A stretch of 64,000 nt of DNA from Clostridia bacterium (GTDB lineage: Bacteria > Bacillota > Clostridia > Oscillospirales > CAG-272). Shown here one piece after another: positions 1 to 64,000 of this stretch. Location: NCBI GenBank assembly GCA_017428635.1, contig JAFRQK010000007.1, positions 31,900-95,899 of the forward strand, read 5' to 3'. Each line of letters opens with the position of its first letter. Positions within the stretch are counted from its first letter, which is position 1. A program made the position numbers and the translations under genes. Under the pieces are notes generated by a model that saw only the letters and a program-made list of their open reading frames with translations, searched no databases and was not told where the DNA came from.

Positions 1-792
1 GAAGAGGACCGCGCCGACGGGAAGACCGCCGCCGAGCCCCTTCGCCGTCGTGACGACGTCGGGCTTGATCCCGTGTTCCATATACGAGTAGAAATACCCG
101 CATCTGCCGTTGCCCGTCTGCACCTCGTCGATCATGAGAAGAACGCCTTTTTCTTCACACAGAGCGGCGACGGATCTCAGATATTCCGCGGAAAGCGGAC
201 GGACGCCGCCCTCGCCCTGAACGGTCTCGAGAAGGACAGCCGCGCATTTTTGATCCTCAAGGATCGCGCGCAGACCGTCCGCGTCTTCGGGCTCCGCGTA
301 CGCGAATCCCGGCGTCACCGGCAGGAAATCGCGGTGGAAAACGTCCTGACCGGTCGCCGCGAGCGTCGCGAGCGTCCTGCCGTGGAACGAGTTTTTCATC
401 GTGACGACGGTAAAATACTCCTCGCCTTTGTTTTCCGCCGCCCATTTGCGCGCCGTCTTTATCGCGCACTCGTTCGCCTCCGCGCCGGAGTTGCAGAAGA
501 ACGCTTTCTTCATCCCCGCTTTCCCGCAGAGCAGTTCGGCGAGTTTTGCGCACGGGTCGGTGTAGTAGAGGTTCGAGGCGTGCTGGATCTTCCCGAGCTG
601 TGCCTCCACCGCGGCGACCCAGACGGGGTCGCACGCGCCGAACGCGTTCGTCGCGATCCCCGCGCCCATGTCGACGTATTCCTTGCCCGTTTCGTCGTAA
701 AGGAGCGCGCCGGAACCTTTTACTATATTGACGTCGTACCTTTTGTAAGTCGGTACGATATATTCCCTGTCAAGGGCTCTTGTGTCTGCCAC
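1..792 (-). CDS. argD: Acetylornithine aminotransferase ArgD (partial, C-terminus beyond window)
   Basis: PLP-dependent transaminase making N-acetylornithine from N-acetylglutamate semialdehyde. The visible 264 residues carry class III aminotransferase features: a Gly-rich N-terminal region, 'NSGAEANECAIK' (PLP phosphate contact), 'FHGRTLATL', and 'IDEVQTGNGRCG' with the PLP-binding Asp; the window ends just after the 'TAKGLGGGLP' stretch that holds the expected Schiff-base Lys. I chose GTG at 792 because it lies 5 nt after the argB stop with GGAG upstream; no in-frame ATG fits the family N-terminus. Last gene seen of the arg operon. Ornithine or succinyl-ornithine transaminases are similar, but context favours argD. 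Confidence 0.93.
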   Translation of the reverse strand, partial: MADTRALDREYIVPTYKRYDVNIVKGSGALLYDETGKEYVDMGAGIATNAFGACDPVWVAAVEAQLGKIQHASNLYYTDPCAKLAELLCGKAGMKKAFFCNSGAEANECAIKTARKWAAENKGEEYFTVVTMKNSFHGRTLATLAATGQDVFHRDFLPVTPGFAYAEPEDADGLRAILEDQKCAAVLLETVQGEGGVRPLSAEYLRSVAALCEEKGVLLMIDEVQTGNGRCGYFYSYMEHGIKPDVVTTAKGLGGGLPVGAVLF

Positions 793-797
793 GGCGG

Positions 798-1667
798 TCA
801 GTCTCCCTTCGTGAACATCGTGCCGACACCTTCGTCGGTCAGCATTTCGATGAGGATGGCGTGCGGGATGCGTCCGTCGATGACGAACACGCGCTTTACG
901 CCTGCGCTTATCGCCTCGGTGCAGCTTCTGACTTTCGGGATCATGCCGCCGCTGATGACGCCGCTTTCGATCAGCCCTTCCGTTTCGTCGGTCCTGACGG
1001 TGCGGATGATCGACTCGGGATCGTCGCGATCGCGCAGGATGCCGCCCACGTCGGTGAGCGTGAAGAAGCTCTCCGCTCTGATCGCGCCGGCGATCATAGC
1101 CGCCGCCGTGTCGGCGTTGATGTTGTAAGTGTTCCCCTCCTCGTCGCATCCGACGGTGGAGATGACCGGGATGTACCCGCGGTCGAGCATGTCCCAGACC
1201 GGGGCGGGGTTGACCTTCGTGATCTCGCCGACGTATCCGAGCCGCTCGTCCTTCGGTTTCGCCATGATCATCCTGCCGTCGATGCCGGACAGACCGACTG
1301 CGCGGCCTCCCTTGGTCTCGAGCAGGTTGACGAGGTCCTTGTTCACCTTCCCGGCGAGGACCATCTGAACGATGTCGACGGTCTCACGGTCGGTGACGCG
1401 GAGCCCCTCGACGAACTCGCTCTTCTTGCCCGTCTTGCTCAGCATATCGGTGATCTCGGGGCCGCCGCCGTGGACGAGAACGACCTTGACTCCGATCAGC
1501 GTGAGAAGGACGATATCGCCCATTACGTCCGATTTGAGTCCGTCGCTCGTCATGGCGTTCCCGCCGTATTTGATGACGATGACTTTATTCACGTATTTGC
1601 GGATGTAGGGGAGCGCCTCGACGAGGATCTTGGCCCTGTCGGCGTTCGAAAGAGAGGAAACCGTCAT
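798..1667 (-). CDS. argB: Acetylglutamate kinase ArgB
   Basis: Phosphorylates N-acetylglutamate with ATP, the second step of arginine synthesis, in the cytosol. At 289 aa it has full family length. Amino acid kinase motifs are visible: 'VIKYGGNAM' near residue 32, 'VLVHGGGPEI' near 66, and 'VGGILRDRDD' in the C-terminal half. The N-terminal helix 'LVEALPYIRKYVNK' resembles that of arginine-inhibited hexameric NAGKs (for example Thermotoga), so feedback inhibition by arginine is an inference. It lies between argJ (45 nt upstream) and argD (5 nt downstream). Confidence 0.97.
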   Translation of the reverse strand: MTVSSLSNADRAKILVEALPYIRKYVNKVIVIKYGGNAMTSDGLKSDVMGDIVLLTLIGVKVVLVHGGGPEITDMLSKTGKKSEFVEGLRVTDRETVDIVQMVLAGKVNKDLVNLLETKGGRAVGLSGIDGRMIMAKPKDERLGYVGEITKVNPAPVWDMLDRGYIPVISTVGCDEEGNTYNINADTAAAMIAGAIRAESFFTLTDVGGILRDRDDPESIIRTVRTDETEGLIESGVISGGMIPKVRSCTEAISAGVKRVFVIDGRIPHAILIEMLTDEGVGTMFTKGD

Positions 1668-1712
1668 TTTGTTCTGACCTCCGAAAAAGGGAAATTCGGG
1701 GAGCCGGACGGG

Positions 1713-2924
1713 TTATGTCCGGTAATCCCCGTTGATTTTTACGTAATCGTAAGTGAGGTCGCAGCCCCACGCGGTCGCCGAAAAGTCGCCTTCGCCGAGG
1801 TCGACTTTTATCGTGATCTCGTCCTCGGAGAGAACGGCTTTCGCGATCCCCTCGGAGAACGGGACGCCCGACCCGTCGCGGCAGACCTCAACCTCGCCCG
1901 CGCGGGACGAGAAGGTCACGCCGATTTTCGAGGGGTCGACCGGAGCGCCGCTGTAACCGACGGCGCAGAGGACGCGTCCCCAGTTGGCGTCCGCGCCGAA
2001 CATCGCCGCTTTCGTCAGCGACGAGCAGACGACGGCTTTCGCCGCGGTCTTCGCGCACGCCTCGCACTTCGCGCCGGTCACGGCGCACTCGAGAAGTTTC
2101 GTCGCGCCCTCGCCGTCAGCCGCGATGGAGCGGCATAGAGCGACGGTTACGGAGTTGAGAGCTTTCATGAATTCGGGGAAATACTCGCTGTCCTCGGTAA
2201 CGAGCGGGCTGCCCGACGCGCCGTTGGCGAGAACGGCGACCATGTCGTTCGTCGAGGTGTCCCCGTCGATGCTTATCATATTGAAGGTATTCTGAACGTC
2301 AGTACACAGCGCGGCTTTGAGCGCCGACGCGGACACGGTACAGTCGGTGGTGATGAAAACGAGCATCGTGGCGAGATTCGGGTGGATCATCCCGGAGCCC
2401 TTCGCGATACCGCCGAGACGGCACGTCGTCCCGCCGATCTCGAATTCGACGGCGAACGATTTTATCTTCACGTCCGTCGTCATGATCGCCTCCGCGGCGA
2501 AGTCGTTGTGATCGCCGAGGCCGGCGACGAGCTCCTTCATTCCGGCGGCGATCGGTTCGACCGAAAGCGGCTCGCCGATGACGCCCGTCGAGGCGACGAT
2601 CACGTCCGTGGGGTCTATCCCGAGGGCGTCCGCCGTCAGCGAACACATCTTCTCGGCGATCTCGACGCCGTCCGCGTTGCACGTATTGGCGTTGCCGCTG
2701 TTGCAGATCACGGCGCGCGCGACGCCGTTTTCAAGATTCTTTTTCGTCACGGACAGCGGAGCGCCCTTGACGAGATTGGAGGTATATACGGCCGCGGACG
2801 AGGCGGGCCTGTCGCTGAGGATAAGGCACAGGTCGCGTTTGACCCTGCTCTTCCTGATCCCGCAGTGGATCCCGTTCGCCGTAAAGCCCTTCGCGGCAGT
2901 GACGCCGCCGTTTATCATCTTCAT
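1713..2924 (-). CDS. argJ: Bifunctional ornithine acetyltransferase / N-acetylglutamate synthase ArgJ
   Basis: Transfers acetyl from N-acetylornithine to glutamate, making a cyclic pathway that releases ornithine. The self-cleavage site 'NLATML' is visible with nucleophile Thr about residue 186, splitting the 403-aa precursor into alpha and beta chains. I start at ATG 2924 ('MKMINGG'), preceded by AAAGGA and 14 nt after argC; a longer frame from 2993 would overlap argC by 55 nt and adds unrelated residues. Whether it also uses acetyl-CoA (bifunctional) cannot be settled from sequence; no argA or argE is in the window, which fits a recycling ArgJ. Confidence 0.96.
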   Translation of the reverse strand: MKMINGGVTAAKGFTANGIHCGIRKSRVKRDLCLILSDRPASSAAVYTSNLVKGAPLSVTKKNLENGVARAVICNSGNANTCNADGVEIAEKMCSLTADALGIDPTDVIVASTGVIGEPLSVEPIAAGMKELVAGLGDHNDFAAEAIMTTDVKIKSFAVEFEIGGTTCRLGGIAKGSGMIHPNLATMLVFITTDCTVSASALKAALCTDVQNTFNMISIDGDTSTNDMVAVLANGASGSPLVTEDSEYFPEFMKALNSVTVALCRSIAADGEGATKLLECAVTGAKCEACAKTAAKAVVCSSLTKAAMFGADANWGRVLCAVGYSGAPVDPSKIGVTFSSRAGEVEVCRDGSGVPFSEGIAKAVLSEDEITIKVDLGEGDFSATAWGCDLTYDYVKINGDYRT

Positions 2925-2938
2925 TTTTTCCGGTCCTT

Positions 2939-3877
2939 TCAGAAAAGCACAAGAGATTCGGTCGTCTCGCGCCCGAGCGCGATATTCATACACTGGATCG
3001 CCGCGCCCGACGCGCCTTTGCCGAGGTTGTCGAAAAGCGCCGCGAGAACGGTCCGCTCGCCGTTTCCGAAAACGGTCACCGCCATCGAGTCCGTTCCCGA
3101 GAGGGCGTCGGCCGGGACGAATCCGTTCGGGAAGAGGGGAGAGTCGGACGGAACGTATTTGATCACCGGCCCCGCGTATTTCCCGCGGTAGCAGTCGACT
3201 ATATCGGACGCGCGGAAACCGGGGGACAGATCGTCCGACGACAGAGGGACGGTCACGAGCATCCCGGAGTAAAAACTCGATACGATCGGCGTGAAAACGG
3301 GCTCTGAGTAAACTCCGCCGTATTTCTTCATTTCGGGCAGGTGTTTGTGCGTCTGCCCGACGCCGTACATTCTCGGCGCGAGAAGGGAGCCGACGTTTTC
3401 TTCGTAATCGGCTATCATCTTCTTGCCGCCGCCGCTGTAACCGGTGACCGACGTCGCCGACAGGCGGGCGGTCTTCGGGAGGATCCCCGCCGCGGTGAGC
3501 GGCGCGACGAGAGCGACGAAGCCGCTCGCGTGACAGCCGGGATTAGCAATTCTCTTTGAGTTCTTAATGAGTTCTTCCTGCTCAGCCGACAGTTCCGGGA
3601 ATCCGTAGACCCATCCGTCCGCGGTCCGGTGCGCCGTCGAGGTGTCGACGACGACGGTATCGGGGTTTTCGATCAGAGATACCGATTCGCGCGCCGCGTC
3701 GTCGGGCAGGCAGAGGAAGACGACGTCGGAGCCGTTCGCCGCTTCGGCGCGCGCCGCGGGGTCGCGGCGGACTTCGTCGGGGAGCGTGACGGTCTTTATA
3801 CCGTCCATTCCGGCGAGCCGCTCTTTTATGCGCAGACCGGTCGTTCCCGATCCTCCGTCCACAAATACTTTCGTCAT
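2939..3877 (-). CDS. argC: N-acetyl-gamma-glutamyl-phosphate reductase ArgC (short type)
   Basis: NADPH-dependent reduction of N-acetylglutamyl phosphate to the semialdehyde. The N-terminus 'VFVDGGSGTTGLRI' is the nucleotide-binding Rossmann loop, and 'NPGCHASGF' carries the catalytic Cys115. The 312-aa length and the 'SGTTG' loop fit the shorter ArgC class (type 2) rather than the roughly 345-aa class. Its ATG overlaps the argH stop by 4 nt (ATGA), so translation is probably coupled. Confidence 0.96.
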   Translation of the reverse strand: MTKVFVDGGSGTTGLRIKERLAGMDGIKTVTLPDEVRRDPAARAEAANGSDVVFLCLPDDAARESVSLIENPDTVVVDTSTAHRTADGWVYGFPELSAEQEELIKNSKRIANPGCHASGFVALVAPLTAAGILPKTARLSATSVTGYSGGGKKMIADYEENVGSLLAPRMYGVGQTHKHLPEMKKYGGVYSEPVFTPIVSSFYSGMLVTVPLSSDDLSPGFRASDIVDCYRGKYAGPVIKYVPSDSPLFPNGFVPADALSGTDSMAVTVFGNGERTVLAALFDNLGKGASGAAIQCMNIALGRETTESLVLF

Positions 3878-5268
3878 ATCGTCGATCCTTTGCGCGACGC
3901 GAGAAACGCGCCGATGTATTCCGCCTGAGCATCGACCGACGCGGGAGCGGTGCCGCCGTACGACGTCCTCTTTTTCATCGCCTCGGCGGGGTCGATCACC
4001 GTGTAGAGCGACTCGTCGAAGACCGGGCAGAATTCGCGGTATTTTTCAAGCGGTATTTCGTCGAGCGTGATATTTTCCCCGATGCAGTACGACACGATCT
4101 CGCCAGTGATCTTGTAAGCCGTGCGGAACGGCACGCCGTTCTTCGCGAGCAGGTCGGCGAGGTCGGTGGCGGTGATGAAGCCGCCCTTCGCGGCGTCGAG
4201 CATCCGGTCGGCGCGCACCTTCATCGTCTTTATCATCGGGGTGAAGACCGAGAGGCAGACCTTCGCGGTGTCGAACGCGTCGAACGTCGCCTCCTTGTCC
4301 TCCTGCATATCCTTGTTATAAGCGAGAGGGAGCGATTTCATCGTCACGAGAAGAGAGAGCAGGTCGCCGTAAACGCGGCCCGTCTTGCCCCTGACGAGCT
4401 CCGCCATGTCGGGGTTCTTTTTCTGAGGCATGATGCTGCTTCCGGTCGAGAACGCGTCGTCGAGTTCGATATAGCGGAACTCGAACGACGACCACAGCAC
4501 GATCTCCTCGGAGAAACGGGAGAGATGCATCATCAAAATCGAAAGCGCGCTCATCAGCTCCAGGCAGAAGTCGCGGTCGGAGACGGAGTCGATGCTGTTT
4601 TCGGTCGGGCCCGTGAATCCGAGCGCGGTCGCCGTCATGAAACGGTCTGTGTCGAACGTCGTTCCCGCCAGCGCGCACGCGCCGAGAGGAGAGAAATTCA
4701 TCCTCTTCACGGCGTCTGCGATCCTGTCCGCGTCGCGCGCGAACATCATCGCGTACGCCATCAGGTGGTGGCCGAAGCTGATCGGCTGCGCCCTTTGCAG
4801 ATGGGTGTAACCCGGCATGACCGTCTCTTTGTTTTCGGCGGCGCGGTCGCGGATCGTTCCGATGAGGTCGAAAACGAGGTCGAGCACCGCCGCCGCTTCC
4901 TTTTTCAGATAAAGGCGTGTGTCGAGGGCGACCTGATCGTTGCGGCTCCTCGCGGTGTGGAGTTTCCGCCCGGCGTCGCCGATCCTCTCGGTGAGGACGG
5001 ACTCGACGAACGTGTGAACGTCCTCCGCCTTAGGGTCGACGGAGAGAGCGCCGTTTTTGATATCGTCGAGGATCGAGCCGAGCGCCGAGACGATCGCCTC
5101 CGCGTCGTGTGCGGGGATGATCCCCTTCGCGCCGAGCATCGTCGCGTGGGCTGCGGAGCCCTTAATATCCTCTTCGATCATCCGCGAGTCGACGCGGATC
5201 GACGAGTTGAAGTCGTCAGCCGTCGGATCGACCGATCCCGACGACCTTCCCGCCCATAACTTTTCCAT
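3874..5268 (-). CDS. argH: Argininosuccinate lyase ArgH
   Basis: Cleaves argininosuccinate to arginine and fumarate. The fumarase/aspartase superfamily signature 'GSSIMPQKKNPD' is present about residue 278, with 'TARSRNDQVALD' and 'GYTHLQRAQPISF' (catalytic His region) upstream. Length 464 aa is normal. It follows argG by 28 nt and overlaps argC by 4 nt, inside the arg operon. Confidence 0.98.
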   Translation of the reverse strand: MEKLWAGRSSGSVDPTADDFNSSIRVDSRMIEEDIKGSAAHATMLGAKGIIPAHDAEAIVSALGSILDDIKNGALSVDPKAEDVHTFVESVLTERIGDAGRKLHTARSRNDQVALDTRLYLKKEAAAVLDLVFDLIGTIRDRAAENKETVMPGYTHLQRAQPISFGHHLMAYAMMFARDADRIADAVKRMNFSPLGACALAGTTFDTDRFMTATALGFTGPTENSIDSVSDRDFCLELMSALSILMMHLSRFSEEIVLWSSFEFRYIELDDAFSTGSSIMPQKKNPDMAELVRGKTGRVYGDLLSLLVTMKSLPLAYNKDMQEDKEATFDAFDTAKVCLSVFTPMIKTMKVRADRMLDAAKGGFITATDLADLLAKNGVPFRTAYKITGEIVSYCIGENITLDEIPLEKYREFCPVFDESLYTVIDPAEAMKKRTSYGGTAPASVDAQAEYIGAFLASRKGSTI

Positions 5269-5296
5269 CTTAAATCTCCGTTTGCCGAATTACGGC

Positions 5297-6523
5297 TTAT
5301 TTTTTGAGTTTTTCGTTCAGGCGCGCCCTGACCGTGATCGGCAGGCCGTAGAGGTTGATGAAGCCCGCGGAATCCGCCTGATTGTAGACCTGATCCTCGC
5401 CGAACGTTGCGAGCTCTTCTGAATAAAGCGAATAGTCGCTCACGACGCCCGCCTTGATGATATTGCCCTTGTAGAGTTTGAGGCGGACTTTACCGGTGAC
5501 CGTTTCCTGCGTCTTGTCGACGAACGCGGAGAGCGCCTCGCGCAGCGGGGTGAACCATTGGCCGTTGTAAACGAGTTCCGCGAACGTGATCGCAAGTTCG
5601 CTCTTCTTGTGAGCGGTCATCTTGTCGAGAGTGACCGTCTCGAGGTAGTTGTGCGCCGCGTAGAGGATCGCGCCGCCGGGGGTCTCGTACACGCCGCGGC
5701 ACTTCATGCCGACGAGGCGGTTCTCGACGATGTCGAGCAGACCGATTCCGTTCTTGCCGCCGATCCTGTTGAGGGCGAGAATGATCTCTTTGGCGGATTT
5801 CTTCTCGCCGTTCAGCGCTACGGGCACGCCCTTTACGAATTCGAGTTCGATATATTCGGGCTCGTCCGGCGCCTTGAGCGGAGAGACGCTCATCTCGAGA
5901 AAACCCTCTTTTTCGTAAAGCGGCTCGTTCGCGGCGTCCTCAAGGTCGAGGCCCTCGTGGGACAGATGCCAGAGGTTCTTATCCTTTGAATAGTTCGTTT
6001 CGCGCGTGATCTTGAGAGGGATACCTTTCGCCTCGGCGTACTCGATCTCCTCCTCGCGGGACTTGATGTTCCACTCGCGCCACGGGGCGATGACGGGCAT
6101 GTCCGGCGCGAACGCCTTGATCGCGAGTTCGAAACGGACCTGGTCGTTGCCTTTTCCCGTGCAGCCGTGCGCGATCGCGTCGGCTCCCTCGGCGAGGGCG
6201 ATCTCGACCATACGCTTAGCTATGACGGGGCGCGCGAACGACGTGCCGAGCATGTACTCCTCGTACAGAGCGCCCGCCTTGACGGTGGGGATGATGTAGT
6301 CGTCGACGAATTCGTCGGTGAGGTCCTCGATATAGAGTTTCGACGCGCCCGTTTTCAGCGCTTTTTCCTCGAGCCCTTCAAGCTCGCCTTCCTGACCGAC
6401 GTTGCCGGAGACCGCGATTACCTCGCAGTTGTTGTAATTCTCTTTGAGCCAGGGAATGATAATGGAGGTGTCGAGTCCTCCGGAGTAGGCGAGTACGACC
6501 TTTTTGATCTTCGATTTGTCCAT
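5297..6523 (-). CDS. argG: Argininosuccinate synthase ArgG (first gene of arg operon)
   Basis: ATP-dependent ligation of citrulline and aspartate. The PP-loop motif 'AYSGGLDTS' follows the N-terminal strand, and '[14 protein letters not shown]' is typical of class I ArgG. I start at ATG 6523 ('MDKSKIKK'), with AAGGAA 8 nt upstream, giving 408 aa; a start at 6562 would add 13 unconserved residues. First gene of the minus-strand argG-H-C-J-B-D unit, directly behind a sigma-A type promoter and ArgR-like operator. Ornithine carbamoyltransferase and carbamoyl-phosphate synthase are not in the window. Confidence 0.97.
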
Positions 6524-6566
6524 TTTTGCGGTTCCTTTCGGGTTGAATGAAATAAAATACATTCAA

Positions 6567-6584
6567 AATGAATTTTTATGCAAC
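6567..6584 (-). promoter_or_regulatory. ArgR-type ARG box operator of argG
   Basis: On the minus strand the site reads GTTGCATAAAAATTCATT, matching the ArgR/AhrC palindrome TNTGNATWWWWATNCANA at 16 of 18 positions. It starts about 2 nt after the -10 hexamer, so bound repressor would cover the transcription start. A further TGAAT / ATTCA half-site pair lies immediately downstream at 6544-6566. Confidence 0.75.
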
Positions 6585-6585
6585 A

Positions 6586-6614
6586 ATTATACCACCGGAA
6601 CGGCATTTTTGCAA
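6586..6614 (-). promoter_or_regulatory. Sigma-A promoter of arg operon
   Basis: Minus-strand -35 TTGCAA (6614-6609), 17-nt spacer, -10 TATAAT (6591-6586). It points to argG, with a leader of roughly 55 nt. Confidence 0.85.
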
Positions 6615-6774
6615 GCGTATCCGGGAAAAAGATCAAATTCGTGAAAAACGACTGAACTGCTTTGAAAACAAGGCGCATATTGGATGTTTTTCATAAAGGA
6701 AAGCATCGTTCGGCGCGGTGGGGTGAAAAAACTGCTCGCGAATTATTATTCACAAGTCCCGTTTTCGGTCAGGT

Positions 6775-6804
6775 TTGACAAACGCGCGCGCGCGGTATTA
6801 TAAT
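6775..6804 (+). promoter_or_regulatory. Sigma-A promoter of copA
   Basis: -35 TTGACA (6775-6780), 18-nt GC-rich alternating spacer, -10 TATAAT (6799-6804). A strong ribosome site AAGGAGG lies 7 nt before the copA ATG. I could not identify a CsoR or CopY operator with confidence. Between this and the argG promoter (6615-6774) I see nothing else. Confidence 0.85.
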
Positions 6805-6839
6805 AGGATCGATAATCACACGGCGAAGGAGGCGGCGAT

Positions 6840-9155
6840 ATGACGAAAAAGAAGTTTACCGTAACGGGTATGAGTTGTTCCGCCTGTTCCGCCGCGGTGA
6901 CGAGGGCGGTCGAGGGAGAGGCAGGCGTCGGTTCGGTCGCCGTTTCTCTTCTGACGAACTCGATGGTCGTCGAATACGACGAGGCCGTCGTCTCCGATCT
7001 TGCGATCTGCGACTCGGTGAAGCGCGCGGGCTATTCCGCCGTCCCGGGCGTCGAGCGGCAGCGCGGCGCGTCTGCGGAGGACGCCGAATATGAGAAAAGG
7101 AAGAAAAGACTGATAATATCGGCGGCGCTCTGCGTCGTTTTGATGTATATAACGATGGGCCACATGGTCGGGCTGCCGCTGCCGCCCTTCGCCGACCCGC
7201 ACGGGGCGGGGTGGGCGCCCGCCGTTTACGCGGCGGTCCAGTTCGCGCTCGCGACGCCGATACTCGTCATAAACCGTCACTTTTTCACCGACGGCGCAAA
7301 GGCGGCGTTCCGCGGCGCGCCGAACATGAACACGCTGATCGCGGTCGGCGCGGGAGCGTCGTATATCTACGCCGTCTATATGACCGTCCGCATTTTCATC
7401 GCCGTCTTTTCGGGCGGTGAAGCGCACGCGATGACGGAGGAGCTTTACTACGAATCCGCCGCGATGATCCCCGTTTTGATCTCCCTCGGCAAGACGCTCG
7501 AGGGGCGTGAGAACAGGAAGACGACGAGGGCGATAACGGCTCTGCTCGATCTGACTCCCGACACGGCGGAAATAGAACGCGAAGGAGAGACGGTCACCGT
7601 TTCCGCCGACCTGATCGAAAAGGGCGACGTCGTGATCCTCCGCGCGGGAGGCCGCATCCCCTGCGACGGAGTCGTGATCTCGGGGAACGGGACCGCGGAC
7701 GAGAGCATAATCACCGGCGAGAGCGTTCCCGTCGACAAGGCGGAGGGGGACGCGGCGGTCGCAGGATCGCTGTTCACGTCCGGATTCTGTAAAATGGAAG
7801 CGACGAGGACGGGAGAGGAGACGACGGTAGCGAAGATCGCGTCCCTGGTCGAGGAAGCGTCGTCGTCGAAGGCGCCGGTCCAGAAACTCGCCGATAAGAT
7901 AAGCGGGATATTCGTGCCTGTCGTGATAGCGATAGCCGTTATCGCGTTCGCGGCGTGGATGATCGCGGGTGCCGGTTTCCACCGCTCGCTCGGTTACGGG
8001 ATATGCGTTCTGGTCATCTCGTGTCCGTGCGCGCTCGGCCTCGCCACGCCGACCGCCGTGATGTGCGGCGTCGGCAGGGGCGCGAAGCTCGGGATACTGA
8101 TCAAGTCCGCAGACGCGCTCGAGACGCTCGGAAAAGCGGAAGTCATCCTGACCGACAAGACGGGCACGCTGACGGAGGGCGAGATGGAAGTCTCCGACGC
8201 CGTCCCGTTCGGTGGCAGCGATATAAACGAAGTCGTCAGACTCGCCGCGTCGCTGGAGGAGAAGAGCGAGCATCCGATCGCGAAAGCAGCAGTCAGATAT
8301 GCAGCCGGTGCGGGGATCGCGCCCGTCCGGACGGACGATTACGCCGCCCTCGCGGGCGGAGGAGTCGAGGCGAAGATCGAAGGGCGAACGTTCCGCATAG
8401 GCAACGCCGCGTTCGTTTCCGAACGGATCGGAGAGATCGGAGAAGACGCCCGCGCGGCGATCGATAAACTCGCCGCGGAGGGAAAGACGCCCGTCGTTCT
8501 GGCGGGAGAGGGCGGAGTCCTCGGAGTTCTCGCCGTTCGCGACAGGATCAAAGAGAGTTCCCCGCGCGCCGTTTCCCTTTTCAAAAAGCTCGGGTGTTCC
8601 GTCGTTATGCTGACGGGAGACAATAAGATCACCGCAGAAGCGGTCGGAAAAGAGACGGGGATAGAGAAGGGCGACGTGATCTCTTCGGTCAAACCGGAGG
8701 AGAAGGACCGCGTCGTCGCGTCGGTCGCGGACGGATCGTTCGCGGGCGACGGGGTGCGGCGCACGACCGTCATGATCGGCGACGGGGTAAACGACTCGCC
8801 GTCCCTCGCGAGGGCGGACGTCGGTATCGCGGTCGGCGCGGGCGCCGACGTTGCGATAGAGTCCGCGGACGTCGTGCTGACGCGCGACGATCTCGGCGAC
8901 GGAGCCCGGGCGCTGATGCTCTCCCGCGCCGTTATGAGATGCATAAAACAGAATCTCGGGTGGGCGTTCTTCTACAACGTCCTGTTGATACCGGTGGCGG
9001 CGGGCGCGCTGTCCGCGCTCGGCGTGACGCTCACGCCGATGATATCGGCGGCGGCGATGTCGCTGTCGAGTCTGTGCGTCGTTACGAACGCTTTGCGGCT
9101 GACCCGGTGGGATCCCGTAAAAGCAGAGGAAAAAATACAAAAAACGGAGGGATGA
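6840..9155 (+). CDS. copA: Copper-exporting P1B-type ATPase CopA
   Basis: Membrane ATPase exporting Cu(I). One N-terminal HMA domain has 'GMSCSACSAA' (C13, C16). Transmembrane metal site CPC at residues 395-397, phosphorylation motif DKTGT with D439, an 'HPIAKA' nucleotide-binding motif, and hinge GDGVND at 647-652. TM7 has the 'YN' pair and TM8 the 'MSLSS' set that define Cu(I)-specific P1B-1 pumps, so copper rather than zinc or cadmium. 771 aa is normal for one HMA domain. copZ follows with a 1-nt gap; no copper-sensing regulator gene is nearby. Confidence 0.96.
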   Translation: MTKKKFTVTGMSCSACSAAVTRAVEGEAGVGSVAVSLLTNSMVVEYDEAVVSDLAICDSVKRAGYSAVPGVERQRGASAEDAEYEKRKKRLIISAALCVVLMYITMGHMVGLPLPPFADPHGAGWAPAVYAAVQFALATPILVINRHFFTDGAKAAFRGAPNMNTLIAVGAGASYIYAVYMTVRIFIAVFSGGEAHAMTEELYYESAAMIPVLISLGKTLEGRENRKTTRAITALLDLTPDTAEIEREGETVTVSADLIEKGDVVILRAGGRIPCDGVVISGNGTADESIITGESVPVDKAEGDAAVAGSLFTSGFCKMEATRTGEETTVAKIASLVEEASSSKAPVQKLADKISGIFVPVVIAIAVIAFAAWMIAGAGFHRSLGYGICVLVISCPCALGLATPTAVMCGVGRGAKLGILIKSADALETLGKAEVILTDKTGTLTEGEMEVSDAVPFGGSDINEVVRLAASLEEKSEHPIAKAAVRYAAGAGIAPVRTDDYAALAGGGVEAKIEGRTFRIGNAAFVSERIGEIGEDARAAIDKLAAEGKTPVVLAGEGGVLGVLAVRDRIKESSPRAVSLFKKLGCSVVMLTGDNKITAEAVGKETGIEKGDVISSVKPEEKDRVVASVADGSFAGDGVRRTTVMIGDGVNDSPSLARADVGIAVGAGADVAIESADVVLTRDDLGDGARALMLSRAVMRCIKQNLGWAFFYNVLLIPVAAGALSALGVTLTPMISAAAMSLSSLCVVTNALRLTRWDPVKAEEKIQKTEG

Positions 9156-9156
9156 T

Positions 9157-9369
9157 ATGTTTAACAAAAAGAATGAGATCGAAGTCCGGATCGACGGGAT
9201 GCGCTGCGAACACTGCGTCGGAAGAGTGACGGGCGCGCTTGAGGCGCTCGGATGCCGCGCTCACGTTTCGCTCGCGGAGGGAAAGGCGAAGATAAAATAT
9301 CCGGGATCGGTGTCGGTCGAGGCGATCCTCGACGCGATCCGGGCCGTCGGTTTTGAACCCTCGGTCTGA
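9157..9369 (+). CDS. copZ: Copper chaperone CopZ-like HMA protein
   Basis: 70-aa cytosolic heavy-metal-associated domain with the metal loop 'GMRCEHC' (C17, C20). It would carry Cu(I) to CopA, whose gene ends one base before its ATG; AAACGGAGGG in the copA 3' end serves as ribosome site. The single-domain length and position match CopZ in other Firmicutes. Confidence 0.92.
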   Translation: MFNKKNEIEVRIDGMRCEHCVGRVTGALEALGCRAHVSLAEGKAKIKYPGSVSVEAILDAIRAVGFEPSV

Positions 9370-9371
9370 TA

Positions 9372-9400
9372 TTGAAAACGGAAAAAGAATGTGATAGAAT
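9372..9400 (+). promoter_or_regulatory. Sigma-A promoter of aquaporin gene
   Basis: -35 TTGAAA (9372-9377), 17-nt spacer, -10 TAGAAT (9395-9400), just after copZ, so the aquaporin gene has its own start signal. Confidence 0.75.
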
Positions 9401-9460
9401 AGGAAACGGAAGAACTCACGTCAAAGCGCGGCTGACGCCGCGGGAAAGGAAGATAATTTT

Positions 9461-10129
9461 ATGAGCACGTTCAGAAAGTATTTTGCGGAGTTTATCGGAA
9501 CGTTCGTCCTCGTCTTCTTCGCGTGCGGGACCGCTACGGTCCTCGGCTGCGACAAGGGTAAGTTCGACGTCGCGTATCTCCTCACCGCGCTTGCGTTCGG
9601 TCTCGTGATCGTCGCAATGGCGTATTCGATCGGAAACGTGTCGGGCTGTCACATCAACCCCGCGGTCTCGATCGCGATGTTCGCCACCGGAAAACTCTCT
9701 CTTATCGACTTCATCGGCTACGTAGCCGCGCAGTTCGTCGGCGCGATCGCCGGCGCCGCCGCGCTGATCCCGTTCGTCGGTAAGGACGCGTCGTTCGGAG
9801 CGAACTCCCTTTACGATAACAATATCATCCTGTCCCTCGTGATCGAGGCGATCCTGACCTGCGTATTCGTTCTCGCTATCCTCGGAGTGACCTCGAAGGT
9901 CGAGAACGGATCGGTCGCGGGCGTCGTCATCGGTCTGACGCTCACGCTCGTTCACATCTTCGGCATCCGTTTCACCGGAACGTCGGTCAACCCCGCGAGA
10001 AGCTTCGGTCCCGCGCTCTTCGCCGGCGGAGAAGCGTTCTCGAACGTGTGGGTGTTCATCGTCGCGCCGCTCTTCGGCGGCGTTCTCGCCGCGCTGATCT
10101 GGAAGATCATCGCGCCCGACAGGAAATAA
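9461..10129 (+). CDS. aqpZ: Aquaporin, AqpZ-like MIP channel
   Basis: Six-helix membrane water channel. Both NPA loops are present: 'GCHINPAVS' and 'GTSVNPARS'. The selectivity-filter residues readable near the second NPA are His (in 'LVHIFG'), Thr (in 'FTGTSV') and Arg (NPAR), the pattern of water-selective AqpZ rather than glycerol-facilitating GlpF, which has Gly and Phe there. 222 aa is the usual length. Preceded by AAAGGAAG and its own promoter; a terminator follows. Confidence 0.92.
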   Translation: MSTFRKYFAEFIGTFVLVFFACGTATVLGCDKGKFDVAYLLTALAFGLVIVAMAYSIGNVSGCHINPAVSIAMFATGKLSLIDFIGYVAAQFVGAIAGAAALIPFVGKDASFGANSLYDNNIILSLVIEAILTCVFVLAILGVTSKVENGSVAGVVIGLTLTLVHIFGIRFTGTSVNPARSFGPALFAGGEAFSNVWVFIVAPLFGGVLAALIWKIIAPDRK

Positions 10130-10148
10130 GAAACGAAGAACAGATTTA

Positions 10149-10183
10149 TCCCGCTCCGGCTGTCGCCGGAGCGGGATCTTTTT
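10149..10183. terminator. Intrinsic terminator between convergent aqpZ and hom
   Basis: 12-bp stem 10149-10160 / 10165-10176 with TGTC loop, followed on the plus strand by TCTTTTTA. The 3' end overlaps the hom stop codon, so it also lies at the end of the opposing operon. Confidence 0.85.
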
Positions 10184-11402
10184 ATTCGGCAAGTCTGATA
10201 ACGCTTTCGACGTCGTCTCTTGAGGCGACGAACGCTTTGAGCTCCTTTCCCGACGCCTCCCCGCAGATGAATTCCGCCTTTCCTGCGGGAGAGCCCGGCA
10301 CGGGCTCGACTTTGTCGAAATAGCGGGAGAGATCCTCCCCGGCGTCGGAGGGCGAGACGCCCGCGAGCCTGATATAGTATGAGAAGCGGACTCTGTCGAA
10401 ATCGGCGACGGATCCGCTCTTTTTAGTGAAGACCGGCGCGCATTCCGCGGCCGCCGCTCCGGAGAGTGCGGCGACGATATCTGCCGTGACCGCTCCCGCG
10501 GTCGGGAAACGGCCCGCGCCGCGGCCGTAGAACATAACGTCTCCGGTGACGGAACACCTGACGCGGATCGCGTTGTAGACGTCGTTGACTCCCGCGAGGA
10601 TATCGTCTTTTTTCACCATCTGCGGGCAGACGAAGATCGCCGGGGACCCTTTTTCATACCGGAAAGAGCCGATGAGTTTTATCACGCGCCCCGCTCTTTC
10701 GGCGGCTGATACGTCCTCGGGAGCGATCCCGCGGATCGACTCCGCGTAAACGTCGCCGTCGTCGGGCAGAGTTCCCGTCGCGAGCGCGGAAAGGATCATG
10801 ATTTTGCGCTTTGCGTCGATCCCGTCGACGTCGGCGGAGGGATCGCGCTCCGCGTAACCGAGCACCTGCGCCTCTTTCAGCACGTCGGAAAAGGCGCGTT
10901 TCTCGCTTTTCATTTTGGAGAGGATAAAGTTTGTCGTTCCGTTGAGGATGCCGCTTATCCCGACGACCGTATCGCCCGAGAGGGACGTCAGGAACGGTCT
11001 TATTACGGGGATCCCGCCGCCGACGCTCGCCTCAAAGAGGTACGACACGCCGTTCTCCCCGGCGCGGGCGAGAAGACGGTCGCCGAAGTTCGCGACGACT
11101 TCCTTGTTCGACGTGACCACGTGCTTGCCGCGCGAGAGCGCTTCCATACTAAGCTCGAAAGCCGGGTGGGAGCCGCCCATCGTCTCCGCGACGAGACAGA
11201 CGTCGGGATCGTCCATGATCACCGACGCGTCGTGAACGACCCTTCCGCCGTACGGCGAGTCGGGAAAGTCGCGCAGATCGAGTATGTATTTTACGTCGAC
11301 TTCGTCGCCGACGGCGCGGGCGATCGCCTCGCGGTTCTCCTCGATGACCGAGGTGACGCCGCCTCCGACGACACCGTATCCGAATATAGCTATGTGCTTC
11401 AT
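10182..11402 (-). CDS. hom: Homoserine dehydrogenase
   Basis: NAD(P)H-dependent reduction of aspartate semialdehyde to homoserine, towards threonine and methionine. The N-terminal Rossmann loop is 'IFGYGVVGGGV', the conserved substrate region includes 'SYLFEASVGGGIPVI' and 'GILNGTTNFILSKM', and 'AERDPSADVDG' holds the catalytic Asp/Lys region. The last about 80 residues fit a C-terminal ACT-like regulatory domain. Length 406 aa. The start codon overlaps the DUF5662 gene stop by 4 nt, and it is the last gene of the operon behind the glycyl radical enzymes. Confidence 0.95.
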   Translation of the reverse strand: MKHIAIFGYGVVGGGVTSVIEENREAIARAVGDEVDVKYILDLRDFPDSPYGGRVVHDASVIMDDPDVCLVAETMGGSHPAFELSMEALSRGKHVVTSNKEVVANFGDRLLARAGENGVSYLFEASVGGGIPVIRPFLTSLSGDTVVGISGILNGTTNFILSKMKSEKRAFSDVLKEAQVLGYAERDPSADVDGIDAKRKIMILSALATGTLPDDGDVYAESIRGIAPEDVSAAERAGRVIKLIGSFRYEKGSPAIFVCPQMVKKDDILAGVNDVYNAIRVRCSVTGDVMFYGRGAGRFPTAGAVTADIVAALSGAAAAECAPVFTKKSGSVADFDRVRFSYYIRLAGVSPSDAGEDLSRYFDKVEPVPGSPAGKAEFICGEASGKELKAFVASRDDVESVIRLAE

Positions 11403-11974
11403 TTTTCGGGGCTGCCTTTCAGTTTTTTCGCGCGGCGCGCTTCTTTTTCCTCGCGCTTCGCTTTTTTGACTTCCGCGCGGATCTGTGCGAATGCCGTTTT
11501 TTCTCCTTTTTCCGCGAGCAGGCGGAGCCGTCTTTCGAGATCGTCCGCCGTGTCCGGGTGCATTTTAGCTCTCGCGTTTCCGCGGAGAAAATAGTTGAGA
11601 GGATCCGCGTCGGTATATTCTTTTCCCCGGTAGACTTTGCTTGCTCCGACTCTGTCGCAGAACATCTCGACGGCGAAGACCGTCGGCATCCTGACCGGTT
11701 CGTAGCGGTGAGTTTGCATATTCACGTCGTTCCAGTACTCGAAGTGATGGCGGTTCCTGCCCTTGTGGTGCAGCCACGCTTTCGAGTAGCCGAAAAGTTC
11801 GCGCTCCCGCTCGTTCGGACTTCTGTTCCCCTGATAGTACCGTATCCCGGGGATCAGTTCGGTCGGCGAGTATTTCGACAGATCGTGGACGAGCCCCCGC
11901 CAGGGGATCCCGGCGCAAAAACAGTTTTTCCTGACCGCCCGTCTGTGTCTGATTACCGTGAGAATGTGACCCAT
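11399..11974 (-). CDS. DUF5662 family protein
   Basis: 191 aa, recognised by 'LVHDLSKYSPTELIP', 'AWLHHKGRNRHHFEYW' and 'MPTVFAVEMFCDRVGAS', a His/Asp-rich pattern typical of DUF5662, for which no function is known to me. The HD and HH pairs suggest a metal site (inference). The C-terminus is Lys/Arg/Glu rich and probably a disordered or coiled tail. It begins 7 nt after the upstream glycyl radical enzyme without a clear ribosome site and overlaps hom by 4 nt, so it is translated within that operon. Confidence 0.8.
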   Translation of the reverse strand: MGHILTVIRHRRAVRKNCFCAGIPWRGLVHDLSKYSPTELIPGIRYYQGNRSPNERERELFGYSKAWLHHKGRNRHHFEYWNDVNMQTHRYEPVRMPTVFAVEMFCDRVGASKVYRGKEYTDADPLNYFLRGNARAKMHPDTADDLERRLRLLAEKGEKTAFAQIRAEVKKAKREEKEARRAKKLKGSPEK

Positions 11975-11981
11975 TTTGTTT

Positions 11982-14222
11982 TTACGCGTAACGCTTGATG
12001 AATTCGTCCTGCGTCTCCTTGCTGAATTCGATGAACTTCATCGAGAAGCCGCCCACGCGGACGATGAGGTCCTCGTGCGCTTCGGGATGGATCTGCGCGT
12101 CCTTCATATCCTCGAGCGGAGCCGTCGTGATCTGCGCCAGCTGACCGCCCGTCTCGGAAAACGTCTTCATGAGGGAGATGATGTTTTCTCTCATCTCCTC
12201 GGTCGCCGTCATCGTCGTCGGGATGAGAACGTTGCACGTCGTGCCGCCGATCCCGAGTTTCAGGGGCATGCGGGCGACGGACGAGAGCATCGCGGTCAGA
12301 CCGTTCTTGTCCGATCCCGTTCTCGGTCCGATCGTGTTGCCGAGCGCTTCTCCCGCGCGTCTGCCGTCGGGAAGAGCCCACGTTCCGTTACCGTAGCCGA
12401 TGCCCGCTTCGAGCAGCGAGCAGGCGCCGGTGAACACGTCTCCGCGGATCGATTTGTATTTGCCGATCTCACGCCAGAACTGCTCGAGGACGCGCGCCGC
12501 CATCTCGTCGGCTCCGTCGTCGTTGTTGCCGTACTTCGGGGCGGAAAGAAGCATCCTGCGGACGTCCTCGCGGCCCTCGAAGTTGCAAAGGAGCGCCTCG
12601 TAGACCTCCTCGAGCGTGAGTTTTTTCTGTTCGTAAACGAGCGTCTTGAGTGCGTAAAGCGAGTCGGAGACGGCGGCGTTTCCCGCGGTCTCGACGACGC
12701 CGAAGTTGTATATCGTGCCGCCTTCGTCGTGCTGGAGCCCGCGCTCGATGCACGCCTCGGTCATCGTCGACTTGACGAGCTTGGACACGTTGGCGATCCT
12801 CTTCATCTGACCCATGTTGCACAGATCGCAGAAGATCGGGGTGAAGTATTCGATCTCTTTCACGTACGCCGCCCAGAGGTCGTCGAACGTCTTATAATCG
12901 GTGAGGCGTCCGAGATCGAGGCCGACTTTGTAGTTCACGGGCATATCGAGGCCGTTGAAGAGAGCGAACTCGAGGATCTTCGCGAGGTTGATCGAGCCGT
13001 CCTCGCATCCGAAGTTGCTCTTTCCGGGGATCTCTATCTCCTGACATCCGAGGATCGAGTAGTCGCGCGCGTCGCGAAGCGGCACGCCGTACTCGCAGAG
13101 GCCTTCGACGGCGTTCTTGTCGGACGCGATCGTCGGGTCGGACATACCCTCCGACCACATCAGGACGACGAGCTGCCACAGTTCGTGCGGGGTGCCCTCG
13201 TGGACCCTGACCGTCATTCTCGGGTGCGTCTCGTGCATCGTTCTCATGATGCGCAGGACCTGATAGGTGATCTCGTTCGTCGCGTCTTCTCCCGTCTCGG
13301 GGACGACGCCGGAGATCGTCATGTTGTGGACGCCGTGCTCCCACGTTTTCATGAAGAGTGCGGCGAGAGTGTCGAGATCTTCCTCTCCGCGCCAGAACGG
13401 ATACATATACTGGTCGAATCTGCCGATGCAGTCGACCCAGTCCCAAAGGCAGTAGAACCACATCAGCTGTGCCGCCTCGAGGAACGTTTCGGGTTTCTCA
13501 TGCGCGACCTTGCGGCAGGTTTTCTCTATCGTGAGGAGCTGCTCTTTTTTCTCTCCGTCCGCTTCGGCGGCAAGGAGCGCCGCCTTGTCGGCGTGGAGTT
13601 CTATCCAGCGGCTCATGCCGTCGATGATTATGCGGCACGCCCTGTAAAAGTCTCGTCTTTTGGTATCGAACGGGTCGGCTTTGGCGTCGTATTCGTCGAT
13701 CTGCGCCATGACGCCGTCCAGACCCATCGAGAGGAGTTTCGGATAGTTCGAGACCGTGTGGCCCTGATATCCGCCGGTCCACCAGAGGCGTTCCGTCGCG
13801 TACCTGTACGCGGTATCGTCGCCGAATCTGCGTCTTCCCTCTTCGTGCATCGGCTCGGACGTTCTGGGCACGAGAAGGGGACGGAGACGCTCGGTGCGCT
13901 CGTCCGCCTCTTCAATACAGATACCCGCGCTGAAATGCTCGTAGATCGGACGTTCCGGCCGCGGGAATCCGACGAGGATGTCGTCCTCGAAGAACGGGAT
14001 CTCCGAGACGAGCCACGAGTCGACGATGCCGTGCGCCTCGCGGATGATATACGGCTCGTCCGCGTATTTTTCGAAAGCGTCCTCGAACGGTCTCTTGCCG
14101 TCGTTCGGGAACCCGGTGTGGGTACCCTCCCTGACTCGGTTCGGTTTCAGGCGAACTTTGACGCCCTCGTAAATATTTTTGACTCTTCCCTCAAACACGT
14201 ACTTTTCAAAAATATCGGTCAT
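11982..14222 (-). CDS. Glycyl radical enzyme, PFL/dehydratase superfamily, copy 1
   Basis: Anaerobic radical enzyme of unknown substrate, 746 aa. The active-site finger shows 'GCQEIEIPG' with Cys393 and Glu395 (GCxE, as in dehydratase/decarboxylase members; true pyruvate formate-lyases have a CC pair). The C-terminal radical loop is 'RVGGFSMKF' with Gly725 expected to carry the radical, followed by 'ETQDEFIKRYA', the usual GRE end. The N-terminal 'REAHGIVDSWLVSEIP...DDILVGF' matches the superfamily entry region. It lies 19 nt behind its paralogue, with AAGGAGA before the ATG. A radical SAM activating enzyme is required but none is in the window. Substrate cannot be named from sequence. Confidence 0.88.
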   Translation of the reverse strand: MTDIFEKYVFEGRVKNIYEGVKVRLKPNRVREGTHTGFPNDGKRPFEDAFEKYADEPYIIREAHGIVDSWLVSEIPFFEDDILVGFPRPERPIYEHFSAGICIEEADERTERLRPLLVPRTSEPMHEEGRRRFGDDTAYRYATERLWWTGGYQGHTVSNYPKLLSMGLDGVMAQIDEYDAKADPFDTKRRDFYRACRIIIDGMSRWIELHADKAALLAAEADGEKKEQLLTIEKTCRKVAHEKPETFLEAAQLMWFYCLWDWVDCIGRFDQYMYPFWRGEEDLDTLAALFMKTWEHGVHNMTISGVVPETGEDATNEITYQVLRIMRTMHETHPRMTVRVHEGTPHELWQLVVLMWSEGMSDPTIASDKNAVEGLCEYGVPLRDARDYSILGCQEIEIPGKSNFGCEDGSINLAKILEFALFNGLDMPVNYKVGLDLGRLTDYKTFDDLWAAYVKEIEYFTPIFCDLCNMGQMKRIANVSKLVKSTMTEACIERGLQHDEGGTIYNFGVVETAGNAAVSDSLYALKTLVYEQKKLTLEEVYEALLCNFEGREDVRRMLLSAPKYGNNDDGADEMAARVLEQFWREIGKYKSIRGDVFTGACSLLEAGIGYGNGTWALPDGRRAGEALGNTIGPRTGSDKNGLTAMLSSVARMPLKLGIGGTTCNVLIPTTMTATEEMRENIISLMKTFSETGGQLAQITTAPLEDMKDAQIHPEAHEDLIVRVGGFSMKFIEFSKETQDEFIKRYA

Positions 14223-14241
14223 GGTCTTCTCCTTATTCCGC

Positions 14242-16494
14242 TTATTCCGCCGAACCGGCGTACCTCATTATAAACTCGTTCTGGGTCTCGACGTCGAAGT
14301 CGATGAACTTCATCGAGAAACCGCCCAGCCTGACGATCAGATCCCCGTGATCCTCGGGGTGGATCTGCGCGTCCTTCATATCCTCGAGCGGAGCCGTCGT
14401 GATCTGCGCGAGCTGGCCTCCCGTCTCGGAGAACGTCTTCATCAGGGAGATGATATTCTCTCTGTTCTCCTCCGTCGCCGTCATCGTCGTCGGGATCAGA
14501 ACGTTGCACGTCGTGCCGCCTACGCCGAGGTGCAGAGGCATCTTCGCGACGGACGAGAGCATCGCGGTCAGACCGTTTTTGTCCGATCCGGTCCTCGGGC
14601 CGATCGTGTTTCCGAGCGGGTCGCCTTTGTGCCGTCCGTCGGCCATCGCCCACGTGCCTTTTCCGTATTCGATGCCGCCGCCGAGCAGCGAGCACGCTCC
14701 GGTGAACACGTCGCCGCGGCGGGATCTGTATTTTCTTATCTCGGACCAGAACTGTCCGAGAACGCGCGCCGCCATCTCGTCCGCGCCCTCGTCGTTGTTG
14801 CCGAACTTCGGGACACAAAGGAGCATCCTGCGGATATCCTCACGCCCCTCGAAGTCCGAGAGCAGAGCGTCGTAGACTTCTTCGAGCGTCAGTTTCTTCT
14901 GTTCGTAAACGAGCGTCTTGAGAGCGAACAGCGAATCGGCGACGGCGCCGTGGCCCGCCGTCTCGACGACGCCGTAATTGTAGACGGTGCCGCCCTCGTC
15001 GTGCTGCAGACCGCGCTCGATACACGCCTCGGTCATCGTCGACTTGACGAGCTTTGACACGTTTGCGACGCGGCGGTCTACGCCGATGTTGCAGCAGTCG
15101 CAGAACATCTCCGTTATATATTCGACCTCTTTGACGTACGCCTCCCAGAGGCCGTCGAAGGTCTTGTAGTCGGTGAGCCGTCCGAGATCAAGACCGCACT
15201 TCACTCCCGTGATCATATCGCGGCCGTTGAAAAGCGTATATTCGAGGATCTTCGCGAGGTTGATCGAACCGTCCTCGCAGCCGAAGTTGCTTTTTCCGGG
15301 TATCTCTATCTCCTGACAGCCGAGGACCGAGTAATCGCGCGCGTCGCGAAGCGGCACGCCGTAGCCCATAAGGCCGTTTATCGCGTTTTTGTCCGAAGCG
15401 ATCGTCGGATCGGACATACCCTCCGACCACATCAGGACGATGAGTCCCCAAAGGTCGTGAGGCGTTCCCTCGTGGACCCTGACCGTCATCCTCGGATGCG
15501 TTTCGTGCATCGTTCTCATGATGCGGAGCGTGTGATACGTTATATCGTTCGTCGCGTCCTCGCCCGTTTCGGGGACGACGCCTCCGACCGTCATGTTGTG
15601 CACGCCGTGCTCCCACGTCTTCATGAAGATCGCCGCGAGAGTATCGAGGTCTTCCTCCCCGCGCCAGAACGGATACATATACTGATCGAATCTGCCGACG
15701 CAGTCGACCCAGTCCCAAAGGCAAAAGAACCACATCAGCTGTGCCGCCTCGAGGAACGTTTCGGGAACTTCGTGCGCGACCTTGCGGCAGGTCTTCTCTA
15801 TCGTGAGGAGCTGCTCTTTTTTCTCTCCGTCCGCTTCGGCGGCGAGGAGCGCCGCCTTGTCGGCGTGGAGTTCTATCCAGCGGCTCATGCCGTCGATTAT
15901 GATGCGGCACGCCCTGTAAAAGTCTCGTTTTTTGGTATCGGACGGGTCGGCCTTTGCGTCGTATTCGTCGATCTGCGCCATGACGCCGTCGAGACCCATC
16001 GAGAGGAGTTTCGGGTACGACGGGACCGTGTGGCCCTGATATCCGCCCGTCCACCAGAGGGTCGCGTTCATCGCGCCGCACCTCTCGCCGTCGCCGACTC
16101 TTTCGGCGCTCCTTCTCTGCATCTCGTCGTATGAGAAGGGGACCATCTCGTCCGAGAGCCGCTCCGTTCTTTCGTCGCCGCCCTCTATCGTGATCCCGCG
16201 GCAGAAATGCTCGTAAACGGGACGGCACGGGCGCGGGAATCCTACGATGATATCGCCCTCGAAAAACGGGATCTCCGAGACGAGCCACGACTCGACGATG
16301 CCGTACGCCTCGCGGACGATATACGGCTCGTTTGCGTATTTCTCGAACATATCCTCGAAGGGAGTCTTCCCGTCGTCCGGGAATCCGGTGTACGTGCCTT
16401 CTCTTTCGTCGTGAGATTTGAGACGCGCCCGGACTCCTTTATATATTTCGCCCACTCTTCCGGTGAACTCGAATCTTTCGAAAACGTCTTTCAT
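14242..16494 (-). CDS. Glycyl radical enzyme, PFL/dehydratase superfamily, copy 2
   Basis: 750-aa paralogue of the following gene, colinear over its whole length with long identical stretches. Catalytic Cys393 and Glu395 sit in the same 'GCQEIEIPG' motif; the radical loop is 'RLGGFSMKF' with Gly725 (Leu replaces the usual Val of RVxGY/F). The two copies differ most in the N-terminal 150 residues and around 410-480, and this copy ends in 'RYAGSAE'. GGAGG precedes the ATG. First gene of the operon, behind a consensus promoter. It may act on a related substrate or form a heterodimer with copy 1 (inference); no activase gene is visible. Confidence 0.88.
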   Translation of the reverse strand: MKDVFERFEFTGRVGEIYKGVRARLKSHDEREGTYTGFPDDGKTPFEDMFEKYANEPYIVREAYGIVESWLVSEIPFFEGDIIVGFPRPCRPVYEHFCRGITIEGGDERTERLSDEMVPFSYDEMQRRSAERVGDGERCGAMNATLWWTGGYQGHTVPSYPKLLSMGLDGVMAQIDEYDAKADPSDTKKRDFYRACRIIIDGMSRWIELHADKAALLAAEADGEKKEQLLTIEKTCRKVAHEVPETFLEAAQLMWFFCLWDWVDCVGRFDQYMYPFWRGEEDLDTLAAIFMKTWEHGVHNMTVGGVVPETGEDATNDITYHTLRIMRTMHETHPRMTVRVHEGTPHDLWGLIVLMWSEGMSDPTIASDKNAINGLMGYGVPLRDARDYSVLGCQEIEIPGKSNFGCEDGSINLAKILEYTLFNGRDMITGVKCGLDLGRLTDYKTFDGLWEAYVKEVEYITEMFCDCCNIGVDRRVANVSKLVKSTMTEACIERGLQHDEGGTVYNYGVVETAGHGAVADSLFALKTLVYEQKKLTLEEVYDALLSDFEGREDIRRMLLCVPKFGNNDEGADEMAARVLGQFWSEIRKYRSRRGDVFTGACSLLGGGIEYGKGTWAMADGRHKGDPLGNTIGPRTGSDKNGLTAMLSSVAKMPLHLGVGGTTCNVLIPTTMTATEENRENIISLMKTFSETGGQLAQITTAPLEDMKDAQIHPEDHGDLIVRLGGFSMKFIDFDVETQNEFIMRYAGSAE

Positions 16495-16570
16495 CAGCGG
16501 TCCTCCGCAGGGGACCGGCCCGCGCTTTTTCCGCCGCGGCGCCCACTCCCCCAGTATATTACATTAAAAC

Positions 16571-16599
16571 ATTATATACCTTAATAAGGCGCGTGTCAA
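16571..16599 (-). promoter_or_regulatory. Sigma-A promoter of the glycyl radical enzyme operon
   Basis: Minus-strand -35 TTGACA (16599-16594), 17-nt spacer, -10 TATAAT (16576-16571); perfect consensus. Leader to the first GRE gene is about 70 nt. No operator could be assigned. Confidence 0.88.
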
Positions 16600-16640
16600 C
16601 AACACGGGCGTCCCGCGCCCCCGACGTTTACCGAAAACGC

Positions 16641-16669
16641 TTGTAAAAAAATGTGAAATGTGGTATCAT
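16641..16669 (+). promoter_or_regulatory. Promoter of GT2 glycosyltransferase gene
   Basis: -35 TTGTAA (16641-16646), 17-nt spacer, -10 TATCAT (16664-16669), overlapping the palindrome ATCATATATGAT. Confidence 0.7.
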
Positions 16670-16766
16670 ATATGATACGCGGCGGGAAAGATCCGTCTCC
16701 CCCGCGCAGGTCTCACAGACGGACCCGGTCGTCGCGCCGTTTCAAGCGAAAGGTTAGGAAGTCCGG

Positions 16767-18125
16767 ATGAATATGACTTTTATGGCCCAGTTCCTGCTGG
16801 TCCTGCAAACAATAAACAGAGTACTCACGTGGGTTTTCTTCGTGTGCTATTCCTATCAGTTTTTCTATATTGCCGTCAGCCTGTTCCGGAAGCCGCGCAC
16901 CCCGAAAGAAGGCGTGCCGCATAAATTCGCCGTTATCATCTCCGCGCGCAACGAGGAGGCGGTCATCGGCGGGCTTATCGACAGCATAAAGAATCAGACG
17001 TATCCGTCGGAACTCGTCACGACGTTCGTCGTCGCGGACAACTGCACCGACGCGACCGCCGAGATATGCCGTGAGGCGGGAGCGGTCGTTTACGAGAGAC
17101 ACGACCTGACGCAGATCGGCAAGGGTTACGCGATCGACTTTCTGATGGGGAAGATCAACGAGGACTACCCCGAGGACGCGTTCGACGCCTTCATCGTGTT
17201 CGACGCGGACAACGTCCTCGAGAACAACTACATCGAGGAGATCAACAAGACGTACTCTGCCGGATACAAGGTGGTAACGAGTTACAGAAACTCGAAGAAC
17301 TTCGGAGACAACTGGATCTCCGCCGGCTACGCGCTCTGGTTTTTGCGCGAGGCGAGATACCTGAACGCCCCGAGAATGGTGCTCGGAACGAGCTGCGCGG
17401 TCTCCGGCACCGGATTTCTGTTCGACCGTTCGACCGTCTCGACGGGGCCGGACGGGAAGCTCGAGTGGAAATATTTCCTTCTCACCGAGGATATCCAGTT
17501 CACGACGGTGAACATTCTCTCCGGCGTCAAGATAGGATACTGCGGCACGGCCCACTTCTACGACGAACAGCCGACGAAATTCAAGCAATCCTGGCACCAG
17601 CGTCTGCGCTGGGGCCGCGGATATCTGCAGGTCTACAGACATTACGGCATCAAGCTCATCAAGGGGATCTTCCGTAAGCGCGGAAGCAAAGAGGAGTCCC
17701 GGACGAACTTCGCCTGCTTCGACATGGCGATGTCGATCATGCCCGCGATGATCCTATCGCTGCTGATCCTTCTTGTCGACATCATCGGCACGATCGCCAC
17801 GCTCGTCACGCTCTTCGAGATCGGAAGCACGTTCGGCCACGCGATATGGCTCATTATCGGACCGCTGCTCCGGGCGAACGCGATGATGTTCGTCCTCGGT
17901 ATCTTCGTGACGATAACGGAATGGCGGTATATACACATGCCGGCGTGGAAAAAGATCCTGTACACGTTCACGTTCCCGATCTTCATGACGACGTACGTTC
18001 CGATCGCGGTCGCCTCGTTCTTCACGAAGGTGTCCTGGAAGCATATCGAACACACCAGATCGCTCTCGATCGAAGACGTCAAGGCCGGGAAAAAGAAGGA
18101 CGGGATCGAACCGCCGAAAGAATAA
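16767..18125 (+). CDS. Membrane family 2 glycosyltransferase (processive type)
   Basis: 452-aa inner-membrane transferase. An N-terminal TM segment (about 8-38) is followed by a GT-A domain with 'VIISARNEE' at 57-64, DAD at 146-148 (metal/nucleotide), TED at 240-242 (catalytic base) and QRLRW at 278-282, the D,D,D,QxxRW set of processive synthases such as hyaluronan or PNAG synthases. Three or four TM segments follow (about 325-430), then a charged tail. Start chosen at ATG 16767 after AGGA. Monocistronic, with its own promoter and terminator. Polymer unknown; it could also add a single sugar. Confidence 0.85.
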   Translation: MNMTFMAQFLLVLQTINRVLTWVFFVCYSYQFFYIAVSLFRKPRTPKEGVPHKFAVIISARNEEAVIGGLIDSIKNQTYPSELVTTFVVADNCTDATAEICREAGAVVYERHDLTQIGKGYAIDFLMGKINEDYPEDAFDAFIVFDADNVLENNYIEEINKTYSAGYKVVTSYRNSKNFGDNWISAGYALWFLREARYLNAPRMVLGTSCAVSGTGFLFDRSTVSTGPDGKLEWKYFLLTEDIQFTTVNILSGVKIGYCGTAHFYDEQPTKFKQSWHQRLRWGRGYLQVYRHYGIKLIKGIFRKRGSKEESRTNFACFDMAMSIMPAMILSLLILLVDIIGTIATLVTLFEIGSTFGHAIWLIIGPLLRANAMMFVLGIFVTITEWRYIHMPAWKKILYTFTFPIFMTTYVPIAVASFFTKVSWKHIEHTRSLSIEDVKAGKKKDGIEPPKE

Positions 18126-18133
18126 AAGCGCTG

Positions 18134-18168
18134 AAAAAGGACCGCGCGGAGCGGTCCTTTTCTTTTCT
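18134..18168 (+). terminator. Terminator of GT2 gene
   Basis: Stem AAAAAGGACCGC / GCGGTCCTTTTC with short loop, followed by a T-rich run; starts 8 nt after the stop codon. Confidence 0.85.
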
Positions 18169-18170
18169 CT

Positions 18171-18204
18171 CAAAACGCCCGCCGCGGGGGATCCGCGGCG
18201 GGCG
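18171..18204 (-). terminator. Terminator of pot operon
   Basis: 12-bp stem CGCCCGCCGCGG (18176-18187) / complement (18193-18204); on the minus strand it is followed by TTTT. It lies just after the potD stop. Confidence 0.75.
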
Positions 18205-18213
18205 AGCTGCTTT

Positions 18214-19371
18214 TTATTTGCTTGAACTCTTGATCTTGTTCCAGAGATCCGTGTAGTGCTTGACGACTTCGTCGTCGAGGTGGCGGTACGCCTCCGCCTT
18301 GACTTCGGAGGTCGGATAGAGCATATCGTTGCCGTACTCGCTGTACTCTTCGTTTGAAGTTACGGCGGTGTTCGGGCAGGCGTAGTGGATGTACTCGGCG
18401 TTCTGCAGCGCGATGTAAGGATCCATCAGGAAGTCGAGGTACAGAAGAGCGGCCTCGTAGTTTTTCGATCCCTTGAGAATGCAGCACGCGTCGTAGAAAA
18501 CGTTCGTTCCCTCTTTCGGGTAGTACATCGAGAGGTGGTCGCCGTTGCCGTTCGCATCGTCCATATCGTAGACCATGGTGAAGTAGTCGCCCGCGTAATA
18601 TGCGGCGACCGCGGTGTTTTCACCCTCCATCTTCTGGAAGACCTGGTCCATCGCCCATCCCTGGAAGAGCGGAACCGCCTCGGAAAGATGATCCGCGGCG
18701 CGGTCCCATTCGGCGGGGTCTTCGGTGTTCACGTCGATACCGAGGGAGAACATCGAGATCGCGAGCGCGTCGCGCGCGTTGTCGATACCGAGGATCTGAC
18801 CCTTGTATTTTTCGTTCCACATGAGCGACCAGGACTGATCTTCAACGTCTTCGGGGTCGACGAGCGTGTTGTTGTAGATCAGGCAGACGTAGCCGACCGC
18901 GTAGGGAACGGAATACTCGTTGTCGGGATCGTAGAAGAGGTCTCGGTACTCGTCGCCGATATACTTGTAGTTCTGAAGTTTCGAGGTGTCGATCTTCTCG
19001 AGACGGTCCTCTTTGACGAGCCGCTCGATCATATAGTCGGAGGGGATGACGACGTCGTATTCGACGCCTCCGCCGGATACCGTCGCGTACATCGACTCGT
19101 TGCTGTCGTAGGTGCTGTATTCGACGTGGATGCCCGTCACCGCTTCGAACGCGGCGTTGATGTCGAGGGCGTCGTCCTCGCCGTCGGAGATGTATTCTCC
19201 CCAGTTATAGACGTACAGGGTCGTGCCCGCGAGGTCGTTTTCGTAGTTGCCTTCGAGTTTGCCTTCGAGTTCGGCTTTGAGATCCGCGAGTTCTCCGCCG
19301 GAGCAGGAGGAGAGGATCAGCGGGACCGCGAGCATGATCGCGGCGAGTACGAGCGATACGATCTTTTTCAT
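18214..19371 (-). CDS. potD: Spermidine/putrescine-binding lipoprotein PotD
   Basis: Extracellular substrate-binding protein of the polyamine ABC transporter. Lipoprotein signal peptide with lipobox 'ILSSC', then the PotD core 'TTLYVYNWGEYISDG', 'VIPSDYMIERLV', 'NEYSVPYAVGYVCLIYN' and a type II solute-binding domain. I start at 19371, one base after the potC stop with GGAG upstream; a start 12 nt earlier would overlap potC. 385 aa including signal. A low-complexity 'LKAELEGKLEGNYEND' linker follows the Cys. Last gene of potABCD. Confidence 0.93.
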   Translation of the reverse strand: MKKIVSLVLAAIMLAVPLILSSCSGGELADLKAELEGKLEGNYENDLAGTTLYVYNWGEYISDGEDDALDINAAFEAVTGIHVEYSTYDSNESMYATVSGGGVEYDVVIPSDYMIERLVKEDRLEKIDTSKLQNYKYIGDEYRDLFYDPDNEYSVPYAVGYVCLIYNNTLVDPEDVEDQSWSLMWNEKYKGQILGIDNARDALAISMFSLGIDVNTEDPAEWDRAADHLSEAVPLFQGWAMDQVFQKMEGENTAVAAYYAGDYFTMVYDMDDANGNGDHLSMYYPKEGTNVFYDACCILKGSKNYEAALLYLDFLMDPYIALQNAEYIHYACPNTAVTSNEEYSEYGNDMLYPTSEVKAEAYRHLDDEVVKHYTDLWNKIKSSSK

Positions 19372-19372
19372 T

Positions 19373-20194
19373 TTAATCTCCAATCTTTTTCTTGACAGTT
19401 GAATTCTTTCTGTCGGAACGGATCTCGATGACGTTTACCGCCGTCAACAGAAGCAGGATGGTGAGGAAGATGAGCGAGTACAGCGCGTAGTATTCGGGCG
19501 ACAGCGGCTTTTTGACCGCCGTGTACAGGCTCGTCGCAAGGATGTTGAAGTGGCCGTTCGTGTAGTAACTGATTATGAAGTCGTCGAGCGACAGAGTGAA
19601 CGCCATGATGAAGCCCGATACGATACCGGGAACGATGCCCGGAAAGACGACCCGCCAGAACGCTTTCGTCTTCGTGCATCCGAGATCCAACGCCGCCTCG
19701 TAGAGCGAAACGTCCGAGCCGTACAGACGCGGAAGGACGTTGAGGATCACGTACGGAAGGTTGAAAGTTATATGCGCGATCAGAAGAGTCCAGAATCCGA
19801 GGATCGCGGAGTTGTGAAGGAACCACGTTCCGAAAAACGTGAACAGCAGCATCAGCGATACGCCGGTGATGATGTCCGGGTTGATCAGCGGGATATTCGT
19901 CACCGTGTTGACGGCGCTTTTCAGCCGCTTCGACCTCATTTTGTAGATGCCGTACGCCGCTATGACGCCGAGAACGGTCGCGAGGACCGCGGCGCAGGCG
20001 GAGATCAGGAGCGTGTTCAGCAGGATCCCGCGCATGGACCGGTCGTAAAACAGATTAACGTACCATCTGAGGGAGAAGCCGCTGAACGTCGTTGTGCTCT
20101 TCGCGGAATTGAACGAGAAGACGGCCATCACGAGCAGAGGGGCGTAGAGGATCGCGTAAACGACGCCGATGAAGACTCGACCGAGTTTTTTCAT
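19373..20194 (-). CDS. potC: Spermidine/putrescine ABC transporter permease PotC
   Basis: 273-aa permease with six predicted TM segments. The EAA loop that docks PotA is 'EAALDLGCTKTKAFWRVVFP'. The N-terminus 'GVYAILYAPLLVMAVFSF' and 'LSLDDFIISYYTNG' are typical of PotC. Overlaps the potB stop by 4 nt. Confidence 0.94.
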   Translation of the reverse strand: MKKLGRVFIGVVYAILYAPLLVMAVFSFNSAKSTTTFSGFSLRWYVNLFYDRSMRGILLNTLLISACAAVLATVLGVIAAYGIYKMRSKRLKSAVNTVTNIPLINPDIITGVSLMLLFTFFGTWFLHNSAILGFWTLLIAHITFNLPYVILNVLPRLYGSDVSLYEAALDLGCTKTKAFWRVVFPGIVPGIVSGFIMAFTLSLDDFIISYYTNGHFNILATSLYTAVKKPLSPEYYALYSLIFLTILLLLTAVNVIEIRSDRKNSTVKKKIGD

Positions 20195-21030
20195 ATCAGC
20201 ACGCTCCCCCCTTCATCGTTTTCGGTGAACCGGTTGAGGATGAGCATACTGACGAGGATTATCGCCATCAGGACGGCGGAGAGCGCCGCGGCGACGGGCA
20301 GATTGTTGTTCTGCGAGTGGATCTGACCCTCGATGAGGTCGCCGATCATGAAATCGCCGGTTCCGCCCATCTTCGCCGAGATGTAGAACGTACTGACCGA
20401 CGGCACGAACACCATTATTATGCCCGAAACGATGCCGGGCACCGTCAGCGGGAAGATCACCCTGCGGATGCGCGAGAGGGCTCCGCATCCGAGGTCCGAC
20501 GCAGCTTCGAGGAGCGACGGCTCGATCTTCGACATGACGTTGTAGATAGGCAGGATCATATAAGGCAGGTAGTTGTAGACCATACCGAAGATGACAGCGC
20601 CGGTGTTGTTCATCAGAGGGAGCTTGCCGAATCCGATCGCCACGAGCGCCTGATTGATAAGGCCGTTCCCGTCCATCAGCGCGGACAGACAGTACGTTTT
20701 GATCAGCAGGTTTATCCACATCGGAAGAGTAACGAACATGTTCGCGATCTTCTGCGACGCGGGTCTCATCCGGCAGACGACGTACGAAAAGGGATACGCG
20801 ATCAGAAACGTGATCGCAGTCGCGACAACCGAATAAAGAAGCGAGCGCAGGATCACGCCGCCGTAATCCTTCAGCGACAGGATATTGCTGAAAGTGAAAT
20901 GGCCTTCCCCGTCGGAGAACGCGTAAAACAGAACGACGGCGAGAGGGATGATTATGAACAGCGCCGCCCACGCGAAATAAGGCGCGTTGAGGAGGGCGGA
21001 GCCGAGCGAGAATTTTCTTTTTTTATTCAT
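20191..21030 (-). CDS. potB: Spermidine/putrescine ABC transporter permease PotB
   Basis: 279-aa partner permease with six TM segments and the EAA loop '[20 protein letters not shown]'. 'MIGDLIEGQ' and 'PSVSTFYIS' are PotB-like. Its start overlaps the potA 3' end by 8 nt and its stop overlaps potC by 4 nt, indicating coupled translation. Confidence 0.94.
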
Positions 21031-22138
21031 CTTCCGCCTCCGGGTCCTCGTCCATTTCGTCCGAGAACGTGCTGTAGTCGCCGTACAGGCCGGAGAATTC
21101 GGATTTGTGCATTACGTGGATCGAGTCGGGTTCGAGCGCGATGCCGATCGTCTGCCCCTCGCGGTACGCGTCGGTCGTCTGCACCATCCACTTGAAGCCC
21201 TTGACGTCGACGATAAGTTCGTAGTAGTCGCCCTTGAACGTCGCCTGGGTGATCTTGCCCTTGACCATTCCCTCTTTCGAGGGGACGATATCGACGTCCT
21301 CGGGACGGATGACGACGTCGACGGGCTCGTCTTTTTCAAAGCCCTCGTCGACGCAGGTGAAGGTGTGGCCGGCGAACGTGACCGTGTCGTCGCGGTTCAT
21401 GACGCCGTCGATTATGTTCGATTCGCCGATGAAGTCGGCGACGAAAGCGTTTTTCGGCTCGTTGTAAATGTCGACCGGAGTGCCGATCTGCTGGATCTTG
21501 CCGTTTTCCATGACGACGACCGTGTCGGACATGGAGAGCGCCTCTTCCTGATCGTGCGTGACGAATATGAAAGTGATCCCCGTCTCGCGCTGGATGCGGC
21601 GGAGTTCGACCTGCATATCCTTGCGCAGCTTCGCGTCGAGCGCGGAGAGCGGCTCGTCGAGGAGGAGAACTTTCGGGCGGTTGACGAGGGCGCGCGCTAT
21701 CGCGACCCTCTGCTGCTGACCGCCGGAGAGATTCGTCACTTTTCGTTTTTCGTATCCCTCGAGGTTTACGAGGCGGAGCATCTCACGGACCTTCGGGTCG
21801 ATCTCGTTCTTCGGGGTTTTCGAGACGCGAAGGCCGAACGCCACGTTCTCGTAGACGTTCAGATGCGGGAAAAGGGCGTACCGCTGAAAGATCGTGTTGA
21901 CCGACCGCTTATACGGGGGCACGTCGTTGATCCGCACGCCGTCAAAAAAAACGTCCCCTTCATCCGGCGTCAGAAACCCGGCTATGATACGGAGCGTCGT
22001 CGTTTTGCCGCATCCGGATCTGCCGAGGAAGGTCACAAATTCCCCGTCGCGGACCGAGAGGTCCAGACTGTCGAGAATCTTCTCCCCGTCAAATGAAAGA
22101 GTAACGTTGCGTAATTCTATGATATTCCTGTTTTTCAT
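21023..22138 (-). CDS. potA: Spermidine/putrescine ABC transporter ATPase PotA
   Basis: 371-aa ATP-binding subunit. Walker A 'GRSGCGKTT' (Arg where Pro is usual), Q-loop region, signature 'LSGGQQQR', Walker B '[12 protein letters not shown]', H-loop '[10 protein letters not shown]', and a C-terminal TOBE domain ('RPEDVDIV'). The tail is strongly acidic (about 12 residues). GGGGG lies 7 nt before the ATG. First gene of potABCD behind an unusually long leader. Related transporters for other small cations are possible, but the PotD sequence supports polyamines. Confidence 0.95.
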
Positions 22139-22528
22139 TTTGCATCCCCCTTTGCGGTAAAAGACCGCGAAAGCCGTAATACAGCTCTGCGCGAACCCAC
22201 GAACGCCGTCGGAGAGATGAGATTTCTCCCGGCTTTACGGCTGAGCCGCAACCCCCGCAAAGAGTTTTTACAGTTCCGTTTGCTTGAAACGGTCTGCAGT
22301 TGCGGTTTCCGGGGAGGCCGACCGAAAACGGACGCCCCGTGTTTCTGTAAGAAACTGCCGTACGTGAACGCAGGCAAAAATGCCTCGGCGGCGGAAATAC
22401 CTTCCGCCGGAGCGGACCGTTTACTGACAGACGGCGAGCTCCACAGGCGTTGTCCTGCGTTTTATTACCCGCCGATTCCTTTGCCTCACGGCGGGTTGTC
22501 AGCACAGATGCAAAATCGTGCAAGGTAT
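22139..22528 (-). other. Long structured 5' leader of potA (possible cis-regulatory RNA)
   Basis: About 390 nt transcribed, non-coding sequence between promoter and potA. Perfect hairpins on the transcript include 22489-22496 / 22467-22474 (8 bp, 14-nt loop), 22402-22408 / 22390-22396 (7 bp, 5-nt loop) and 22381-22385 / 22372-22376. I do not recognise a known riboswitch core. No convincing short gene with ribosome site was seen in it. Confidence 0.4.
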
Positions 22529-22557
22529 ATAATACAGTTTATGACCTTTTTTGTCAA
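22529..22557 (-). promoter_or_regulatory. Sigma-A promoter of potABCD
   Basis: Minus-strand -35 TTGACA (22557-22552), 17-nt spacer, -10 TATTAT (22534-22529). Transcription would start near 22521, far upstream of potA. Confidence 0.8.
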
Positions 22558-22625
22558 TAGTTATTTTTCACAGTATTAATATGAGGAAAACCGCGGCGCG
22601 GGGCGTTTTGCACCTCCTTTCGTTC

Positions 22626-22654
22626 TTGACAAACCGGACGCTTTGAAGTATATT
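22626..22654 (+). promoter_or_regulatory. Sigma-A promoter of lipoprotein gene
   Basis: -35 TTGACA (22626-22631), 17-nt spacer, -10 TATATT (22649-22654), divergent from the potA promoter. Confidence 0.82.
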
Positions 22655-22684
22655 AAACGTGAAATCCGAAAAAGGAGAAACGTT

Positions 22685-23353
22685 ATGAAAAAGATCATCG
22701 CAATTATTCTTGTAATATTTACGCTCGCGTGCCTGGCCGCGTGCGGATCGACTGTTGATAACGGCGGCAAAGGGAACGATACGAAAGCGGAGTCGGCAAA
22801 GGCAGAAGACGCGACCGCGGACGCGGGGTCCGATACGGCCGGGACGCCCGAGACCTCCGACAAAAAAGACGCGGAAAACGCAGGGCTTACCGGAGAGCTC
22901 GTATTCATCGATCCCGACGGCGATGAGGTCATTCGCGGGGTGTCGATCTCCGGGAACAGATCCGGCACCGCGGAGTTCAATTCAAAAGAGCCCGCGACGG
23001 AGGGGATCCGCTGTATATTTGAATTGAACGAGTACGTCGAAGTTCTTCTGGATACGGAAGCAGGCAGCGTTTCGGCATACGTCCTCGAGCACCGCGACGA
23101 TCAGAGTTCGTATGGAAAAACCGATTTTTCCGCTCCCTATGACGACTTCTTCGCCGCTTTCATTTCGGAGCCCGACGAGGACGGATACACGGGCACGTTC
23201 TACGTGAATCCCGAGGACGCGGAGCCCGGTTATTACGACTTGGTTTTCACCGTTGACAGAAAGGCGGTCGCCTCGCTCGTGACGCGCTTCTTTTCCGAGG
23301 GCGAACTTGAGGCGAAAACCGACGCCGAGCTTGAAAAGCTGATGCGGGATTAA
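22685..23353 (+). CDS. Predicted lipoprotein of unknown function
   Basis: 222 aa. A lipoprotein signal peptide ends in lipobox 'LAAC' (Cys21), followed by a low-complexity Asp/Ala/Lys/Thr linker to about residue 75, then a roughly 150-residue domain with alternating strands that I do not recognise. Start chosen at ATG 22685 with AAGGAG 8 nt upstream; an earlier ATG at 22643 precedes the promoter -10 and would spoil the signal peptide. Divergent from potABCD, with its own promoter and terminator. Confidence 0.85.
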   Translation: MKKIIAIILVIFTLACLAACGSTVDNGGKGNDTKAESAKAEDATADAGSDTAGTPETSDKKDAENAGLTGELVFIDPDGDEVIRGVSISGNRSGTAEFNSKEPATEGIRCIFELNEYVEVLLDTEAGSVSAYVLEHRDDQSSYGKTDFSAPYDDFFAAFISEPDEDGYTGTFYVNPEDAEPGYYDLVFTVDRKAVASLVTRFFSEGELEAKTDAELEKLMRD

Positions 23354-23388
23354 GGAACGACCGACGGGAAACTTAATCGAAAATGAAA

Positions 23389-23441
23389 AGATCCGCAGGC
23401 TTCATCTTTTAAGGTGAAGATCCTGCGGATCTGTGTTTTTT
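23389..23441 (+). terminator. Terminator hairpin, member of a repeated hairpin family
   Basis: Long stem with perfect 11-bp base AGATCCGCAGG / CCTGCGGATCT extended by CTTCA / TGAAG, loop containing TTTTAAGG, then GTGTTTTTTA. A diverged copy with the same loop and flanks occurs at 26350-26394. Confidence 0.8.
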
Positions 23442-23596
23442 ATGAATTGACGGCAGGGCCGTCGTGAATTGCGCTTCGCGCATGAATTCTCGCGTTCTGC
23501 TTTCGCAAAACGCTCCGTGAATTGAATTGCGCCCGTATTCCGTGCGAATTGTCCGATCGCCGAGCGGCGCAATTCATTTTCGGAGCCTGCGGCTCC
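23442..23596. repeat. Intergenic palindrome/repeat cluster (GAATTG motifs)
   Basis: No gene. Six or more GAATT(G/C) words are interleaved with short palindromes such as GCGCTTCGCGC and GCGCAATTC, ending with GGAGCC TGC GGCTCC directly after the glnN stop. It resembles a compact interspersed palindromic element and may act as the 3' end for glnN (weak terminator, no clear U-run). Confidence 0.45.
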
Positions 23597-25693
23597 TTAT
23601 CTCACGTCGTGCATCAAGTCGCCGTACGTCGGATAACACCAGAACTCGCGGCCGACGATCTTCTCGATCCCGTCCGCGGCGACGCGCGCTCTGTGCATAT
23701 CGGAGAGGATGCGGTCGCGGCAGAGCTCGGCCGCTTCGATCGCGTTGTCCGTTCTGCGGAGCGCGGCGGTCGATTCCTCGAGTATGTTCGAGCACTCGTA
23801 GAGTTCGTCGGTCAGATCGGCGAGGCGGTCGAGGAGCTTCTCTTCCATGCAGATCGAGAGGCGCGGGCTGATCGCCTTTTTCGCGGCGGCTCCGTCCGAG
23901 AGGACTTTCGAGTATTTGACCGCCGAGGGGAGTATATCGTGGTTTATCATGTCGACCATCGTGTTCGCCTCGATGGCGACTTTTTTCGCGTAGTTGTCGA
24001 GCATGATCTCGCATCGGCTCTCCGCTTCCGCTTCGGAGTACACTCCGGTACGGCGGAACAGCGCGATATTCTTCGAGTCGAGCATGCGGACGACGGCGTC
24101 GGCGGTCGTCGGAAGATTGAGGAGGCCTCTTTTCTTTGCTTCTTCGACCCACTCCTCGCCGTATCCGTCGCCGTTGAAGATGATGCGGAAATGGCGTCCG
24201 AGCCGGCCTCTCAGGATATTCGAGACTGTCTCGAACGAGCCGTCCGTTCCCTCGAGTTCGTCTGCGATCGAGCACAGTTCGTCGGCTACCGCGGCGTTGA
24301 GCGCGATGTTCGCTCCCGCTATCGAGTCGGACGAGCCGACCATGCGGAACTCGAATTTATTGCCGGTGAACGCGAACGGTGACGTTCTGTTCCTGTCCGT
24401 GTTGTCCTTCGGTATCTTCGGGAGTACGTGGACGCCGGTCCCGAGAACGTCGGCGGCGCGCGGGGTATATCTCTCGCCGTCCACGACGGCGCGCAGAAGA
24501 CCCGTCAGTTCGTCGCCGAGGAAGACGGAGACGATCGCCGGAGGCGCTTCGGATTTTCCGAGACGGTGATCGTTGCCCGCCGAGGCGACCGAAGCGCGAA
24601 GAAGATCCTGATATTCGTCGACCGCGCAGACGACGGCGGAGAGGAAGACGAGGAACTGCACGTTTTCCTGCGGCGTGTCGCCCGGGTCGAGGAGGTTCTT
24701 GCCCGCGTCGGTCGAGAGGGACCAGTTGTTGTGCTTGCCCGAGCCGTTGACGCCCTCGAAGGGTTTTTCGTGGAGCAGGCAGACCATGCCGTGGCGCGCG
24801 GCGACCTTCTTCATGATCTCCATCATGAGCTGGTTCTGGTCGCACGCGATGTTCGCGCGGCAGAAGACGGGGGCGATCTCGTGCTGAGCGGGAGCGACCT
24901 CGTTGTGTTCGGTTTTCGCGTAGATCCCGAGCGCCCACAACTCGCGGTTCAGATCGTCCATAAAGGCGCTGACCGCCGGCTTGAACGCGCCGAAATAGTG
25001 GTCGTCGAGCTGCTGATCCTTCGGGGCCGGAGCGCCGAAGAGCGTTCTTCCCGTGTAGATCAAGTCTCGCCGTTTGTCGAAATCTTCTTTTCTGATGAGG
25101 AAAAACTCCTGTTCCGCGCCGACGGTGACGTTGACCTTCGCCGTCGCGTCGTCTCCGAGCGCCCGCAGGACGCGGATAGCCTGTTTGTTAATGACTTCCA
25201 TCGAGCGGAGCAGGGGCGTCTTCTTGTCGAGCGCCTCGCCGCCGTACGAACAGAAAGCGGTGGGAATGCACAGAACACGGTCCTTGACGAACGCGTAGGA
25301 CGTCGGATCCCACGCGGTGTATCCCCGCGCCTCGAACGTGGCGCGAAGACCGCCGGAAGGGAAAGAAGAGGCGTCCGGCTCTCCGCGGAAGAGTTCTTTC
25401 CCGGAGAATTCCGTGATCGGAGTTCCGTCGGGAGCGGGAGAGAGGAATGCGTCGTGTTTTTCGGCGGTGACGCCCGACAGAGGCTGGAACCAGTGGGTGA
25501 AATGGGTCGCGCCGAGCTCGAGCGCCCACTCTTTCATCGCGCGGGCGACTTCGCTCGCAACGGACGGATCGAGCCTTCTGCCCCCGTCCATCGTCTTTTT
25601 CATCGCGGTCCAGACGTCTTCGGGAAGACGCTCTTTCATCACCTCGTCGCTGAAGACCGCTTTTCCGAACGATCCTCTGATATCGTCAATCAT
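23597..25693 (-). CDS. glnN: Glutamine synthetase type III
   Basis: ATP-dependent ammonium assimilation; 698 aa, the length of GSIII (GlnN), much longer than GlnA. Conserved stretches include 'THFTHWFQPLSG', 'EQEFFLI', 'AKTEHNEVAPAQHEIAP', 'LHEKPFEGVNGSGKHNNWS' (catalytic loop) and 'NRTSPFAFTGNKFEFRMVGSS'. I use ATG 25693 ('MIDDIRGS'), with GGAGG 9 nt upstream; an in-frame extension to 25861 runs over the promoter. Single-gene unit, divergent from the DUF1292 gene. Confidence 0.96.
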   Translation of the reverse strand: MIDDIRGSFGKAVFSDEVMKERLPEDVWTAMKKTMDGGRRLDPSVASEVARAMKEWALELGATHFTHWFQPLSGVTAEKHDAFLSPAPDGTPITEFSGKELFRGEPDASSFPSGGLRATFEARGYTAWDPTSYAFVKDRVLCIPTAFCSYGGEALDKKTPLLRSMEVINKQAIRVLRALGDDATAKVNVTVGAEQEFFLIRKEDFDKRRDLIYTGRTLFGAPAPKDQQLDDHYFGAFKPAVSAFMDDLNRELWALGIYAKTEHNEVAPAQHEIAPVFCRANIACDQNQLMMEIMKKVAARHGMVCLLHEKPFEGVNGSGKHNNWSLSTDAGKNLLDPGDTPQENVQFLVFLSAVVCAVDEYQDLLRASVASAGNDHRLGKSEAPPAIVSVFLGDELTGLLRAVVDGERYTPRAADVLGTGVHVLPKIPKDNTDRNRTSPFAFTGNKFEFRMVGSSDSIAGANIALNAAVADELCSIADELEGTDGSFETVSNILRGRLGRHFRIIFNGDGYGEEWVEEAKKRGLLNLPTTADAVVRMLDSKNIALFRRTGVYSEAEAESRCEIMLDNYAKKVAIEANTMVDMINHDILPSAVKYSKVLSDGAAAKKAISPRLSICMEEKLLDRLADLTDELYECSNILEESTAALRRTDNAIEAAELCRDRILSDMHRARVAADGIEKIVGREFWCYPTYGDLMHDVR

Positions 25694-25747
25694 AACGCAC
25701 CGCCTCCGGGGCGTCCGCATAGAAGCCCCCGATTTTGAATATACATT

Positions 25748-25776
25748 ATTATATACGCTGATCCCTGCTTTGTCAA
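25748..25776 (-). promoter_or_regulatory. Sigma-A promoter of glnN
   Basis: Minus-strand -35 TTGACA (25776-25771), 17-nt spacer, -10 TATAAT (25753-25748); consensus at both hexamers. Confidence 0.88.
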
Positions 25777-25805
25777 TCATATGAAACCGAAGGGAAAAAC
25801 CCCAC

Positions 25806-25834
25806 TTGACATTTCGCCCGGCGCGGGATAAAAT
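25806..25834 (+). promoter_or_regulatory. Sigma-A promoter of DUF1292 gene
   Basis: -35 TTGACA (25806-25811), 17-nt spacer, -10 TAAAAT (25829-25834). Its -35 is only 30 nt from the glnN -35 on the other strand. Confidence 0.85.
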
Positions 25835-25881
25835 AAGGGCAGAAGAAATAAGCCGCGACAAGCGGCGGATCGGAGAAAAAG

Positions 25882-26172
25882 ATGGATAACAACGAATACG
25901 ATCCCGAGATCCTGATCCTCACCGACGAGGACGGAAAAGAACTTACGTTTGAACTGCTTCATTCGATCGAAAAGGACGGCGTCGAGTACAAGGCGCTCGT
26001 TCCCGTAGACGAAGAAGGCAACGAGACCGGCGACGAGTACATCATCCTCAAATGCGTCGAAGACGAGACCGGCGAGACCGTTCTCGAGACGATCGAAGAC
26101 GACGACGAGTTCGACCGCATTGCGGACATTTTCGACGACGAACTCTCCGACGTTTTCTACGACGAAGACTGA
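25882..26172 (+). CDS. DUF1292 domain protein
   Basis: 96-aa very acidic cytosolic protein. The pattern 'ILTDEDGKELTFELLHSIEKDGVEYKAL' followed by 'EYIILKCVEDE' is the DUF1292 (YrzB-like) signature of Firmicutes. Function unknown. In Bacillus the family sits near yrrK and yrzL; here it stands alone behind its own promoter. GGAGAAAAAG precedes the ATG. Confidence 0.85.
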   Translation: MDNNEYDPEILILTDEDGKELTFELLHSIEKDGVEYKALVPVDEEGNETGDEYIILKCVEDETGETVLETIEDDDEFDRIADIFDDELSDVFYDED

Positions 26173-26229
26173 CGGACGTTGATCTCACGGCGTAATTGCC
26201 CTGCGTTGTTCGTTTTCAGCCGAGCGATA

Positions 26230-26345
26230 AAAACCCACAAAGAGTAAAAGGGAGCCCGGGCTCCGTCCGCAGGTATGCAGACCTCCCCTGGACTGTCGAA
26301 TCAAGTGCAGACCGAAAAAGCACGGGTCAATAACTGACCCGGCAA
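26230..26345 (+). other. Structured intergenic segment, possible small RNA
   Basis: No gene in 26173-26698. This part holds the perfect palindrome GGAGCCCGGGCTCC (26251-26264), a weaker AGGT/ACCT pair and hairpin GGGTCA-ATAAC-TGACCC (about 26324-26340), immediately before a terminator hairpin. I cannot assign it to 6S, SRP, tmRNA or RNase P RNA. It may be only the 3' UTR of the DUF1292 gene. Confidence 0.3.
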
Positions 26346-26349
26346 AGTG

Positions 26350-26394
26350 AAAATCCGAAGTTTTCGTTTTTAAGGTAAAAATCCTACGGATTTT
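26350..26394 (+). terminator. Terminator-like hairpin, second copy of repeated family
   Basis: Stem AAAATCCG (26350-26357) / CGGATTTT (26387-26394) around TTTTTAAGGTAAAAATCCT. It shares ATCCG, the TTTTAAGGT loop and ATCCT.CGGAT with 23389-23432. Confidence 0.6.
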
Positions 26395-26399
26395 CCATT

Positions 26400-26698
26400 T
26401 TATGTGCTTTTTCTACCGCCGTTTTCCCCCCTCGACGTACGTAGGTACGCCTCACGGGGAAAAAACGACGATTCTGCATCTGATTCGGCAGCCCAGAGAC
26501 GTTGGGAGCACAAAACGGACGGGAGGGCGCCATCCTTGCGCGAGCAGGGTTTCTTCTTCGCTCGCGGACGGCATCGCGGGGTTTTGATTTTTTTGCCGGG
26601 CGGCGGATCGATATCGCCCGACGCAGTTAATCTTGTACAAAAATCGGCGGCGTTATTATGCAAAATGAGAGAAAATCCGCGCCGCGGGAAAAGTTCTG
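26400..26698. other. Intergenic stretch without supported gene
   Basis: About 300 nt between the hairpin and the next promoter. It has short palindromes (for example GACGTACGTAGGTACG near 26434 and CGGGCG...CGCCCG near 26598-26620) and open frames of up to 105 codons on both strands that lack ribosome sites and look like chance frames. No function assigned. Confidence 0.5.
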
Positions 26699-26727
26699 TT
26701 GAAAAAACGCTTAAAATGTGATAAAAT
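26699..26727 (+). promoter_or_regulatory. Promoter of oligopeptide-binding lipoprotein gene
   Basis: -35 TTGAAA (26699-26704), 17-nt spacer, -10 TAAAAT (26722-26727). Confidence 0.75.
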
Positions 26728-26826
26728 TACGGGTACGGCAATAATGCGCGGATGCGCCGCTTCGGCGGGGCCCGCGCCGTCAAACTCAATATACTTATCC
26801 GAAAGATCGGATCCGGGGAGAAAAAC

Positions 26827-28599
26827 ATGAAAAAAATCATCTCGCTGTTTTTAGCCGCCCTGATGCTCGCGGCTGTCCTTTCGGGGTGCACCACGCTCAA
26901 GAAGCTGGAGGACGGCACTTACGACAGAGGCGCCGTGATCGAAATGTACGTCTCTGAGGAGGTCTACAACTTCGATCCGCAGATCGCGGTGACCGACGAG
27001 AATATGCTCAAGGTCATGTCGCTCCTTTTCGAGGGGCTGACCAGAATAGACTCGAACGGCAAGTGGACGAAGGCGCTGATGAAGGACTATGAGGTCAGGC
27101 CGGACGACAGAGACGGATACTCCGTCCTCATTACCCTCAACAAGACGAAATGGACCGACGCGAGAACCGTTCAGGCGATCGACTTCGTCAACTCGTGGAA
27201 GAGGATCCTCGACCCCAACAATTCCTGTGAAGCGGCGTCCCTTCTTTACGACCTCAAAAACGCGCGCGAGATCAAGCGCAGCGACGCGGGAGTCACCGTC
27301 GACGACCTCGGCGTATCCGCCGTCGACACCTACACTCTCAAAGTCACTTTCAGAAATTCCGACGTCGATCTCGACAGATTCTTCCGCAACTGCGCGTCGA
27401 TCGCGCTCGTCCCGCTTCGCGAGGACATCATCGCGAGATACGGCGACAAATGGGCGATGAAGACGACGTCCATCTGCACGAACGGTCCGTTCGCGCTCAG
27501 AGAAGCGGAAACGGGCGGCGTCGTGCGTCTCGAGAGATCCGGCTACTACTACCGCGATCCCGATAAAGACAAATACTACGATAAATACGTTATCCCGTAC
27601 AAACTCATAACCGATTACGGAAAAGGCAACGCGGAAGCGCAGGCCGAAGCGTATGAGAACGGCGAACTCTTCTATCTCGGCAACGTCGCGCTGGCGAAAC
27701 GCGCGGAGTACAAAAACAAAGCGACCGTCGTCGATATGCCCGTTACCCAGTCGTATTACTTCAATACGAACAACAGCGTCTTATCGAAACCCGAGGTGCG
27801 CCGCGCTCTGTCGCTTGCGATAGACAGGGATCACATCGTCGAGATACTCACGTTTGCGAAAGCCGCGACGGGTTACATCCCGTACGGAGCGGTAAACGAC
27901 AAGGCGAACAGTTCGTTCAGGAGCGCAGGGGAAGACCTCATTTCGACGGGCGCGAACCTTGAAGAGGCGAAATCTCTGCTCAGCAAGGCGGGCGTCAGAG
28001 GCGGATCCTTCTCGATCACCGTGAGAAAGAACAGCGAGGCGGATCTCGCTGTCGCGGAGTACGTCGCGGGGGTCTGGGGTTCTCTCGGATTCACCGTCAG
28101 ACTGGATCCCGTCGGCACGAGCGTATTCTCCGTGACCGAGGGCGAGACGACGACGCTTTACGCCGTCGACGATTTCCAGGAGAAGTACAAGTCCGGAGAT
28201 TTTGACGTTATCGCCGTCGACGATACGATGCCTTCCGTCGACGCGTTCAGCTCGCTGTCCCGGTTCTCGGACGAGTTCTCCGGAAACGGCGTGGATATGG
28301 AGTCAGGCAACTATGAGATCTACGGTCACGTTACCGGATACTCGAGCGCCGCTTACGACGAACTGATCGAAAAGGCGTATGAAGAGCCGAACGCCGCCGA
28401 GAGAGCGAAACTGCTCCACGAGGCGGAAAAGCTGCTCCTCGAGGACATGCCGGTATGCCCGCTCGTCTTTATGCAGAACGCATACGTTGCGAACGGCGTC
28501 CTCTCCGGATTCAAAACCGACCGCTACGGCCTCGTCGATTTCAGAAAAGTCAAGATGAAAGATTATATGAAATACAAGCCGTCGGAAGATGAGGAGTAA
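26827..28599 (+). CDS. Oligopeptide ABC transporter substrate-binding lipoprotein (OppA family), orphan
   Basis: 590-aa extracellular binding protein of the SBP_bac_5 family. Signal peptide with lipobox 'LSGC' (about residue 22), then 'EEVYNFDPQIAVTDENMLKVMSLLFEGL', 'VQAIDFVNSWKRILDPNN' and 'NNSVLSKPEVRRALSLAIDRD', all characteristic of OppA-like proteins. Start chosen at ATG 26827 after GGGGAG; the longer frame from 26752 has no signal features before it. No permease or ATPase genes flank it, so it must use components encoded elsewhere. Peptide ligand is inferred; some relatives bind other solutes. Confidence 0.9.
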   Translation: MKKIISLFLAALMLAAVLSGCTTLKKLEDGTYDRGAVIEMYVSEEVYNFDPQIAVTDENMLKVMSLLFEGLTRIDSNGKWTKALMKDYEVRPDDRDGYSVLITLNKTKWTDARTVQAIDFVNSWKRILDPNNSCEAASLLYDLKNAREIKRSDAGVTVDDLGVSAVDTYTLKVTFRNSDVDLDRFFRNCASIALVPLREDIIARYGDKWAMKTTSICTNGPFALREAETGGVVRLERSGYYYRDPDKDKYYDKYVIPYKLITDYGKGNAEAQAEAYENGELFYLGNVALAKRAEYKNKATVVDMPVTQSYYFNTNNSVLSKPEVRRALSLAIDRDHIVEILTFAKAATGYIPYGAVNDKANSSFRSAGEDLISTGANLEEAKSLLSKAGVRGGSFSITVRKNSEADLAVAEYVAGVWGSLGFTVRLDPVGTSVFSVTEGETTTLYAVDDFQEKYKSGDFDVIAVDDTMPSVDAFSSLSRFSDEFSGNGVDMESGNYEIYGHVTGYSSAAYDELIEKAYEEPNAAERAKLLHEAEKLLLEDMPVCPLVFMQNAYVANGVLSGFKTDRYGLVDFRKVKMKDYMKYKPSEDEE

Positions 28600-28629
28600 T
28601 CAAACCCCTTAAAACCTAATCGACAAAAC

Positions 28630-28683
28630 GGCGCAGAACCACCGGGATCCCCGGCGGTCCTGCGCCTCTCATTCTCTTTTTTT
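28630..28683 (+). terminator. Terminator of oligopeptide-binding protein gene
   Basis: Imperfect stem GGCGCAGAACCACCGGG... / ...CCGGCGGTCCTGCGCC followed by TCTCATTCTCTTTTTTT. Confidence 0.75.
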
Positions 28684-28739
28684 CAAATCAAATCCCGAGT
28701 CCCCGCTTGCGGGGCTGACAGACGAAAAGGAAGCACGTC

Positions 28740-29336
28740 ATGAGCATGAAGCTTCAGAATCCGGAAGAAATAAAAGTATTTATACTGTATCTTATGGAGA
28801 GGATCGGGTATCCTCTCAGTTATACCGATATCGGTTCGATCGTCATACGTGACGGAGTGACCGACTATTTCGCTTTTTTCGAACAGTTCGACGATCTGCT
28901 GAGGTCCGGTCACGTCGCCGAGGTCGACGAGAACGGCGAGCCGGTACCGGGGCTTCCGCGCGACGACGAGGAAGCGGCGGACCCCGCGAAAATGTACGTT
29001 ATCACGAAGTCGGGCAAACTGATCGCGGACGGACTGTCCGAGAACGTTCTGATGGCGGCCGTAAGGGAGAAGAGTTATCTCTCCGCGATGCGCCACCTCT
29101 CGCTCGAGAAGCGCGGTGCAGTCGTCGATCAGTCGTTCGAGAAAGACGGGACCGGATACGTGTTCCGCTGCTCGATAAAGGACAAGGACGGCCCGGCGCT
29201 GGACGTGTCGGTCAGGGTGGATACGGTGTATCAGCTGAATCGGATGCGCCTCAATTTCGACGAGAATCCGGACGTCGTTCTGCGCGGTATTCACGCCATT
29301 CTTACCGGAAACGTCAATTATTTGTTTGAAAAATGA
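28740..29336 (+). CDS. DUF4364 family protein
   Basis: 198 aa cytosolic protein. The N-terminal 'NPEEIKVFILYLMERIGYPLSYTDI' and 'YFAFFEQFDDLLRSGHV' form a winged-helix-like region typical of DUF4364 in Clostridia; 'YVITKSGKLIADGLSE' completes it. The C-terminal half is strand-rich and unrecognised. A DNA-binding role is inferred only from the fold. AAAGGAAG precedes the ATG. Confidence 0.8.
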   Translation: MSMKLQNPEEIKVFILYLMERIGYPLSYTDIGSIVIRDGVTDYFAFFEQFDDLLRSGHVAEVDENGEPVPGLPRDDEEAADPAKMYVITKSGKLIADGLSENVLMAAVREKSYLSAMRHLSLEKRGAVVDQSFEKDGTGYVFRCSIKDKDGPALDVSVRVDTVYQLNRMRLNFDENPDVVLRGIHAILTGNVNYLFEK

Positions 29337-29429
29337 AGAATAAAGCGAACGTGACGTCGAATAATCTGTAAATTGCACAAATGGAAATGAATACGGGCGG
29401 CAAATACCTCTGATTTTTTTAAAAAAGTG

Positions 29430-29458
29430 TTGACAAAGGTTTGAAATTGTGTTATATT
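29430..29458 (+). promoter_or_regulatory. Sigma-A promoter of sigma factor gene
   Basis: -35 TTGACA (29430-29435), 17-nt spacer, -10 TATATT (29453-29458). Confidence 0.82.
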
Positions 29459-29494
29459 TCTTAATACCTCATAGAGCGGTGCTTCTGTTGGATT

Positions 29495-30085
29495 ATGAAG
29501 AAAACTGATAAAAAAAGCGACCCCGAGTCCTTAATTCGAGCCGCGAAAGCGGGAGACGGCGAGGCGTTCGAGGCGCTGTCGCGGGAATACGGCGGGATGA
29601 TCGGCGCGTTAATATCGTCGTTCGGCTCGTCCATCGCGTCGGCTGACCCGGAAGCGGGCGCCGCTTTTTCGGAAGAGGACCTCCGACAGGAAGCGGGGAT
29701 CGCCTTTCTTCGCGCCGTACGGACGTACGATCCGGAATCGAAGCCGGGAGTGACGTTCGGTCTTTACGCCAAGATCTGCGTGAGAAACGCGATGATATCC
29801 CTTTTCAGGAAGTACAGGACCCGTAAGAGGCGGCTCAAGAGAGCCGGCGGGAGGCGAGGGATCGCGGAAGCGGTCGCTCAGGACGCCGAAGACGACGTCG
29901 ATCCCGTGGCGCTCTTCGAGCGGGCGGCCGGTCTTCTGTCGCCGTTGGAGACGGCGGTTTTCGACGCTTACCTGAAAGGTATGAAGCCGGCGCAGACTGC
30001 GGCGTTTATCGGAACGTCGGAAAAAACCGTTTATAACGCGCTTTACCGCGCGAAGGCAAAGGTCAGAGGCCTTTCTGAAAAATGA
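29495..30085 (+). CDS. Sigma-70 family RNA polymerase sigma factor (SigH/ECF-like)
   Basis: 196 aa with region 2 ('EEDLRQEAGIAFLRAVRTYDPE' then 'FGLYAKICVRNAMISLFRKYRTRKRR', a -10 recognition stretch) and region 4 ('LSPLETAVFDAYLKGMKPAQTAAFIGTSEKTVYNALYRAKAKVR', a helix-turn-helix for -35 recognition). The 'RNAMISLFRK' form is close to the SigH group of sporulating Firmicutes rather than typical ECF factors. No anti-sigma gene follows. There is only a weak ribosome site before the ATG, so basal translation may be low. Confidence 0.85.
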   Translation: MKKTDKKSDPESLIRAAKAGDGEAFEALSREYGGMIGALISSFGSSIASADPEAGAAFSEEDLRQEAGIAFLRAVRTYDPESKPGVTFGLYAKICVRNAMISLFRKYRTRKRRLKRAGGRRGIAEAVAQDAEDDVDPVALFERAAGLLSPLETAVFDAYLKGMKPAQTAAFIGTSEKTVYNALYRAKAKVRGLSEK

Positions 30086-30093
30086 CAGTCCGT

Positions 30094-30113
30094 CCGCGGA
30101 CGCAAGTCCGCGG
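30094..30113 (+). other. GNRA-capped hairpin after sigma factor gene
   Basis: Perfect 8-bp stem CCGCGGAC / GTCCGCGG with loop GCAA. No U-run follows, so it is not a classical terminator; it may protect the 3' end of the mRNA. Confidence 0.5.
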
Positions 30114-30123
30114 GCAGAGTATA

Positions 30124-30186
30124 TGCCCGTATAGCTTAACTCAGAGCGTTGTTTACAAAGGTGACGGTCGGAATCCGTCGAGGGCA
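30124..30186 (+). pseudogene. tRNA-like remnant (possible degenerate tRNA-Val)
   Basis: Acceptor halves TGCCCGT (30124-30130) and GAGGGCA (30180-30186) pair in five Watson-Crick pairs plus one wobble and one mismatch. A D-arm-like GCTT-AACTCA-GAGC (30134-30147) lacks the GG loop bases. A perfect 5-bp T-arm GACGG-TCGGAAT-CCGTC (30163-30179) has a 7-nt loop. Only 15 nt lie between the D and T arms, so the anticodon arm is truncated by about 7-8 nt, leaving TTTACAA, which resembles a tRNA-Val(UAC) loop. Not a functional tRNA as read. Confidence 0.5.
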
Positions 30187-30220
30187 AAAAAATACCATAT
30201 TTTTAAAGCGAGGTAAGGAA

Positions 30221-30505
30221 ATGTACGAGGACAAGACCCTGAAGTGCAAGGAATGCGGACAGGATTTCGTATTCACTGCAGGTGAGCAGGAATTCTACGC
30301 TGAGAAAGGCTTCCAGAACGAGCCTCAGCGCTGCAAGGCATGCCGTGACGCAAGAAAGAACGCGGCCCGCGAGCAGAGAGAAATGTTCACTACCGTATGC
30401 GCCAACTGCGGCGGCGAAGCGAAGGTTCCCTTCCAGCCGACCAGCGACAGACCCGTATACTGCAGCGAGTGCTTTGCCGCTATGAAGCAGCAGGCAGCAG
30501 AGTAA
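30221..30505 (+). CDS. Zinc-ribbon domain protein
   Basis: 94 aa with two or three CxxC knuckles: 'CKECGQDFVFT', 'RCKACRDARK', and 'CANCGGEAKVPF...VYCSECF'. This arrangement is a known small zinc-ribbon family of Clostridia and cold-shock-like operons; role unknown, nucleic acid binding is likely. Start at ATG 30221 after AGGTAAGGA; an upstream in-frame ATG lies within the tRNA-like element. Codon choice (more GAA, GCA, AAG) is less G/C-biased than neighbours, suggesting high expression. Confidence 0.8.
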   Translation: MYEDKTLKCKECGQDFVFTAGEQEFYAEKGFQNEPQRCKACRDARKNAAREQREMFTTVCANCGGEAKVPFQPTSDRPVYCSECFAAMKQQAAE

Positions 30506-30564
30506 TTCAGGGTACTGGTTTTGCTCTATTAAATCAGTTTAATTCAGCAAAAAAAGAAAAAGAT

Positions 30565-30593
30565 CAGCCGTCCGTTCGGACGGCTGGTTTTTT
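30565..30593. terminator. Bidirectional terminator
   Basis: Stem CAGCCGTCC (30565-30573) / GGACGGCTG (30578-30586), loop GTTC, then GTTTTTTATT on the plus strand; A-rich upstream sequence gives a U-run on the minus strand for the flavoprotein gene. Confidence 0.85.
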
Positions 30594-31833
30594 ATTCGAA
30601 AGATTTTGCTGCTGCGGCCTCGCCCGCCGCCGCACCGGTCGAAAAGGCGATCTGCAGGTTGAACCCGCCCGTGTACGCGTCGGCGTCGATGACCTCGCCT
30701 GCGAAGAAAAGTCCGGGCGACTCGCGCGCTTCCATCGTTTTCGGGTCGAGCGCTCGCAGGTCGACGCCTCCGGCGGTGACGATCGCTTCGTCGATGGGAC
30801 GGAAACGGGTCGGCGTGACCCGGAACGATTTATACGCGGACAGAAGAGCGAGGCGCGCGGCGCGGTCAACGTCTCCGGCTCGACGGCGCGGGTCGCATCC
30901 CGCCTGCCTGATTATGTACTGTATCAGCGCCGCGGGAGCCGTCCCGCGCAGAGCGTTTATAAGATCTTTTCCGGACGACGCCGCAAGAACGGAGCGAAGC
31001 CTTTCGTCGAACTCCTCCCGCGCCACCGCGGGTTTCAGGTCGATCTCCGCCCTGTATTCCGAAACCGGGAAATCTCTCATGGACGCGGTCGCCGAAAGGA
31101 CGATAGGCCCGGTCACGCCGAAATGGGCGAAGAGCATCTCGCCGGTGCGGGAATAAACGACGTTTCCCGACGGCGAGCGCACGGTGAAGGCGACGTTTTT
31201 CAGCGTCAGCCCGGAGAGAGCGGAAAAATCCTCCGCCGTCTCGACGGGGACGAGCGACGGGACGGGGTCCGTGACCGAAAGACCCGCCGCGCGCGCAAAA
31301 ACGTATCCGTCGCCTGTGGATCCGGTGAGCGGATAACTGACGCCGCCCGTCGCGACGACGACGGCGCGGAACCGCTCCGATCCGGAGCGTGTTTTTATAT
31401 AATAACCTCCGTCCGATCTCGAAACGGAGAGGACGGGGCAGGAAGTGCGGAGCTTGACTCCCGCCGAGATGAGTTTTGCGCGGAGCGCGTCGACGACGTC
31501 GTACGCCCGGTCGGACGCCGGGAACACGCGGCTGCCGTGTTCCGTCTTGAGAGGGACGCCCGCGTCCTCGAAAAAGTCCATAACGCGGCGGGGCGGAAAA
31601 CGGAAAACGGAACTGTAGAGGAATTTGCCTCCCCGTATCACGTGTGAGATAACGTCGGCGGGCGCGCAATCGTTCGTTACGTTGCAGCGGCCTTTTCCCG
31701 TTATCGCGAGCTTTCTGCCGACCTTTTCGTTTTTCTCGAAAAGGGTGACGTCGGCGCCCGCCTCCGCCGCCCTCAGCGCGGCGAACATCCCCGCGGGACC
31801 CGCGCCGATCACGGCGACGCCCTTCGACTCCAT
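30592..31833 (-). CDS. FAD-dependent oxidoreductase, BaiN/HI0933 family
   Basis: 413-aa flavoprotein. FAD-binding 'VAVIGAGPAGMFAALRAAEAGADVTLFEKNEKVGRKL' region at the N-terminus, then 'TGKGRCNVTN', the signature of the HI0933/YhiN (BaiN-like) group, and C-terminal 'FFAGEVIDADAYTGGFNLQIAFSTG'. Start at ATG 31833 with GGAGG 7 nt upstream; a longer frame to 31866 adds 11 residues. Substrate unknown; BaiN itself acts on bile acids in gut Clostridia, but that cannot be inferred for this paralogue. Confidence 0.88.
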   Translation of the reverse strand: MESKGVAVIGAGPAGMFAALRAAEAGADVTLFEKNEKVGRKLAITGKGRCNVTNDCAPADVISHVIRGGKFLYSSVFRFPPRRVMDFFEDAGVPLKTEHGSRVFPASDRAYDVVDALRAKLISAGVKLRTSCPVLSVSRSDGGYYIKTRSGSERFRAVVVATGGVSYPLTGSTGDGYVFARAAGLSVTDPVPSLVPVETAEDFSALSGLTLKNVAFTVRSPSGNVVYSRTGEMLFAHFGVTGPIVLSATASMRDFPVSEYRAEIDLKPAVAREEFDERLRSVLAASSGKDLINALRGTAPAALIQYIIRQAGCDPRRRAGDVDRAARLALLSAYKSFRVTPTRFRPIDEAIVTAGGVDLRALDPKTMEARESPGLFFAGEVIDADAYTGGFNLQIAFSTGAAAGEAAAAKSFE

Positions 31834-31881
31834 TTTCTCACCTCCGTTCCGTGCACATTTTACCATAGAACGGAGCTGTTT

Positions 31882-32331
31882 TCAAGACAGGAAATCCTTC
31901 ATCTTTTCCGCGCCGTTCAACTCGAATCCGATGACCTCGCGGCAGAGAGAAGAAACGTCGGGATGACACCCTTCCTTGGAACATTTTTCGAGCTTTTCGC
32001 CCAGACGCCGCGCGTCCCGGTTCTCCCCGCGCACGATCATCCCGGCGATATCCGCTCGGCCTGTTCCGGCGAAGGAGCCGACGGCGATCGCGCCTCTGGA
32101 TATCAGGCGGGAGGCGAAAGACGGCTCCCGCGGGGCGAGCGATCTTTCTCTCATCATTTTTTCGGTTTTTTTCGCGTATTCGGAGTACCGTTCGATCTGC
32201 GAGGTCACCTCGGTCAGCATGAAACGGTCGGTTATCTTCGGCGTTACGGTGCAAAGGTTGTCGGCGCCGGATCTCACAGATTTATAAATACCCGAAAGAA
32301 GCTCCGCGTCGGAGCGCGGGTTTGAATTCAT
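31882..32331 (-). CDS. Hypothetical helical protein
   Basis: 149 aa, almost all predicted helix, with charged amphipathic stretches ('RFMLTEVTSQIERYSEYAKKTEKMMRERS') and three Cys in the C-terminal third. The layout is like a small ferritin-like or DUF2383-type bundle, but the metal ligands are not convincing and I assign no function. GGAG precedes the ATG. It lies 48 nt upstream of the flavoprotein gene on the same strand and may be co-transcribed. Confidence 0.6.
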   Translation of the reverse strand: MNSNPRSDAELLSGIYKSVRSGADNLCTVTPKITDRFMLTEVTSQIERYSEYAKKTEKMMRERSLAPREPSFASRLISRGAIAVGSFAGTGRADIAGMIVRGENRDARRLGEKLEKCSKEGCHPDVSSLCREVIGFELNGAEKMKDFLS

Positions 32332-32404
32332 TCAGATCATCTCCGTCTTGTCGTTCTCGTTTATAATATCGGCGCGGGCGGGCGGAAATATTACTTCGCC
32401 GTTC

Positions 32405-32433
32405 TTGACAATTATTCGGCTATATGGTATTAT
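32405..32433 (+). promoter_or_regulatory. Promoter of tRNA-Ser
   Basis: -35 TTGACA (32405-32410), 17-nt spacer, -10 TATTAT (32428-32433), 16 nt before the tRNA 5' end. Confidence 0.82.
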
Positions 32434-32449
32434 TATCGTTGCTTTTTAC

Positions 32450-32535
32450 GGAGAGGTATCGAAGCGGTCATAACGAGGCGGTCTTGAAAACCGTTTGGGG
32501 GCAACCCCACATGGGTTCGAATCCCATCCTCTCCG
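32450..32535 (+). tRNA. tRNA-Ser (anticodon UGA)
   Basis: Class II tRNA with acceptor GGAGAGG (32450-32456) / CCTCTCC (32528-32534), discriminator G, anticodon loop CTTGAAA giving UGA, long variable arm (TTTGGGGGCAACCCCAC region) and T-loop TTCGAAT. CCA is not encoded. Reads UCA/UCG (and by wobble other UCN) codons. Confidence 0.97.
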
Positions 32536-32597
32536 AAAGGAAAAGGGTCGGCAAAACCGACCCTTTTCCTTTCGGAGAGGATTTGAAATGGGATTCG
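32518..32597. repeat. Near-perfect inverted repeat containing the tRNA-Ser 3' end
   Basis: The left arm (32518-32551) is the tRNA T-loop/acceptor 3' half plus the terminator arm. The right arm (32557-32597) is its reverse complement, interrupted only by a 7-nt insertion TTGAAAT. The 5-nt centre is CAAAA. Confidence 0.85.
32541..32567. terminator. Terminator of tRNA-Ser
   Basis: AAAAGGGTCGG-CAAAA-CCGACCCTTTT, 11-bp palindromic stem with T-run 3' on both strands, 6 nt after the tRNA. Confidence 0.85.
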
Positions 32598-32603
32598 AAG
32601 GCG
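32545..32603 (+). repeat. tRNA-derived direct repeat, copy A
   Basis: 59-bp unit: terminator hairpin GGGTCGGCAAAACCGACCC, then inverted tRNA-Ser 3' end with TTGAAAT insertion, ending GAAGGCG. Differs from copy B at about 3 positions in a 4-nt block after the hairpin. Confidence 0.85.
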
Positions 32604-32702
32604 CCCGGGAGTGAATGACAGCCCGGGGGGCTGTCAGAGCCGGGCGTGCCCGAGCGACCGTCCGTTTTCGTATTTTGCGAAAACGGGCCCGCGGGAGCGA
32701 GA

Positions 32703-32832
32703 CGAATCCCATCCTCTCCGCGCCGCAGGCGCGGCACGCTCAAAATGCGGGAACACAAAACAGTTGGTTTTTCGGGTCGGCAAAACCGACCCTTTTTCAT
32801 TCGGAGAGGATTTGAAATGGGATTCGAAGGCG
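32703..32832 (+). repeat. tRNA-derived repeat unit, copy B with second tRNA 3'-end fragment
   Basis: 32703-32720 is an exact 18-bp copy of the tRNA-Ser 3' end (32518-32535). It is followed after 53 nt by copy B (32774-32832) of the 59-bp unit. The region between copies (32604-32702) holds hairpins GACAGCCC/GGGCTGTC and CGTTTTCG/CGAAAACG. No gene is supported in 32536-32880. Confidence 0.8.
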
Positions 32833-32889
32833 GCGCGTGTCAGAAAACAGTCCGGGGGACTGTTTTCCCGTGGTCTGGCCAAAACAAAA

Positions 32890-32909
32890 ACGGGCCCTTC
32901 GGGACCCGT
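32890..32909 (-). terminator. Terminator of the yicC-rsgA gene cluster
   Basis: Minus-strand stem ACGGGTCC / GGGCCCGT with loop CGAA and one mismatch, followed by TTTTGTTTT; it starts 1-2 nt after the rsgA stop. Confidence 0.8.
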
Positions 32910-32910
32910 T

Positions 32911-33939
32911 TCATTTTTTACGCGCGGCGCGTTCTTTTTCTTCTTTTTCTCTCTTCCACGCCGGTTTTTTTCTGATCTCGTCGCGGATCGCGACGTAATT
33001 ATCGTGGCGTCTCTTCGCAATTTCTCCGCGCTCCGTCTTTTCGATCACCGCGCAGCCTTCCTCCCTGACGTGGGTGCAGCCTGTATACCTGCATTTTCCG
33101 AGGCAGCCGCCGAACTCTCTGAAGCAAGACGGCAGATCGTCTTCCGCGAGGAAGTTGAAGCGCGTGAAATCAAGCATGGAAAAGCCCGGAGTATCGGCGA
33201 GGCAGATACTCTTGTTCCCCGCGGGAACGGAGTACAGTTCGGTGCATCTCGTCGTGTGCCTTCCGCGCTCCGTTTTGCGGCTGACCGATCCGGTCCGAAG
33301 AGACAGGGTCGGGAACAGTTTCGAGAGCAGCGTCGACTTTCCGGCTCCGGAAACGCCCGCGAACGCGGCGCGGACCGTTTCGTTCGTCTTTTCCGCCTCG
33401 GAGGCGACCTCTTCGAGGAATCCGGTCAGTTCGGCGCACCCTTCGCCGGTCACGGCGCTGAGCACGAACGTGCGGTAACCCGCTTTTACGTATATGCCCT
33501 CCAGTTCTTCGGCGGACGGGCGATCGAGGTCGGCTTTGGAAACGACGACGACCGGTTCGATCCCGGCGGACTCGAGGATGGCGAGAAGCTTGTCGGCTGT
33601 CAGAAGATCGGGCCGCGGCCGACACGAGGGAATGACCGCGAACATATACGTGAGATTCGACAGAGGCGGCCTTATCAGAACGTTTTTTCTTTTTTCTATC
33701 GCGGTTATAACGAACCGCGGATCGTCGGAGGAGACGCCCTCTTCCGTGTCGGGCTCGACCGTGACGTCGTCTCCCGGCAGAGGCGTTATTCCGTCAAGAC
33801 GGAATTTTCCGCGGGCGGAACAGAGAAGCTCGCCGCTTTCGGGCTCGCCGGGAGCCGGAACGACCGAGTAAAGGCCTCCGACGCCTTTCGTTATCATGCC
33901 GCGTATCGCGCGCGCGGCGCCCTCTTTAGCTGCCGTCAT
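32911..33939 (-). CDS. rsgA: Ribosome small subunit GTPase RsgA
   Basis: Circularly permuted GTPase aiding late 30S maturation. An OB-fold N-terminus ('LPGDDVTVE') is followed by G4 'VVSKADLDRP', then G1 'GVSGAGKSTL', G3 'DTPGF', and a C-terminal zinc-binding region with Cys/His in 'CLGKCRYTGCTHVREEGC'. 342 aa; the start overlaps the prkC stop by 4 nt (ATGA). The first 14 residues are slightly longer than usual, so ATG at codon 15 is an alternative. Last gene of the conserved cluster. Confidence 0.95.
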   Translation of the reverse strand: MTAAKEGAARAIRGMITKGVGGLYSVVPAPGEPESGELLCSARGKFRLDGITPLPGDDVTVEPDTEEGVSSDDPRFVITAIEKRKNVLIRPPLSNLTYMFAVIPSCRPRPDLLTADKLLAILESAGIEPVVVVSKADLDRPSAEELEGIYVKAGYRTFVLSAVTGEGCAELTGFLEEVASEAEKTNETVRAAFAGVSGAGKSTLLSKLFPTLSLRTGSVSRKTERGRHTTRCTELYSVPAGNKSICLADTPGFSMLDFTRFNFLAEDDLPSCFREFGGCLGKCRYTGCTHVREEGCAVIEKTERGEIAKRRHDNYVAIRDEIRKKPAWKREKEEKERAARKK

Positions 33940-35855
33940 CCGTTGCTGCGCTCCGGATCTTCCTCGCCGTCCTCGGAATCGGCCTCTTCGGAATCGGTCT
34001 CGGTTTCCGTTTCGGTGTCGGTATCGTCCGATTCAGGCTCGGAGGAACTCTCTTCGGGCTGTTTACCGCTCGTTTCCGAAGAATCGGTGATCTTGTCGAT
34101 GGGGGAAAGAGTTATCGGGGTATCCGAATCCGGTTCGCTCCCGTCGCTGTCCGAATCCTCGGAGTCGTCGGAGATCGCGCCTTTGCCGTACTTCGGGCCT
34201 CCGCTTACGTTAAGGTCGATCGGAGTGTGGGCGGTCACCATCGTGCCCGGAAGTATGCTCTGGGCGATGATCGTCCCGGAGTCCTTGTCGGACCGTTCGT
34301 AGATCACGTTTCCGGCGGACAGGCGCAGTCTCGCGAGGAGCAGGAGCGCTTCGGATTCCGTCTTTCCCGTAAAGTCGGGCACGGAAATATCGCCTTCTTC
34401 GGGCCCGCGGCTGACGAACAGGATTATACTGTCTCCGCTTCCGACGACCGAACCGGATTCGGGATCGGTCGCTACGACGTATCCGATCTCGATCGAGTCG
34501 TCAAACACCTTTTCGACGGTGCAGATGAGGCCGAGGGAACGGAGTTCGGAGACGACGAGACGGTAATCTCTCACGGAAAAATCCCCGAGGGTGAGTTTTT
34601 GCTCACCCCCGCTGACGACAAGCTTGATTTTACACGGCTTTTTGCCGCGCTGGACTTTCTTTCTCACGCCCTCCGACGGGGACTGCTCCATTATCGTTCC
34701 TTGCGGAACGGTCCCGCTGTATTTGTATTCGACGTCGGCGACCGTGTAGTATTCCGATTTCTCGAACCATTCCTTCAGTTCGTCGGAATAGACTGTGTTT
34801 ACGAAATTCTCGACCGTTATCGTCTCGTATCCGACCTGAGAGGAACTGTTGAAAACGTTGTTGAAGATATAGAGCCCCGCGATCACGAAGACGATCAGAA
34901 AGGATGTGAACACTCCCATTATCATGGGAAACATCGCGCGTCCTTTTTTCTTTTTGCGGAATTTCGAGGAGAAGAACTTCCTGATCTTCTCCGCGGGGGA
35001 CGGTTTGAAGATGATATTCGGGTTTTCTCTCAATTTAACGAGGTGTGAGAGCATCTGCGACGCGCTCTGATATCGCACGTTCGGATCCTTCTCCATCGCC
35101 CTCATTATTATCTGCTCGAGCCCTTCGGGGATGTGCGAGTTGACCTCGCGCGGAGCCGCGGGCGTGTCGTTCACCTGCATCAGCGCGACGGAGACGGGGG
35201 ATTCCGCGTCGAACGGCAGGGAGCCGGTGCTCATCTCATACATCATCGCGCCGAGCGAGTATAGGTCGGAACGCGCGTCGATCTGCTCGCCGCTCGCCTG
35301 CTCGGGGCTGATGTAGTAGACGGTGCCTATCGCTTTGTCCGACATCGTCACGGTGTCCGTGTTGGGCAGCTTGGCGATGCCGAAGTCCATCACTTTGATC
35401 ACGCCGCTCTTCAGCAGCATGATGTTCTGCGGCTTGATGTCGCGGTGGACGATCCCTTTCTGGTGCGCGTGTTCGAGCGCCTTGAGGATCTGGATCGAGT
35501 AGCCGACGACCTCCTTGAAGCTGAGGACCTGACGGCGGGTGATGTAGCTCTTGAGGGTGATCCCCTCGATATACTCCATCACGATGTATTTTACGTTGTC
35601 CCTGACGGAGACGTCGTATATATTGACGATGTTGGGATGCGAAAGCATCGCGACCGCCTTCGATTCGTTGATGAACCGCATGACGGACGGCTCGTCCGTC
35701 GCCATGTCGTCTTTGAGGATCTTGACGGCGACGACGCGGCGCATGAGCATATCGATCGCTTTGTAGACGACGGCCATTCCGCCGACGCCTATGAGGTTTT
35801 CAATTTTATATCTGTTGTCGAATATCTGTCCGACGTATTTTTCGTAATTTTCCAT
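33936..35855 (-). CDS. prkC: Serine/threonine kinase PrkC with PASTA domains
   Basis: 639-aa membrane kinase sensing peptidoglycan. Kinase domain 15-270: glycine loop 'GVGGMAVVY', K45, 'HRDIKPQN' (138-145), DFG (158-160). A Lys/Arg-rich juxtamembrane stretch (about 297-307) precedes one TM segment (309-333). Three PASTA-like repeats span about 345-557 (the third begins 'SVPDFTGKTESEALLLL'). An extra tail (about 561-639) is nearly all Ser, Glu, Asp and Thr. Paired with phosphatase PrpC 17 nt upstream, the standard order. Confidence 0.95.
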   Translation of the reverse strand: MENYEKYVGQIFDNRYKIENLIGVGGMAVVYKAIDMLMRRVVAVKILKDDMATDEPSVMRFINESKAVAMLSHPNIVNIYDVSVRDNVKYIVMEYIEGITLKSYITRRQVLSFKEVVGYSIQILKALEHAHQKGIVHRDIKPQNIMLLKSGVIKVMDFGIAKLPNTDTVTMSDKAIGTVYYISPEQASGEQIDARSDLYSLGAMMYEMSTGSLPFDAESPVSVALMQVNDTPAAPREVNSHIPEGLEQIIMRAMEKDPNVRYQSASQMLSHLVKLRENPNIIFKPSPAEKIRKFFSSKFRKKKKGRAMFPMIMGVFTSFLIVFVIAGLYIFNNVFNSSSQVGYETITVENFVNTVYSDELKEWFEKSEYYTVADVEYKYSGTVPQGTIMEQSPSEGVRKKVQRGKKPCKIKLVVSGGEQKLTLGDFSVRDYRLVVSELRSLGLICTVEKVFDDSIEIGYVVATDPESGSVVGSGDSIILFVSRGPEEGDISVPDFTGKTESEALLLLARLRLSAGNVIYERSDKDSGTIIAQSILPGTMVTAHTPIDLNVSGGPKYGKGAISDDSEDSDSDGSEPDSDTPITLSPIDKITDSSETSGKQPEESSSEPESDDTDTETETETDSEEADSEDGEEDPERSNG

Positions 35856-35872
35856 CTCAAAGCCTCCCCTCT

Positions 35873-36676
35873 TCAGTACGCGAGGATAACGGCCGTGATG
35901 TTGTCTGCGCCGCCTCTGTCGTTGGCAAGTTTGATAAGGCTCTCAGCCGATTTTTTGAGTGAATCGGCGTCCGCGGTCTCGTCGAGAGCGACGATCGCGG
36001 CGATCTCTTCGGGATCTGCCATATTGGTAAGGCCGTCGGTACAGAGAAGGGCGTACGTCGGTCCGCCGTCTTCGGATTTCTTTCTCTCGACGCGGAAGAC
36101 GTCGGCTCTGACGGATTCCTCGGTCCCCACGGCGCGGGTGATGATGTTCTTGTTTTTCGCCGTGCGCGCTTTTCTCGGCGAGAGTCTTCCGAGATCGATC
36201 AGATGCTGTACGTACGAGTGGTCTCTGGTTATCTGTCTTATGCCGTTTTTATCGATCAGATACATCCGGCTGTCGCCCACGTTGACGACGAAGACGTATT
36301 CTTCGGTCGCGAGAACGGAGACGAGGGTCGTACCCATTCCCTGAAGTTCGGGGTCGGACACGCTCATCGCGTAAACGGCGAGGTTTGCGGCGGAAACGGC
36401 GTTTTCAAGCACCGCGGGGATCGAGATCGCATTTTCTCTCGTTCCCTCCGGTTCCGGGCTCATTCCGGCGAGAAGGTCGGCGTATTCGTCGATATGGTCG
36501 ACAAAAGCGGAGACTGCGAGAGAAGACGCCGTCGCGCCTCCGTTCGCGCCTCCCATACCGTCGCAGACGACGGCGAGAGTCACGCCTCCCGGGTACTCCT
36601 TTACCGTAAAGTTGTCCTGGTTGGCGGTTCTTTTTTTACCGACGTCGGTCGTTCCGTAATATACCGTAACAAACAC
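35873..36676 (-). CDS. prpC: PPM-type serine/threonine phosphatase PrpC
   Basis: Metal-dependent phosphatase reversing PrkC phosphorylation. PP2C motifs: 'GKKRTANQDNF', 'VVCDGMGGANGG' (metal Asp), 'VNVGDSRMYLI', 'LLCTDGLTNM' and 'GGADNITAVIL' at the C-terminus. 267 aa. Follows rlmN by 29 nt and precedes prkC. Confidence 0.96.
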   Translation of the reverse strand: MFVTVYYGTTDVGKKRTANQDNFTVKEYPGGVTLAVVCDGMGGANGGATASSLAVSAFVDHIDEYADLLAGMSPEPEGTRENAISIPAVLENAVSAANLAVYAMSVSDPELQGMGTTLVSVLATEEYVFVVNVGDSRMYLIDKNGIRQITRDHSYVQHLIDLGRLSPRKARTAKNKNIITRAVGTEESVRADVFRVERKKSEDGGPTYALLCTDGLTNMADPEEIAAIVALDETADADSLKKSAESLIKLANDRGGADNITAVILAY

Positions 36677-36705
36677 CTCGCCTTCCGATGAACTTGCTGC
36701 CTTGA

Positions 36706-37758
36706 TTATAACTCTTTTCCTTTATTTTGTAAAGACCGGCGCAGCTGACCGCACGCGGCGTCGACGTCCGCGCCCATACTACGTCTCACGGTCGCGTTCT
36801 GCCCTTCCGAGCGCAGGATCGCGGCGAACCGCTCGGCCGCTTCGGGGGCGGGAGCGGAAAACCCGGTCTCTTCCACGCGGTTGAGAGGGATGAGGTTCAC
36901 GTGTGACGCGACTCCCATTTTCTCCCTCAAAAGGCGGCAGAGCCCCTTCGCGTCCTCGCGGGAGTCGTTTTCGCCCGCGATCAGCGTATATTCGAACGAG
37001 ACCCTCCTTCCCGTCCTGTCGAAGTAAAGACGGCAGGCGGCGAGCAGTTCGTCCAGAGGATACTTTTTCGCTATCGGCATTATCTTCCGTCTGACGTCGT
37101 CCCGGTACGCGTGCAGCGAGACGGAGAGCGTGACGGGAAGTCCCTCCCCCGCGAGTTTTTCGATCCCGGGCACGATCCCGCACGTGGAAAGGGAAACGTT
37201 GCGCAGGCCGAGGCCGATCCCGTCCTTGTCGTTGAGTATGCGCAGGAATTTTACGACGTTGTCGTAGTTGTCAAGAGGTTCGCCTATGCCCATCAGAACG
37301 AGTTTGTCGATCCGCTCGCCCGAGTCGTTTCCCGCCGCGATTATCTGACCGAGCATCTCCGACGGGTAAAGGTCGCGCACCTTCCCCGCGAGCGTCGACG
37401 CGCAGAAGCGGCATCCCATCCGGCAGCCGACCTGAGACGAGATGCACAGAGACGTGCCGTAGTCGTGGCGCATAAGAACGCACTCGACGCACTCGCCGTC
37501 GATAAGCGACAGAAGGTACTTTTCGGTCAGGCCGTCCCGCGAGCGTTTTTTCGTCAGAACGGTCGGAAGCCTGAATTCCGTCTCCGCCTCGAGTTTTTCG
37601 CGCAGAGCGAGAGAAAGAGAGGTCATATCTTCGTATCTCACTCCCCGGGACAAAAACGAGAAGATCTGGTCGCCGCGGTAAGGTTTCTCGCCGATCGAGA
37701 CGGCGTAATCCCGCAGTTGTTCGCGGGTAAATGAGAGCAGATCGGGTTTTTCCATCAT
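36706..37758 (-). CDS. rlmN: 23S rRNA (adenine2503-C2)-methyltransferase RlmN
   Basis: Radical SAM methyltransferase. The 4Fe-4S motif is 'CRMGCRFCAS'; 'LVLMGIGEPLDNYDN' and the resolving Cys in 'MGADVDAACGQL' are RlmN hallmarks. 350 aa. Start ATG overlaps rsmB stop by 4 nt; either of the two initial Met codons could be used. This is the only radical SAM protein in the window and is not a glycyl-radical activase. Confidence 0.96.
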   Translation of the reverse strand: MMEKPDLLSFTREQLRDYAVSIGEKPYRGDQIFSFLSRGVRYEDMTSLSLALREKLEAETEFRLPTVLTKKRSRDGLTEKYLLSLIDGECVECVLMRHDYGTSLCISSQVGCRMGCRFCASTLAGKVRDLYPSEMLGQIIAAGNDSGERIDKLVLMGIGEPLDNYDNVVKFLRILNDKDGIGLGLRNVSLSTCGIVPGIEKLAGEGLPVTLSVSLHAYRDDVRRKIMPIAKKYPLDELLAACRLYFDRTGRRVSFEYTLIAGENDSREDAKGLCRLLREKMGVASHVNLIPLNRVEETGFSAPAPEAAERFAAILRSEGQNATVRRSMGADVDAACGQLRRSLQNKGKEL

Positions 37759-39059
37759 TTGTTTCTCCTTCGGAACCGGGCGATGAAGAAACCGTCCCGC
37801 GGGGTATCGCCCCCGCGCGGGAACAGCGTCGCCGTTCCGTTCTCGCTTTTGCCGATCCCCGGTATATCAAAGTCGTACGGCTCAAAGTCGGGTCGGGACG
37901 CGGCAAACGACGACGCGACTTCTTCGTTTTCCTTTTTATTCAGCGTACACGTGGAGTAAACGAGGACTCCTCCCGGCGCGGCGTACGACGCGGAGGCGTC
38001 GAGCAGTTCCCGCTGTATTTCGGGGAGCCGTCCGAATTCTTCTTCTTTTTTGTAACGGATCTCGGGTTTCTTCCCGATCACTCCGATGCCGGAGCACGGA
38101 GCGTCGCAGAGGACCCTTTCGCACTTTCCGAACAGATCCGGGTCCGGGTCTCTGCCGTCGCGGCGCGACACGCGGATCGTCGTTATCCCGAGCTTTTCCG
38201 CGCCGTCTTTAATAAGCGAAAGCTTGTTTTCATGCAGATCGAACGAGTTTATCTCGCCCTCGTTTTTCATACGCAGGGCGGACGAGAACGATTTGCCTCC
38301 GGGCGCAGCGCAGATGTCGGCGACGGTCTCGCCGGGAAGCGCGCCGAGTATTTCGGAGCACAGGATCGACGAGGCGTCCTGAACGAACCAGTTCCCCGCG
38401 GCGATGCCGCGTCTGACTTCGGGCGACACCGTGTCGGCGAACGCTGCTATCCCGCTGAGCGGCCCGTCCGCCGGGCGCGCGTTTTCGGGAAGCGCGGCGT
38501 TTTTCAGCGTATTGAGACGAAGGCAGACGGCGCCCTCGCCGGAAAAGGACGAGAGGATTTCCGCGGCGCGATCCGCGCCGTAGGAGCCGATAAGGACCCC
38601 GGCTATATCGGGCGATACCGAAAACCGTACGGAGAGGTTTTCCGTTTCGTCTTCCGGGAGCGCGAGTTCATAACCGTCTTTTTCCCGGAGAAACGAACGC
38701 AAAACCCCGTTGACGTATCCGCGGTACCGCTCGCCGACCGCTCCGACCGTCGCGTTTACCGCGGCGTGATCGGGGATCCTGTCAGAATACAGTATCTGGT
38801 AAAGACCGACTCGGATGGCGGCGCGGCATTCGGGATCGAGTTTTTCGGGGGGCCGCCGCGAAAAATCCGCGGCGACGGCGTCGAGGGAGATCTTCCGCTC
38901 GAGCGCGCCGTACACGAGGCGCGAGTACAGGCGGCGGTCGACCTCCGTCATTCCGGACGCCTCCGCTGCCGCGTCGACCTCGAGATTCGAGTATTTTCCG
39001 CTTTTTTCTATTCTTTGAAGCGACTTTATCGCAAGCGCGCGCGGATCGGAAGTTTTCAT
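37755..39059 (-). CDS. rsmB: 16S rRNA (cytosine967-C5)-methyltransferase RsmB
   Basis: 434 aa with N-terminal NusB-like RNA-binding domain ('RALAIKSLQRIEKSGKYSN', 'AAVNATVGAV') and C-terminal Rossmann methyltransferase: SAM motif 'VADICAAPGGKSF', catalytic 'DAPCSGIGVIGKKPEIRYK', and 'LVYSTCTLNKKENEEV' with the nucleophilic Cys. Between yugP-like and rlmN genes, with short spacing. Confidence 0.95.
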   Translation of the reverse strand: MKTSDPRALAIKSLQRIEKSGKYSNLEVDAAAEASGMTEVDRRLYSRLVYGALERKISLDAVAADFSRRPPEKLDPECRAAIRVGLYQILYSDRIPDHAAVNATVGAVGERYRGYVNGVLRSFLREKDGYELALPEDETENLSVRFSVSPDIAGVLIGSYGADRAAEILSSFSGEGAVCLRLNTLKNAALPENARPADGPLSGIAAFADTVSPEVRRGIAAGNWFVQDASSILCSEILGALPGETVADICAAPGGKSFSSALRMKNEGEINSFDLHENKLSLIKDGAEKLGITTIRVSRRDGRDPDPDLFGKCERVLCDAPCSGIGVIGKKPEIRYKKEEEFGRLPEIQRELLDASASYAAPGGVLVYSTCTLNKKENEEVASSFAASRPDFEPYDFDIPGIGKSENGTATLFPRGGDTPRDGFFIARFRRRNK

Positions 39060-39062
39060 ATT

Positions 39063-39755
39063 TTACTTCTTTCTTCCGACGATCAGGATAAGTCTGATCA
39101 TATTTCCGAGCGCCACGAAGAGCGCGGCGACGTACGTCATCGCCGCGGCGGTGAGAACTTTTTTAGACGCTTTGATACCGTCCTCGGATATCCGTCCCGA
39201 CGAGGAGAGGCACTCCACTGCGCGGCGGCTCGCGTTGAACTCCACGGGGAGCGTCACGAGCTGAAACAGGACGGCGGCTCCGAACAGGATAACGCCCGCG
39301 TACGCGAGCGGATACCACGAAAAGAGGAGGCCTATGATGACGAGAGGAAGGGCGAGCGACGAGCCGACCTTCGAGATCGGGATGATCGCGGAGCGAAGTT
39401 TTATCGGGGAATAGCCTCGCGCGTACTGGACCGCGTGGCCCGCCTCGTGAGCCGCGACTCCGACCGCCGCCGCCGTTTTCGCGGCGTACACCGGCTCGGA
39501 GAGGCGGATGACGTTGTCTTTCGGATCGTAGTGGTCGGTCAGGCTGCCGTTCACGGGCACGATCCGGACGTCCGCGACTCCGTTTTGCTCAAGGACCATC
39601 CGCGCGGCGTCCGCGCCGGTCATCCCGCCGTCGGACGGGACGGACGAGTATTTTTTGAAAGTGGAGGAAACTTTGATCTGCGCCCAGAGCGAGAGGACGA
39701 TCGCGGGAATGACGAAGACGAGATACGTCCAGTCGAATCCGTAGAAATACGGCAT
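39063..39755 (-). CDS. Neutral zinc metallopeptidase, YugP family
   Basis: 230-aa membrane protein with an N-terminal TM segment (about 10-27), the zinc site 'AAHEAGHAVQYA', and two further hydrophobic segments (about 135-170 and 205-225). The family (Zn_peptidase_2, YugP) has unknown substrates. 'DHYDPKDNVIRLSEPVY' is typical. In Bacillus yugP is elsewhere; in several Clostridia it sits between fmt and rsmB as here. Confidence 0.9.
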   Translation of the reverse strand: MPYFYGFDWTYLVFVIPAIVLSLWAQIKVSSTFKKYSSVPSDGGMTGADAARMVLEQNGVADVRIVPVNGSLTDHYDPKDNVIRLSEPVYAAKTAAAVGVAAHEAGHAVQYARGYSPIKLRSAIIPISKVGSSLALPLVIIGLLFSWYPLAYAGVILFGAAVLFQLVTLPVEFNASRRAVECLSSSGRISEDGIKASKKVLTAAAMTYVAALFVALGNMIRLILIVGRKK

Positions 39756-39770
39756 TTTATGATCCTCCTT

Positions 39771-40718
39771 TTACTTGACGCCCAGCACGTCTCCCGTAAA
39801 GACGCCTCTGCCTCTTACGAACGAGGCGGCGTCCATTCTGCCTTTTCCTTCGGGGACGACCTCGGTCAGGTCGACCGCTCCGTCGCGGCACGCGACGCGG
39901 ACGGCGCCGTCGGTCGAAATGACGGTTCCCGGTTCGCCATGCCCCTCCGCGGGGACGGCTGCGATGATCTTGAGCAGTCTGCCCGACGGGAGAGTTGTGA
40001 GTGCGCCGGGGAACGGGGAGAGACCCCGAATCAGATCGCGTACTTCGCGCGCGGTCTTCGTAAAGTCGATGATACAGTCTTCTTTGGTGATCTTAGCGGC
40101 ATACGTCGCGCCGTCTTCCGGCTGCGGCGTCCGCGGAACGGAGCCCGCGCGGATCATGTCGACGACGCGGCACATGGCGTCGCCCGCGAGGACAGCGAGC
40201 CTGTCGTGAACGGTCCCCGCCGTGTCGCTCTCCTCTATCGGAGTCTTCAGCGTCAGGATGATATCGCCCGTGTCGAGCCCCTCGTCCATATACATCGCGG
40301 TGACGCCCGTCTCGGTCTCGCCGTCCATGACGGCGCGGTTGATCGGTGCGGCGCCCCTGTATTTCGGCAGGATCGACGCGTGGGCGTTCACGCAGCCGAA
40401 TTTCGGGTAATTTATAACGTAAGGCGGAAGGATCTTTCCGTACGCCGCGACGACGATCAGATCGGGGTCGAGCGCGGAAAGTTCATTTTCGAACGCGCCG
40501 TCGCGGAGCGTTTCGGGCTGAAAAACGGGGATGCCGGCCTCGAGCGCCAGCGTTTTGACTTCCGACGGCACGAGGCGCATCCCGCGCCCCTTTTTCCGGT
40601 CGGGCTGCGTCACCGCGCCGATAACGCGGGCGCCGCCGTGGGAGAGCAGCGCGCGGAGCGTCGCCGCCGCTATCTCGGGCGTTCCCATAAAGAGAATACG
40701 GATCTCGTTTTCGATCAT
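39771..40718 (-). CDS. fmt: Methionyl-tRNA formyltransferase Fmt
   Basis: Formylates initiator Met-tRNA. 'IRILFMGTPEIAAATLRALL' N-terminus, 'QPDRKKGRG', and the catalytic region 'NAHASILPKYRGAAPINRAVMDG' with 'DTGDIIL'. 315 aa. Overlaps the def stop by 4 nt, so formylation and deformylation enzymes are coupled. Confidence 0.97.
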   Translation of the reverse strand: MIENEIRILFMGTPEIAAATLRALLSHGGARVIGAVTQPDRKKGRGMRLVPSEVKTLALEAGIPVFQPETLRDGAFENELSALDPDLIVVAAYGKILPPYVINYPKFGCVNAHASILPKYRGAAPINRAVMDGETETGVTAMYMDEGLDTGDIILTLKTPIEESDTAGTVHDRLAVLAGDAMCRVVDMIRAGSVPRTPQPEDGATYAAKITKEDCIIDFTKTAREVRDLIRGLSPFPGALTTLPSGRLLKIIAAVPAEGHGEPGTVISTDGAVRVACRDGAVDLTEVVPEGKGRMDAASFVRGRGVFTGDVLGVK

Positions 40719-41191
40719 CCGACCAGCTCCTTGACTTCCTCGTCGGAGAGGATCCTCACCGCTTCGTCGGTGAAGAGCTTGCCCGACAGATGGTCGATCT
40801 CATGGCAGAAAGCGCGCGCCGCAAGGCCCTCGCCTGAGACGGTGAATTCCTTCCCGTCGCGCCCCGTCGCCCTGACCGTGACTTTCATCGGTCTGTGCGT
40901 GATCCCCCAGATCCCGGGGACGGAAAGACATCCTTCGATCTCTTCCTGTTCGCCCTCGCCGGCGACGATCTCGGGGTTGATGAGTTCGATATATTCCCCG
41001 TCCTTCTCGACGATCGCGATCCGTCTCATCACGCCGACCTGCGGCGCGGCGAGACCTGCGCCGTCGGCGTCGATGAGCGTCTCTTTCATGTCGTCGAGCA
41101 GGCGGATGATCCTCGGGGTGATCTCGCCGACCGGACGGCATTCCTTTCTGAGTACGGGGTCGCCTTCTTTTACGATATTAAGTATTGCCAT
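40715..41191 (-). CDS. def: Peptide deformylase Def
   Basis: Removes N-formyl from nascent proteins. The three motifs are present: 'GAGLAAPQVG', 'EGCLSVPG' and 'CHEIDHLSG' (Cys and two His metal ligands). 158 aa, class 1B-like length. AAAGGAAACGG precedes the ATG. Confidence 0.97.
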   Translation of the reverse strand: MAILNIVKEGDPVLRKECRPVGEITPRIIRLLDDMKETLIDADGAGLAAPQVGVMRRIAIVEKDGEYIELINPEIVAGEGEQEEIEGCLSVPGIWGITHRPMKVTVRATGRDGKEFTVSGEGLAARAFCHEIDHLSGKLFTDEAVRILSDEEVKELVG

Positions 41192-41215
41192 TTTTACCGT
41201 TTCCTTTCGGGATGC

Positions 41216-43828
41216 TTACATGGAAGATGGATTGAGATCGGCGGAGATCCGGAGCGATCCCTCCGTTCTGCCCTGACGCGAGCCGCCGCGCATGAACTCG
41301 GAAAGGAGCAGGGAGAGCATCTCTCTTGTCCTTTTGTCGAGGCGGCATTTTATGACGAAGCGGAGGCGGCACACGTTCTGCACCTTGTAGACGGGCGCTT
41401 CGAACGGGCCGAACACCACCGTCTTGACGTCGGAGAAATCGCCTCCGAGATGTTCCTTTATCCGCTCGGAAAGCCGTTTTGCCGACGCGTGCAGGAACGC
41501 TTCGTCGGAACCGGACAGGGTCAGCACGGCGATATCGCAGAAAGGAGGAAACGTCAGCGCGGCTCTCATTCTGATCTCGCGCTCGTAGAACGATTTGTAG
41601 TCCTGCTTCGCGGCGAGAGAGATGACGTCGTTATCCGGGTTGCACGTCTGGATGACGGAGATCCCGGGGTCCTCTCCTCTCCCGGATCGCCCCGTCACCT
41701 GCGTCAGCATTGAGAACGTTCTCTCCGCGGCGCGGTAGTCTTCGGAGAACATCGACGAGTCGGCGTTCAGTACTCCGACCGTCGTGACGCCGGGGAAATC
41801 GTGTCCCTTCGTCACCATCTGCGTGCCGAGAAGCACGTCCGCCTCTCCTTTGCGGAACCGCGAGAGGATCGCGTCGTGAGAATTTTTCGTTCCGGTCGTA
41901 TCGTGGTCCATCCTGAGGACGGACACGTTCGGGAAAACGCGCGTCAGATGGTCTTCGGCGAGCTGCGTGCCGCAGCCGAGGAAGAGAAAGTGATCCGACG
42001 AGCATTCGGGACACTTATCGGGTACGGAAGTCCTGTATCCGCAGGTGTGGCAGGACAGATATCCCGCTCCGCGCCGAACCTCGAGATAGTTCGAGTCTTT
42101 GCCTGCGCGCATCAGGGAGCGGTCCGTCACGTGATAGGTGAGCGATACGGAACAGTTGGGACACAGGACCGGTTTGCCGCACGCGCGGCAGGAGATATAG
42201 TTGTTGTATCCGCGGCGGTTGAGGAAAAGGATGGACTGCTTGCCCCGCGCCAAACCCTCGCCGACGCGGCGGATGAGAAGACGGCTGAGCGGCGACGTGT
42301 TTCCCGCGGCGAGTTCCGCTTTCATATCGCAGATCTCGACCCTCGGCAGACCGGCCCCGCCGTACCTTGTATTCATTTCAACGAGCGCGTACGCGCCCTT
42401 TTTCGCTTTGTAGTAGGACGTAACGGACGGCGTCGCGGACGCCAGGAGCATCATCGCGCCGTGACGGCCGCACCTGAAACGCGCAACGTCGTGCGCGAGA
42501 TATTTAGGCGAAGTATCCGACTTGTACGTGTGTTCGTGCTCCTCGTCGATCACGATCAGTCCGATCTCGGGGATCGGAGCGAAGATCGCGGAGCGGGTGC
42601 CGATCGCGACGGTCGCTTCGCCGTCGCGCAATCTCCTGTATTCGTCGAACCGCTCTCCGGCGGAAAGACCCGAGTGGATGAGAGCGACGCGGTCGCCGAA
42701 CCGGGCGCGGAAACGGCCGACGGTCTGAGCGGTGAGGGCGATCTCCGGCACGAGCATGATCACGCCCTTGCCCGCCGCTAGCACGTCTTCGATCAGCTTC
42801 ATTATGACGTTCGTTTTCCCGGAACCGGTAACTCCGTGCAGGAGCGCGGCGCGCGGCTTGGGATCGAAGCAGAGACGTTTCAGTTCTTCGTACGCTCCGG
42901 TCTGCTCCTCGGTCAGGACGTCTTCTTCTCCGTAAGAGGAGAATTCGTCTTTGTCCTGCGGGGCGGGGGTCCTCCATACCGTTCTTTTTTCGGTGACGAC
43001 GAACCCTTTTTTGGAGAGCGCGGACAGACACATCCGCACGACGGAAAGGTCGAGGCCCAGACGCGAGGACAGTTCTCTGTCGGTGATGCCCGGAGAGGCG
43101 ACCGCCTCCTTAAGGACGTCCGCCCGACGCCTGCTTTTCATCAGCGCGGCGAACTCCTCGACGTACGAGCCGTCCTCCTCCGCTTTTTCGGCGAGTTCCG
43201 CGGACGGCGTGACTACCGTCTCGTATTTCGTGTTCGAACCCCCTTCTTTCATGGAGGTCCTTTTTTCGATCAGGCCGGCTTTGAGGAGCGCGGGGAGTAT
43301 GGAGGTGCACTCGTCGCCGAACTTCGATCTGAGATATTCCTTTGAGGCGTCCTGCTTCGCGCTTATCGCCGCAAAGACGAACGCCGCTTTTTCGCCCAGT
43401 TTCGAGATCGCGCGGTCGACCGCGTCGCCCGCGTTTTCGGCGACCCTGTAGACCTCCTCCATCCGCGCCATCGCGGCGGCGGGAACGGAGGCGTGGACCG
43501 CGTCTCCGAACGTACAGAGGGTGTAGTTCTTCAAAAACAGGCACAGGTCGAGCCCTTCTCTGTTCAGAACGGGCAGCGGAGCCGAACCCTCGAACGGGAG
43601 CAGGGGCTTCATTTTTCTTTTTTCGCAGTCGGGTCCGCGGTCGTCCGCTTCGGAGTCGAACGTATCGAATACGATCGCCGCCATTTTGCGGTTCCCTCTT
43701 CCGAACGGGACCTCGGCGACGACGCCGGGGACGATCTGATCCCTCATATCGGGCGGAATGAAATAGTCGTAAGGGCGGTCCGCCTGATACGCCGCGTCTA
43801 CGATATATACCCGGGCGGTATCAGCCAT
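41216..43828 (-). CDS. priA: Primosomal replication restart helicase PriA
   Basis: Superfamily 2 helicase, 870 aa. The N-terminal 3'-DNA-binding domain ('YFIPPDMRDQIVPGVVAEVPFGRGNRKMAAIV'), Walker A 'GVTGSGKTN', Walker B box 'DEEHEHTYK', zinc module with paired Cys ('CRACGKPVLCPNC' and 'CHTCGYRTSVPDKCPEC'), and helicase motif VI 'QVTGRSGRG' are all visible. I prefer ATG 43828 with AAGGGGGTGG upstream over the GTG at 43837. coaBC, which often precedes priA, is absent. Confidence 0.95.
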   Translation of the reverse strand: MADTARVYIVDAAYQADRPYDYFIPPDMRDQIVPGVVAEVPFGRGNRKMAAIVFDTFDSEADDRGPDCEKRKMKPLLPFEGSAPLPVLNREGLDLCLFLKNYTLCTFGDAVHASVPAAAMARMEEVYRVAENAGDAVDRAISKLGEKAAFVFAAISAKQDASKEYLRSKFGDECTSILPALLKAGLIEKRTSMKEGGSNTKYETVVTPSAELAEKAEEDGSYVEEFAALMKSRRRADVLKEAVASPGITDRELSSRLGLDLSVVRMCLSALSKKGFVVTEKRTVWRTPAPQDKDEFSSYGEEDVLTEEQTGAYEELKRLCFDPKPRAALLHGVTGSGKTNVIMKLIEDVLAAGKGVIMLVPEIALTAQTVGRFRARFGDRVALIHSGLSAGERFDEYRRLRDGEATVAIGTRSAIFAPIPEIGLIVIDEEHEHTYKSDTSPKYLAHDVARFRCGRHGAMMLLASATPSVTSYYKAKKGAYALVEMNTRYGGAGLPRVEICDMKAELAAGNTSPLSRLLIRRVGEGLARGKQSILFLNRRGYNNYISCRACGKPVLCPNCSVSLTYHVTDRSLMRAGKDSNYLEVRRGAGYLSCHTCGYRTSVPDKCPECSSDHFLFLGCGTQLAEDHLTRVFPNVSVLRMDHDTTGTKNSHDAILSRFRKGEADVLLGTQMVTKGHDFPGVTTVGVLNADSSMFSEDYRAAERTFSMLTQVTGRSGRGEDPGISVIQTCNPDNDVISLAAKQDYKSFYEREIRMRAALTFPPFCDIAVLTLSGSDEAFLHASAKRLSERIKEHLGGDFSDVKTVVFGPFEAPVYKVQNVCRLRFVIKCRLDKRTREMLSLLLSEFMRGGSRQGRTEGSLRISADLNPSSM

Positions 43829-43864
43829 ACGGTCCACCCCCTTTCCTCGAAGTCTTGAAGATTA

Positions 43865-44155
43865 TTATTTGGAGTTCGCGTCCGCGTTCTCCGGAAGAGT
43901 ATCTTCGACGATCCTGAACTCGCCGTCGGTCAGAAGTTCCACGGCGCTCTGTACGGGTTTTTCGTCCTTGAACTCGTCGCTTACGAGAACGGGGATCGGT
44001 TTGTCGAGGTCTCTGCCCTCGACTCTTTCCTCAAGCTCTTTCTGGAGGATGAAATCGTCGGTTATCATTCTTGCGCATTTCGCCGTTGCGATGACGAGCT
44101 CGTATCTGTTGATACCCTTTTCCTCGGCGAATTTGTTGATCTCGGTGTTGTTCAT
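43865..44155 (-). CDS. rpoZ: RNA polymerase omega subunit RpoZ
   Basis: 96 aa. 'GINRYELVIATAKCARMI' and 'KPVQSAVELLTDGEFRI' match omega (Rpb6 fold), which helps assemble RNA polymerase. Located directly after gmk, as in most Firmicutes; GGAGAAAG precedes the ATG. Confidence 0.93.
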   Translation of the reverse strand: MNNTEINKFAEEKGINRYELVIATAKCARMITDDFILQKELEERVEGRDLDKPIPVLVSDEFKDEKPVQSAVELLTDGEFRIVEDTLPENADANSK

Positions 44156-44179
44156 TTCTTTCTCCTCTTTCAGAATGTT

Positions 44180-44812
44180 TTATTTGAGTATCGCGTCAAG
44201 GCCGTCGATATATTCGCTGACGTATTCGGCGCGCCTTGACGAGCGGTTGTGCTCTGCTTCCATTATCTTCATCACGAGTTCGGCGCACTCCTTGGCGCGA
44301 CCCGTCTCGTTCGTTACGAAGTAGTCGTATCTGCCGGCGGCCCTCAGTTCGTCTTTCGCGCGCGTCAGGCGGCGGCGTACGGATTCCTCCGTCTCGGTAC
44401 CGCGTCCGCGGAGGCGTCTTTCGAGCTCGGCGGCCCCCGGCGCGGCGAGCATAACCGTTACGACTCTGTCGCCGATAAGTTTTTTGACCTGCATCGCGCC
44501 CTCGACCTCGATCTCGAGGATCACGTCGAGTCCCTCGCCCGTTATTCGTTCGACCTCCGATCTCATCGTTCCGTAGAGGTTTGAACAGTATTCGGTGTGT
44601 TCGACGATCTCTCCCGTTCTCAGGAGCTCCTCGAATTTCTCACGGGTGATGAAGTGATAGCTCACTCCGTCGGTCTCGCCGGGACGCGGATCTCTCGTCG
44701 TCGCGGACACGGAGACGCCGACGCTTTTCGTTCTGCTCCTTATGATGTTCACGACGGTCCCTTTGCCGGAGCCGGCGGGCCCCGAGATGATGAAAATAAG
44801 TCCCTTTCTCAT
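44180..44812 (-). CDS. gmk: Guanylate kinase
   Basis: GMP to GDP phosphorylation. P-loop 'ISGPAGSGKGTVV', GMP-binding 'SATTRDPRPGETDGVSYHFI' and 'EYCSNLYGT' region. 210 aa. 17 nt after remA and 25 nt before rpoZ. Confidence 0.97.
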   Translation of the reverse strand: MRKGLIFIISGPAGSGKGTVVNIIRSRTKSVGVSVSATTRDPRPGETDGVSYHFITREKFEELLRTGEIVEHTEYCSNLYGTMRSEVERITGEGLDVILEIEVEGAMQVKKLIGDRVVTVMLAAPGAAELERRLRGRGTETEESVRRRLTRAKDELRAAGRYDYFVTNETGRAKECAELVMKIMEAEHNRSSRRAEYVSEYIDGLDAILK

Positions 44813-44828
44813 ATCAGACGTCCTCCGG

Positions 44829-45077
44829 TCACGCCGTCTCGTCCGTGGCGTTCATTCTTCCGGCGACCGTCTCGGTCTGCATCGCCGACAGGATAACGTG
44901 GTCGCTGTCCGTGATGATCACGCACCTCGTTTTTCTTCCGCAGGTGCAGTCGATGGCGCGTCCCGCGGCGCGGGCGTCCTGAACGAGCCTTTTCGACGGG
45001 GCGGCGTCCGACGATATCACTGCGACGACCCTGTCAAAATTCACCATGTTGTTGTATCCGACGTTTATAAGTTTCAT
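44829..45077 (-). CDS. remA: Extracellular matrix regulator RemA (DUF370)
   Basis: 82-aa DNA-binding regulator family known in Bacillus to activate biofilm matrix genes. '[29 protein letters not shown]' and '[26 protein letters not shown]' are characteristic. Conserved position between yicC and gmk. The polysaccharide cluster at 49.4 kb would be a natural target, but that is speculation. Confidence 0.92.
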
Positions 45078-45087
45078 ATCCGACCCC

Positions 45088-45987
45088 TTATTCGATGTTC
45101 TGGATCTGTTCTCTTATCTTTTCGAGTTCCGCCTTGACGTCGACGACGAGCTTCGCGATCTCGAGGTCGCCCGACTTCGAGCCGATCGTGTTCGTCTCCC
45201 TGTTGATCTCCTGAAGCATGAAATCGAGTTTTCTGCCTACGGGGACGTCCTCGCGCGCCGTCTCTTCGAACGCGTCGAAGTGGGACGACAGTCTGACGAG
45301 TTCCTCGTCGATCGAGGCGCGGTCCGCGAAGATCGCCGCCTCGGTGAGGATGCGCTGTTCGGCGATCTCGATATCGAAACTGTCGAGGAGCTGACGGATC
45401 CTCTCGGTGAGTTTTTCGGGATATTCTGCGATGTTGCGCTCGGAGAGTTCCTTGATCTTCGCCGTGACTGAGCGGAGCCCTTCGAGTTTCGATACGATGT
45501 CCGCCATAAGAGCCTCGCCCTCGCGCTGTCTTGCCTCGAGGAACGCCTCCGTCGCGGGAGCGAGAGCCGTGAGGAGATCCGCCCAGTCGCGGTCGGCGTC
45601 TTCCTCGGCGCGGCAGACCTTGAAAAGATCTCTGTTCTGCGCAACCGTCATAACGGAGATATCGTCCCTCAGGCCGAACTCGTCGCGCAGCGCGTACAGA
45701 GCCGCGATATACGACTTCGCCGCGCCGGCGTCGAGGCGGACGGACGTCTCTCTGTCCGCGATCACGTCGAGCGTCACGAAGACTTCGATCTTGCCGCGCG
45801 AGACCCCTTTCTCGGAGAGGTACGATTTGACTTTTTCCTCGAGATGCGAGAGCGATCTCGGGAGTTTGACGGAGCAGTCGAAGTACCGGCTGTTCACGCT
45901 TTTTATCTCGACGGTGATATCTCTGGCGCCGTCGGGAGAAGTGCGGCGCGCGCGTCCGAACGCCGTCATGCTTTTGCTCATTTTCAT
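45088..45987 (-). CDS. yicC: YicC/YloC family endoribonuclease
   Basis: 299 aa. The N-terminal 'SMTAFGRA' and '[17 protein letters not shown]', and C-terminal '[22 protein letters not shown]' are the family signatures; YicC members degrade RNA. Start chosen at 45987 (ATGAAAATGAGC), after GGGAAAG; the frame extends 15 codons further without homology. First gene of the 13-gene housekeeping cluster. Confidence 0.92.
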
Positions 45988-46066
45988 CACACTTTCCCGC
46001 CGCGTTTTCGCTGCGCGGCGACAGTCGTTCATTAAGATGGAAACACTACACCATTTTATCTTTATA

Positions 46067-46096
46067 ATTATACAATACGGCTTTTCCGATTGTCAA
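46067..46096 (-). promoter_or_regulatory. Sigma-A promoter of yicC-rsgA cluster
   Basis: Minus-strand -35 TTGACA (46096-46091), 18-nt spacer, -10 TATAAT (46072-46067); leader about 75 nt. Confidence 0.87.
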
Positions 46097-46167
46097 GTGC
46101 GGCGGACGAATATTAAAGGGCGTATGGGAGAAGATAAAAGAGAAAAACGGAGAACGAGGGAGAAAAA

Positions 46168-46896
46168 ATGAGAGAAGGGCTCTATCTCGAATCGGTCGGG
46201 GACGCCTCGCTTTCTCTTCCGCGCGGGGGGTTTTTTTCGAGCCGCGCGGAAAAAGGATACGCGGCTTTTGACGGTACGGCTCCGGACGGCACGGAGTACG
46301 TAACGATGACGGATTACGATCCGGAGGAGGCGGGCAGCCTCGCCGCGGCTTTGTCCCGGGAACTCGGACTGTTTCTCGACCGCGTCCGGGTCGGCGTCCC
46401 GCGTTCCGTCCTCGTCGCGGGGATCGGAAACGAAAGAGTCGAGGCGGACTCCCTCGGGCCGCTCGTGTCGGAACGGATCGAAGTCGGCGAAAGACCGAAC
46501 GGGGTCCGCGTTTTTTCCTTCGCTCCCGGGGTTCCGGAGGCGACGGGGATGGATACCGAAAGAATCGTACCCGCCGTCGCGCGTCTCGTCGGCGCGGATC
46601 TGCTCGTCGCCGTCGATTCGCTCGCCGCGCTGTCGCCCGGACGGCTTTGCCGCGCGGTGCAGATAAGCGGCGGGGCGAGACCGGGATCGGCCGTCGGGAA
46701 AAACGCAGGCGCGATCGGAGAGGAGGCGGCGGGATGTCCGGTCGTCACGGTCGGGGTCCCGACGGCGGTCAGGGGACGGCTGTCGCGAGGCGAGGACGGG
46801 GCGGAGGGGCTTTTCACAACGTGCGGGATCGGACAGACGGTCGTCCTGCACGCGGACGCGATCGCCGCCGCGATCAATTTCCGTTTCGGGTCATAA
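46168..46896 (+). CDS. gpr: Spore germination protease GPR (short form)
   Basis: Aspartic-type protease that degrades small acid-soluble spore proteins at germination. Family motifs: 'VAGIGNERVEADSLGP' (first catalytic Asp region), 'FAPGVPEATGMDTERIV', 'LVAVDSLAAL' (second Asp) and 'ISGGARPGSAVGKN'. At 242 aa it lacks most of the propeptide and the about 110-residue C-terminal part of the 370-aa Bacillus enzyme. Adjacent spoIIP supports the call. No clear forespore promoter could be assigned in 46097-46167. Confidence 0.88.
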   Translation: MREGLYLESVGDASLSLPRGGFFSSRAEKGYAAFDGTAPDGTEYVTMTDYDPEEAGSLAAALSRELGLFLDRVRVGVPRSVLVAGIGNERVEADSLGPLVSERIEVGERPNGVRVFSFAPGVPEATGMDTERIVPAVARLVGADLLVAVDSLAALSPGRLCRAVQISGGARPGSAVGKNAGAIGEEAAGCPVVTVGVPTAVRGRLSRGEDGAEGLFTTCGIGQTVVLHADAIAAAINFRFGS

Positions 46897-46961
46897 TTCG
46901 TCCCCTCCCCGAATATATTCTTAAATGATATTACGTTCTAAGACCGCGTGGGAGGCGCAGA

Positions 46962-48251
46962 ATGGACAAGCTGAAAGAAAAGGAAGAGACCGCCCTTCCC
47001 GTTCCCGCCGGGGAGGAGGTATCGGACGGCGCATTTAACTTCGGAACGGAAGAAAAGCCCGCGAAGATCACGCCGGATACCGTCCCTTTCCCGGACGGCA
47101 GCCCGCCGCCCGACGCCGCGTCCGTCGATCGCCCTTCGGTGAGGGGCGGATTCGGCAGGTACATATTTCTGTTCGTCTGCGCCGCCCTCGGCGCGTTCGC
47201 CGTTTTCGCCGTCGCGGCGGGGTTGGGCGACGCTTTGGGAAGGACCGGGATCACGCTTCCCACGCTCCTTTACGGCGAGGTGGTGAATTCGGGTCTTTCT
47301 GAGATACCGAAAAACGGAGACGGCGTTATTCTGACGGGCCGCGTAAGAGTTCCCGCCGCTCCGCCCGTGGCGGAGGACGGGACCGGCGAAAAGCCGGGCG
47401 CGCTCGAGGCGGAAGGCGAGGAAGCGGGAGACGGCGGGACGGTACCGGAGGATGCCGAGGAGCTGCCGATAAGATCCGTCGATCTGTCGGCGGCGGACGC
47501 GCTCGGGGTGATAAACGAAACGGACTTTTCGCCCGATCTGCGCGCGATCGCGGAAAAGGAGAGGGCGATACCTGCGGCGGCCGAACTGTATGCTGAATAC
47601 GGAGACGGCGCGCCGCTCGTTCTGATCGTGCACACGCACGGGACGGAGAGTTATTCGCCGGACGGCGCCGAGGAGTATTCGTCCTCGGATGCGTTCAGGT
47701 CGCTCGATCCGGAGCAGGGAGTGGTCGCGGTCGGCGAGACGGTGAGAGGGATCCTTGAGGAGCGCGGGGTCGGCGCGATCCACTGCACCTCGATGTTCGA
47801 CGCCGCCGATTTCTCTTCCGCGTACGCCTCGTCGGGCGCGGAGGTCGCGCGTATCCTCGAGGCGCATCCTTCCGTGAGATACGTTCTCGATATCCACCGC
47901 GACGCCCTGATAACCGCAAAGGGGGAGAACCTGCGCCCGGCGGTCAAGACGGATGAAGGCGACGCGGCGCAGATCATGATCGTCGTCGGAACGGACGGCG
48001 CGGGAGCGGACCACCTGGGATGGGAGGACAATCTCTCCCTCGCTCTCAAAGTGCAGGAGGGCGTCCTTGAAGCATGCCCGGGGCTGATGAGGTCGGTCGA
48101 TCTGAGGCGGGAATCGTTCAACCAGCAGCTCTCCCCGGGGTCGCTCCTGATCGAGGCGGGAGCCGCCGCAAACAGCCTTTCCGAGGCGAAACGCGCCGCC
48201 GCGATCTTCGCCGGCGTTTTCGCGGATACCGTCCTCGGAAAACAAAGATAA
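46962..48251 (+). CDS. spoIIP: Stage II sporulation protein SpoIIP
   Basis: 429-aa membrane-anchored amidase/endopeptidase driving engulfment. One TM segment (about 63-85) follows an acidic cytosolic N-terminus; a Glu/Gly/Asp-rich linker leads to the catalytic domain with 'VLIVHTHGTESYSPDG' (His and Glu zinc ligands), 'VRYVLDIHRDAL' and 'LLIEAGAAANSLSEAKRA'. GGGAGG precedes the ATG. The gpr-spoIIP order matches many endospore formers. Confidence 0.93.
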   Translation: MDKLKEKEETALPVPAGEEVSDGAFNFGTEEKPAKITPDTVPFPDGSPPPDAASVDRPSVRGGFGRYIFLFVCAALGAFAVFAVAAGLGDALGRTGITLPTLLYGEVVNSGLSEIPKNGDGVILTGRVRVPAAPPVAEDGTGEKPGALEAEGEEAGDGGTVPEDAEELPIRSVDLSAADALGVINETDFSPDLRAIAEKERAIPAAAELYAEYGDGAPLVLIVHTHGTESYSPDGAEEYSSSDAFRSLDPEQGVVAVGETVRGILEERGVGAIHCTSMFDAADFSSAYASSGAEVARILEAHPSVRYVLDIHRDALITAKGENLRPAVKTDEGDAAQIMIVVGTDGAGADHLGWEDNLSLALKVQEGVLEACPGLMRSVDLRRESFNQQLSPGSLLIEAGAAANSLSEAKRAAAIFAGVFADTVLGKQR

Positions 48252-48276
48252 AAAAGGGCGCGCGATCCGAAACCGA

Positions 48277-48305
48277 TTGACACGGGCGGCGATATTTGGT
48301 ATCAT
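48277..48305 (+). promoter_or_regulatory. Promoter of nucleoside hydrolase gene
   Basis: -35 TTGACA (48277-48282), 17-nt spacer, -10 TATCAT (48300-48305). Confidence 0.8.
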
Positions 48306-48358
48306 ATTGAAGGGGGCGAAAGACCCCGAAAAAGGATGATCACGAAAGGATCGCGTAA

Positions 48359-49264
48359 ATGGAACTTGAAAAAATACTTGAAGACGTCAGATCGAAAAGA
48401 ATAAAGATAGTTATCGTCGATTCCGACACGTTCAACGAGATGGACGACCAGTACGCCATCGCGTACGCCATCGGCTCGGACAAGATGGAGGTCATCGCGC
48501 TCAACGCCGCTCCGTTCTACAACGACAGGAGCTCGAGCTTCGGCGACGGCATGGAGAAAAGCTACGAGGAGATCCTGCGCGTTCTCGATCATATAGAAAA
48601 AGTCGGTCAGTATCCCGTTTACAAGGGCTCGCCGACGAGGATCGACGACGATCCGGAATTCCGTCCGGTCGACAGCCCCGCCGCCCGCGCGATCATCGAC
48701 GCCGCGCACAAATACGACGAGATCGTCTACGTCCTCACGACGGGCGCCTGCACGAACGTCACCTCCGCCGTCATGCTCGATCCTTCGATCAGGGAGAATA
48801 TCTGCGTGATCTGGCTCGGCGGCCACTGCCTCGATTTCCCGGATCTCGGCGAGTTCAACCTCGCGCAGGATTACGCCGCGGGTCAGATCCTCATCAACAC
48901 CGACGTTCCGCTGATCATGCTGCCCGCGTGCGATCACGGCACTTCCGCCCTCGTCGCCCGCCTGCCCGACATGCAGGGGATCAAGGGCGACTCCCGCGCG
49001 TGCGTTTTCTTCAGGGAGACGCTCCCGGAGGAGTTCAACGGCGACTATTACGAGAACGGATGGGAGAGGGTCATCTGGGACATCGCCGCGCCGGGCGTCA
49101 TCGCCGTTCCCGAGGCGTACGAATTCTCGATCATTCCCGCGCCGATCTTCGGAGACGACAGAACGTACGCGTTCGACAGAACGAGACACAAGATCATATA
49201 TATGGATAAGGTAGACCGCGACATCGTTCTGGGCGACACTTTCGCCGCCATCGGGACGCTCTGA
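48359..49264 (+). CDS. Nucleoside hydrolase-like protein
   Basis: 301 aa, N-ribohydrolase fold. The calcium/ribose site at the N-terminus reads 'IVDSDTFNEMDDQYA': Asp residues spaced two residues further apart than in the classical DTDPGxDD loop, as in the 'NEIDDQ' subgroup. 'VLTTGACTNVTSAVMLDP' and 'IWLGGHCLDFPDLGEFNLAQDYAAG' are the second half of the active site (N and D ligands). Base specificity is unknown. Single gene with own promoter and terminator. Confidence 0.85.
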   Translation: MELEKILEDVRSKRIKIVIVDSDTFNEMDDQYAIAYAIGSDKMEVIALNAAPFYNDRSSSFGDGMEKSYEEILRVLDHIEKVGQYPVYKGSPTRIDDDPEFRPVDSPAARAIIDAAHKYDEIVYVLTTGACTNVTSAVMLDPSIRENICVIWLGGHCLDFPDLGEFNLAQDYAAGQILINTDVPLIMLPACDHGTSALVARLPDMQGIKGDSRACVFFRETLPEEFNGDYYENGWERVIWDIAAPGVIAVPEAYEFSIIPAPIFGDDRTYAFDRTRHKIIYMDKVDRDIVLGDTFAAIGTL

Positions 49265-49278
49265 TACGCTTTTCCCGG

Positions 49279-49308
49279 ACCGCCCGCGCAGCCGCGCGGG
49301 CGGTTTTT
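49279..49308 (+). terminator. Terminator of nucleoside hydrolase gene
   Basis: ACCGCCCGCG-CAGC-CGCGCGGGCGGT-type stem followed by TTTTTTG. Confidence 0.88.
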
Positions 49309-49396
49309 TGCCGTTTCCGGAACGCGTATATCCGCGTTTTTAACAAAACTAAACAAAAAAGCGAAAAGTAACATACGGTAAATCGTCGAAAAGCAG

Positions 49397-49425
49397 TTGA
49401 CACCGTGAAATCGATGTGGTATAAT
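49397..49425 (+). promoter_or_regulatory. Sigma-A promoter of the polysaccharide regulation cluster
   Basis: -35 TTGACA (49397-49402), 17-nt spacer, -10 TATAAT (49420-49425); perfect hexamers, leader about 75 nt to the Wzz-type gene. Confidence 0.88.
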
Positions 49426-49507
49426 CTGTAGGTGTATCGGTATGCCCATTTGTAAAAATCTGCGACGTCCGGCCCCGTAAAACGGTGTGCGGCGGAGGAG
49501 TGTAGTC

Positions 49508-50326
49508 TTGGACAGAAACGTAAAAGCTGAAGAAGTTAACGCCCGTACGGGCGTGAAAGAAATAGACGTCTTCAAGCTCCTCGGAGCGTTTTTGAAGAAC
49601 ATCTGGATCATCGTCATCGTATCCGTTCTCTGCGCGGCGATCGCATTTGCTTACGCGTATTTCTTCATCACCCCGACGTATCAGTCGAGCGCGATGATGT
49701 ACGTCAACAACGGAGCGTTTTCGGTGGGCAAGACGTCGTTCAACCTTTCGGACCTCACGGCGTCGAAAAATCTGGTCGACACCTATATCGTAATCCTTAA
49801 GTCGAGACAGACGCTTGAGTCCGTGGCTGAAAGGGCAGGCGTTAAGATCTCATATAAGAAACTCAGTTCCATGGTTTCCGCCGCCGCGGTGAACTCTACC
49901 GAAGTTTTCCGCGTGACGGTCACGGACACCGATCCCGAGAGAGCGACGCTTATCGCCAACTCAATCGCTGAGGTGCTCCCCGAAAGAGTGGAGGAGATCA
50001 TCGGCGGAAGTTCGGTCAAAGTAGTCGACAGCGCGGTCGTCCCGTCCGGGAAGTACGCGCCCAGCCTTACGAAATACACGCTGATCGGTCTGGTCATCGG
50101 TTTGGTCGCGACTCTTGCCGTCATCGTCGTAATAGAACTCCTTGACGATCAGGTGAGAGACGAATCGTTCCTTACGCAGGGCTTCAACCTGCCGGTGCTG
50201 GCGTCGATCCCGGACCTCAACGCAAACGTGAGCGGAAAGGCGTACAAGTACGGCAAGTACGGGACGAACCGCCGCCCGTACTATGCAAACGCGTCGAAGG
50301 GAGGAACGGCAGATGGCGACAAGTAA
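49508..50326 (+). CDS. Wzz/YveK-type chain-length determinant and kinase activator
   Basis: 272-aa membrane protein with TM segments about 30-50 and 193-215 flanking an extracellular Wzz domain, and a short cytosolic tail. The proline-poor second TM border 'VVPSGKYAPSLTKYTLIGLVIGLV' is typical. I start at TTG 49508, 7 nt after GGAGGAG; a GTG 21 nt upstream lacks a site. The tail carries Tyr246, 248, 251, 258 and 259 ('YKYGKYGTNRRPYY'). In Gram-positives this protein activates the separate tyrosine kinase encoded next, whose start overlaps by 14 nt. Confidence 0.9.
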   Translation: MDRNVKAEEVNARTGVKEIDVFKLLGAFLKNIWIIVIVSVLCAAIAFAYAYFFITPTYQSSAMMYVNNGAFSVGKTSFNLSDLTASKNLVDTYIVILKSRQTLESVAERAGVKISYKKLSSMVSAAAVNSTEVFRVTVTDTDPERATLIANSIAEVLPERVEEIIGGSSVKVVDSAVVPSGKYAPSLTKYTLIGLVIGLVATLAVIVVIELLDDQVRDESFLTQGFNLPVLASIPDLNANVSGKAYKYGKYGTNRRPYYANASKGGTADGDK

Positions 50327-51131
50327 ATACGCGGCGGCTGTTTCTCTCGGCAACGACGATCATGCCGTATTCGGAAAGAATCTCGGCTTTGCCGCTTCCG
50401 AGGCGTACAGACTTCTCAGAACGAACCTCATGTTCTCTCTTCCGACCGACGCGGAACATAAATGCCGCGTGATCGGTCTCACGAGCGCGAACGCCGGAGA
50501 GGGCAAGAGCACCACGGCGCTCAATCTTGCTTATATGCTTGCAGAGGCGCATCAGCAGACGATCCTCGTCGAGGCCGATATGCGTCTTCCCACCATATCC
50601 AAAAGACTCGGGCTCAAGCAGTCCCCGGGCCTTTCGAACGTTCTTGTCGGGCTGACCTCGAAAGTCATCGCCCAGCCTTCGGGGATCGAAGATCTTCTGA
50701 AGGTCATCTCCTCGGGAGATATCCCGCCGAACCCGTCCGAACTTCTCGGATCTGCGAAAATGAAGACGCTGATCGACGTTCTTTCCAAAAACGCCGATTT
50801 CATCGTGATCGACCTGCCTCCCATCAACGAGGTCGCCGACGCGCTCGTCGTCTCGCAGTTCGTCGACGGTATGCTCATGATCGTCAGACAGGGATATGCG
50901 AGCCGCCACGCGGTGATCGAGGCGATGAAGCAGCTTGAGCACGCCAACGCGAAAGTCCTCGGTTTTGTCGTTACCGGCTCCGAGAATTTCGTAAAAGGCA
51001 AATACAAGTATAAGAAATACGGCAAGTACGGTAAGTACGGCAAGTACGGAAAGTACGGCCACAGCCACAGTTACGGCTACGCTCAGGCGGTCGCCGAAGA
51101 GAATTCGGGGCAGGTGGACATAGAGTTATGA
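50313..51131 (+). CDS. Bacterial tyrosine kinase (CpsD/CapB/PtkA family)
   Basis: 272-aa cytosolic BY-kinase controlling exopolysaccharide assembly. Walker A 'ANAGEGKSTTALNLAY', Walker A' 'ILVEADMRLPTIS', Walker B 'FIVIDLPPI'. The C-terminal autophosphorylation tail (230-256) has nine Tyr, with five tandem KYG units (235-249). Start at ATG 50313 after GGAGG, overlapping the Wzz-type gene. The phosphatase gene follows with 4-nt overlap. Confidence 0.94.
   Translation: MATSKYAAAVSLGNDDHAVFGKNLGFAASEAYRLLRTNLMFSLPTDAEHKCRVIGLTSANAGEGKSTTALNLAYMLAEAHQQTILVEADMRLPTISKRLGLKQSPGLSNVLVGLTSKVIAQPSGIEDLLKVISSGDIPPNPSELLGSAKMKTLIDVLSKNADFIVIDLPPINEVADALVVSQFVDGMLMIVRQGYASRHAVIEAMKQLEHANAKVLGFVVTGSENFVKGKYKYKKYGKYGKYGKYGKYGHSHSYGYAQAVAEENSGQVDIEL
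51015..51059 (+). repeat. In-frame 9-bp tandem repeat (five KYG units)
   Basis: Five copies of AARTACGGN within the kinase tail; each unit encodes Lys-Tyr-Gly. Copy-number change would alter the number of tyrosines without a frameshift. Confidence 0.9.
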
Positions 51132-51817
51132 TCGATTTTCATTCTCATGTTCTGCCCGGGATCGACGACGGCAGCCGTGATACGGATGAAAGTCTCAAAC
51201 TCTTGAAGATGTGCTCCGAACAGGGAGTCACCAAAATTGCGGCAACCCCTCATTTTTATCCTAACGACGACACGCCCGAGAGATTTCTGAGGCGGCGTAA
51301 CGAAGCGGCGCTCCGCTTGAAAGAGCGTCTGTTCGACGGCGCGCCGGAGATAATCCTCGGAGCTGAAGTTTATTATTTCTCAGGCATCAGCACAAACGAA
51401 TCCGTCGGTCAGCTTCGTCTCGGGAACACCGGGATCCTTCTGCTCGAGATGCCTTTCGCAAAATGGTCTCCGTCGATGGTGTCGGAGATACTCGATCTTC
51501 ACGGAAGAAACGGTATAACCGTTATGATGGCGCATATAGAGCGTTATCTCGGTTTTCAGAGCGCGGACGTCTGGGATTCGCTTTTGAAGCACGGCGTCAT
51601 AATGCAGTCCAACGCCGGATTTTTCACCGACTGGAGGACGAAAAGGCGCGCGCTCAAGATGCTCCGTTCCGGGAGGATACACGTTCTCGGTTCCGACTGT
51701 CACAACACGAAAGACAGAACGGAGAACATGGGCAAAGCCTATGAGATTCTTAACGGACGGGACAGAGAATATCTTAAAGATAACGAAGAATACATAATCA
51801 GGATCGGCGTGAAATAA
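51128..51817 (+). CDS. Tyrosine-protein phosphatase, PHP type (CpsB/YwqE family)
   Basis: 229-aa metal-dependent phosphatase that dephosphorylates the BY-kinase. PHP motifs: 'IDFHSHVLPGIDDGSRD', 'ATPHFYP', 'LGAEVYY', 'MAHIERY' and 'VLGSDCHNTKDR'. Overlaps the kinase gene by 4 nt, the usual order in Gram-positive capsule loci. Confidence 0.94.
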   Translation: MIDFHSHVLPGIDDGSRDTDESLKLLKMCSEQGVTKIAATPHFYPNDDTPERFLRRRNEAALRLKERLFDGAPEIILGAEVYYFSGISTNESVGQLRLGNTGILLLEMPFAKWSPSMVSEILDLHGRNGITVMMAHIERYLGFQSADVWDSLLKHGVIMQSNAGFFTDWRTKRRALKMLRSGRIHVLGSDCHNTKDRTENMGKAYEILNGRDREYLKDNEEYIIRIGVK

Positions 51818-51870
51818 AGCGCCGCGGGATCCTCCGGAGCCGAGGGCTCCCCGTAAGTTCGCTGTTTCAT

Positions 51871-51891
51871 CCGCACGGCCCTGCCGTACGG
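51871..51891 (+). other. Hairpin upstream of surface protein gene
   Basis: CCGCACGG-CCCTG-CCGTACGG with one mismatch, 34 nt before the next ATG. The 107-nt gap also has GGAGCC-GAG-GGCTCC (51837-51851). I see no clean promoter here, so these may end the upstream transcript only partially. Confidence 0.4.
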
Positions 51892-51924
51892 TTTGAGATA
51901 GAATAATAAAGAAAGGAGGAAAAC

Positions 51925-52563
51925 ATGATGAAGAGATTCATTACGGTCGCTATCGCAATTCTCCTCATCGCCCTCATGGTTGTTCCCGCGTTTGCAGCCG
52001 GAAGCGCTTCCCCGGACGACATTCTGCATGTTGAATCGAAGGATAAACTTCCCAATGCATCCGACAAGGACGCTCCCGTACGCGTTTTTGTCGATGACGA
52101 GAATAAGATCTATGTGAAGGCCGATGACTTTAACGCGTACTTCCCCGAGGACGAGATGCCTACCGCAAAGTACAACCTGATCAAGAAGGTTGATCCTTGG
52201 ACCAAGGGAACGGACGGAGACGCTCTGTACGCTTCCGATGCACCCTTCGAGAAATTTGTCGCTGTTTACATCGACAAGGACCTCGTTGATGCAGCGAACT
52301 ACACGGCAGCTTCCGGATCCACCGAAGTCACGTTCAAGAAGGCATACATGGAAACCCTGAGCGTGAGCGAGCATCAGATCGTTATCCTGTCGAATGACGG
52401 GTATGCCAAGGGCACATTCAACGTCGTTGCTGGCAGTGGAAACCATCAGACCGGAGATAACTCCAACACCTTTATGTGGGTTGCCATCAGCCTCGTTTCT
52501 CTTGGCGCGATCGGCGTAGTTGCGTTTGCGCTTACTAAGAAACGTAAGTCTGCTGAGAACTGA
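51925..52563 (+). CDS. Secreted protein with sortase B-like sorting signal
   Basis: 212 aa. Signal peptide (about 1-25, 'VPAFAAGS'), an about 145-residue extracellular domain I do not recognise (Tyr/Asp/Lys rich, probably beta), then sorting motif NHQTGD (173-178), a TM segment (about 184-203) and positive tail 'KKRKSAEN'. The motif resembles the sortase B consensus NPQTN with changes at positions 2 and 5, and also TGD of class-D-type signals. A sortase B gene follows. Strong site AAAGGAGG; codon use is less G/C-biased than neighbours, suggesting abundance. Two Met start the frame; the first is used here. Confidence 0.8.
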   Translation: MMKRFITVAIAILLIALMVVPAFAAGSASPDDILHVESKDKLPNASDKDAPVRVFVDDENKIYVKADDFNAYFPEDEMPTAKYNLIKKVDPWTKGTDGDALYASDAPFEKFVAVYIDKDLVDAANYTAASGSTEVTFKKAYMETLSVSEHQIVILSNDGYAKGTFNVVAGSGNHQTGDNSNTFMWVAISLVSLGAIGVVAFALTKKRKSAEN

Positions 52564-52569
52564 CCAAAC

Positions 52570-52627
52570 GTTTTGAGGTGAGCTCGACTCAAAACCGCTT
52601 GGAACCCGCGGGCGAAAGCCCGCGGGT
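52570..52627 (+). other. Two hairpins between surface protein and sortase genes
   Basis: GTTTTGAG (52570-52577) / CTCAAAAC (52588-52595) and ACCCGCGGGC-GAAA-GCCCGCGGGT (52604-52627, perfect 10 bp, tetraloop). No U-run follows, so they probably stabilise the upstream mRNA end or attenuate transcription into srtB, keeping enzyme below substrate. Confidence 0.5.
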
Positions 52628-52656
52628 CCCACTAAGGTTTCTCCACGGAGATTACA

Positions 52657-53514
52657 TTGAAAAAAAGAAAAATAATATTGACGGTTTTACTCGTCGTTCT
52701 CGTGTCGGTATTCGGAGTCTCGACCTTTTTTGTTATTAGGGACATTTACAGATCGAAGACCGAAAACGCCGCGAACCTCGCTCTGTCTTCGGTGGTCAAC
52801 GAACTGAAAGGCGAGGCCAGAAGGCCGGGGCCCAAATCAACCCCGTCCACGGGCGAAGACGAGACGGACGGCGAAACGGACGTCGAAGATATATATACAG
52901 AGGACGGTATCCTGAAATACCTCGCCCCGCTTTACGAGCAGAACAACGACCTTGCCGGATGGCTGACCATTCCCGGAACGACGATCGACTATCCGGTGAT
53001 GTACACTCCCTTTTATATCGAAAAGTATCTGAGAATGGCTTTCGACGGGGAGTGGGCGTTATCCGGTTCTCTTTTTATCGGAGAAGGCTGGGACGAAGAT
53101 AACAATATCGCGATCATTTACGGACACCACATGCAGGACGGTTCCATGTTCTGCAACCTCGTCGACTACGAGTCGGAGGAATTTGCCAAAGAGCATCCGA
53201 CGATCCAGTTCGACACGCTGAGAGAGGCGGGGGACTATCAGGTCCTGTGCGCCGTTCTGTCAAGAGTGACGAGCGATCCGTCGGTGTTCCCCTATTCCAA
53301 ATATACGGATCTTCGCGATCCTGAAAAATTCGAAGAGTTTTTTCGGCGGGTCAGAGCCGAAGCGCTGTACGACACAGGCATCGAAGTCGAATACGGCGAC
53401 CGGGTCCTGGTCCTGTCGACCTGCAACTACCATACGACCAACGGCAGATTCTACGTCGTTGCGATTTTGAAGGCGGATCCCGCTGCCGACTCCGCCGAAG
53501 AGTCGCCGTCCTGA
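52657..53514 (+). CDS. srtB: Class B sortase
   Basis: 285-aa membrane-anchored transpeptidase. TM anchor about 5-27, a Ser/Thr/Glu-rich linker (about 50-85), then the catalytic domain 'LYEQNNDLAGWLTIPGTTIDYPVM', His157 in 'IYGHHMQDGSMF', Cys256 in 'LSTCNYH' and Arg264 in 'NGRFYVV'. The class B call rests on the 'DNxxxxYGHHMxDGSMF' form. It starts with TTG 6 nt after GGAG, a weak start. The neighbouring NHQTGD protein is the likely substrate. Confidence 0.9.
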   Translation: MKKRKIILTVLLVVLVSVFGVSTFFVIRDIYRSKTENAANLALSSVVNELKGEARRPGPKSTPSTGEDETDGETDVEDIYTEDGILKYLAPLYEQNNDLAGWLTIPGTTIDYPVMYTPFYIEKYLRMAFDGEWALSGSLFIGEGWDEDNNIAIIYGHHMQDGSMFCNLVDYESEEFAKEHPTIQFDTLREAGDYQVLCAVLSRVTSDPSVFPYSKYTDLRDPEKFEEFFRRVRAEALYDTGIEVEYGDRVLVLSTCNYHTTNGRFYVVAILKADPAADSAEESPS

Positions 53515-53571
53515 CGGGCGGCGGGAAAGGAGAAACGTCCGGAGCAGACGCTTTCCGGACGCGTTTCGGAT

Positions 53572-54612
53572 ATGGGTTACGAGAGAATGCCGAAAGGGCA
53601 CGGCGTCACGGGCGGTTCGCCGCGCAGCAGGCTCATTGCGCTCGGGCGTATTCTGTCCGTCGTCCTCATCGTTGCAGGTCTCGTTTTACTCGTTATGGCG
53701 ATCGAAAAGGCAAACGAGAACAGATACCGCAGCGAACAGGCGGGACAGAAGATCGAACTTCCCGACGAAACAAGAACGACGACCGAATACAACGGGTCTG
53801 TCTATACGTTGAAAAAGAAACTCGAAACGACGCTCGTTATAGGTATAGACACGTTTGAAGAAGAAATCAAAGAGGGGGAACCGAGCAACATCCATCAGGC
53901 AGACCTCCTCTATCTGATCGTAGCGGATAAGACGAACAACACTTACAGCACGATCCATATAAACAGAGATACCATGGCGACGGTCAAAGTGCTGTCGTCG
54001 ACCGGCAACAAGCTGAGCGAAACGGTACAGCAGATCTGTCTTGCGTACGGGTACGGCTCGACGTTCCCGATCCAGAGCAGAAATACGATCGACGCGGTCA
54101 GCACGCTATTCAACGGGATCAAGATCGACCATTACGTTTCGATCACGATGGACAGCGTCGCCGTTCTCAACGACGCGGTCGGAGGGATCACCGTTGAGGT
54201 GATGGACGACGTCGACGAGATGAAAGCCGGTGAATACGTGACGCTTACCGGAGATCAGGCGCTGAGATACGTCAGAGCGAGACGGTCGATAGAATCGAAT
54301 CCGACGAACGTCAGACGTATGGAGCGTCAGGAACAGTATATCAGTGAATTTCGCAGACAGTTCGGACAGAAAGCCGCCGAGAGCAGCACGTTCGCGCTCG
54401 AGGCGCTGTCCGATATAAGCCGCTATATGCATTCCGACTGTTCGATCGAACAGATCGCCGATCTGGCGAATACGATCGTGACGTGCGAATGCAGCGGCGA
54501 CTTTAAACTTGAGGGGGAAACGGGAACGGACGGCACGTACGTTCAGTTCCACGCGGATCCCGACAAACTCGCGGAGCTTTACCTCAAGGTGTTCTGCGAT
54601 AAGATCGGATAA
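53572..54612 (+). CDS. LytR-CpsA-Psr (LCP) family glycopolymer ligase
   Basis: 346-aa membrane protein that attaches lipid-linked glycopolymers to peptidoglycan. One N-terminal TM segment (about 25-43), then the LCP domain: 'ADLLYLIVADKTNNTYSTIHINRDTMATV' with catalytic Arg/Asp, 'DHYVSITMDSVAVLNDAVGGITVEV' and 'LTGDQALRYVRARR'. The ribosome site is weak; a hairpin (53537-53560) lies just before the ATG. Fits as the final attachment step of the polysaccharide made under Wzz/kinase control. Confidence 0.93.
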   Translation: MGYERMPKGHGVTGGSPRSRLIALGRILSVVLIVAGLVLLVMAIEKANENRYRSEQAGQKIELPDETRTTTEYNGSVYTLKKKLETTLVIGIDTFEEEIKEGEPSNIHQADLLYLIVADKTNNTYSTIHINRDTMATVKVLSSTGNKLSETVQQICLAYGYGSTFPIQSRNTIDAVSTLFNGIKIDHYVSITMDSVAVLNDAVGGITVEVMDDVDEMKAGEYVTLTGDQALRYVRARRSIESNPTNVRRMERQEQYISEFRRQFGQKAAESSTFALEALSDISRYMHSDCSIEQIADLANTIVTCECSGDFKLEGETGTDGTYVQFHADPDKLAELYLKVFCDKIG

Positions 54613-54666
54613 ATAATCCGATACCGACCGATACGCTCACGGCGAAAAACGAAGGAGTGATTTGAG

Positions 54667-55800
54667 ATGAACAACGAAGTAACGGGCAAACTTCTGAAGA
54701 TCGGCGAAGCGTTCAATATTGAAGGTCCGCTCTTCTCGTACGAAGAGCTTAACATGGGCAACATAAACCGCACGTACAAGGTGAACTACATCAGGGACGA
54801 CGGAACCGGACTTGCAAAGCTCAAGCCGTTCCTTTTTCAGAGAGTCAACACGTACGCGTTCAAAAACCCCGTGCAGCTCATGGAAAACATCGACAGAGTC
54901 ACCGAATATATAAGGCAGAAACGGCCCGAAAGCGTCAACCTCCACTTCCATCACACGGAAAAGGACGGGCAGCGCAGGACGTATCTGTTTGACGGAGACG
55001 AGTTCTGGAGAGTGTGCAACTACGTACCGTCCGTAACGTTCATGACCTGCGACGATCTCAACATCATCAGAAACGCGGGAAAGGCGTTCGGCGATTTCCA
55101 GACGGTCCTCGCCGATTTCGATCCGGCTCAGCTTTACTATACGATCCCCGATTTTCACGACACGAGGAAAAGATACGAAAAACTCGAGCGCGATATCGCG
55201 GCGGATCCGTGCGGACGGGTCGCCGGTGTGAAGGAAGAGATCGACTATATTCTTTCGGTCAAAGACCGGGCGTGCCTTCTCACCGACCTTTTCAACGAGG
55301 GTAAGCTTCCGCTCCGCGTAACGCATAACGACACGAAGATCAACAACGTCCTTTTCGACGAGGAAACGCACGACGCTCTCGTCGTTATCGACCTCGACAC
55401 GGTCATGCCCGGCATCGTGGGCAGCGATTTCGGAGACGCGATCCGTTTTGCCGCCAACTACACGGAAGAGGACAGCCGTGACACGTCGAAAACCGGCATA
55501 GATCTGAACGTGTTCTGGGCGTTTGCGGAGGGTTTCCTCTCCGAGACCGCCGACGCGCTCACCGATCTTGAGATCGATACTCTTGCGGCGAGCTGCTTCT
55601 CGCTGACGTGCGAACTCGTAACGAGATTTCTCGACGACTATATCGACGGCGACAAGTATTTCAAGATCAATTACCCCGACCACAACCTCGTCAGGACGAG
55701 GTGCCAGATCGCCCTCGCGCGCGACATGGAGCGCAAAACGGAGGCGATGGACGCGATCGTAAAGGGCTGCGCCGCGAAGTACAAAAACGGCGTGAAATAA
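54667..55800 (+). CDS. nahK: NahK-like N-acetylhexosamine 1-kinase (APH fold)
   Basis: 377-aa small-molecule kinase. The catalytic loop 'LRVTHNDTKINNVLFDE' and metal motif 'VVIDLDTVMPG', with 'DFGDAIRFAANYTEEDSRDTSK', 'AGKAFGDFQ' and 'INYPDHNLVRTR', closely follow the bifidobacterial N-acetylhexosamine 1-kinase NahK. It would make GlcNAc-1-P or GalNAc-1-P, a precursor for UDP-sugars. GAAGGAG precedes the ATG; a terminator follows. Other sugar or choline kinases are possible, but the extended similarity makes NahK most likely. Confidence 0.8.
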   Translation: MNNEVTGKLLKIGEAFNIEGPLFSYEELNMGNINRTYKVNYIRDDGTGLAKLKPFLFQRVNTYAFKNPVQLMENIDRVTEYIRQKRPESVNLHFHHTEKDGQRRTYLFDGDEFWRVCNYVPSVTFMTCDDLNIIRNAGKAFGDFQTVLADFDPAQLYYTIPDFHDTRKRYEKLERDIAADPCGRVAGVKEEIDYILSVKDRACLLTDLFNEGKLPLRVTHNDTKINNVLFDEETHDALVVIDLDTVMPGIVGSDFGDAIRFAANYTEEDSRDTSKTGIDLNVFWAFAEGFLSETADALTDLEIDTLAASCFSLTCELVTRFLDDYIDGDKYFKINYPDHNLVRTRCQIALARDMERKTEAMDAIVKGCAAKYKNGVK

Positions 55801-55813
55801 AGAAGAACGATCA

Positions 55814-55852
55814 AAGAAAGCAAACGCATCGGGGCGTTTGCTTTCTTTTTTT
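55814..55852 (+). terminator. Terminator of nahK-like gene / end of cluster
   Basis: Stem AAGAAAGCAAACGC / GCGTTTGCTTTCTT with 5-nt loop, followed by T-run. Confidence 0.9.
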
Positions 55853-55903
55853 GAAAGAAAGATAAAATCTTGAAAAAAAGGGCTCGGATGTGCAATAATA
55901 ATC

Positions 55904-55931
55904 TTGATTTTTTCCCCGCGAGTGATATACT
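55904..55931 (+). promoter_or_regulatory. Promoter of LRR lipoprotein gene
   Basis: -35 TTGATT (55904-55909), 16-nt spacer, -10 TATACT (55926-55931). Confidence 0.65.
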
Positions 55932-56007
55932 GTTTAAGGACGGCGACAGACGGGACGCGGGAAGCGCCGGGGCGCTGTGAAAACGAGAAAAGGAACGGGC
56001 GAGAAAC

Positions 56008-57573
56008 GTGAAGAAAACCATCGGAAAACCGAATATTCTTCTTTTCCTGCTCCTGTCGGCAGCAGTCCTTTCGTTTATTCTCGTTTCCTGCTCTGAGAGG
56101 ACCGGGCGGACGGTCGAGACCGTACCGCGTACGGAAGACGGAGACCTTATAGTTTACGGAAAAGAGTATCCGCCCGACACGGCGATCCTGTCTTTTTCGG
56201 GCGACGAAATAGACGGCGTGGACGGACTGATAACCGTTTTGTCGGAGTTTCACGACCTTGAGTTCGTCGATCTCGGCACGTTTCCCGTCAGTATGGAGGA
56301 CGCGGAGCGGATAAGAACGGCAGGTGGGGGCATCGACCTGAAATGCCGCATTTGCGAGACGCTCTACGGCAGAGCGTTTTCAGCCGAAGAAGAGACGATA
56401 GACCTCAGCGGAGCGGGGATCACGGATACCGCGGAGCTCGAGCATTCGCTCCGGTATCTGCCGAACGCCCGTATTGTGAGCTGTCCCGACGGCGTCGTTT
56501 CGATCGAAGCCAAGAAAAGGCTCAGGGAGGAATATCCGAACGTTGAGTTCGATATCCCCGCGCTCGCCGACGTGTACGGCGCGACGGTCAGGGACGACGT
56601 GACGACGCTCGATCTTCGGGGCGTTGCGATCGACGCGGACCTGCCCTCGAAACTCGAAGTTTTCCCGGATCTCGAGTCGGTCGATCTTCACGGAGCGGAT
56701 CTTTCCCCCGCCGAACAGGACGCGCTTTCGGCGCGGTTCCCGAACGTCCGGTTTTTGTGGGAAGTCGATATAAAGGGAGAAAAGTACGATTCGGCGACGG
56801 ACGACCTCGACCTCTCCGGCACGTACGGCCTGACGCCGGACGACGTGCGAGCGATCATCCCGAAATTCCACGGGCTGAAACGGCTCGACCTTTCCGACTG
56901 CGGAATGGACAACGAGACGCTCGCCGCTCTGCGCGACGAGTTTCCCGACACGAAGATCGTCTGGACGCTCTATATGGGCCAGTGGTCGCTCAAGACGGAC
57001 GCGGTCGCGTTCTCCGTTCTTATCTATAACTATAAGCACACGCGCCTAAGAAACGAGGACATAGAGGTTCTGAAATACACCACCGATCTTCAGGCGCTCG
57101 ACCTCGGCCATCAGGCGCTGACCGATATAACGGCTATCGCAGAGTACTGTCCCGAGCTTCGTATCCTCATTCTTGCGGACAACTGCCTGCACGACATCGA
57201 GCCGGTCAGGAAACTGAAACACCTGCACTATATCGAACTGTTCGTGAATCCGTATCTCAATGACGTCACGCCGCTCGAGGACTGCAAGGAACTCGTCGAC
57301 GTCAACGTGAGCCACCTGTACACGATCCACGATATCCACGGTCTGCTCGATCTTCCGATCCTCGAGAGACTCTGGATCGAGCACACGGCGACCACGCAGG
57401 CAGACATACAGCTGTTGAGGGACACGTACCCGAACGCCGAAGTGATCGATCAGGGCTACGGCTCGGTCGACCAGGGCTGGCGCACGCATCCGCGCTATTT
57501 CGCGATGATAAATATGTATTTCGATACGACTTATATCAGCGAGGAATTTTCAAAATACGACGGCGCCGATTAA
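56008..57573 (+). CDS. Leucine-rich repeat lipoprotein
   Basis: 521 aa from a GTG start. Signal peptide with lipobox 'LVSC' (Cys28), then repeated leucine-rich units: 'TTLDLRGVAIDADLPSKLEVFPDLESVDLHG', 'LKRLDLSDCGMDNETLAALRDEFPDTKIVW', 'LQALDLGHQALTDITAIAEYCPELRILILADN' and more, roughly ten in all, ending with a 40-residue non-LRR tail ('RTHPRYFAMINMYFDTTYISEEF'). A surface protein-binding role is inferred from fold only; partner unknown. Monocistronic. Confidence 0.85.
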   Translation: MKKTIGKPNILLFLLLSAAVLSFILVSCSERTGRTVETVPRTEDGDLIVYGKEYPPDTAILSFSGDEIDGVDGLITVLSEFHDLEFVDLGTFPVSMEDAERIRTAGGGIDLKCRICETLYGRAFSAEEETIDLSGAGITDTAELEHSLRYLPNARIVSCPDGVVSIEAKKRLREEYPNVEFDIPALADVYGATVRDDVTTLDLRGVAIDADLPSKLEVFPDLESVDLHGADLSPAEQDALSARFPNVRFLWEVDIKGEKYDSATDDLDLSGTYGLTPDDVRAIIPKFHGLKRLDLSDCGMDNETLAALRDEFPDTKIVWTLYMGQWSLKTDAVAFSVLIYNYKHTRLRNEDIEVLKYTTDLQALDLGHQALTDITAIAEYCPELRILILADNCLHDIEPVRKLKHLHYIELFVNPYLNDVTPLEDCKELVDVNVSHLYTIHDIHGLLDLPILERLWIEHTATTQADIQLLRDTYPNAEVIDQGYGSVDQGWRTHPRYFAMINMYFDTTYISEEFSKYDGAD

Positions 57574-57581
57574 AAATCGAA

Positions 57582-57608
57582 ACGCCCGATCATCAGATCG
57601 GGCGTTTT
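57582..57608. terminator. Bidirectional terminator
   Basis: ACGCCCGAT-CATCAG-ATCGGGCGT stem with TTTTTC on the plus strand and AAAATCG upstream; it separates convergent genes. Confidence 0.85.
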
Positions 57609-57609
57609 T

Positions 57610-58149
57610 CTATTGAATGTATGCCGCTTCCGTTTTTCTGAATGCGGAGGCGATGCGCGTCACGGCGGAATAGACGAGCGCGACTCCGAAGAAGATCTCG
57701 AGCGCCGATCCGTTCCTGACGAACACGATACACGCTATCCCCAGCAGGATCTTGACCGCGCCGCGCGCTATCCTGAGTTTCCAGCGGGAAGAACGGAGGT
57801 ATTTCGCTTCGCGCGCCATGAGGATATCGACGACGCCGGAGAACATGAAGACGCCGATCAGGTAGATCGACACGATAAACGACGACGCGTCGTACAGCGA
57901 GAGGGTGAAGAGACCGAAATCGAGCATTACCACCCCGCGGAAGAGGATCAGCCGCCCTCCGACCATGAACCGCGCCATGGAGAAATAGCGGACGATATCC
58001 TTGACGCCCGACGCCGCGAACGTGAAGCTGAGGATCAGAAGGATGAGGAGCAGACCGTTCTCCACCCCCGGCAGCGCGAAGATGAGCGCCGCGGCGAGGA
58101 GTTGAAGCAAGCCGAGGAGGATAATGCTTATCCGTTGAAACTTACTCAT
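57610..58149 (-). CDS. DUF308 (HdeD-type) membrane protein
   Basis: 179 aa with six hydrophobic segments in three hairpins, the DUF308 pattern ('ALPGVENGLLLILLILSF', 'VVMLDFGLFTLSLYDASSFIVSIYLIGVF', 'GAVKILLGIACIVFV'). Start at ATG 58149 after GGAGG, overlapping the previous gene by 8 nt; the frame runs on upstream into the DUF6765 gene and is not used. Function unknown. Confidence 0.8.
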   Translation of the reverse strand: MSKFQRISIILLGLLQLLAAALIFALPGVENGLLLILLILSFTFAASGVKDIVRYFSMARFMVGGRLILFRGVVMLDFGLFTLSLYDASSFIVSIYLIGVFMFSGVVDILMAREAKYLRSSRWKLRIARGAVKILLGIACIVFVRNGSALEIFFGVALVYSAVTRIASAFRKTEAAYIQ

Positions 58150-59275
58150 TTTCGCCCGCCTCCTCTCCTGCCCGGCGGGCTTTTTTCTTTTTCTGCCCGA
58201 CGGGGAAGCCTGCGAGCGGGTTGCCCGAACGTCCGATACTGTCGGCGACCGTTTTTTTCTGCGCGAGAGCGGCGGCGATGAAACGGCCGAGGAAAGTACC
58301 CTGTTTATCGTCGGCGTCACGGTATTCGCTTTGATATTTCAAAATATCGAATTCTTCGACTTCGCCGCCGGACAATTCCTCCCCGAGCGCGCGCCAGTCG
58401 GCGGACGCGTCGGTGCGCCGCTCGCGGATGATCCGGCGGATCCTGTCGGCGTACGGAGCGACGGCGTCCTCATCGTACGTGTCGACGGCGAATTCGGGGA
58501 CGTCGCCGTGAAGATACTTCAGGGCGAAGACCATCTGACAAAACGCTTTGAAGTAATCGGACGGATTGTCCTTGACCACCTCGCGGTAGTCGCCCCACGC
58601 GGGCAGATACCGGTAACGGGCGTAACTGTAATCGGGAAAGTGACCCGCTCTGCCGTGGCCGAGATTCATTATCGATTTCTCGGACGTCTGAAACAGGCTG
58701 TTTGTATAAACGCCCTTTTCGGGGTCGTCCGCGCCGAGCGGGTTATGGTTGAAACGGATCTGTCTTTCGGGTTCCGCCCCGTCGTCGGTCAGTTCGTAAA
58801 AGTGATAATCCGTGTTGTTGATGACGAGCGACGGAGTCCCGGCGAAATACCGGTGCGCCCAGGTATCCGACAGCACGTGCATCGCGATGCCCGCCGCCTG
58901 CGGACCGCGGCCTTTGGCGAGCCGCACCGTGTCGGCGACGAGCGGACCGTTGGGTCCGCATATAAGGCGATATTTGTTTTTGTATCTCTTTCCTCCCCGA
59001 CCGACTTCCGCGAAGAGATCGGCGGGCAGAAAGTGAAAGGACGACCATATCCGCGTGATATCCCGAAGTCCCGATCTGTCCGTTCGCGCGTTGAGGAGCT
59101 CGCTTTGAAGCTGCGTCGTCGCGGCGGCGGTCGGGCCTTTTATTTTTGCGAGCAGCGTGGCGGAACACTCGTCGACGAATTGATCGGCATACGCCGTCGC
59201 GTGAGCTTCTTCCGGAGAAAAACCGGCGAGGATCGCGGCGCAGAACGTCGCATAGTAGTGGAAATCTAACTGCAT
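58142..59275 (-). CDS. DUF6765 family protein
   Basis: 377-aa cytosolic protein. 'MQLDFHYYATFCAAILAGFSPEEA' at the N-terminus and 'GIAMHVLSDTWAHRYFAG' (HxxxDxxxH) are the family features and recall zinc-dependent phospholipase C-like folds, so a hydrolase role is possible but unproven. The last 30 residues are Lys/Arg/Glu rich. Its start overlaps the next upstream gene by 10 nt. Confidence 0.78.
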   Translation of the reverse strand: MQLDFHYYATFCAAILAGFSPEEAHATAYADQFVDECSATLLAKIKGPTAAATTQLQSELLNARTDRSGLRDITRIWSSFHFLPADLFAEVGRGGKRYKNKYRLICGPNGPLVADTVRLAKGRGPQAAGIAMHVLSDTWAHRYFAGTPSLVINNTDYHFYELTDDGAEPERQIRFNHNPLGADDPEKGVYTNSLFQTSEKSIMNLGHGRAGHFPDYSYARYRYLPAWGDYREVVKDNPSDYFKAFCQMVFALKYLHGDVPEFAVDTYDEDAVAPYADRIRRIIRERRTDASADWRALGEELSGGEVEEFDILKYQSEYRDADDKQGTFLGRFIAAALAQKKTVADSIGRSGNPLAGFPVGQKKKKARRAGEEAGENE

Positions 59276-59745
59276 ACGGTCTCACCCGCCTTTCCGGCAG
59301 AGTTCCTGATCCTCTTTGCGGAGACGAGCAGATTTATGAGCGTCGCTGCCGACGTGACGTCGACGGCGAGGACCGCGACGGAATCGAGGATCCCGTTGCT
59401 GCCGAACGACAGAAGGTCGATCAGTACGCCGAGACCGTCGAGCACGAGGATGATCCACGCGAGGACGATATAAAGTTTTCCGCTCTTGCCGCCTTTGCCT
59501 TCCCTTATCGCCGACCGTCCTATCGTTATTCGCAGAAGAAGCGAGACGGCGCCGATCAGGGCGATCACGCCGGCCGAGACCGCTATGACGATCCCGCGGT
59601 AATCGGCCTCAAGCGTCCCCCACAGTTCTCTCAGCCGCAGGACGGCGTACATCGCCGCCTTTACGACCGTCCAGACGGCGAGGATGATGACGCCCATGCC
59701 GCTGATAACGAGGTCGTTTTGGCTTTTCAACAGTTTTCTGTCCAT
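59266..59745 (-). CDS. Small membrane protein, unknown
   Basis: 159 aa with four predicted TM segments (about 14-35, 50-70, 90-112, 118-140). I do not recognise a family. ATG 59745 ('MDRKLLKSQNDLVISGM') is chosen because upstream residues to 59805 are basic and overlap the GNAT stop; the ribosome site is weak. It overlaps the DUF6765 gene start, so the two are probably co-translated. Confidence 0.6.
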   Translation of the reverse strand: MDRKLLKSQNDLVISGMGVIILAVWTVVKAAMYAVLRLRELWGTLEADYRGIVIAVSAGVIALIGAVSLLLRITIGRSAIREGKGGKSGKLYIVLAWIILVLDGLGVLIDLLSFGSNGILDSVAVLAVDVTSAATLINLLVSAKRIRNSAGKAGETVCS

Positions 59746-59801
59746 AGACGTTCTCTTTTCAAATAAGATGTTTGACGGCGGAAACGAACGCTTCCGCTTC
59801 T

Positions 59802-60359
59802 TCAACGTTTGATCTCCCGGATCATCGAATATTCGTTGAGCAGAGTTCCGTCTTTAAGGCGGATCGCGTTCGGTTTCACGCCGACGATCCGGAATCCGAG
59901 TTTTTCGTACAGCGCCCTTGCGCGGGCGTTTCCCTCGATGAAATCGAGCTCGATCTGGAGCAGATCCTCGTTTTCCCGCGCGATGCGGATGAGTTCTTCC
60001 ATCAGCGCGGCGCCGATGCCGAGGCCCCAGAATTCGCGTACGAGGGCGATCCCGACGGAGGCGCGGTGTTTCGTTTTTATCGACCGGCTCCACATGATAT
60101 TCGCGAGCCCTGTGATCTTCCCGTCGACGAGGCAGAGCGCCGCCGCTTCGCAGTCAGATCCGTTCACCCTTTCGATGAAAGCGCGTTCCCCCTCGAGCGT
60201 GTATTTGCCGCATTCCTCGGGATAGCGCATGAGAAATTCCGTCTCGCACGCGGTTACGTACAGATAATCGAGCAGTCCCGCCGCGTCCTCTTCTCTCGGA
60301 GAGCGGACCGACGCTGTCCTCCCGTCTTTCAGTTTTAATTCGAATTCGCGAACGAGCAT
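59802..60359 (-). CDS. GNAT family N-acetyltransferase
   Basis: 185 aa. The acetyl-CoA site 'ALVREFWGLGIGAALMEELI' and C-terminal 'LDFIEGNARARALYEKLGFRIVG' are diagnostic; 'SVRSPREEDAAGLLDYL' starts the fold. Substrate unknown. GGAGGTGCGAA precedes the ATG. First gene of a likely four-gene run with the membrane protein, DUF6765 and DUF308 genes. Confidence 0.9.
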   Translation of the reverse strand: MLVREFELKLKDGRTASVRSPREEDAAGLLDYLYVTACETEFLMRYPEECGKYTLEGERAFIERVNGSDCEAAALCLVDGKITGLANIMWSRSIKTKHRASVGIALVREFWGLGIGAALMEELIRIARENEDLLQIELDFIEGNARARALYEKLGFRIVGVKPNAIRLKDGTLLNEYSMIREIKR

Positions 60360-60388
60360 TTCGCACCTCCGTCGTTTATTTCATAACA

Positions 60389-60417
60389 ATTCTACCATAT
60401 CGCGGCGGAAAGTTCAA
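60389..60417 (-). promoter_or_regulatory. Promoter of GNAT gene
   Basis: Minus-strand -35 TTGAAC (60417-60412), 17-nt spacer, -10 TAGAAT (60394-60389). Confidence 0.72.
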
Positions 60418-60430
60418 CGAGGGCAAAAAG

Positions 60431-60452
60431 AAAAACCGCCGGAGCGGTTTTT
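60431..60452. terminator. Terminator after HTH/zinc-ribbon regulator gene
   Basis: AAAAACCGC-CGGA-GCGGTTTTT palindromic stem; T-runs on both sides. Confidence 0.85.
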
Positions 60453-60461
60453 CGGTGTAAG

Positions 60462-61226
60462 TTATCTTTTCTTATACAGGAGAAGCTCGGGGTTTTTGCC
60501 CTCCGCCTCGTACGTGCAGATCAGGATAAAGTCCATGCACGCGAGGACGCCGAAGCACAGTCCTTCGACTATTTCGCTCTCAAGCTGATTTCCGAGGTAC
60601 GTCGTCCCGTCGTTCAGGAATTTCGCTTTTACTCCGCTCGGGAGAGGGTATTCGAGATTGACGTACGCGCCGACGAGCGCGTTCAGACTTTCAAGTTTCG
60701 GCATGCCTTCGATCCCGAGGGAGTTTATCTCGCCGATCAACTGTTTTTTGAACTCCTCGAACTGTCCGTCGTCGCTGAGCTCTTCATATCTTTTCCAGTA
60801 GTCGAGCGTCGGCAGCACCTGTTTCATATACGCGCGCGCCTGATCCTCGGTGAAGTTCTCGTTCGCCATGTGAGCGACGCAGACGTTGATGAGGTCGTCC
60901 ATATCGTGGTACGTGTACGTGCCGTCGGCGTAGCACCACTTGCAGTAGTCCTCGTTGAGCGAGCCGTCCTTCTCGCGGCTGATGAGCGCGTCCTCGAGCG
61001 GCATTCCGCAGCACTGGCAGACGAGACGGCGCGGCGCGCCGAGCAGCGTGTTGATCGACACGTCGAAGAGTTTCGAGAGAAGTTTCAGCGTTTCGGTGTT
61101 CGGGACGGTCTCGCCGTTCTCCCAGCGGGACACCGCCTGACGGGTCACGAAGACCTTTTCGGCGAGTTCATCCTGAGAGAGCCCGCTTTTCGTCCGCAGA
61201 TCGAGTATCACGTCTTTCGTTTCCAT
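60462..61226 (-). CDS. XRE-type transcriptional regulator with zinc ribbon
   Basis: 254 aa. HTH_3 domain 7-62 ('SGLSQDELAEKVFVTRQAVSRWENGETVPNTETL'), then a zinc ribbon with 'CQCCGMPL' and 'YCKWCYADG' (putative zinc ribbon of the zf_Rg type) continuing through the helical 'DMDDLINVCVAHMANENFTEDQARAYMKQVLPTLDYW', and an about 70-residue C-terminal domain I do not recognise. GGAGGTGAC precedes the ATG. Regulated genes unknown. Confidence 0.85.
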   Translation of the reverse strand: METKDVILDLRTKSGLSQDELAEKVFVTRQAVSRWENGETVPNTETLKLLSKLFDVSINTLLGAPRRLVCQCCGMPLEDALISREKDGSLNEDYCKWCYADGTYTYHDMDDLINVCVAHMANENFTEDQARAYMKQVLPTLDYWKRYEELSDDGQFEEFKKQLIGEINSLGIEGMPKLESLNALVGAYVNLEYPLPSGVKAKFLNDGTTYLGNQLESEIVEGLCFGVLACMDFILICTYEAEGKNPELLLYKKR

Positions 61227-61252
61227 AAAGTCACCTCCGGTTCGTTTGTCTC

Positions 61253-61281
61253 ATTATACCGCGCGGCGGGTGAATTAACAA
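61253..61281 (-). promoter_or_regulatory. Promoter of HTH/zinc-ribbon gene
   Basis: Minus-strand -35 TTGTTA (61281-61276), 17-nt spacer, -10 TATAAT (61258-61253). Confidence 0.78.
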
Positions 61282-61299
61282 GCAACCCGCTGTTGCCCC

Positions 61300-62157
61300 T
61301 TATTTTCTGCGGGGCAGCAGGAAGAGCATCGACGTGCGTTTTTTGTATTCCGTATAGTCGGGACGCCGCTCTGCGTTGTGCTTTTCCATCATCGGTATCG
61401 AGACGATGAGGAAAAGAATGATGATCGTGACGAAACCCGCGCCGAGATACCATCTGTCGGGACAGAGCGCGGCGTAGTAGACGAACAGTCCGGTCCAGAA
61501 GCTCATCTCGCCGAGATAATTCGGGTGGCGCGAGTATTTCCAGACGGAGACGTCGCAAGTCTTCCGCTCGCCTTTGTGTTCCCTCAGGAAACCGTGGATC
61601 GCTCTGTCCGAGACGAACTCGAGCGCAACGGCGGCGATCATTATCGCAAGGCCGATCAGGGAAAGCGGAGAGAACGATTCCTCGCGGATCGCGAGCAGAC
61701 CGTTCACAAGGCCCAGATAAACGACGACCGTCGGCACGAAATGAAGGCCGAAGAAACTGACCGGCAAAAACAGAGGAGTCGGGAGCTTTTCGCGGTACCG
61801 GGCGTACCGCCAGTCCTCGTGACCGATCCCGCGGTACGTTACGTACCAGTTCGCGGTGAGCCGTACTGCCCAGAGCGTCACCGCGCCGAGGATAACGAAA
61901 GAGTTGACGTTCCAAAGCGAGTATTTGATCATCGCGAGAAGCAGGATCACCGGCGGCTCGACGCTCCAGTACGGGTCGTAGACCGACACGTCGTTCAGAG
62001 CGCACGAGGCGATGAAGACCGCGACCGTCGCGACGGCGGTGAAGACCGCCGAGGCGGCGAGGATATCGTCGATCGCTGAAAACGGCACCGCCGCGATACC
62101 GAAAGCGGCGAGATATATCGCCGCGTTGAAGAGGAGTCCTTTTCGTTTTTCGCTCAT
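61300..62157 (-). CDS. DUF1295 / steroid 5-alpha-reductase-like membrane protein
   Basis: 285 aa with about seven TM segments. 'VYDPYWSVEPPVILLL', 'HEDWRYARYREKL' and 'VWKYSRHPNYLGEMSFWTGLFVYY' are DUF1295 hallmarks (isoprenylcysteine methyltransferase/5-alpha-reductase superfamily). ATG 62157 has AAAGGAT upstream; a longer open frame overlaps the acyltransferase gene and is rejected. Likely lipid-modifying, downstream partner of the acyltransferase (14-nt gap). Confidence 0.85.
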   Translation of the reverse strand: MSEKRKGLLFNAAIYLAAFGIAAVPFSAIDDILAASAVFTAVATVAVFIASCALNDVSVYDPYWSVEPPVILLLAMIKYSLWNVNSFVILGAVTLWAVRLTANWYVTYRGIGHEDWRYARYREKLPTPLFLPVSFFGLHFVPTVVVYLGLVNGLLAIREESFSPLSLIGLAIMIAAVALEFVSDRAIHGFLREHKGERKTCDVSVWKYSRHPNYLGEMSFWTGLFVYYAALCPDRWYLGAGFVTIIILFLIVSIPMMEKHNAERRPDYTEYKKRTSMLFLLPRRK

Positions 62158-62171
62158 ACGTTTATCCTTTT

Positions 62172-63491
62172 TTACTTCGCGTCGATGCCGAGTTCTTTTC
62201 CCTCGTACATCCAGTCGTTCCACGGGAAATTGCGCCACGTGTTGAAATGGTAGCGGTGCATCTCCTCGGTTATGAGGAGCATCTTGCCGACAGAGTTGGT
62301 GTCGGGCGTGAACTCGTAGAATTCGGAGTCGACGTAGAACGAGAACTTCGCGGTGCTCGTCATAACGACGAGCGAGTAGTAAGTCGCGTAACTGAGGTCG
62401 AAGTTCCACTCGCCGCCGAGTTTAGTCCCTCTGAAATGGATCCCCGAGTGATCGAACGTCAGCGTACCTTCGCCGCACTCCTCGCTCGTTTTCATCTTGT
62501 TCAGGTATTTGTAAGGCGGGAGGTAACCCGCCTTAACGTGTTCGGAGAAAGAATAATCGGGGTCGCGCCTGATCTCGTCGATGATATTCACGCGCTCGAG
62601 TTCGACCCACTTCGAGGGTGTCGCGGGGATCACGCAGTCGGCGTCGAGGGGCACCAGCTCGTAGTAGTCGTTCATTTTCGCGCCGTTGCCGCATTCGGAA
62701 CACTTTATTTCGTCGTCCTTGGCGGTCATCGACAGGTCGGCGCCGCACCGCGGACATCTGTAGCAGATCTCGTCGAGGTGCTCGCAGCTTCTGCCGTGCA
62801 TCTCCCACTTTATGTGATTATTGATGCTCCACTCGTAGTCGTCGTGGCGAAAGACCTCGTTGAGCTTGTCCTCGATCTGCTCGCCGCTCATTTCCTCGAG
62901 CTGTTCGGGCGTGAAGAGCTTGTAAAGACGCGCCTCGGTGCGCCCTTTTCTTTCTTCAAGAAAATGTTTCGTGCTGGTCAGGTACTGGCCGCGCATCTGA
63001 AGGAAGTAAACGGGGACCTTGTAGTGCTTCAGGAACTTGCCGGAGCCGGGGACGACGGGCTGGTTCGTCCCGTAGATCGAACTCATCCCCTCCGGGCTCA
63101 TCGCAACGGCGCCGCCTTTCGCTATTATACTGCTGATCGCCTTTATCCCGCCGCGGTCGAGGGTAAACACTTTTTTCGGAAGGATCTGATTGAGACGAAA
63201 AACGGTATGAAGATGACCGCGGAAGAACTCGCTGTATCCCGCGACCATGTTGTATCTTCTCGGGTACGCCGCCTTCATCGTATATAGGTGATCGAGACGC
63301 GACAGATGGTTCCAGACGATGAAGCACGCCCCTTTTTCTTCGTTTATATCGTCGATCACTTCGATGTGCGGGTTGTATTTGGGAAGCAGGACCGTCGAAC
63401 CGATCAGGTCGTAAAGGCCTGTCACTATCCTGCTCGGAGTCTTGTATTTTCTGTTTTTCAGCTTTTCCTGCAAAGAGAGTTTGTCTTTCAT
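62172..63491 (-). CDS. 1-acyl-glycerol-phosphate acyltransferase-like protein with zinc ribbon
   Basis: 439 aa. The PlsC-type HX4D box is 'WNHLSRLDHL' (about residue 62), with 'SPEGMSSIYG' as the FPEG-like phosphate site. Downstream are a CxxC...CxxC zinc ribbon ('CPRCGADLSM...KCSECGNGAK', about 250-275) and a C-terminal about 120-residue domain with 'WNFDLSYATYYSLV' that I do not recognise. ATG 63491 lies 6 nt after GGAG. Function as a lysophospholipid or other acyltransferase is inferred. Confidence 0.85.
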   Translation of the reverse strand: MKDKLSLQEKLKNRKYKTPSRIVTGLYDLIGSTVLLPKYNPHIEVIDDINEEKGACFIVWNHLSRLDHLYTMKAAYPRRYNMVAGYSEFFRGHLHTVFRLNQILPKKVFTLDRGGIKAISSIIAKGGAVAMSPEGMSSIYGTNQPVVPGSGKFLKHYKVPVYFLQMRGQYLTSTKHFLEERKGRTEARLYKLFTPEQLEEMSGEQIEDKLNEVFRHDDYEWSINNHIKWEMHGRSCEHLDEICYRCPRCGADLSMTAKDDEIKCSECGNGAKMNDYYELVPLDADCVIPATPSKWVELERVNIIDEIRRDPDYSFSEHVKAGYLPPYKYLNKMKTSEECGEGTLTFDHSGIHFRGTKLGGEWNFDLSYATYYSLVVMTSTAKFSFYVDSEFYEFTPDTNSVGKMLLITEEMHRYHFNTWRNFPWNDWMYEGKELGIDAK

Positions 63492-63525
63492 TTTCATCTC
63501 CTGTCGGACCGCGGTAATTTCCTCT

Positions 63526-63554
63526 ATTTTACTATATAACCGACCGTAAATCAA
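63526..63554 (-). promoter_or_regulatory. Promoter of acyltransferase-DUF1295 operon
   Basis: Minus-strand -35 TTGATT (63554-63549), 17-nt spacer, -10 TAAAAT (63531-63526). Confidence 0.75.
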
Positions 63555-63565
63555 CAGTTATTTCC

Positions 63566-63594
63566 TTGCGTTTTCGTTCCTCGTTTGATATAAT
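63566..63594 (+). promoter_or_regulatory. Promoter of SLH protein gene
   Basis: -35 TTGCGT (63566-63571), 17-nt spacer, -10 TATAAT (63589-63594). Confidence 0.75.
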
Positions 63595-63629
63595 CTAATC
63601 AGAATATTATTTTATGAAAGAGTGTCATT

Positions 63630-64000
63630 ATGAGAAAAACGGCGGCATTTTTACTTGCGATCATCACGGCGGTCACCGCTTTTGTCTCGACGCTGCCCGC
63701 ATCGGCTGCAAAAAGCGGCTTCTCCGACGTCGCGGACGACCGCTGGAGCGCGGCGTCGATCAGGTACGCCGTCAACAAAGGCTATATGAACGGCGTGGGG
63801 AACGGGAAGTTCGACCCCTCGGGTCCCCTGACCCGCGCGATGGTCGCGACCGTCCTGTGGCGGCGCGAGGGATCTCCCGCGCCCGCCGCTCCGAGCGGAT
63901 TCGAGGACGTACCCGAAGGCAAGTGGTACACGGACGCCGTGGCGTGGGCGAAAGAGACGGGTATCGTCAACGGGCTCACCCCGACTACGTTCGGCCCGAA
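63630..64000 (+). CDS. S-layer homology (SLH) domain surface protein, 5' part
   Basis: First 123 codons of a secreted protein that runs past the window end. A signal peptide (about 1-27, 'LPASAA') is followed by SLH repeats: 'GFSDVADDRWSAASIRYAVNKGYMNG..GKFDPSGPLTRAMVATVLWRREG' and the start of a second, 'FEDVPEGKWYTDAVAWAKETGIVNG'. SLH domains bind pyruvylated wall polymers. The ribosome site (AAAGAG) is weak. What follows the SLH repeats cannot be seen. Confidence 0.9.
   Translation, partial: MRKTAAFLLAIITAVTAFVSTLPASAAKSGFSDVADDRWSAASIRYAVNKGYMNGVGNGKFDPSGPLTRAMVATVLWRREGSPAPAAPSGFEDVPEGKWYTDAVAWAKETGIVNGLTPTTFGP

Follow-up and report, generated by a model that had tools for sequence, protein, structure and literature searches.

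The two tandem glycyl radical enzyme (GRE) genes of the window, as we call the whole 64 kb stretch of DNA analysed, appear to encode working eliminase-type enzymes that are activated in trans by a radical SAM activase encoded on another contig, C77, and whose substrate may be derived from a sugar or polyol; we put the probability of this reading at roughly 0.57. Its groundwork was established by sequence comparison, namely the intactness of both enzymes, the clade to which they are assigned, an activase gene on C77 with no GRE adjoining it and the kinship of this activase to those found beside related GRE genes. GREs perform difficult radical reactions and are oxygen-sensitive. Several of their families opened a gut metabolic pathway once the substrate was found, isethionate cleavage being an example (PMC6386719). 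With a DgpA-like oxidoreductase gene next to it, the lone activase offers a concrete candidate partner for the window enzymes and a first clue to their substrate.

The sequence-only reading had claimed two full-length GREs sharing Cys393, Glu395 and a radical glycine, Gly725. Open reading frames were found at exactly the coordinates of Table 1, and all three residues are present in both products. Each has a PFL-like domain (E = 1e-115 in copy 1 and 1.2e-114 in copy 2) and a Gly_radical domain (E = 9.3e-18 and 7.3e-17; PF01228 scores of 65.2 and 62.3 bits against a cut-off of 22.2). The copies are identical at 606 of 746 residues (81%) in a gap-free alignment and, as far as sequence can tell, both genes are intact GREs.

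Table 1. Positions of the features discussed (window coordinates unless a contig is named)
Feature	Position	Strand	Basis or remark
GRE copy 1, second gene of run	11982..14222	(-)	ORF, 746 aa
GRE copy 2, first gene of run	14242..16494	(-)	ORF, 750 aa
Cys393-Gln394-Glu395 codons, copy 1 (CXE Cys loop)	13038..13046	(-)	arithmetic from start codon
Cys393-Gln394-Glu395 codons, copy 2 (CXE Cys loop)	15310..15318	(-)	arithmetic from start codon
Gly725 codon, copy 1 (presumed radical glycine, motif RVGGF)	12048..12050	(-)	arithmetic from residue number
Gly725 codon, copy 2 (presumed radical glycine, motif RLGGF)	14320..14322	(-)	arithmetic from residue number
DUF5662 protein, 191 aa, 7 bp behind copy 1	11399..11974	(-)	Pfam PF18907, 4.7e-37
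Homoserine dehydrogenase, 4-bp overlap with DUF5662	10182..11402	(-)	NCBIfam PRK06349, 357.1 bits (cut-off 205)
Sigma-70-type promoter-like site TTGACA-17-TATAAT, 12/12, upstream of copy 2	16571..16599	(-)	site scan
GREA-type activase	contig C77:34438-35391	minus	TIGR02494, 347.6 bits; adjoins Gfo/Idh oxidoreductase gene

By phylogeny and alignment, both enzymes belong to what we call GREA, a new and uncharacterised clade of the known GRE superfamily with a split-activase layout. Its support was 100/100 in a GRE reference tree containing 12 of 58 GREA rows and 4 of 16 rows of its sister clade, GREB (94/90); HypD, HplG, IslA and the decarboxylases were left out of this tree, and GREA stood apart from the references placed in it (YbiW, PflD, glycerol dehydratase, Pdu-type GRE, CutC and TdcE). 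Cys393, the C-Q-E motif and Gly725 are kept in 58/58 GREA rows, the alignment of which also displays a conserved pocket of the clade's own. No publication on the clade was found among the titles and abstract openings listed from CC-licensed PMC text.

GREA was detected in 15 of the 71 sampled genera of the family; since the wide searches scored only two candidates per genome, the copy numbers obtained from them are lower bounds. The window genome has four Gly_radical matches and so carries one more pair of GREs, on contig C57, and 18 glycyl-radical matches were counted in one genome of ~2.2 Mb from the same genus. GREs shorter than 600 aa and activases of 200 aa or less were left out before tree building, and contig-cut or broken GREA genes of G002, G004, G005, G009, G208, G378, G306 and, in part, G011 are missing from the trees and from the 49 loci discussed below. 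Neighbouring genes were taken from a codon-model gene caller, so that starts may be off and some genes missed; the GREA of locus L137, which it missed, was recovered by tblastn. What looked like a standalone 58-residue glycyl radical domain (G006, contig C15; G011, contig C52) was in both cases cut by a contig end. The viral scan yielded no relative (19 pattern matches, none confirmed), and all matches in plasmid and phage records (140 and 25 records) were below 60% identity. The named relatives of the window bacterium come mostly from herbivore guts.

Activases of the genome and of the clade

Absence of an activase from the neighbourhood of a GRE is not its absence from the genome. In the window no GRE activase was found, as had been claimed: the sole Radical_SAM match there (21 in the genome, 3 on contig C40, which carries the window) is RlmN, and none of the 12 genomic TIGR02494 matches lies on C40. 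RlmN and NrdG2, considered as hidden GRE activases, were identified as RlmN and NrdG2. A genome-wide search for an unpaired activase, which the sequence-only reading had proposed, did turn one up. Two TIGR02494 matches exceed the cut-off of 174.35, on C77 (347.6 bits) and on C57 (328.6 bits). The C77 product combines radical SAM and Fer4 domains (PF04055, 60 bits; PF12837, 31.4 bits) and no GRE was seen alongside its gene; the C57 activase adjoins the second GRE pair. We infer that one of these two, C77 or C57, activates the window GREs.

An activase lies 25–137 bp upstream of GREA (distances being those between hit boundaries) at 22 of the 49 loci; 24 loci have no adjoining activase and another 3 are cut by contig ends. 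In a 36-row activase tree, the C77 activase and all 22 GREA-adjacent activases formed one group (100/100), separate from the C57 type (100/100) and from the GREB-adjacent activases; within it, the C77 activase made up a sub-group (96/98) with those of G270 and G370, which are unlinked. For this tree 13 of 30 extra loci, some duplicating tree rows, were chosen and 12 entered, and four 'other' activases and the E. coli activases of a wider tree were omitted; once E. coli and other activases were included, the C77-type and GREA-adjacent activases grouped with a support of only 76/90. The position of the G008 activase, weakly sister to the C77 type in the wider tree (89/68), shifted in the 36-row tree. 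Taken together, this phylogeny and the lone GREA-type gene on C77 lend support to the earlier suggestion of a distant activase.

It is possible, although clearly less probable than activation by the C77 gene product, that the window pair is activated by the C57 activase, or by either of the two without distinction, and that the C77 activase has another client. One activase can serve several GREs, as is the case for PFL and TdcE in E. coli, and GREA and GREB are sister clades. Moreover, in several genomes with unlinked GREA the activase that matches best falls outside the GREA-type group: G055, G262 and G378, as well as G131, where GREA sits at a contig edge, and G104, whose only match falls outside and whose GREA genes are next to those of the window in the GRE tree. 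Other findings tell against the C77 gene product as activator: in G350 the best match was obtained with a C57-type query (this match is not in the tree), G306 gave no activase match at 1e-45, and no GREA-type activase was seen in G001, G006 and G009, which are 55, 74 and 80% complete and not all of whose activases are in the tree. The two trees are also incongruent, the activases of G270 and G370 being sister to the C77 type while their GREA genes are placed away from those of the window. The GREA-type group further holds an activase beside a GRE only 29% like GREA (G173, locus L174) and the second activase of G072 (L186), so that it is not purely GREA-serving. Against a role of the C57 activase stand the clean split of its type from the GREA-type group, the grouping of every GREA-adjacent activase with the C77 gene, and the retention of the C77 type, with no GRE seen alongside, in 8 of the 12 genus genomes, as far as the contigs of G004, G005 and G010 reach.

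Activation by the C77 gene product would make the window GREs comparable to E. coli TdcE, a GRE served in trans by an unlinked activase, PflA. TdcE differs in its PFL-type chemistry; GREA is a CXE clade, and the activase is split off at some of its loci and adjacent at others (22 of 49).

The oxidoreductase beside the activase

Eight of the 12 genus genomes have the pairing of activase and Gfo/Idh genes seen on C77; the count includes G005, whose activase ORF is intact and is in neither activase tree. These eight genomes are relatives of one another, and Gfo/Idh genes are common. In G004 and G010 the contig stops at the Gfo/Idh gene or shortly after it, and in G005 ~1 kb upstream of the activase, so a GRE just beyond is possible there. 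In G008, genes for Gfo/Idh, activase, GREA and a GDSL esterase form one run. The best PDB match of the Gfo/Idh protein was the glycoside 3-oxidoreductase DgpA (PDB 9m3d, 7xr9), which the G008 protein resembles closely (448.1 bits) and to which that of the window genome (G000) is a distant match (191.4 bits over residues 1–354). The beta subunit of C-glycoside lyase (PF19906) had no match in the 12 genomes, but 14 controls were equally silent.

Our best guess for the substrate of the window GREs is a sugar or polyol derivative. A broader scenario, which we regard as doubtful, is that GREA forms a new family of radical eliminases that, in Clostridia of herbivore guts, helps to break down glycosides of plants or esterified sugars after DgpA-like 3-oxidation, and that some lineages have expanded it to tandem arrays of substrate-diversified paralogues, all dependent on one distant activase kept with the oxidoreductase, in a one-activator, many-enzymes layout.

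Characterised relatives and the likely reaction

The earlier failure to link the pair to a characterised family was borne out, as all NCBIfam equivalog scores are far under their cut-offs and none of the placed references falls within GREA. TIGR01774 (PFL2-3) gave 405.7 and 372.3 bits, short of its cut-off of 678.2; the best equivalog, and second-best NCBIfam match, of both copies was the trans-4-hydroxy-L-proline dehydratase HypD (305.7 and 303.8 bits against 1100), compared by profile score alone as its sequence is absent from the trees. Cut-offs were likewise not reached for the choline TMA-lyase CutC (295 bits for copy 1 against 1050), HpfG/HpsG, the indoleacetate and hydroxyphenylacetate decarboxylases, PRK09983 and PFL (NCBIfam). 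The best PDB match was 1r8w, a B12-independent glycerol dehydratase (275.1 bits; 387.8 bits by profile), and the entry for the isethionate sulfite-lyase IslA, an enzyme with conserved Arg189, Gln193, Arg678 and Trp374, matched by profile at 289.7 bits.

Glycerol dehydratase and the Pdu-type GRE (28.8% identity to a window GRE) share with GREA the CXE motif and a His at the place of His155, and so do YbiW (27.2%) and PflD (28.1%), in which an activase also adjoins the GRE. The window enzymes nevertheless lie outside the clades of all four. CutC (28.5%) has the CXE eliminase motif and differs from GREA in an Asp where GREA has His155. Each of these enzymes, CutC included, carries ahead of GRxDQY a 6-residue stretch (with His and Ser in glycerol dehydratase and the Pdu-type GRE) that is absent from GREA, the pocket of which would therefore differ. 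YbiW and PflD are described as 1,5-anhydrohexitol-6-phosphate GREs (PMC12441222).

The eliminase reading draws on the presence of CXE in 58/58 GREA rows, since that motif is described as an eliminase feature (PMC8473560); C393-Q394-E395 of the window GREs matches the eliminase-type Cys loop described there, in agreement with the earlier view that GCxE is not PFL-like. In the proposed mechanism, the C77-encoded activase would form the glycyl radical at Gly725 in trans, and the radical would then move to Cys393. Glu395 would hold a hydroxylated substrate from which Cys393 abstracts a hydrogen, and an adjacent group would be lost by CXE eliminase chemistry.

That GREA catalyses decarboxylation or another GRE reaction instead, despite its CXE motif, seems unlikely. 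C-x-E is found in decarboxylase-type GREs too, and the missing 6-residue stretch would be in line with such a departure; yet copy 1 scored lower with the two decarboxylase models (203 and 182 bits) than with the HypD, sulfopropanediol dehydratase, CutC and PRK09983 models (286–306 bits), and His155 and the acidic pocket residues, judged from the alignments, would fit hydroxyl binding.

The two copies and their flanking genes

The tandem arrangement, with an intergenic gap of 19 bp, the retention of both orthologue pairs in the window genome and in G007, and a divergence between copies that peaks at codons 1–50 and 101–150 would all fit subunits of an obligate heterodimer. We consider such a heterodimer quite improbable: every near-invariant residue is retained in both copies, and it is not needed because 43 of the 49 GREA loci have a single full-length GREA (and others three or four). 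Redundancy is frequent among tandem duplicates, but decay of one or both copies into genes without function is highly improbable given the absence of internal stops, dN/dS values to the G007 orthologue of 0.099 (copy 1) and 0.081 (copy 2), and 0 deviations over 134 near-invariant columns in the 58-row alignment, where loss of critical residues had been named as a possible refutation. The intact residues of both copies and the low dN/dS are the basis for reading the pair as working enzymes.

The neighbours proposed earlier, DUF5662 and homoserine dehydrogenase, were confirmed downstream of the GREs on the same strand. DUF5662 adjoins GREA in five genomes (in one of them a contig-cut GREA fragment) and homoserine dehydrogenase in four. 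The latter, with a single match per genome in 10 of 12 genus genomes and none found in G002 and G005, is probably a housekeeping neighbour; as a pathway partner it was rejected, its gene being on a contig other than that of the GREA found in G001, G003, G006, G008 and G009 and ~34 kb from the GREA fragment in G011. Among the neighbourhoods of GREA loci no gene other than the activase recurs widely. A hint of pyrimidine chemistry, from GREA within a pyrimidine operon, was set aside as confined to three genomes of one sub-clade. Promoter-like sites numbered 3 in 7 kb, where shuffled sequence gave 1.8 on average, hence not above chance; the perfect 12/12 match of the site in Table 1 and its position upstream of copy 2 are suggestive only.

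The tandem GRE genes of the window

The sequence-only reading had described two full-length glycyl radical enzymes (GREs) in tandem, sharing Cys393, Glu395 and Gly725, next to genes for DUF5662 and homoserine dehydrogenase and with no GRE activase in the window. This description is right, since both genes are complete ORFs with the Pfam domains listed in the table, Cys393, Gln394, Glu395 and Gly725 are common to both products, the neighbours agree in coordinates and family matches (the homoserine dehydrogenase gene overlaps that of DUF5662 by 4 bp), and the sole Radical_SAM match within the window is RlmN. The GRE genes are 19 bp apart; their products align gap-free over 746 residues at 81% identity. 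A consensus promoter-like site (12/12) precedes the first gene, although such sites are no more numerous in this region than in shuffled sequences.

Measured against the orthologues of G007, another genome of the genus, dN/dS is 0.099 and 0.081 for the two copies; both are under purifying selection. Identity between the copies is 64% for codons 1–50 and 53% for codons 101–150. It is 92–95% for codons 151–300, the 95% of codons 201–250 being above orthologue identity there. The pattern fits N-terminal divergence and hints at mid-gene gene conversion between the copies. Judged from its sequence, the pair is genuine, with both genes intact and under selection.

Features of the window and of contigs C57 and C77 of the same genome (G000)
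Feature	Location	Strand	Remarks
GRE gene, first of pair	window 14242-16494	minus	complete ORF; Pfam PFL-like and Gly_radical
GRE gene, second of pair	window 11982-14222	minus	complete ORF; Pfam PFL-like and Gly_radical
DUF5662 gene	window 11399-11974		7 bp behind second GRE gene; family match
C57-type activase	C57:24856-25713		directly ahead of second GRE pair; TIGR02494 match
Second tandem GRE pair (GREB)	L038 (contig C57) 8154-10328 and 10539-12713		directly behind own activase
C77-type activase	C77:34465-35322	same as Gfo/Idh oxidoreductase gene	about 24 bp from Gfo/Idh gene; TIGR02494 match

A GRE clade and its predicted active site

A sample of 395 genomes from the family contained GREs of the window type (GREA) in 44, spread over 15 of 71 genera; of 394 genomes sampled from the order, 6 had them, 2 of these 6 being from another family. 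All 12 genomes of the window's genus (G000–G011) gave query matches, some by partial GREA matches only. A genome scan yielded 10 loci, every one in MAGs, with sheep (omasum, two; rectum), goat (rectum; rumen), roe deer (rectum), water deer (caecum) and horse (faeces) as hosts; the titles of 2 of the 10 name no host. PF01228 matches in G000 to G011 number 4, 13, 2, 6, 3, 3, 18, 5, 5, 4, 5 and 6, respectively (74 with fragments counted), and matches to the activase profile TIGR02494 at 1e-30 or better number 31, 2 of them pieces of one gene. GREA arrays comprise four genes in G001 (contig C21) and three in G006 (contig C15).

The 58 GREA rows of an 80-row GRE tree formed one group (SH-aLRT 100). 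In a smaller reference tree, which does not include HypD, HplG, IslA or decarboxylases, GREA was again a single group (100/100). Its sister was the C57 type, GREB (94/90), and it was separate from YbiW, PflD, glycerol dehydratase, a Pdu-type GRE, CutC and TdcE. NCBIfam scores of GREA are far below each equivalog cut-off. Identity to the aligned references is 21–31%, in every case far short of the 62% threshold at which a study of IslA grouped sequences as probably sharing the same substrate or similar ones (PMC6386719). As far as these tests reached, GREA appears to be uncharacterised.

Neither window copy deviates at any of the 134 columns that are near-invariant among the 56 other GREA rows, and His155, His299, Cys393, Glu395, Glu397, Cys406, Glu407, Asp408, Asp499, Glu511 and Gly725 are kept in 58 of 58 rows. 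At the position of His155, a His is also found in YbiW, PflD, the Pdu-type GRE and glycerol dehydratase, whereas CutC has Asp. GREA and GREB lack a 6-residue stretch that precedes the GRxDQY motif in YbiW, PflD, CutC, the Pdu-type GRE and TdcE, as does an uncharacterised Persicobacter GRE used as reference. This stretch includes His and Ser in three references, namely YbiW, the Pdu-type GRE and glycerol dehydratase. In view of these features, GREA resembles an eliminase that acts on a hydroxylated substrate but has its own pocket; the window pair would be a known kind of enzyme, set apart by this pocket and by an unusual arrangement in the genome.

GREB has Cys-Asn-Gln instead of CXE in its Cys loop, Gln replacing Glu in 16 of 16 rows. 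Lacking the usual Glu, this clade may catalyse something different from the usual elimination. Yet another GRE type, whose loop reads Cys-Gln-Asp, occurs in G008 (L111 8300-10147) and G011 (L108 239-2083); its glycyl radical motif reads RMWGVS, compared with RVAGYS or RVGGFS in other rows.

Activases of the window's genome and genus

The G000 assembly (2.27 Mb, 79 contigs, 96% complete) has four Gly_radical matches, which are confined to contigs C40 (the window pair) and C57 (the second tandem pair), and two TIGR02494 activases above cut-off, on C57 and C77. A PflA-like protein on C19 was rejected as a further GRE activase, being NrdG2, the anaerobic ribonucleotide reductase activase. No GRE was found beside the C77 activase in the 20 kb stretch read, the activase lying within a 79 kb contig.

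Among 49 full-length GREA loci, an activase lies 25–137 bp upstream on the same strand in 22 (21 of them outside the genus), none adjoins in 24, and contig ends truncate the remaining 3. Outside the genus, 12 GREA loci have no adjoining activase; within it, the same is true of 18 of 23 rows, 4 being at contig edges and 1, in G008, having an activase in a single run of Gfo/Idh gene, activase, GREA and GDSL esterase. The pair of C77-type activase and Gfo/Idh gene occurs in 8 of the 12 genus genomes (G000, G002, G003, G004, G005, G007, G010 and G011; contig ends are close to it in G004, G005 and G010). It is kept in differing surroundings, with an ffh-like gene (named by eye) nearby in six of the eight, not in G003 and G011.

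Of the 43 activases in a first tree, those of the C77 type formed one group (100/98), which joined 10 activases beside GREA (92/86); together with all 22 such activases it made up a larger group (76/90). In a second tree of 49, with E. coli and other activases left out, the larger group comprised 36 rows (100/100), including also unlinked activases of G270, G370, G538 and G072, a G208 activase beside GREA, a second G072 activase, and a G173 activase whose adjoining GRE is only 29% like GREA. Here the C77 type joined the activases of G270 and G370 (96/98), genomes outside the genus with GREA but no adjoining activase. In the GRE tree, however, the nearest relatives of the window's GREA genes come from genomes other than these two, so the histories of GRE and activase differ. 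Counter to strict pairing, the best activase found falls outside the group in G104, G055, G262 and G378, and likewise in G131, where GREA is at a contig edge; the best match in G350 is to the C57-type query (this activase was not placed in the tree), G306 has no activase match at 1e-45, and no activase of this type was seen in G001, G006 and G009 (55, 74 and 80% complete; not every activase of theirs was placed in the tree). An activase that would fit the window pair, that of the C77 type, is encoded at a distant locus of the same genome. E. coli TdcE is a precedent for such a layout, a GRE activated in trans.

In the G007 assembly, the activase of the GREB pair consists of two overlapping pieces and contains a stop (L117 1041-1957, contig C72), a break that may be real or an assembly error.

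Gene surroundings of GREA

No widely recurring GREA neighbour other than an activase was found among the loci compared. Esterases do recur: G001 and G006 have an esterase gene 21–27 bp upstream of GREA, its family having been tested for the copy in G001. Hydrolases of the GDSL or SGNH type are encoded inside the run with GREA in G008, G001 (L091), G104, G131 and G173. Near the arrays, outside their tight runs, are genes for a GH36 alpha-galactosidase (G001) and for xylose isomerase, xylulokinase, ThuA and Gfo/Idh (G006). The Gfo/Idh beside the C77 activase has DgpA as its best match among solved structures (191 bits), and that of G008 matches DgpA strongly (448 bits); DgpA oxidises glycosides, puerarin among them, to 3-oxo products (PMC11239390). 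Because of the esterases, the sugar genes near arrays and the DgpA-like Gfo/Idh, sugar-derived substrates are weakly suggested for GREA. In other genomes, GREA lies amid polysaccharide-synthesis-like, pyrimidine or peptidase genes.

GREA is found inside an apparent pyrimidine biosynthesis operon in G003, G001 and G006 (L088 4414-15860, L092 and L093; names by eye), flanked in G003 and G001 by pyrF-like and pyrE-like genes, whereas in G006 it precedes a pyrE-like gene at which the contig ends. In four genomes outside the genus (L129, L147, L153 and L156, from G262, G350, G378 and G306), an activase-less GREA lies directly behind genes for a flippase-like polysaccharide-synthesis protein and an FrhB-like iron-sulfur protein, families that were tested for the G262 copies and assigned by clustering in the other three. 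DUF5662 adjoins GREA in five genomes (the window; L094, L095, L097 and L086); in G011 it adjoins a contig-cut GREA fragment, with no neighbouring homoserine dehydrogenase gene.
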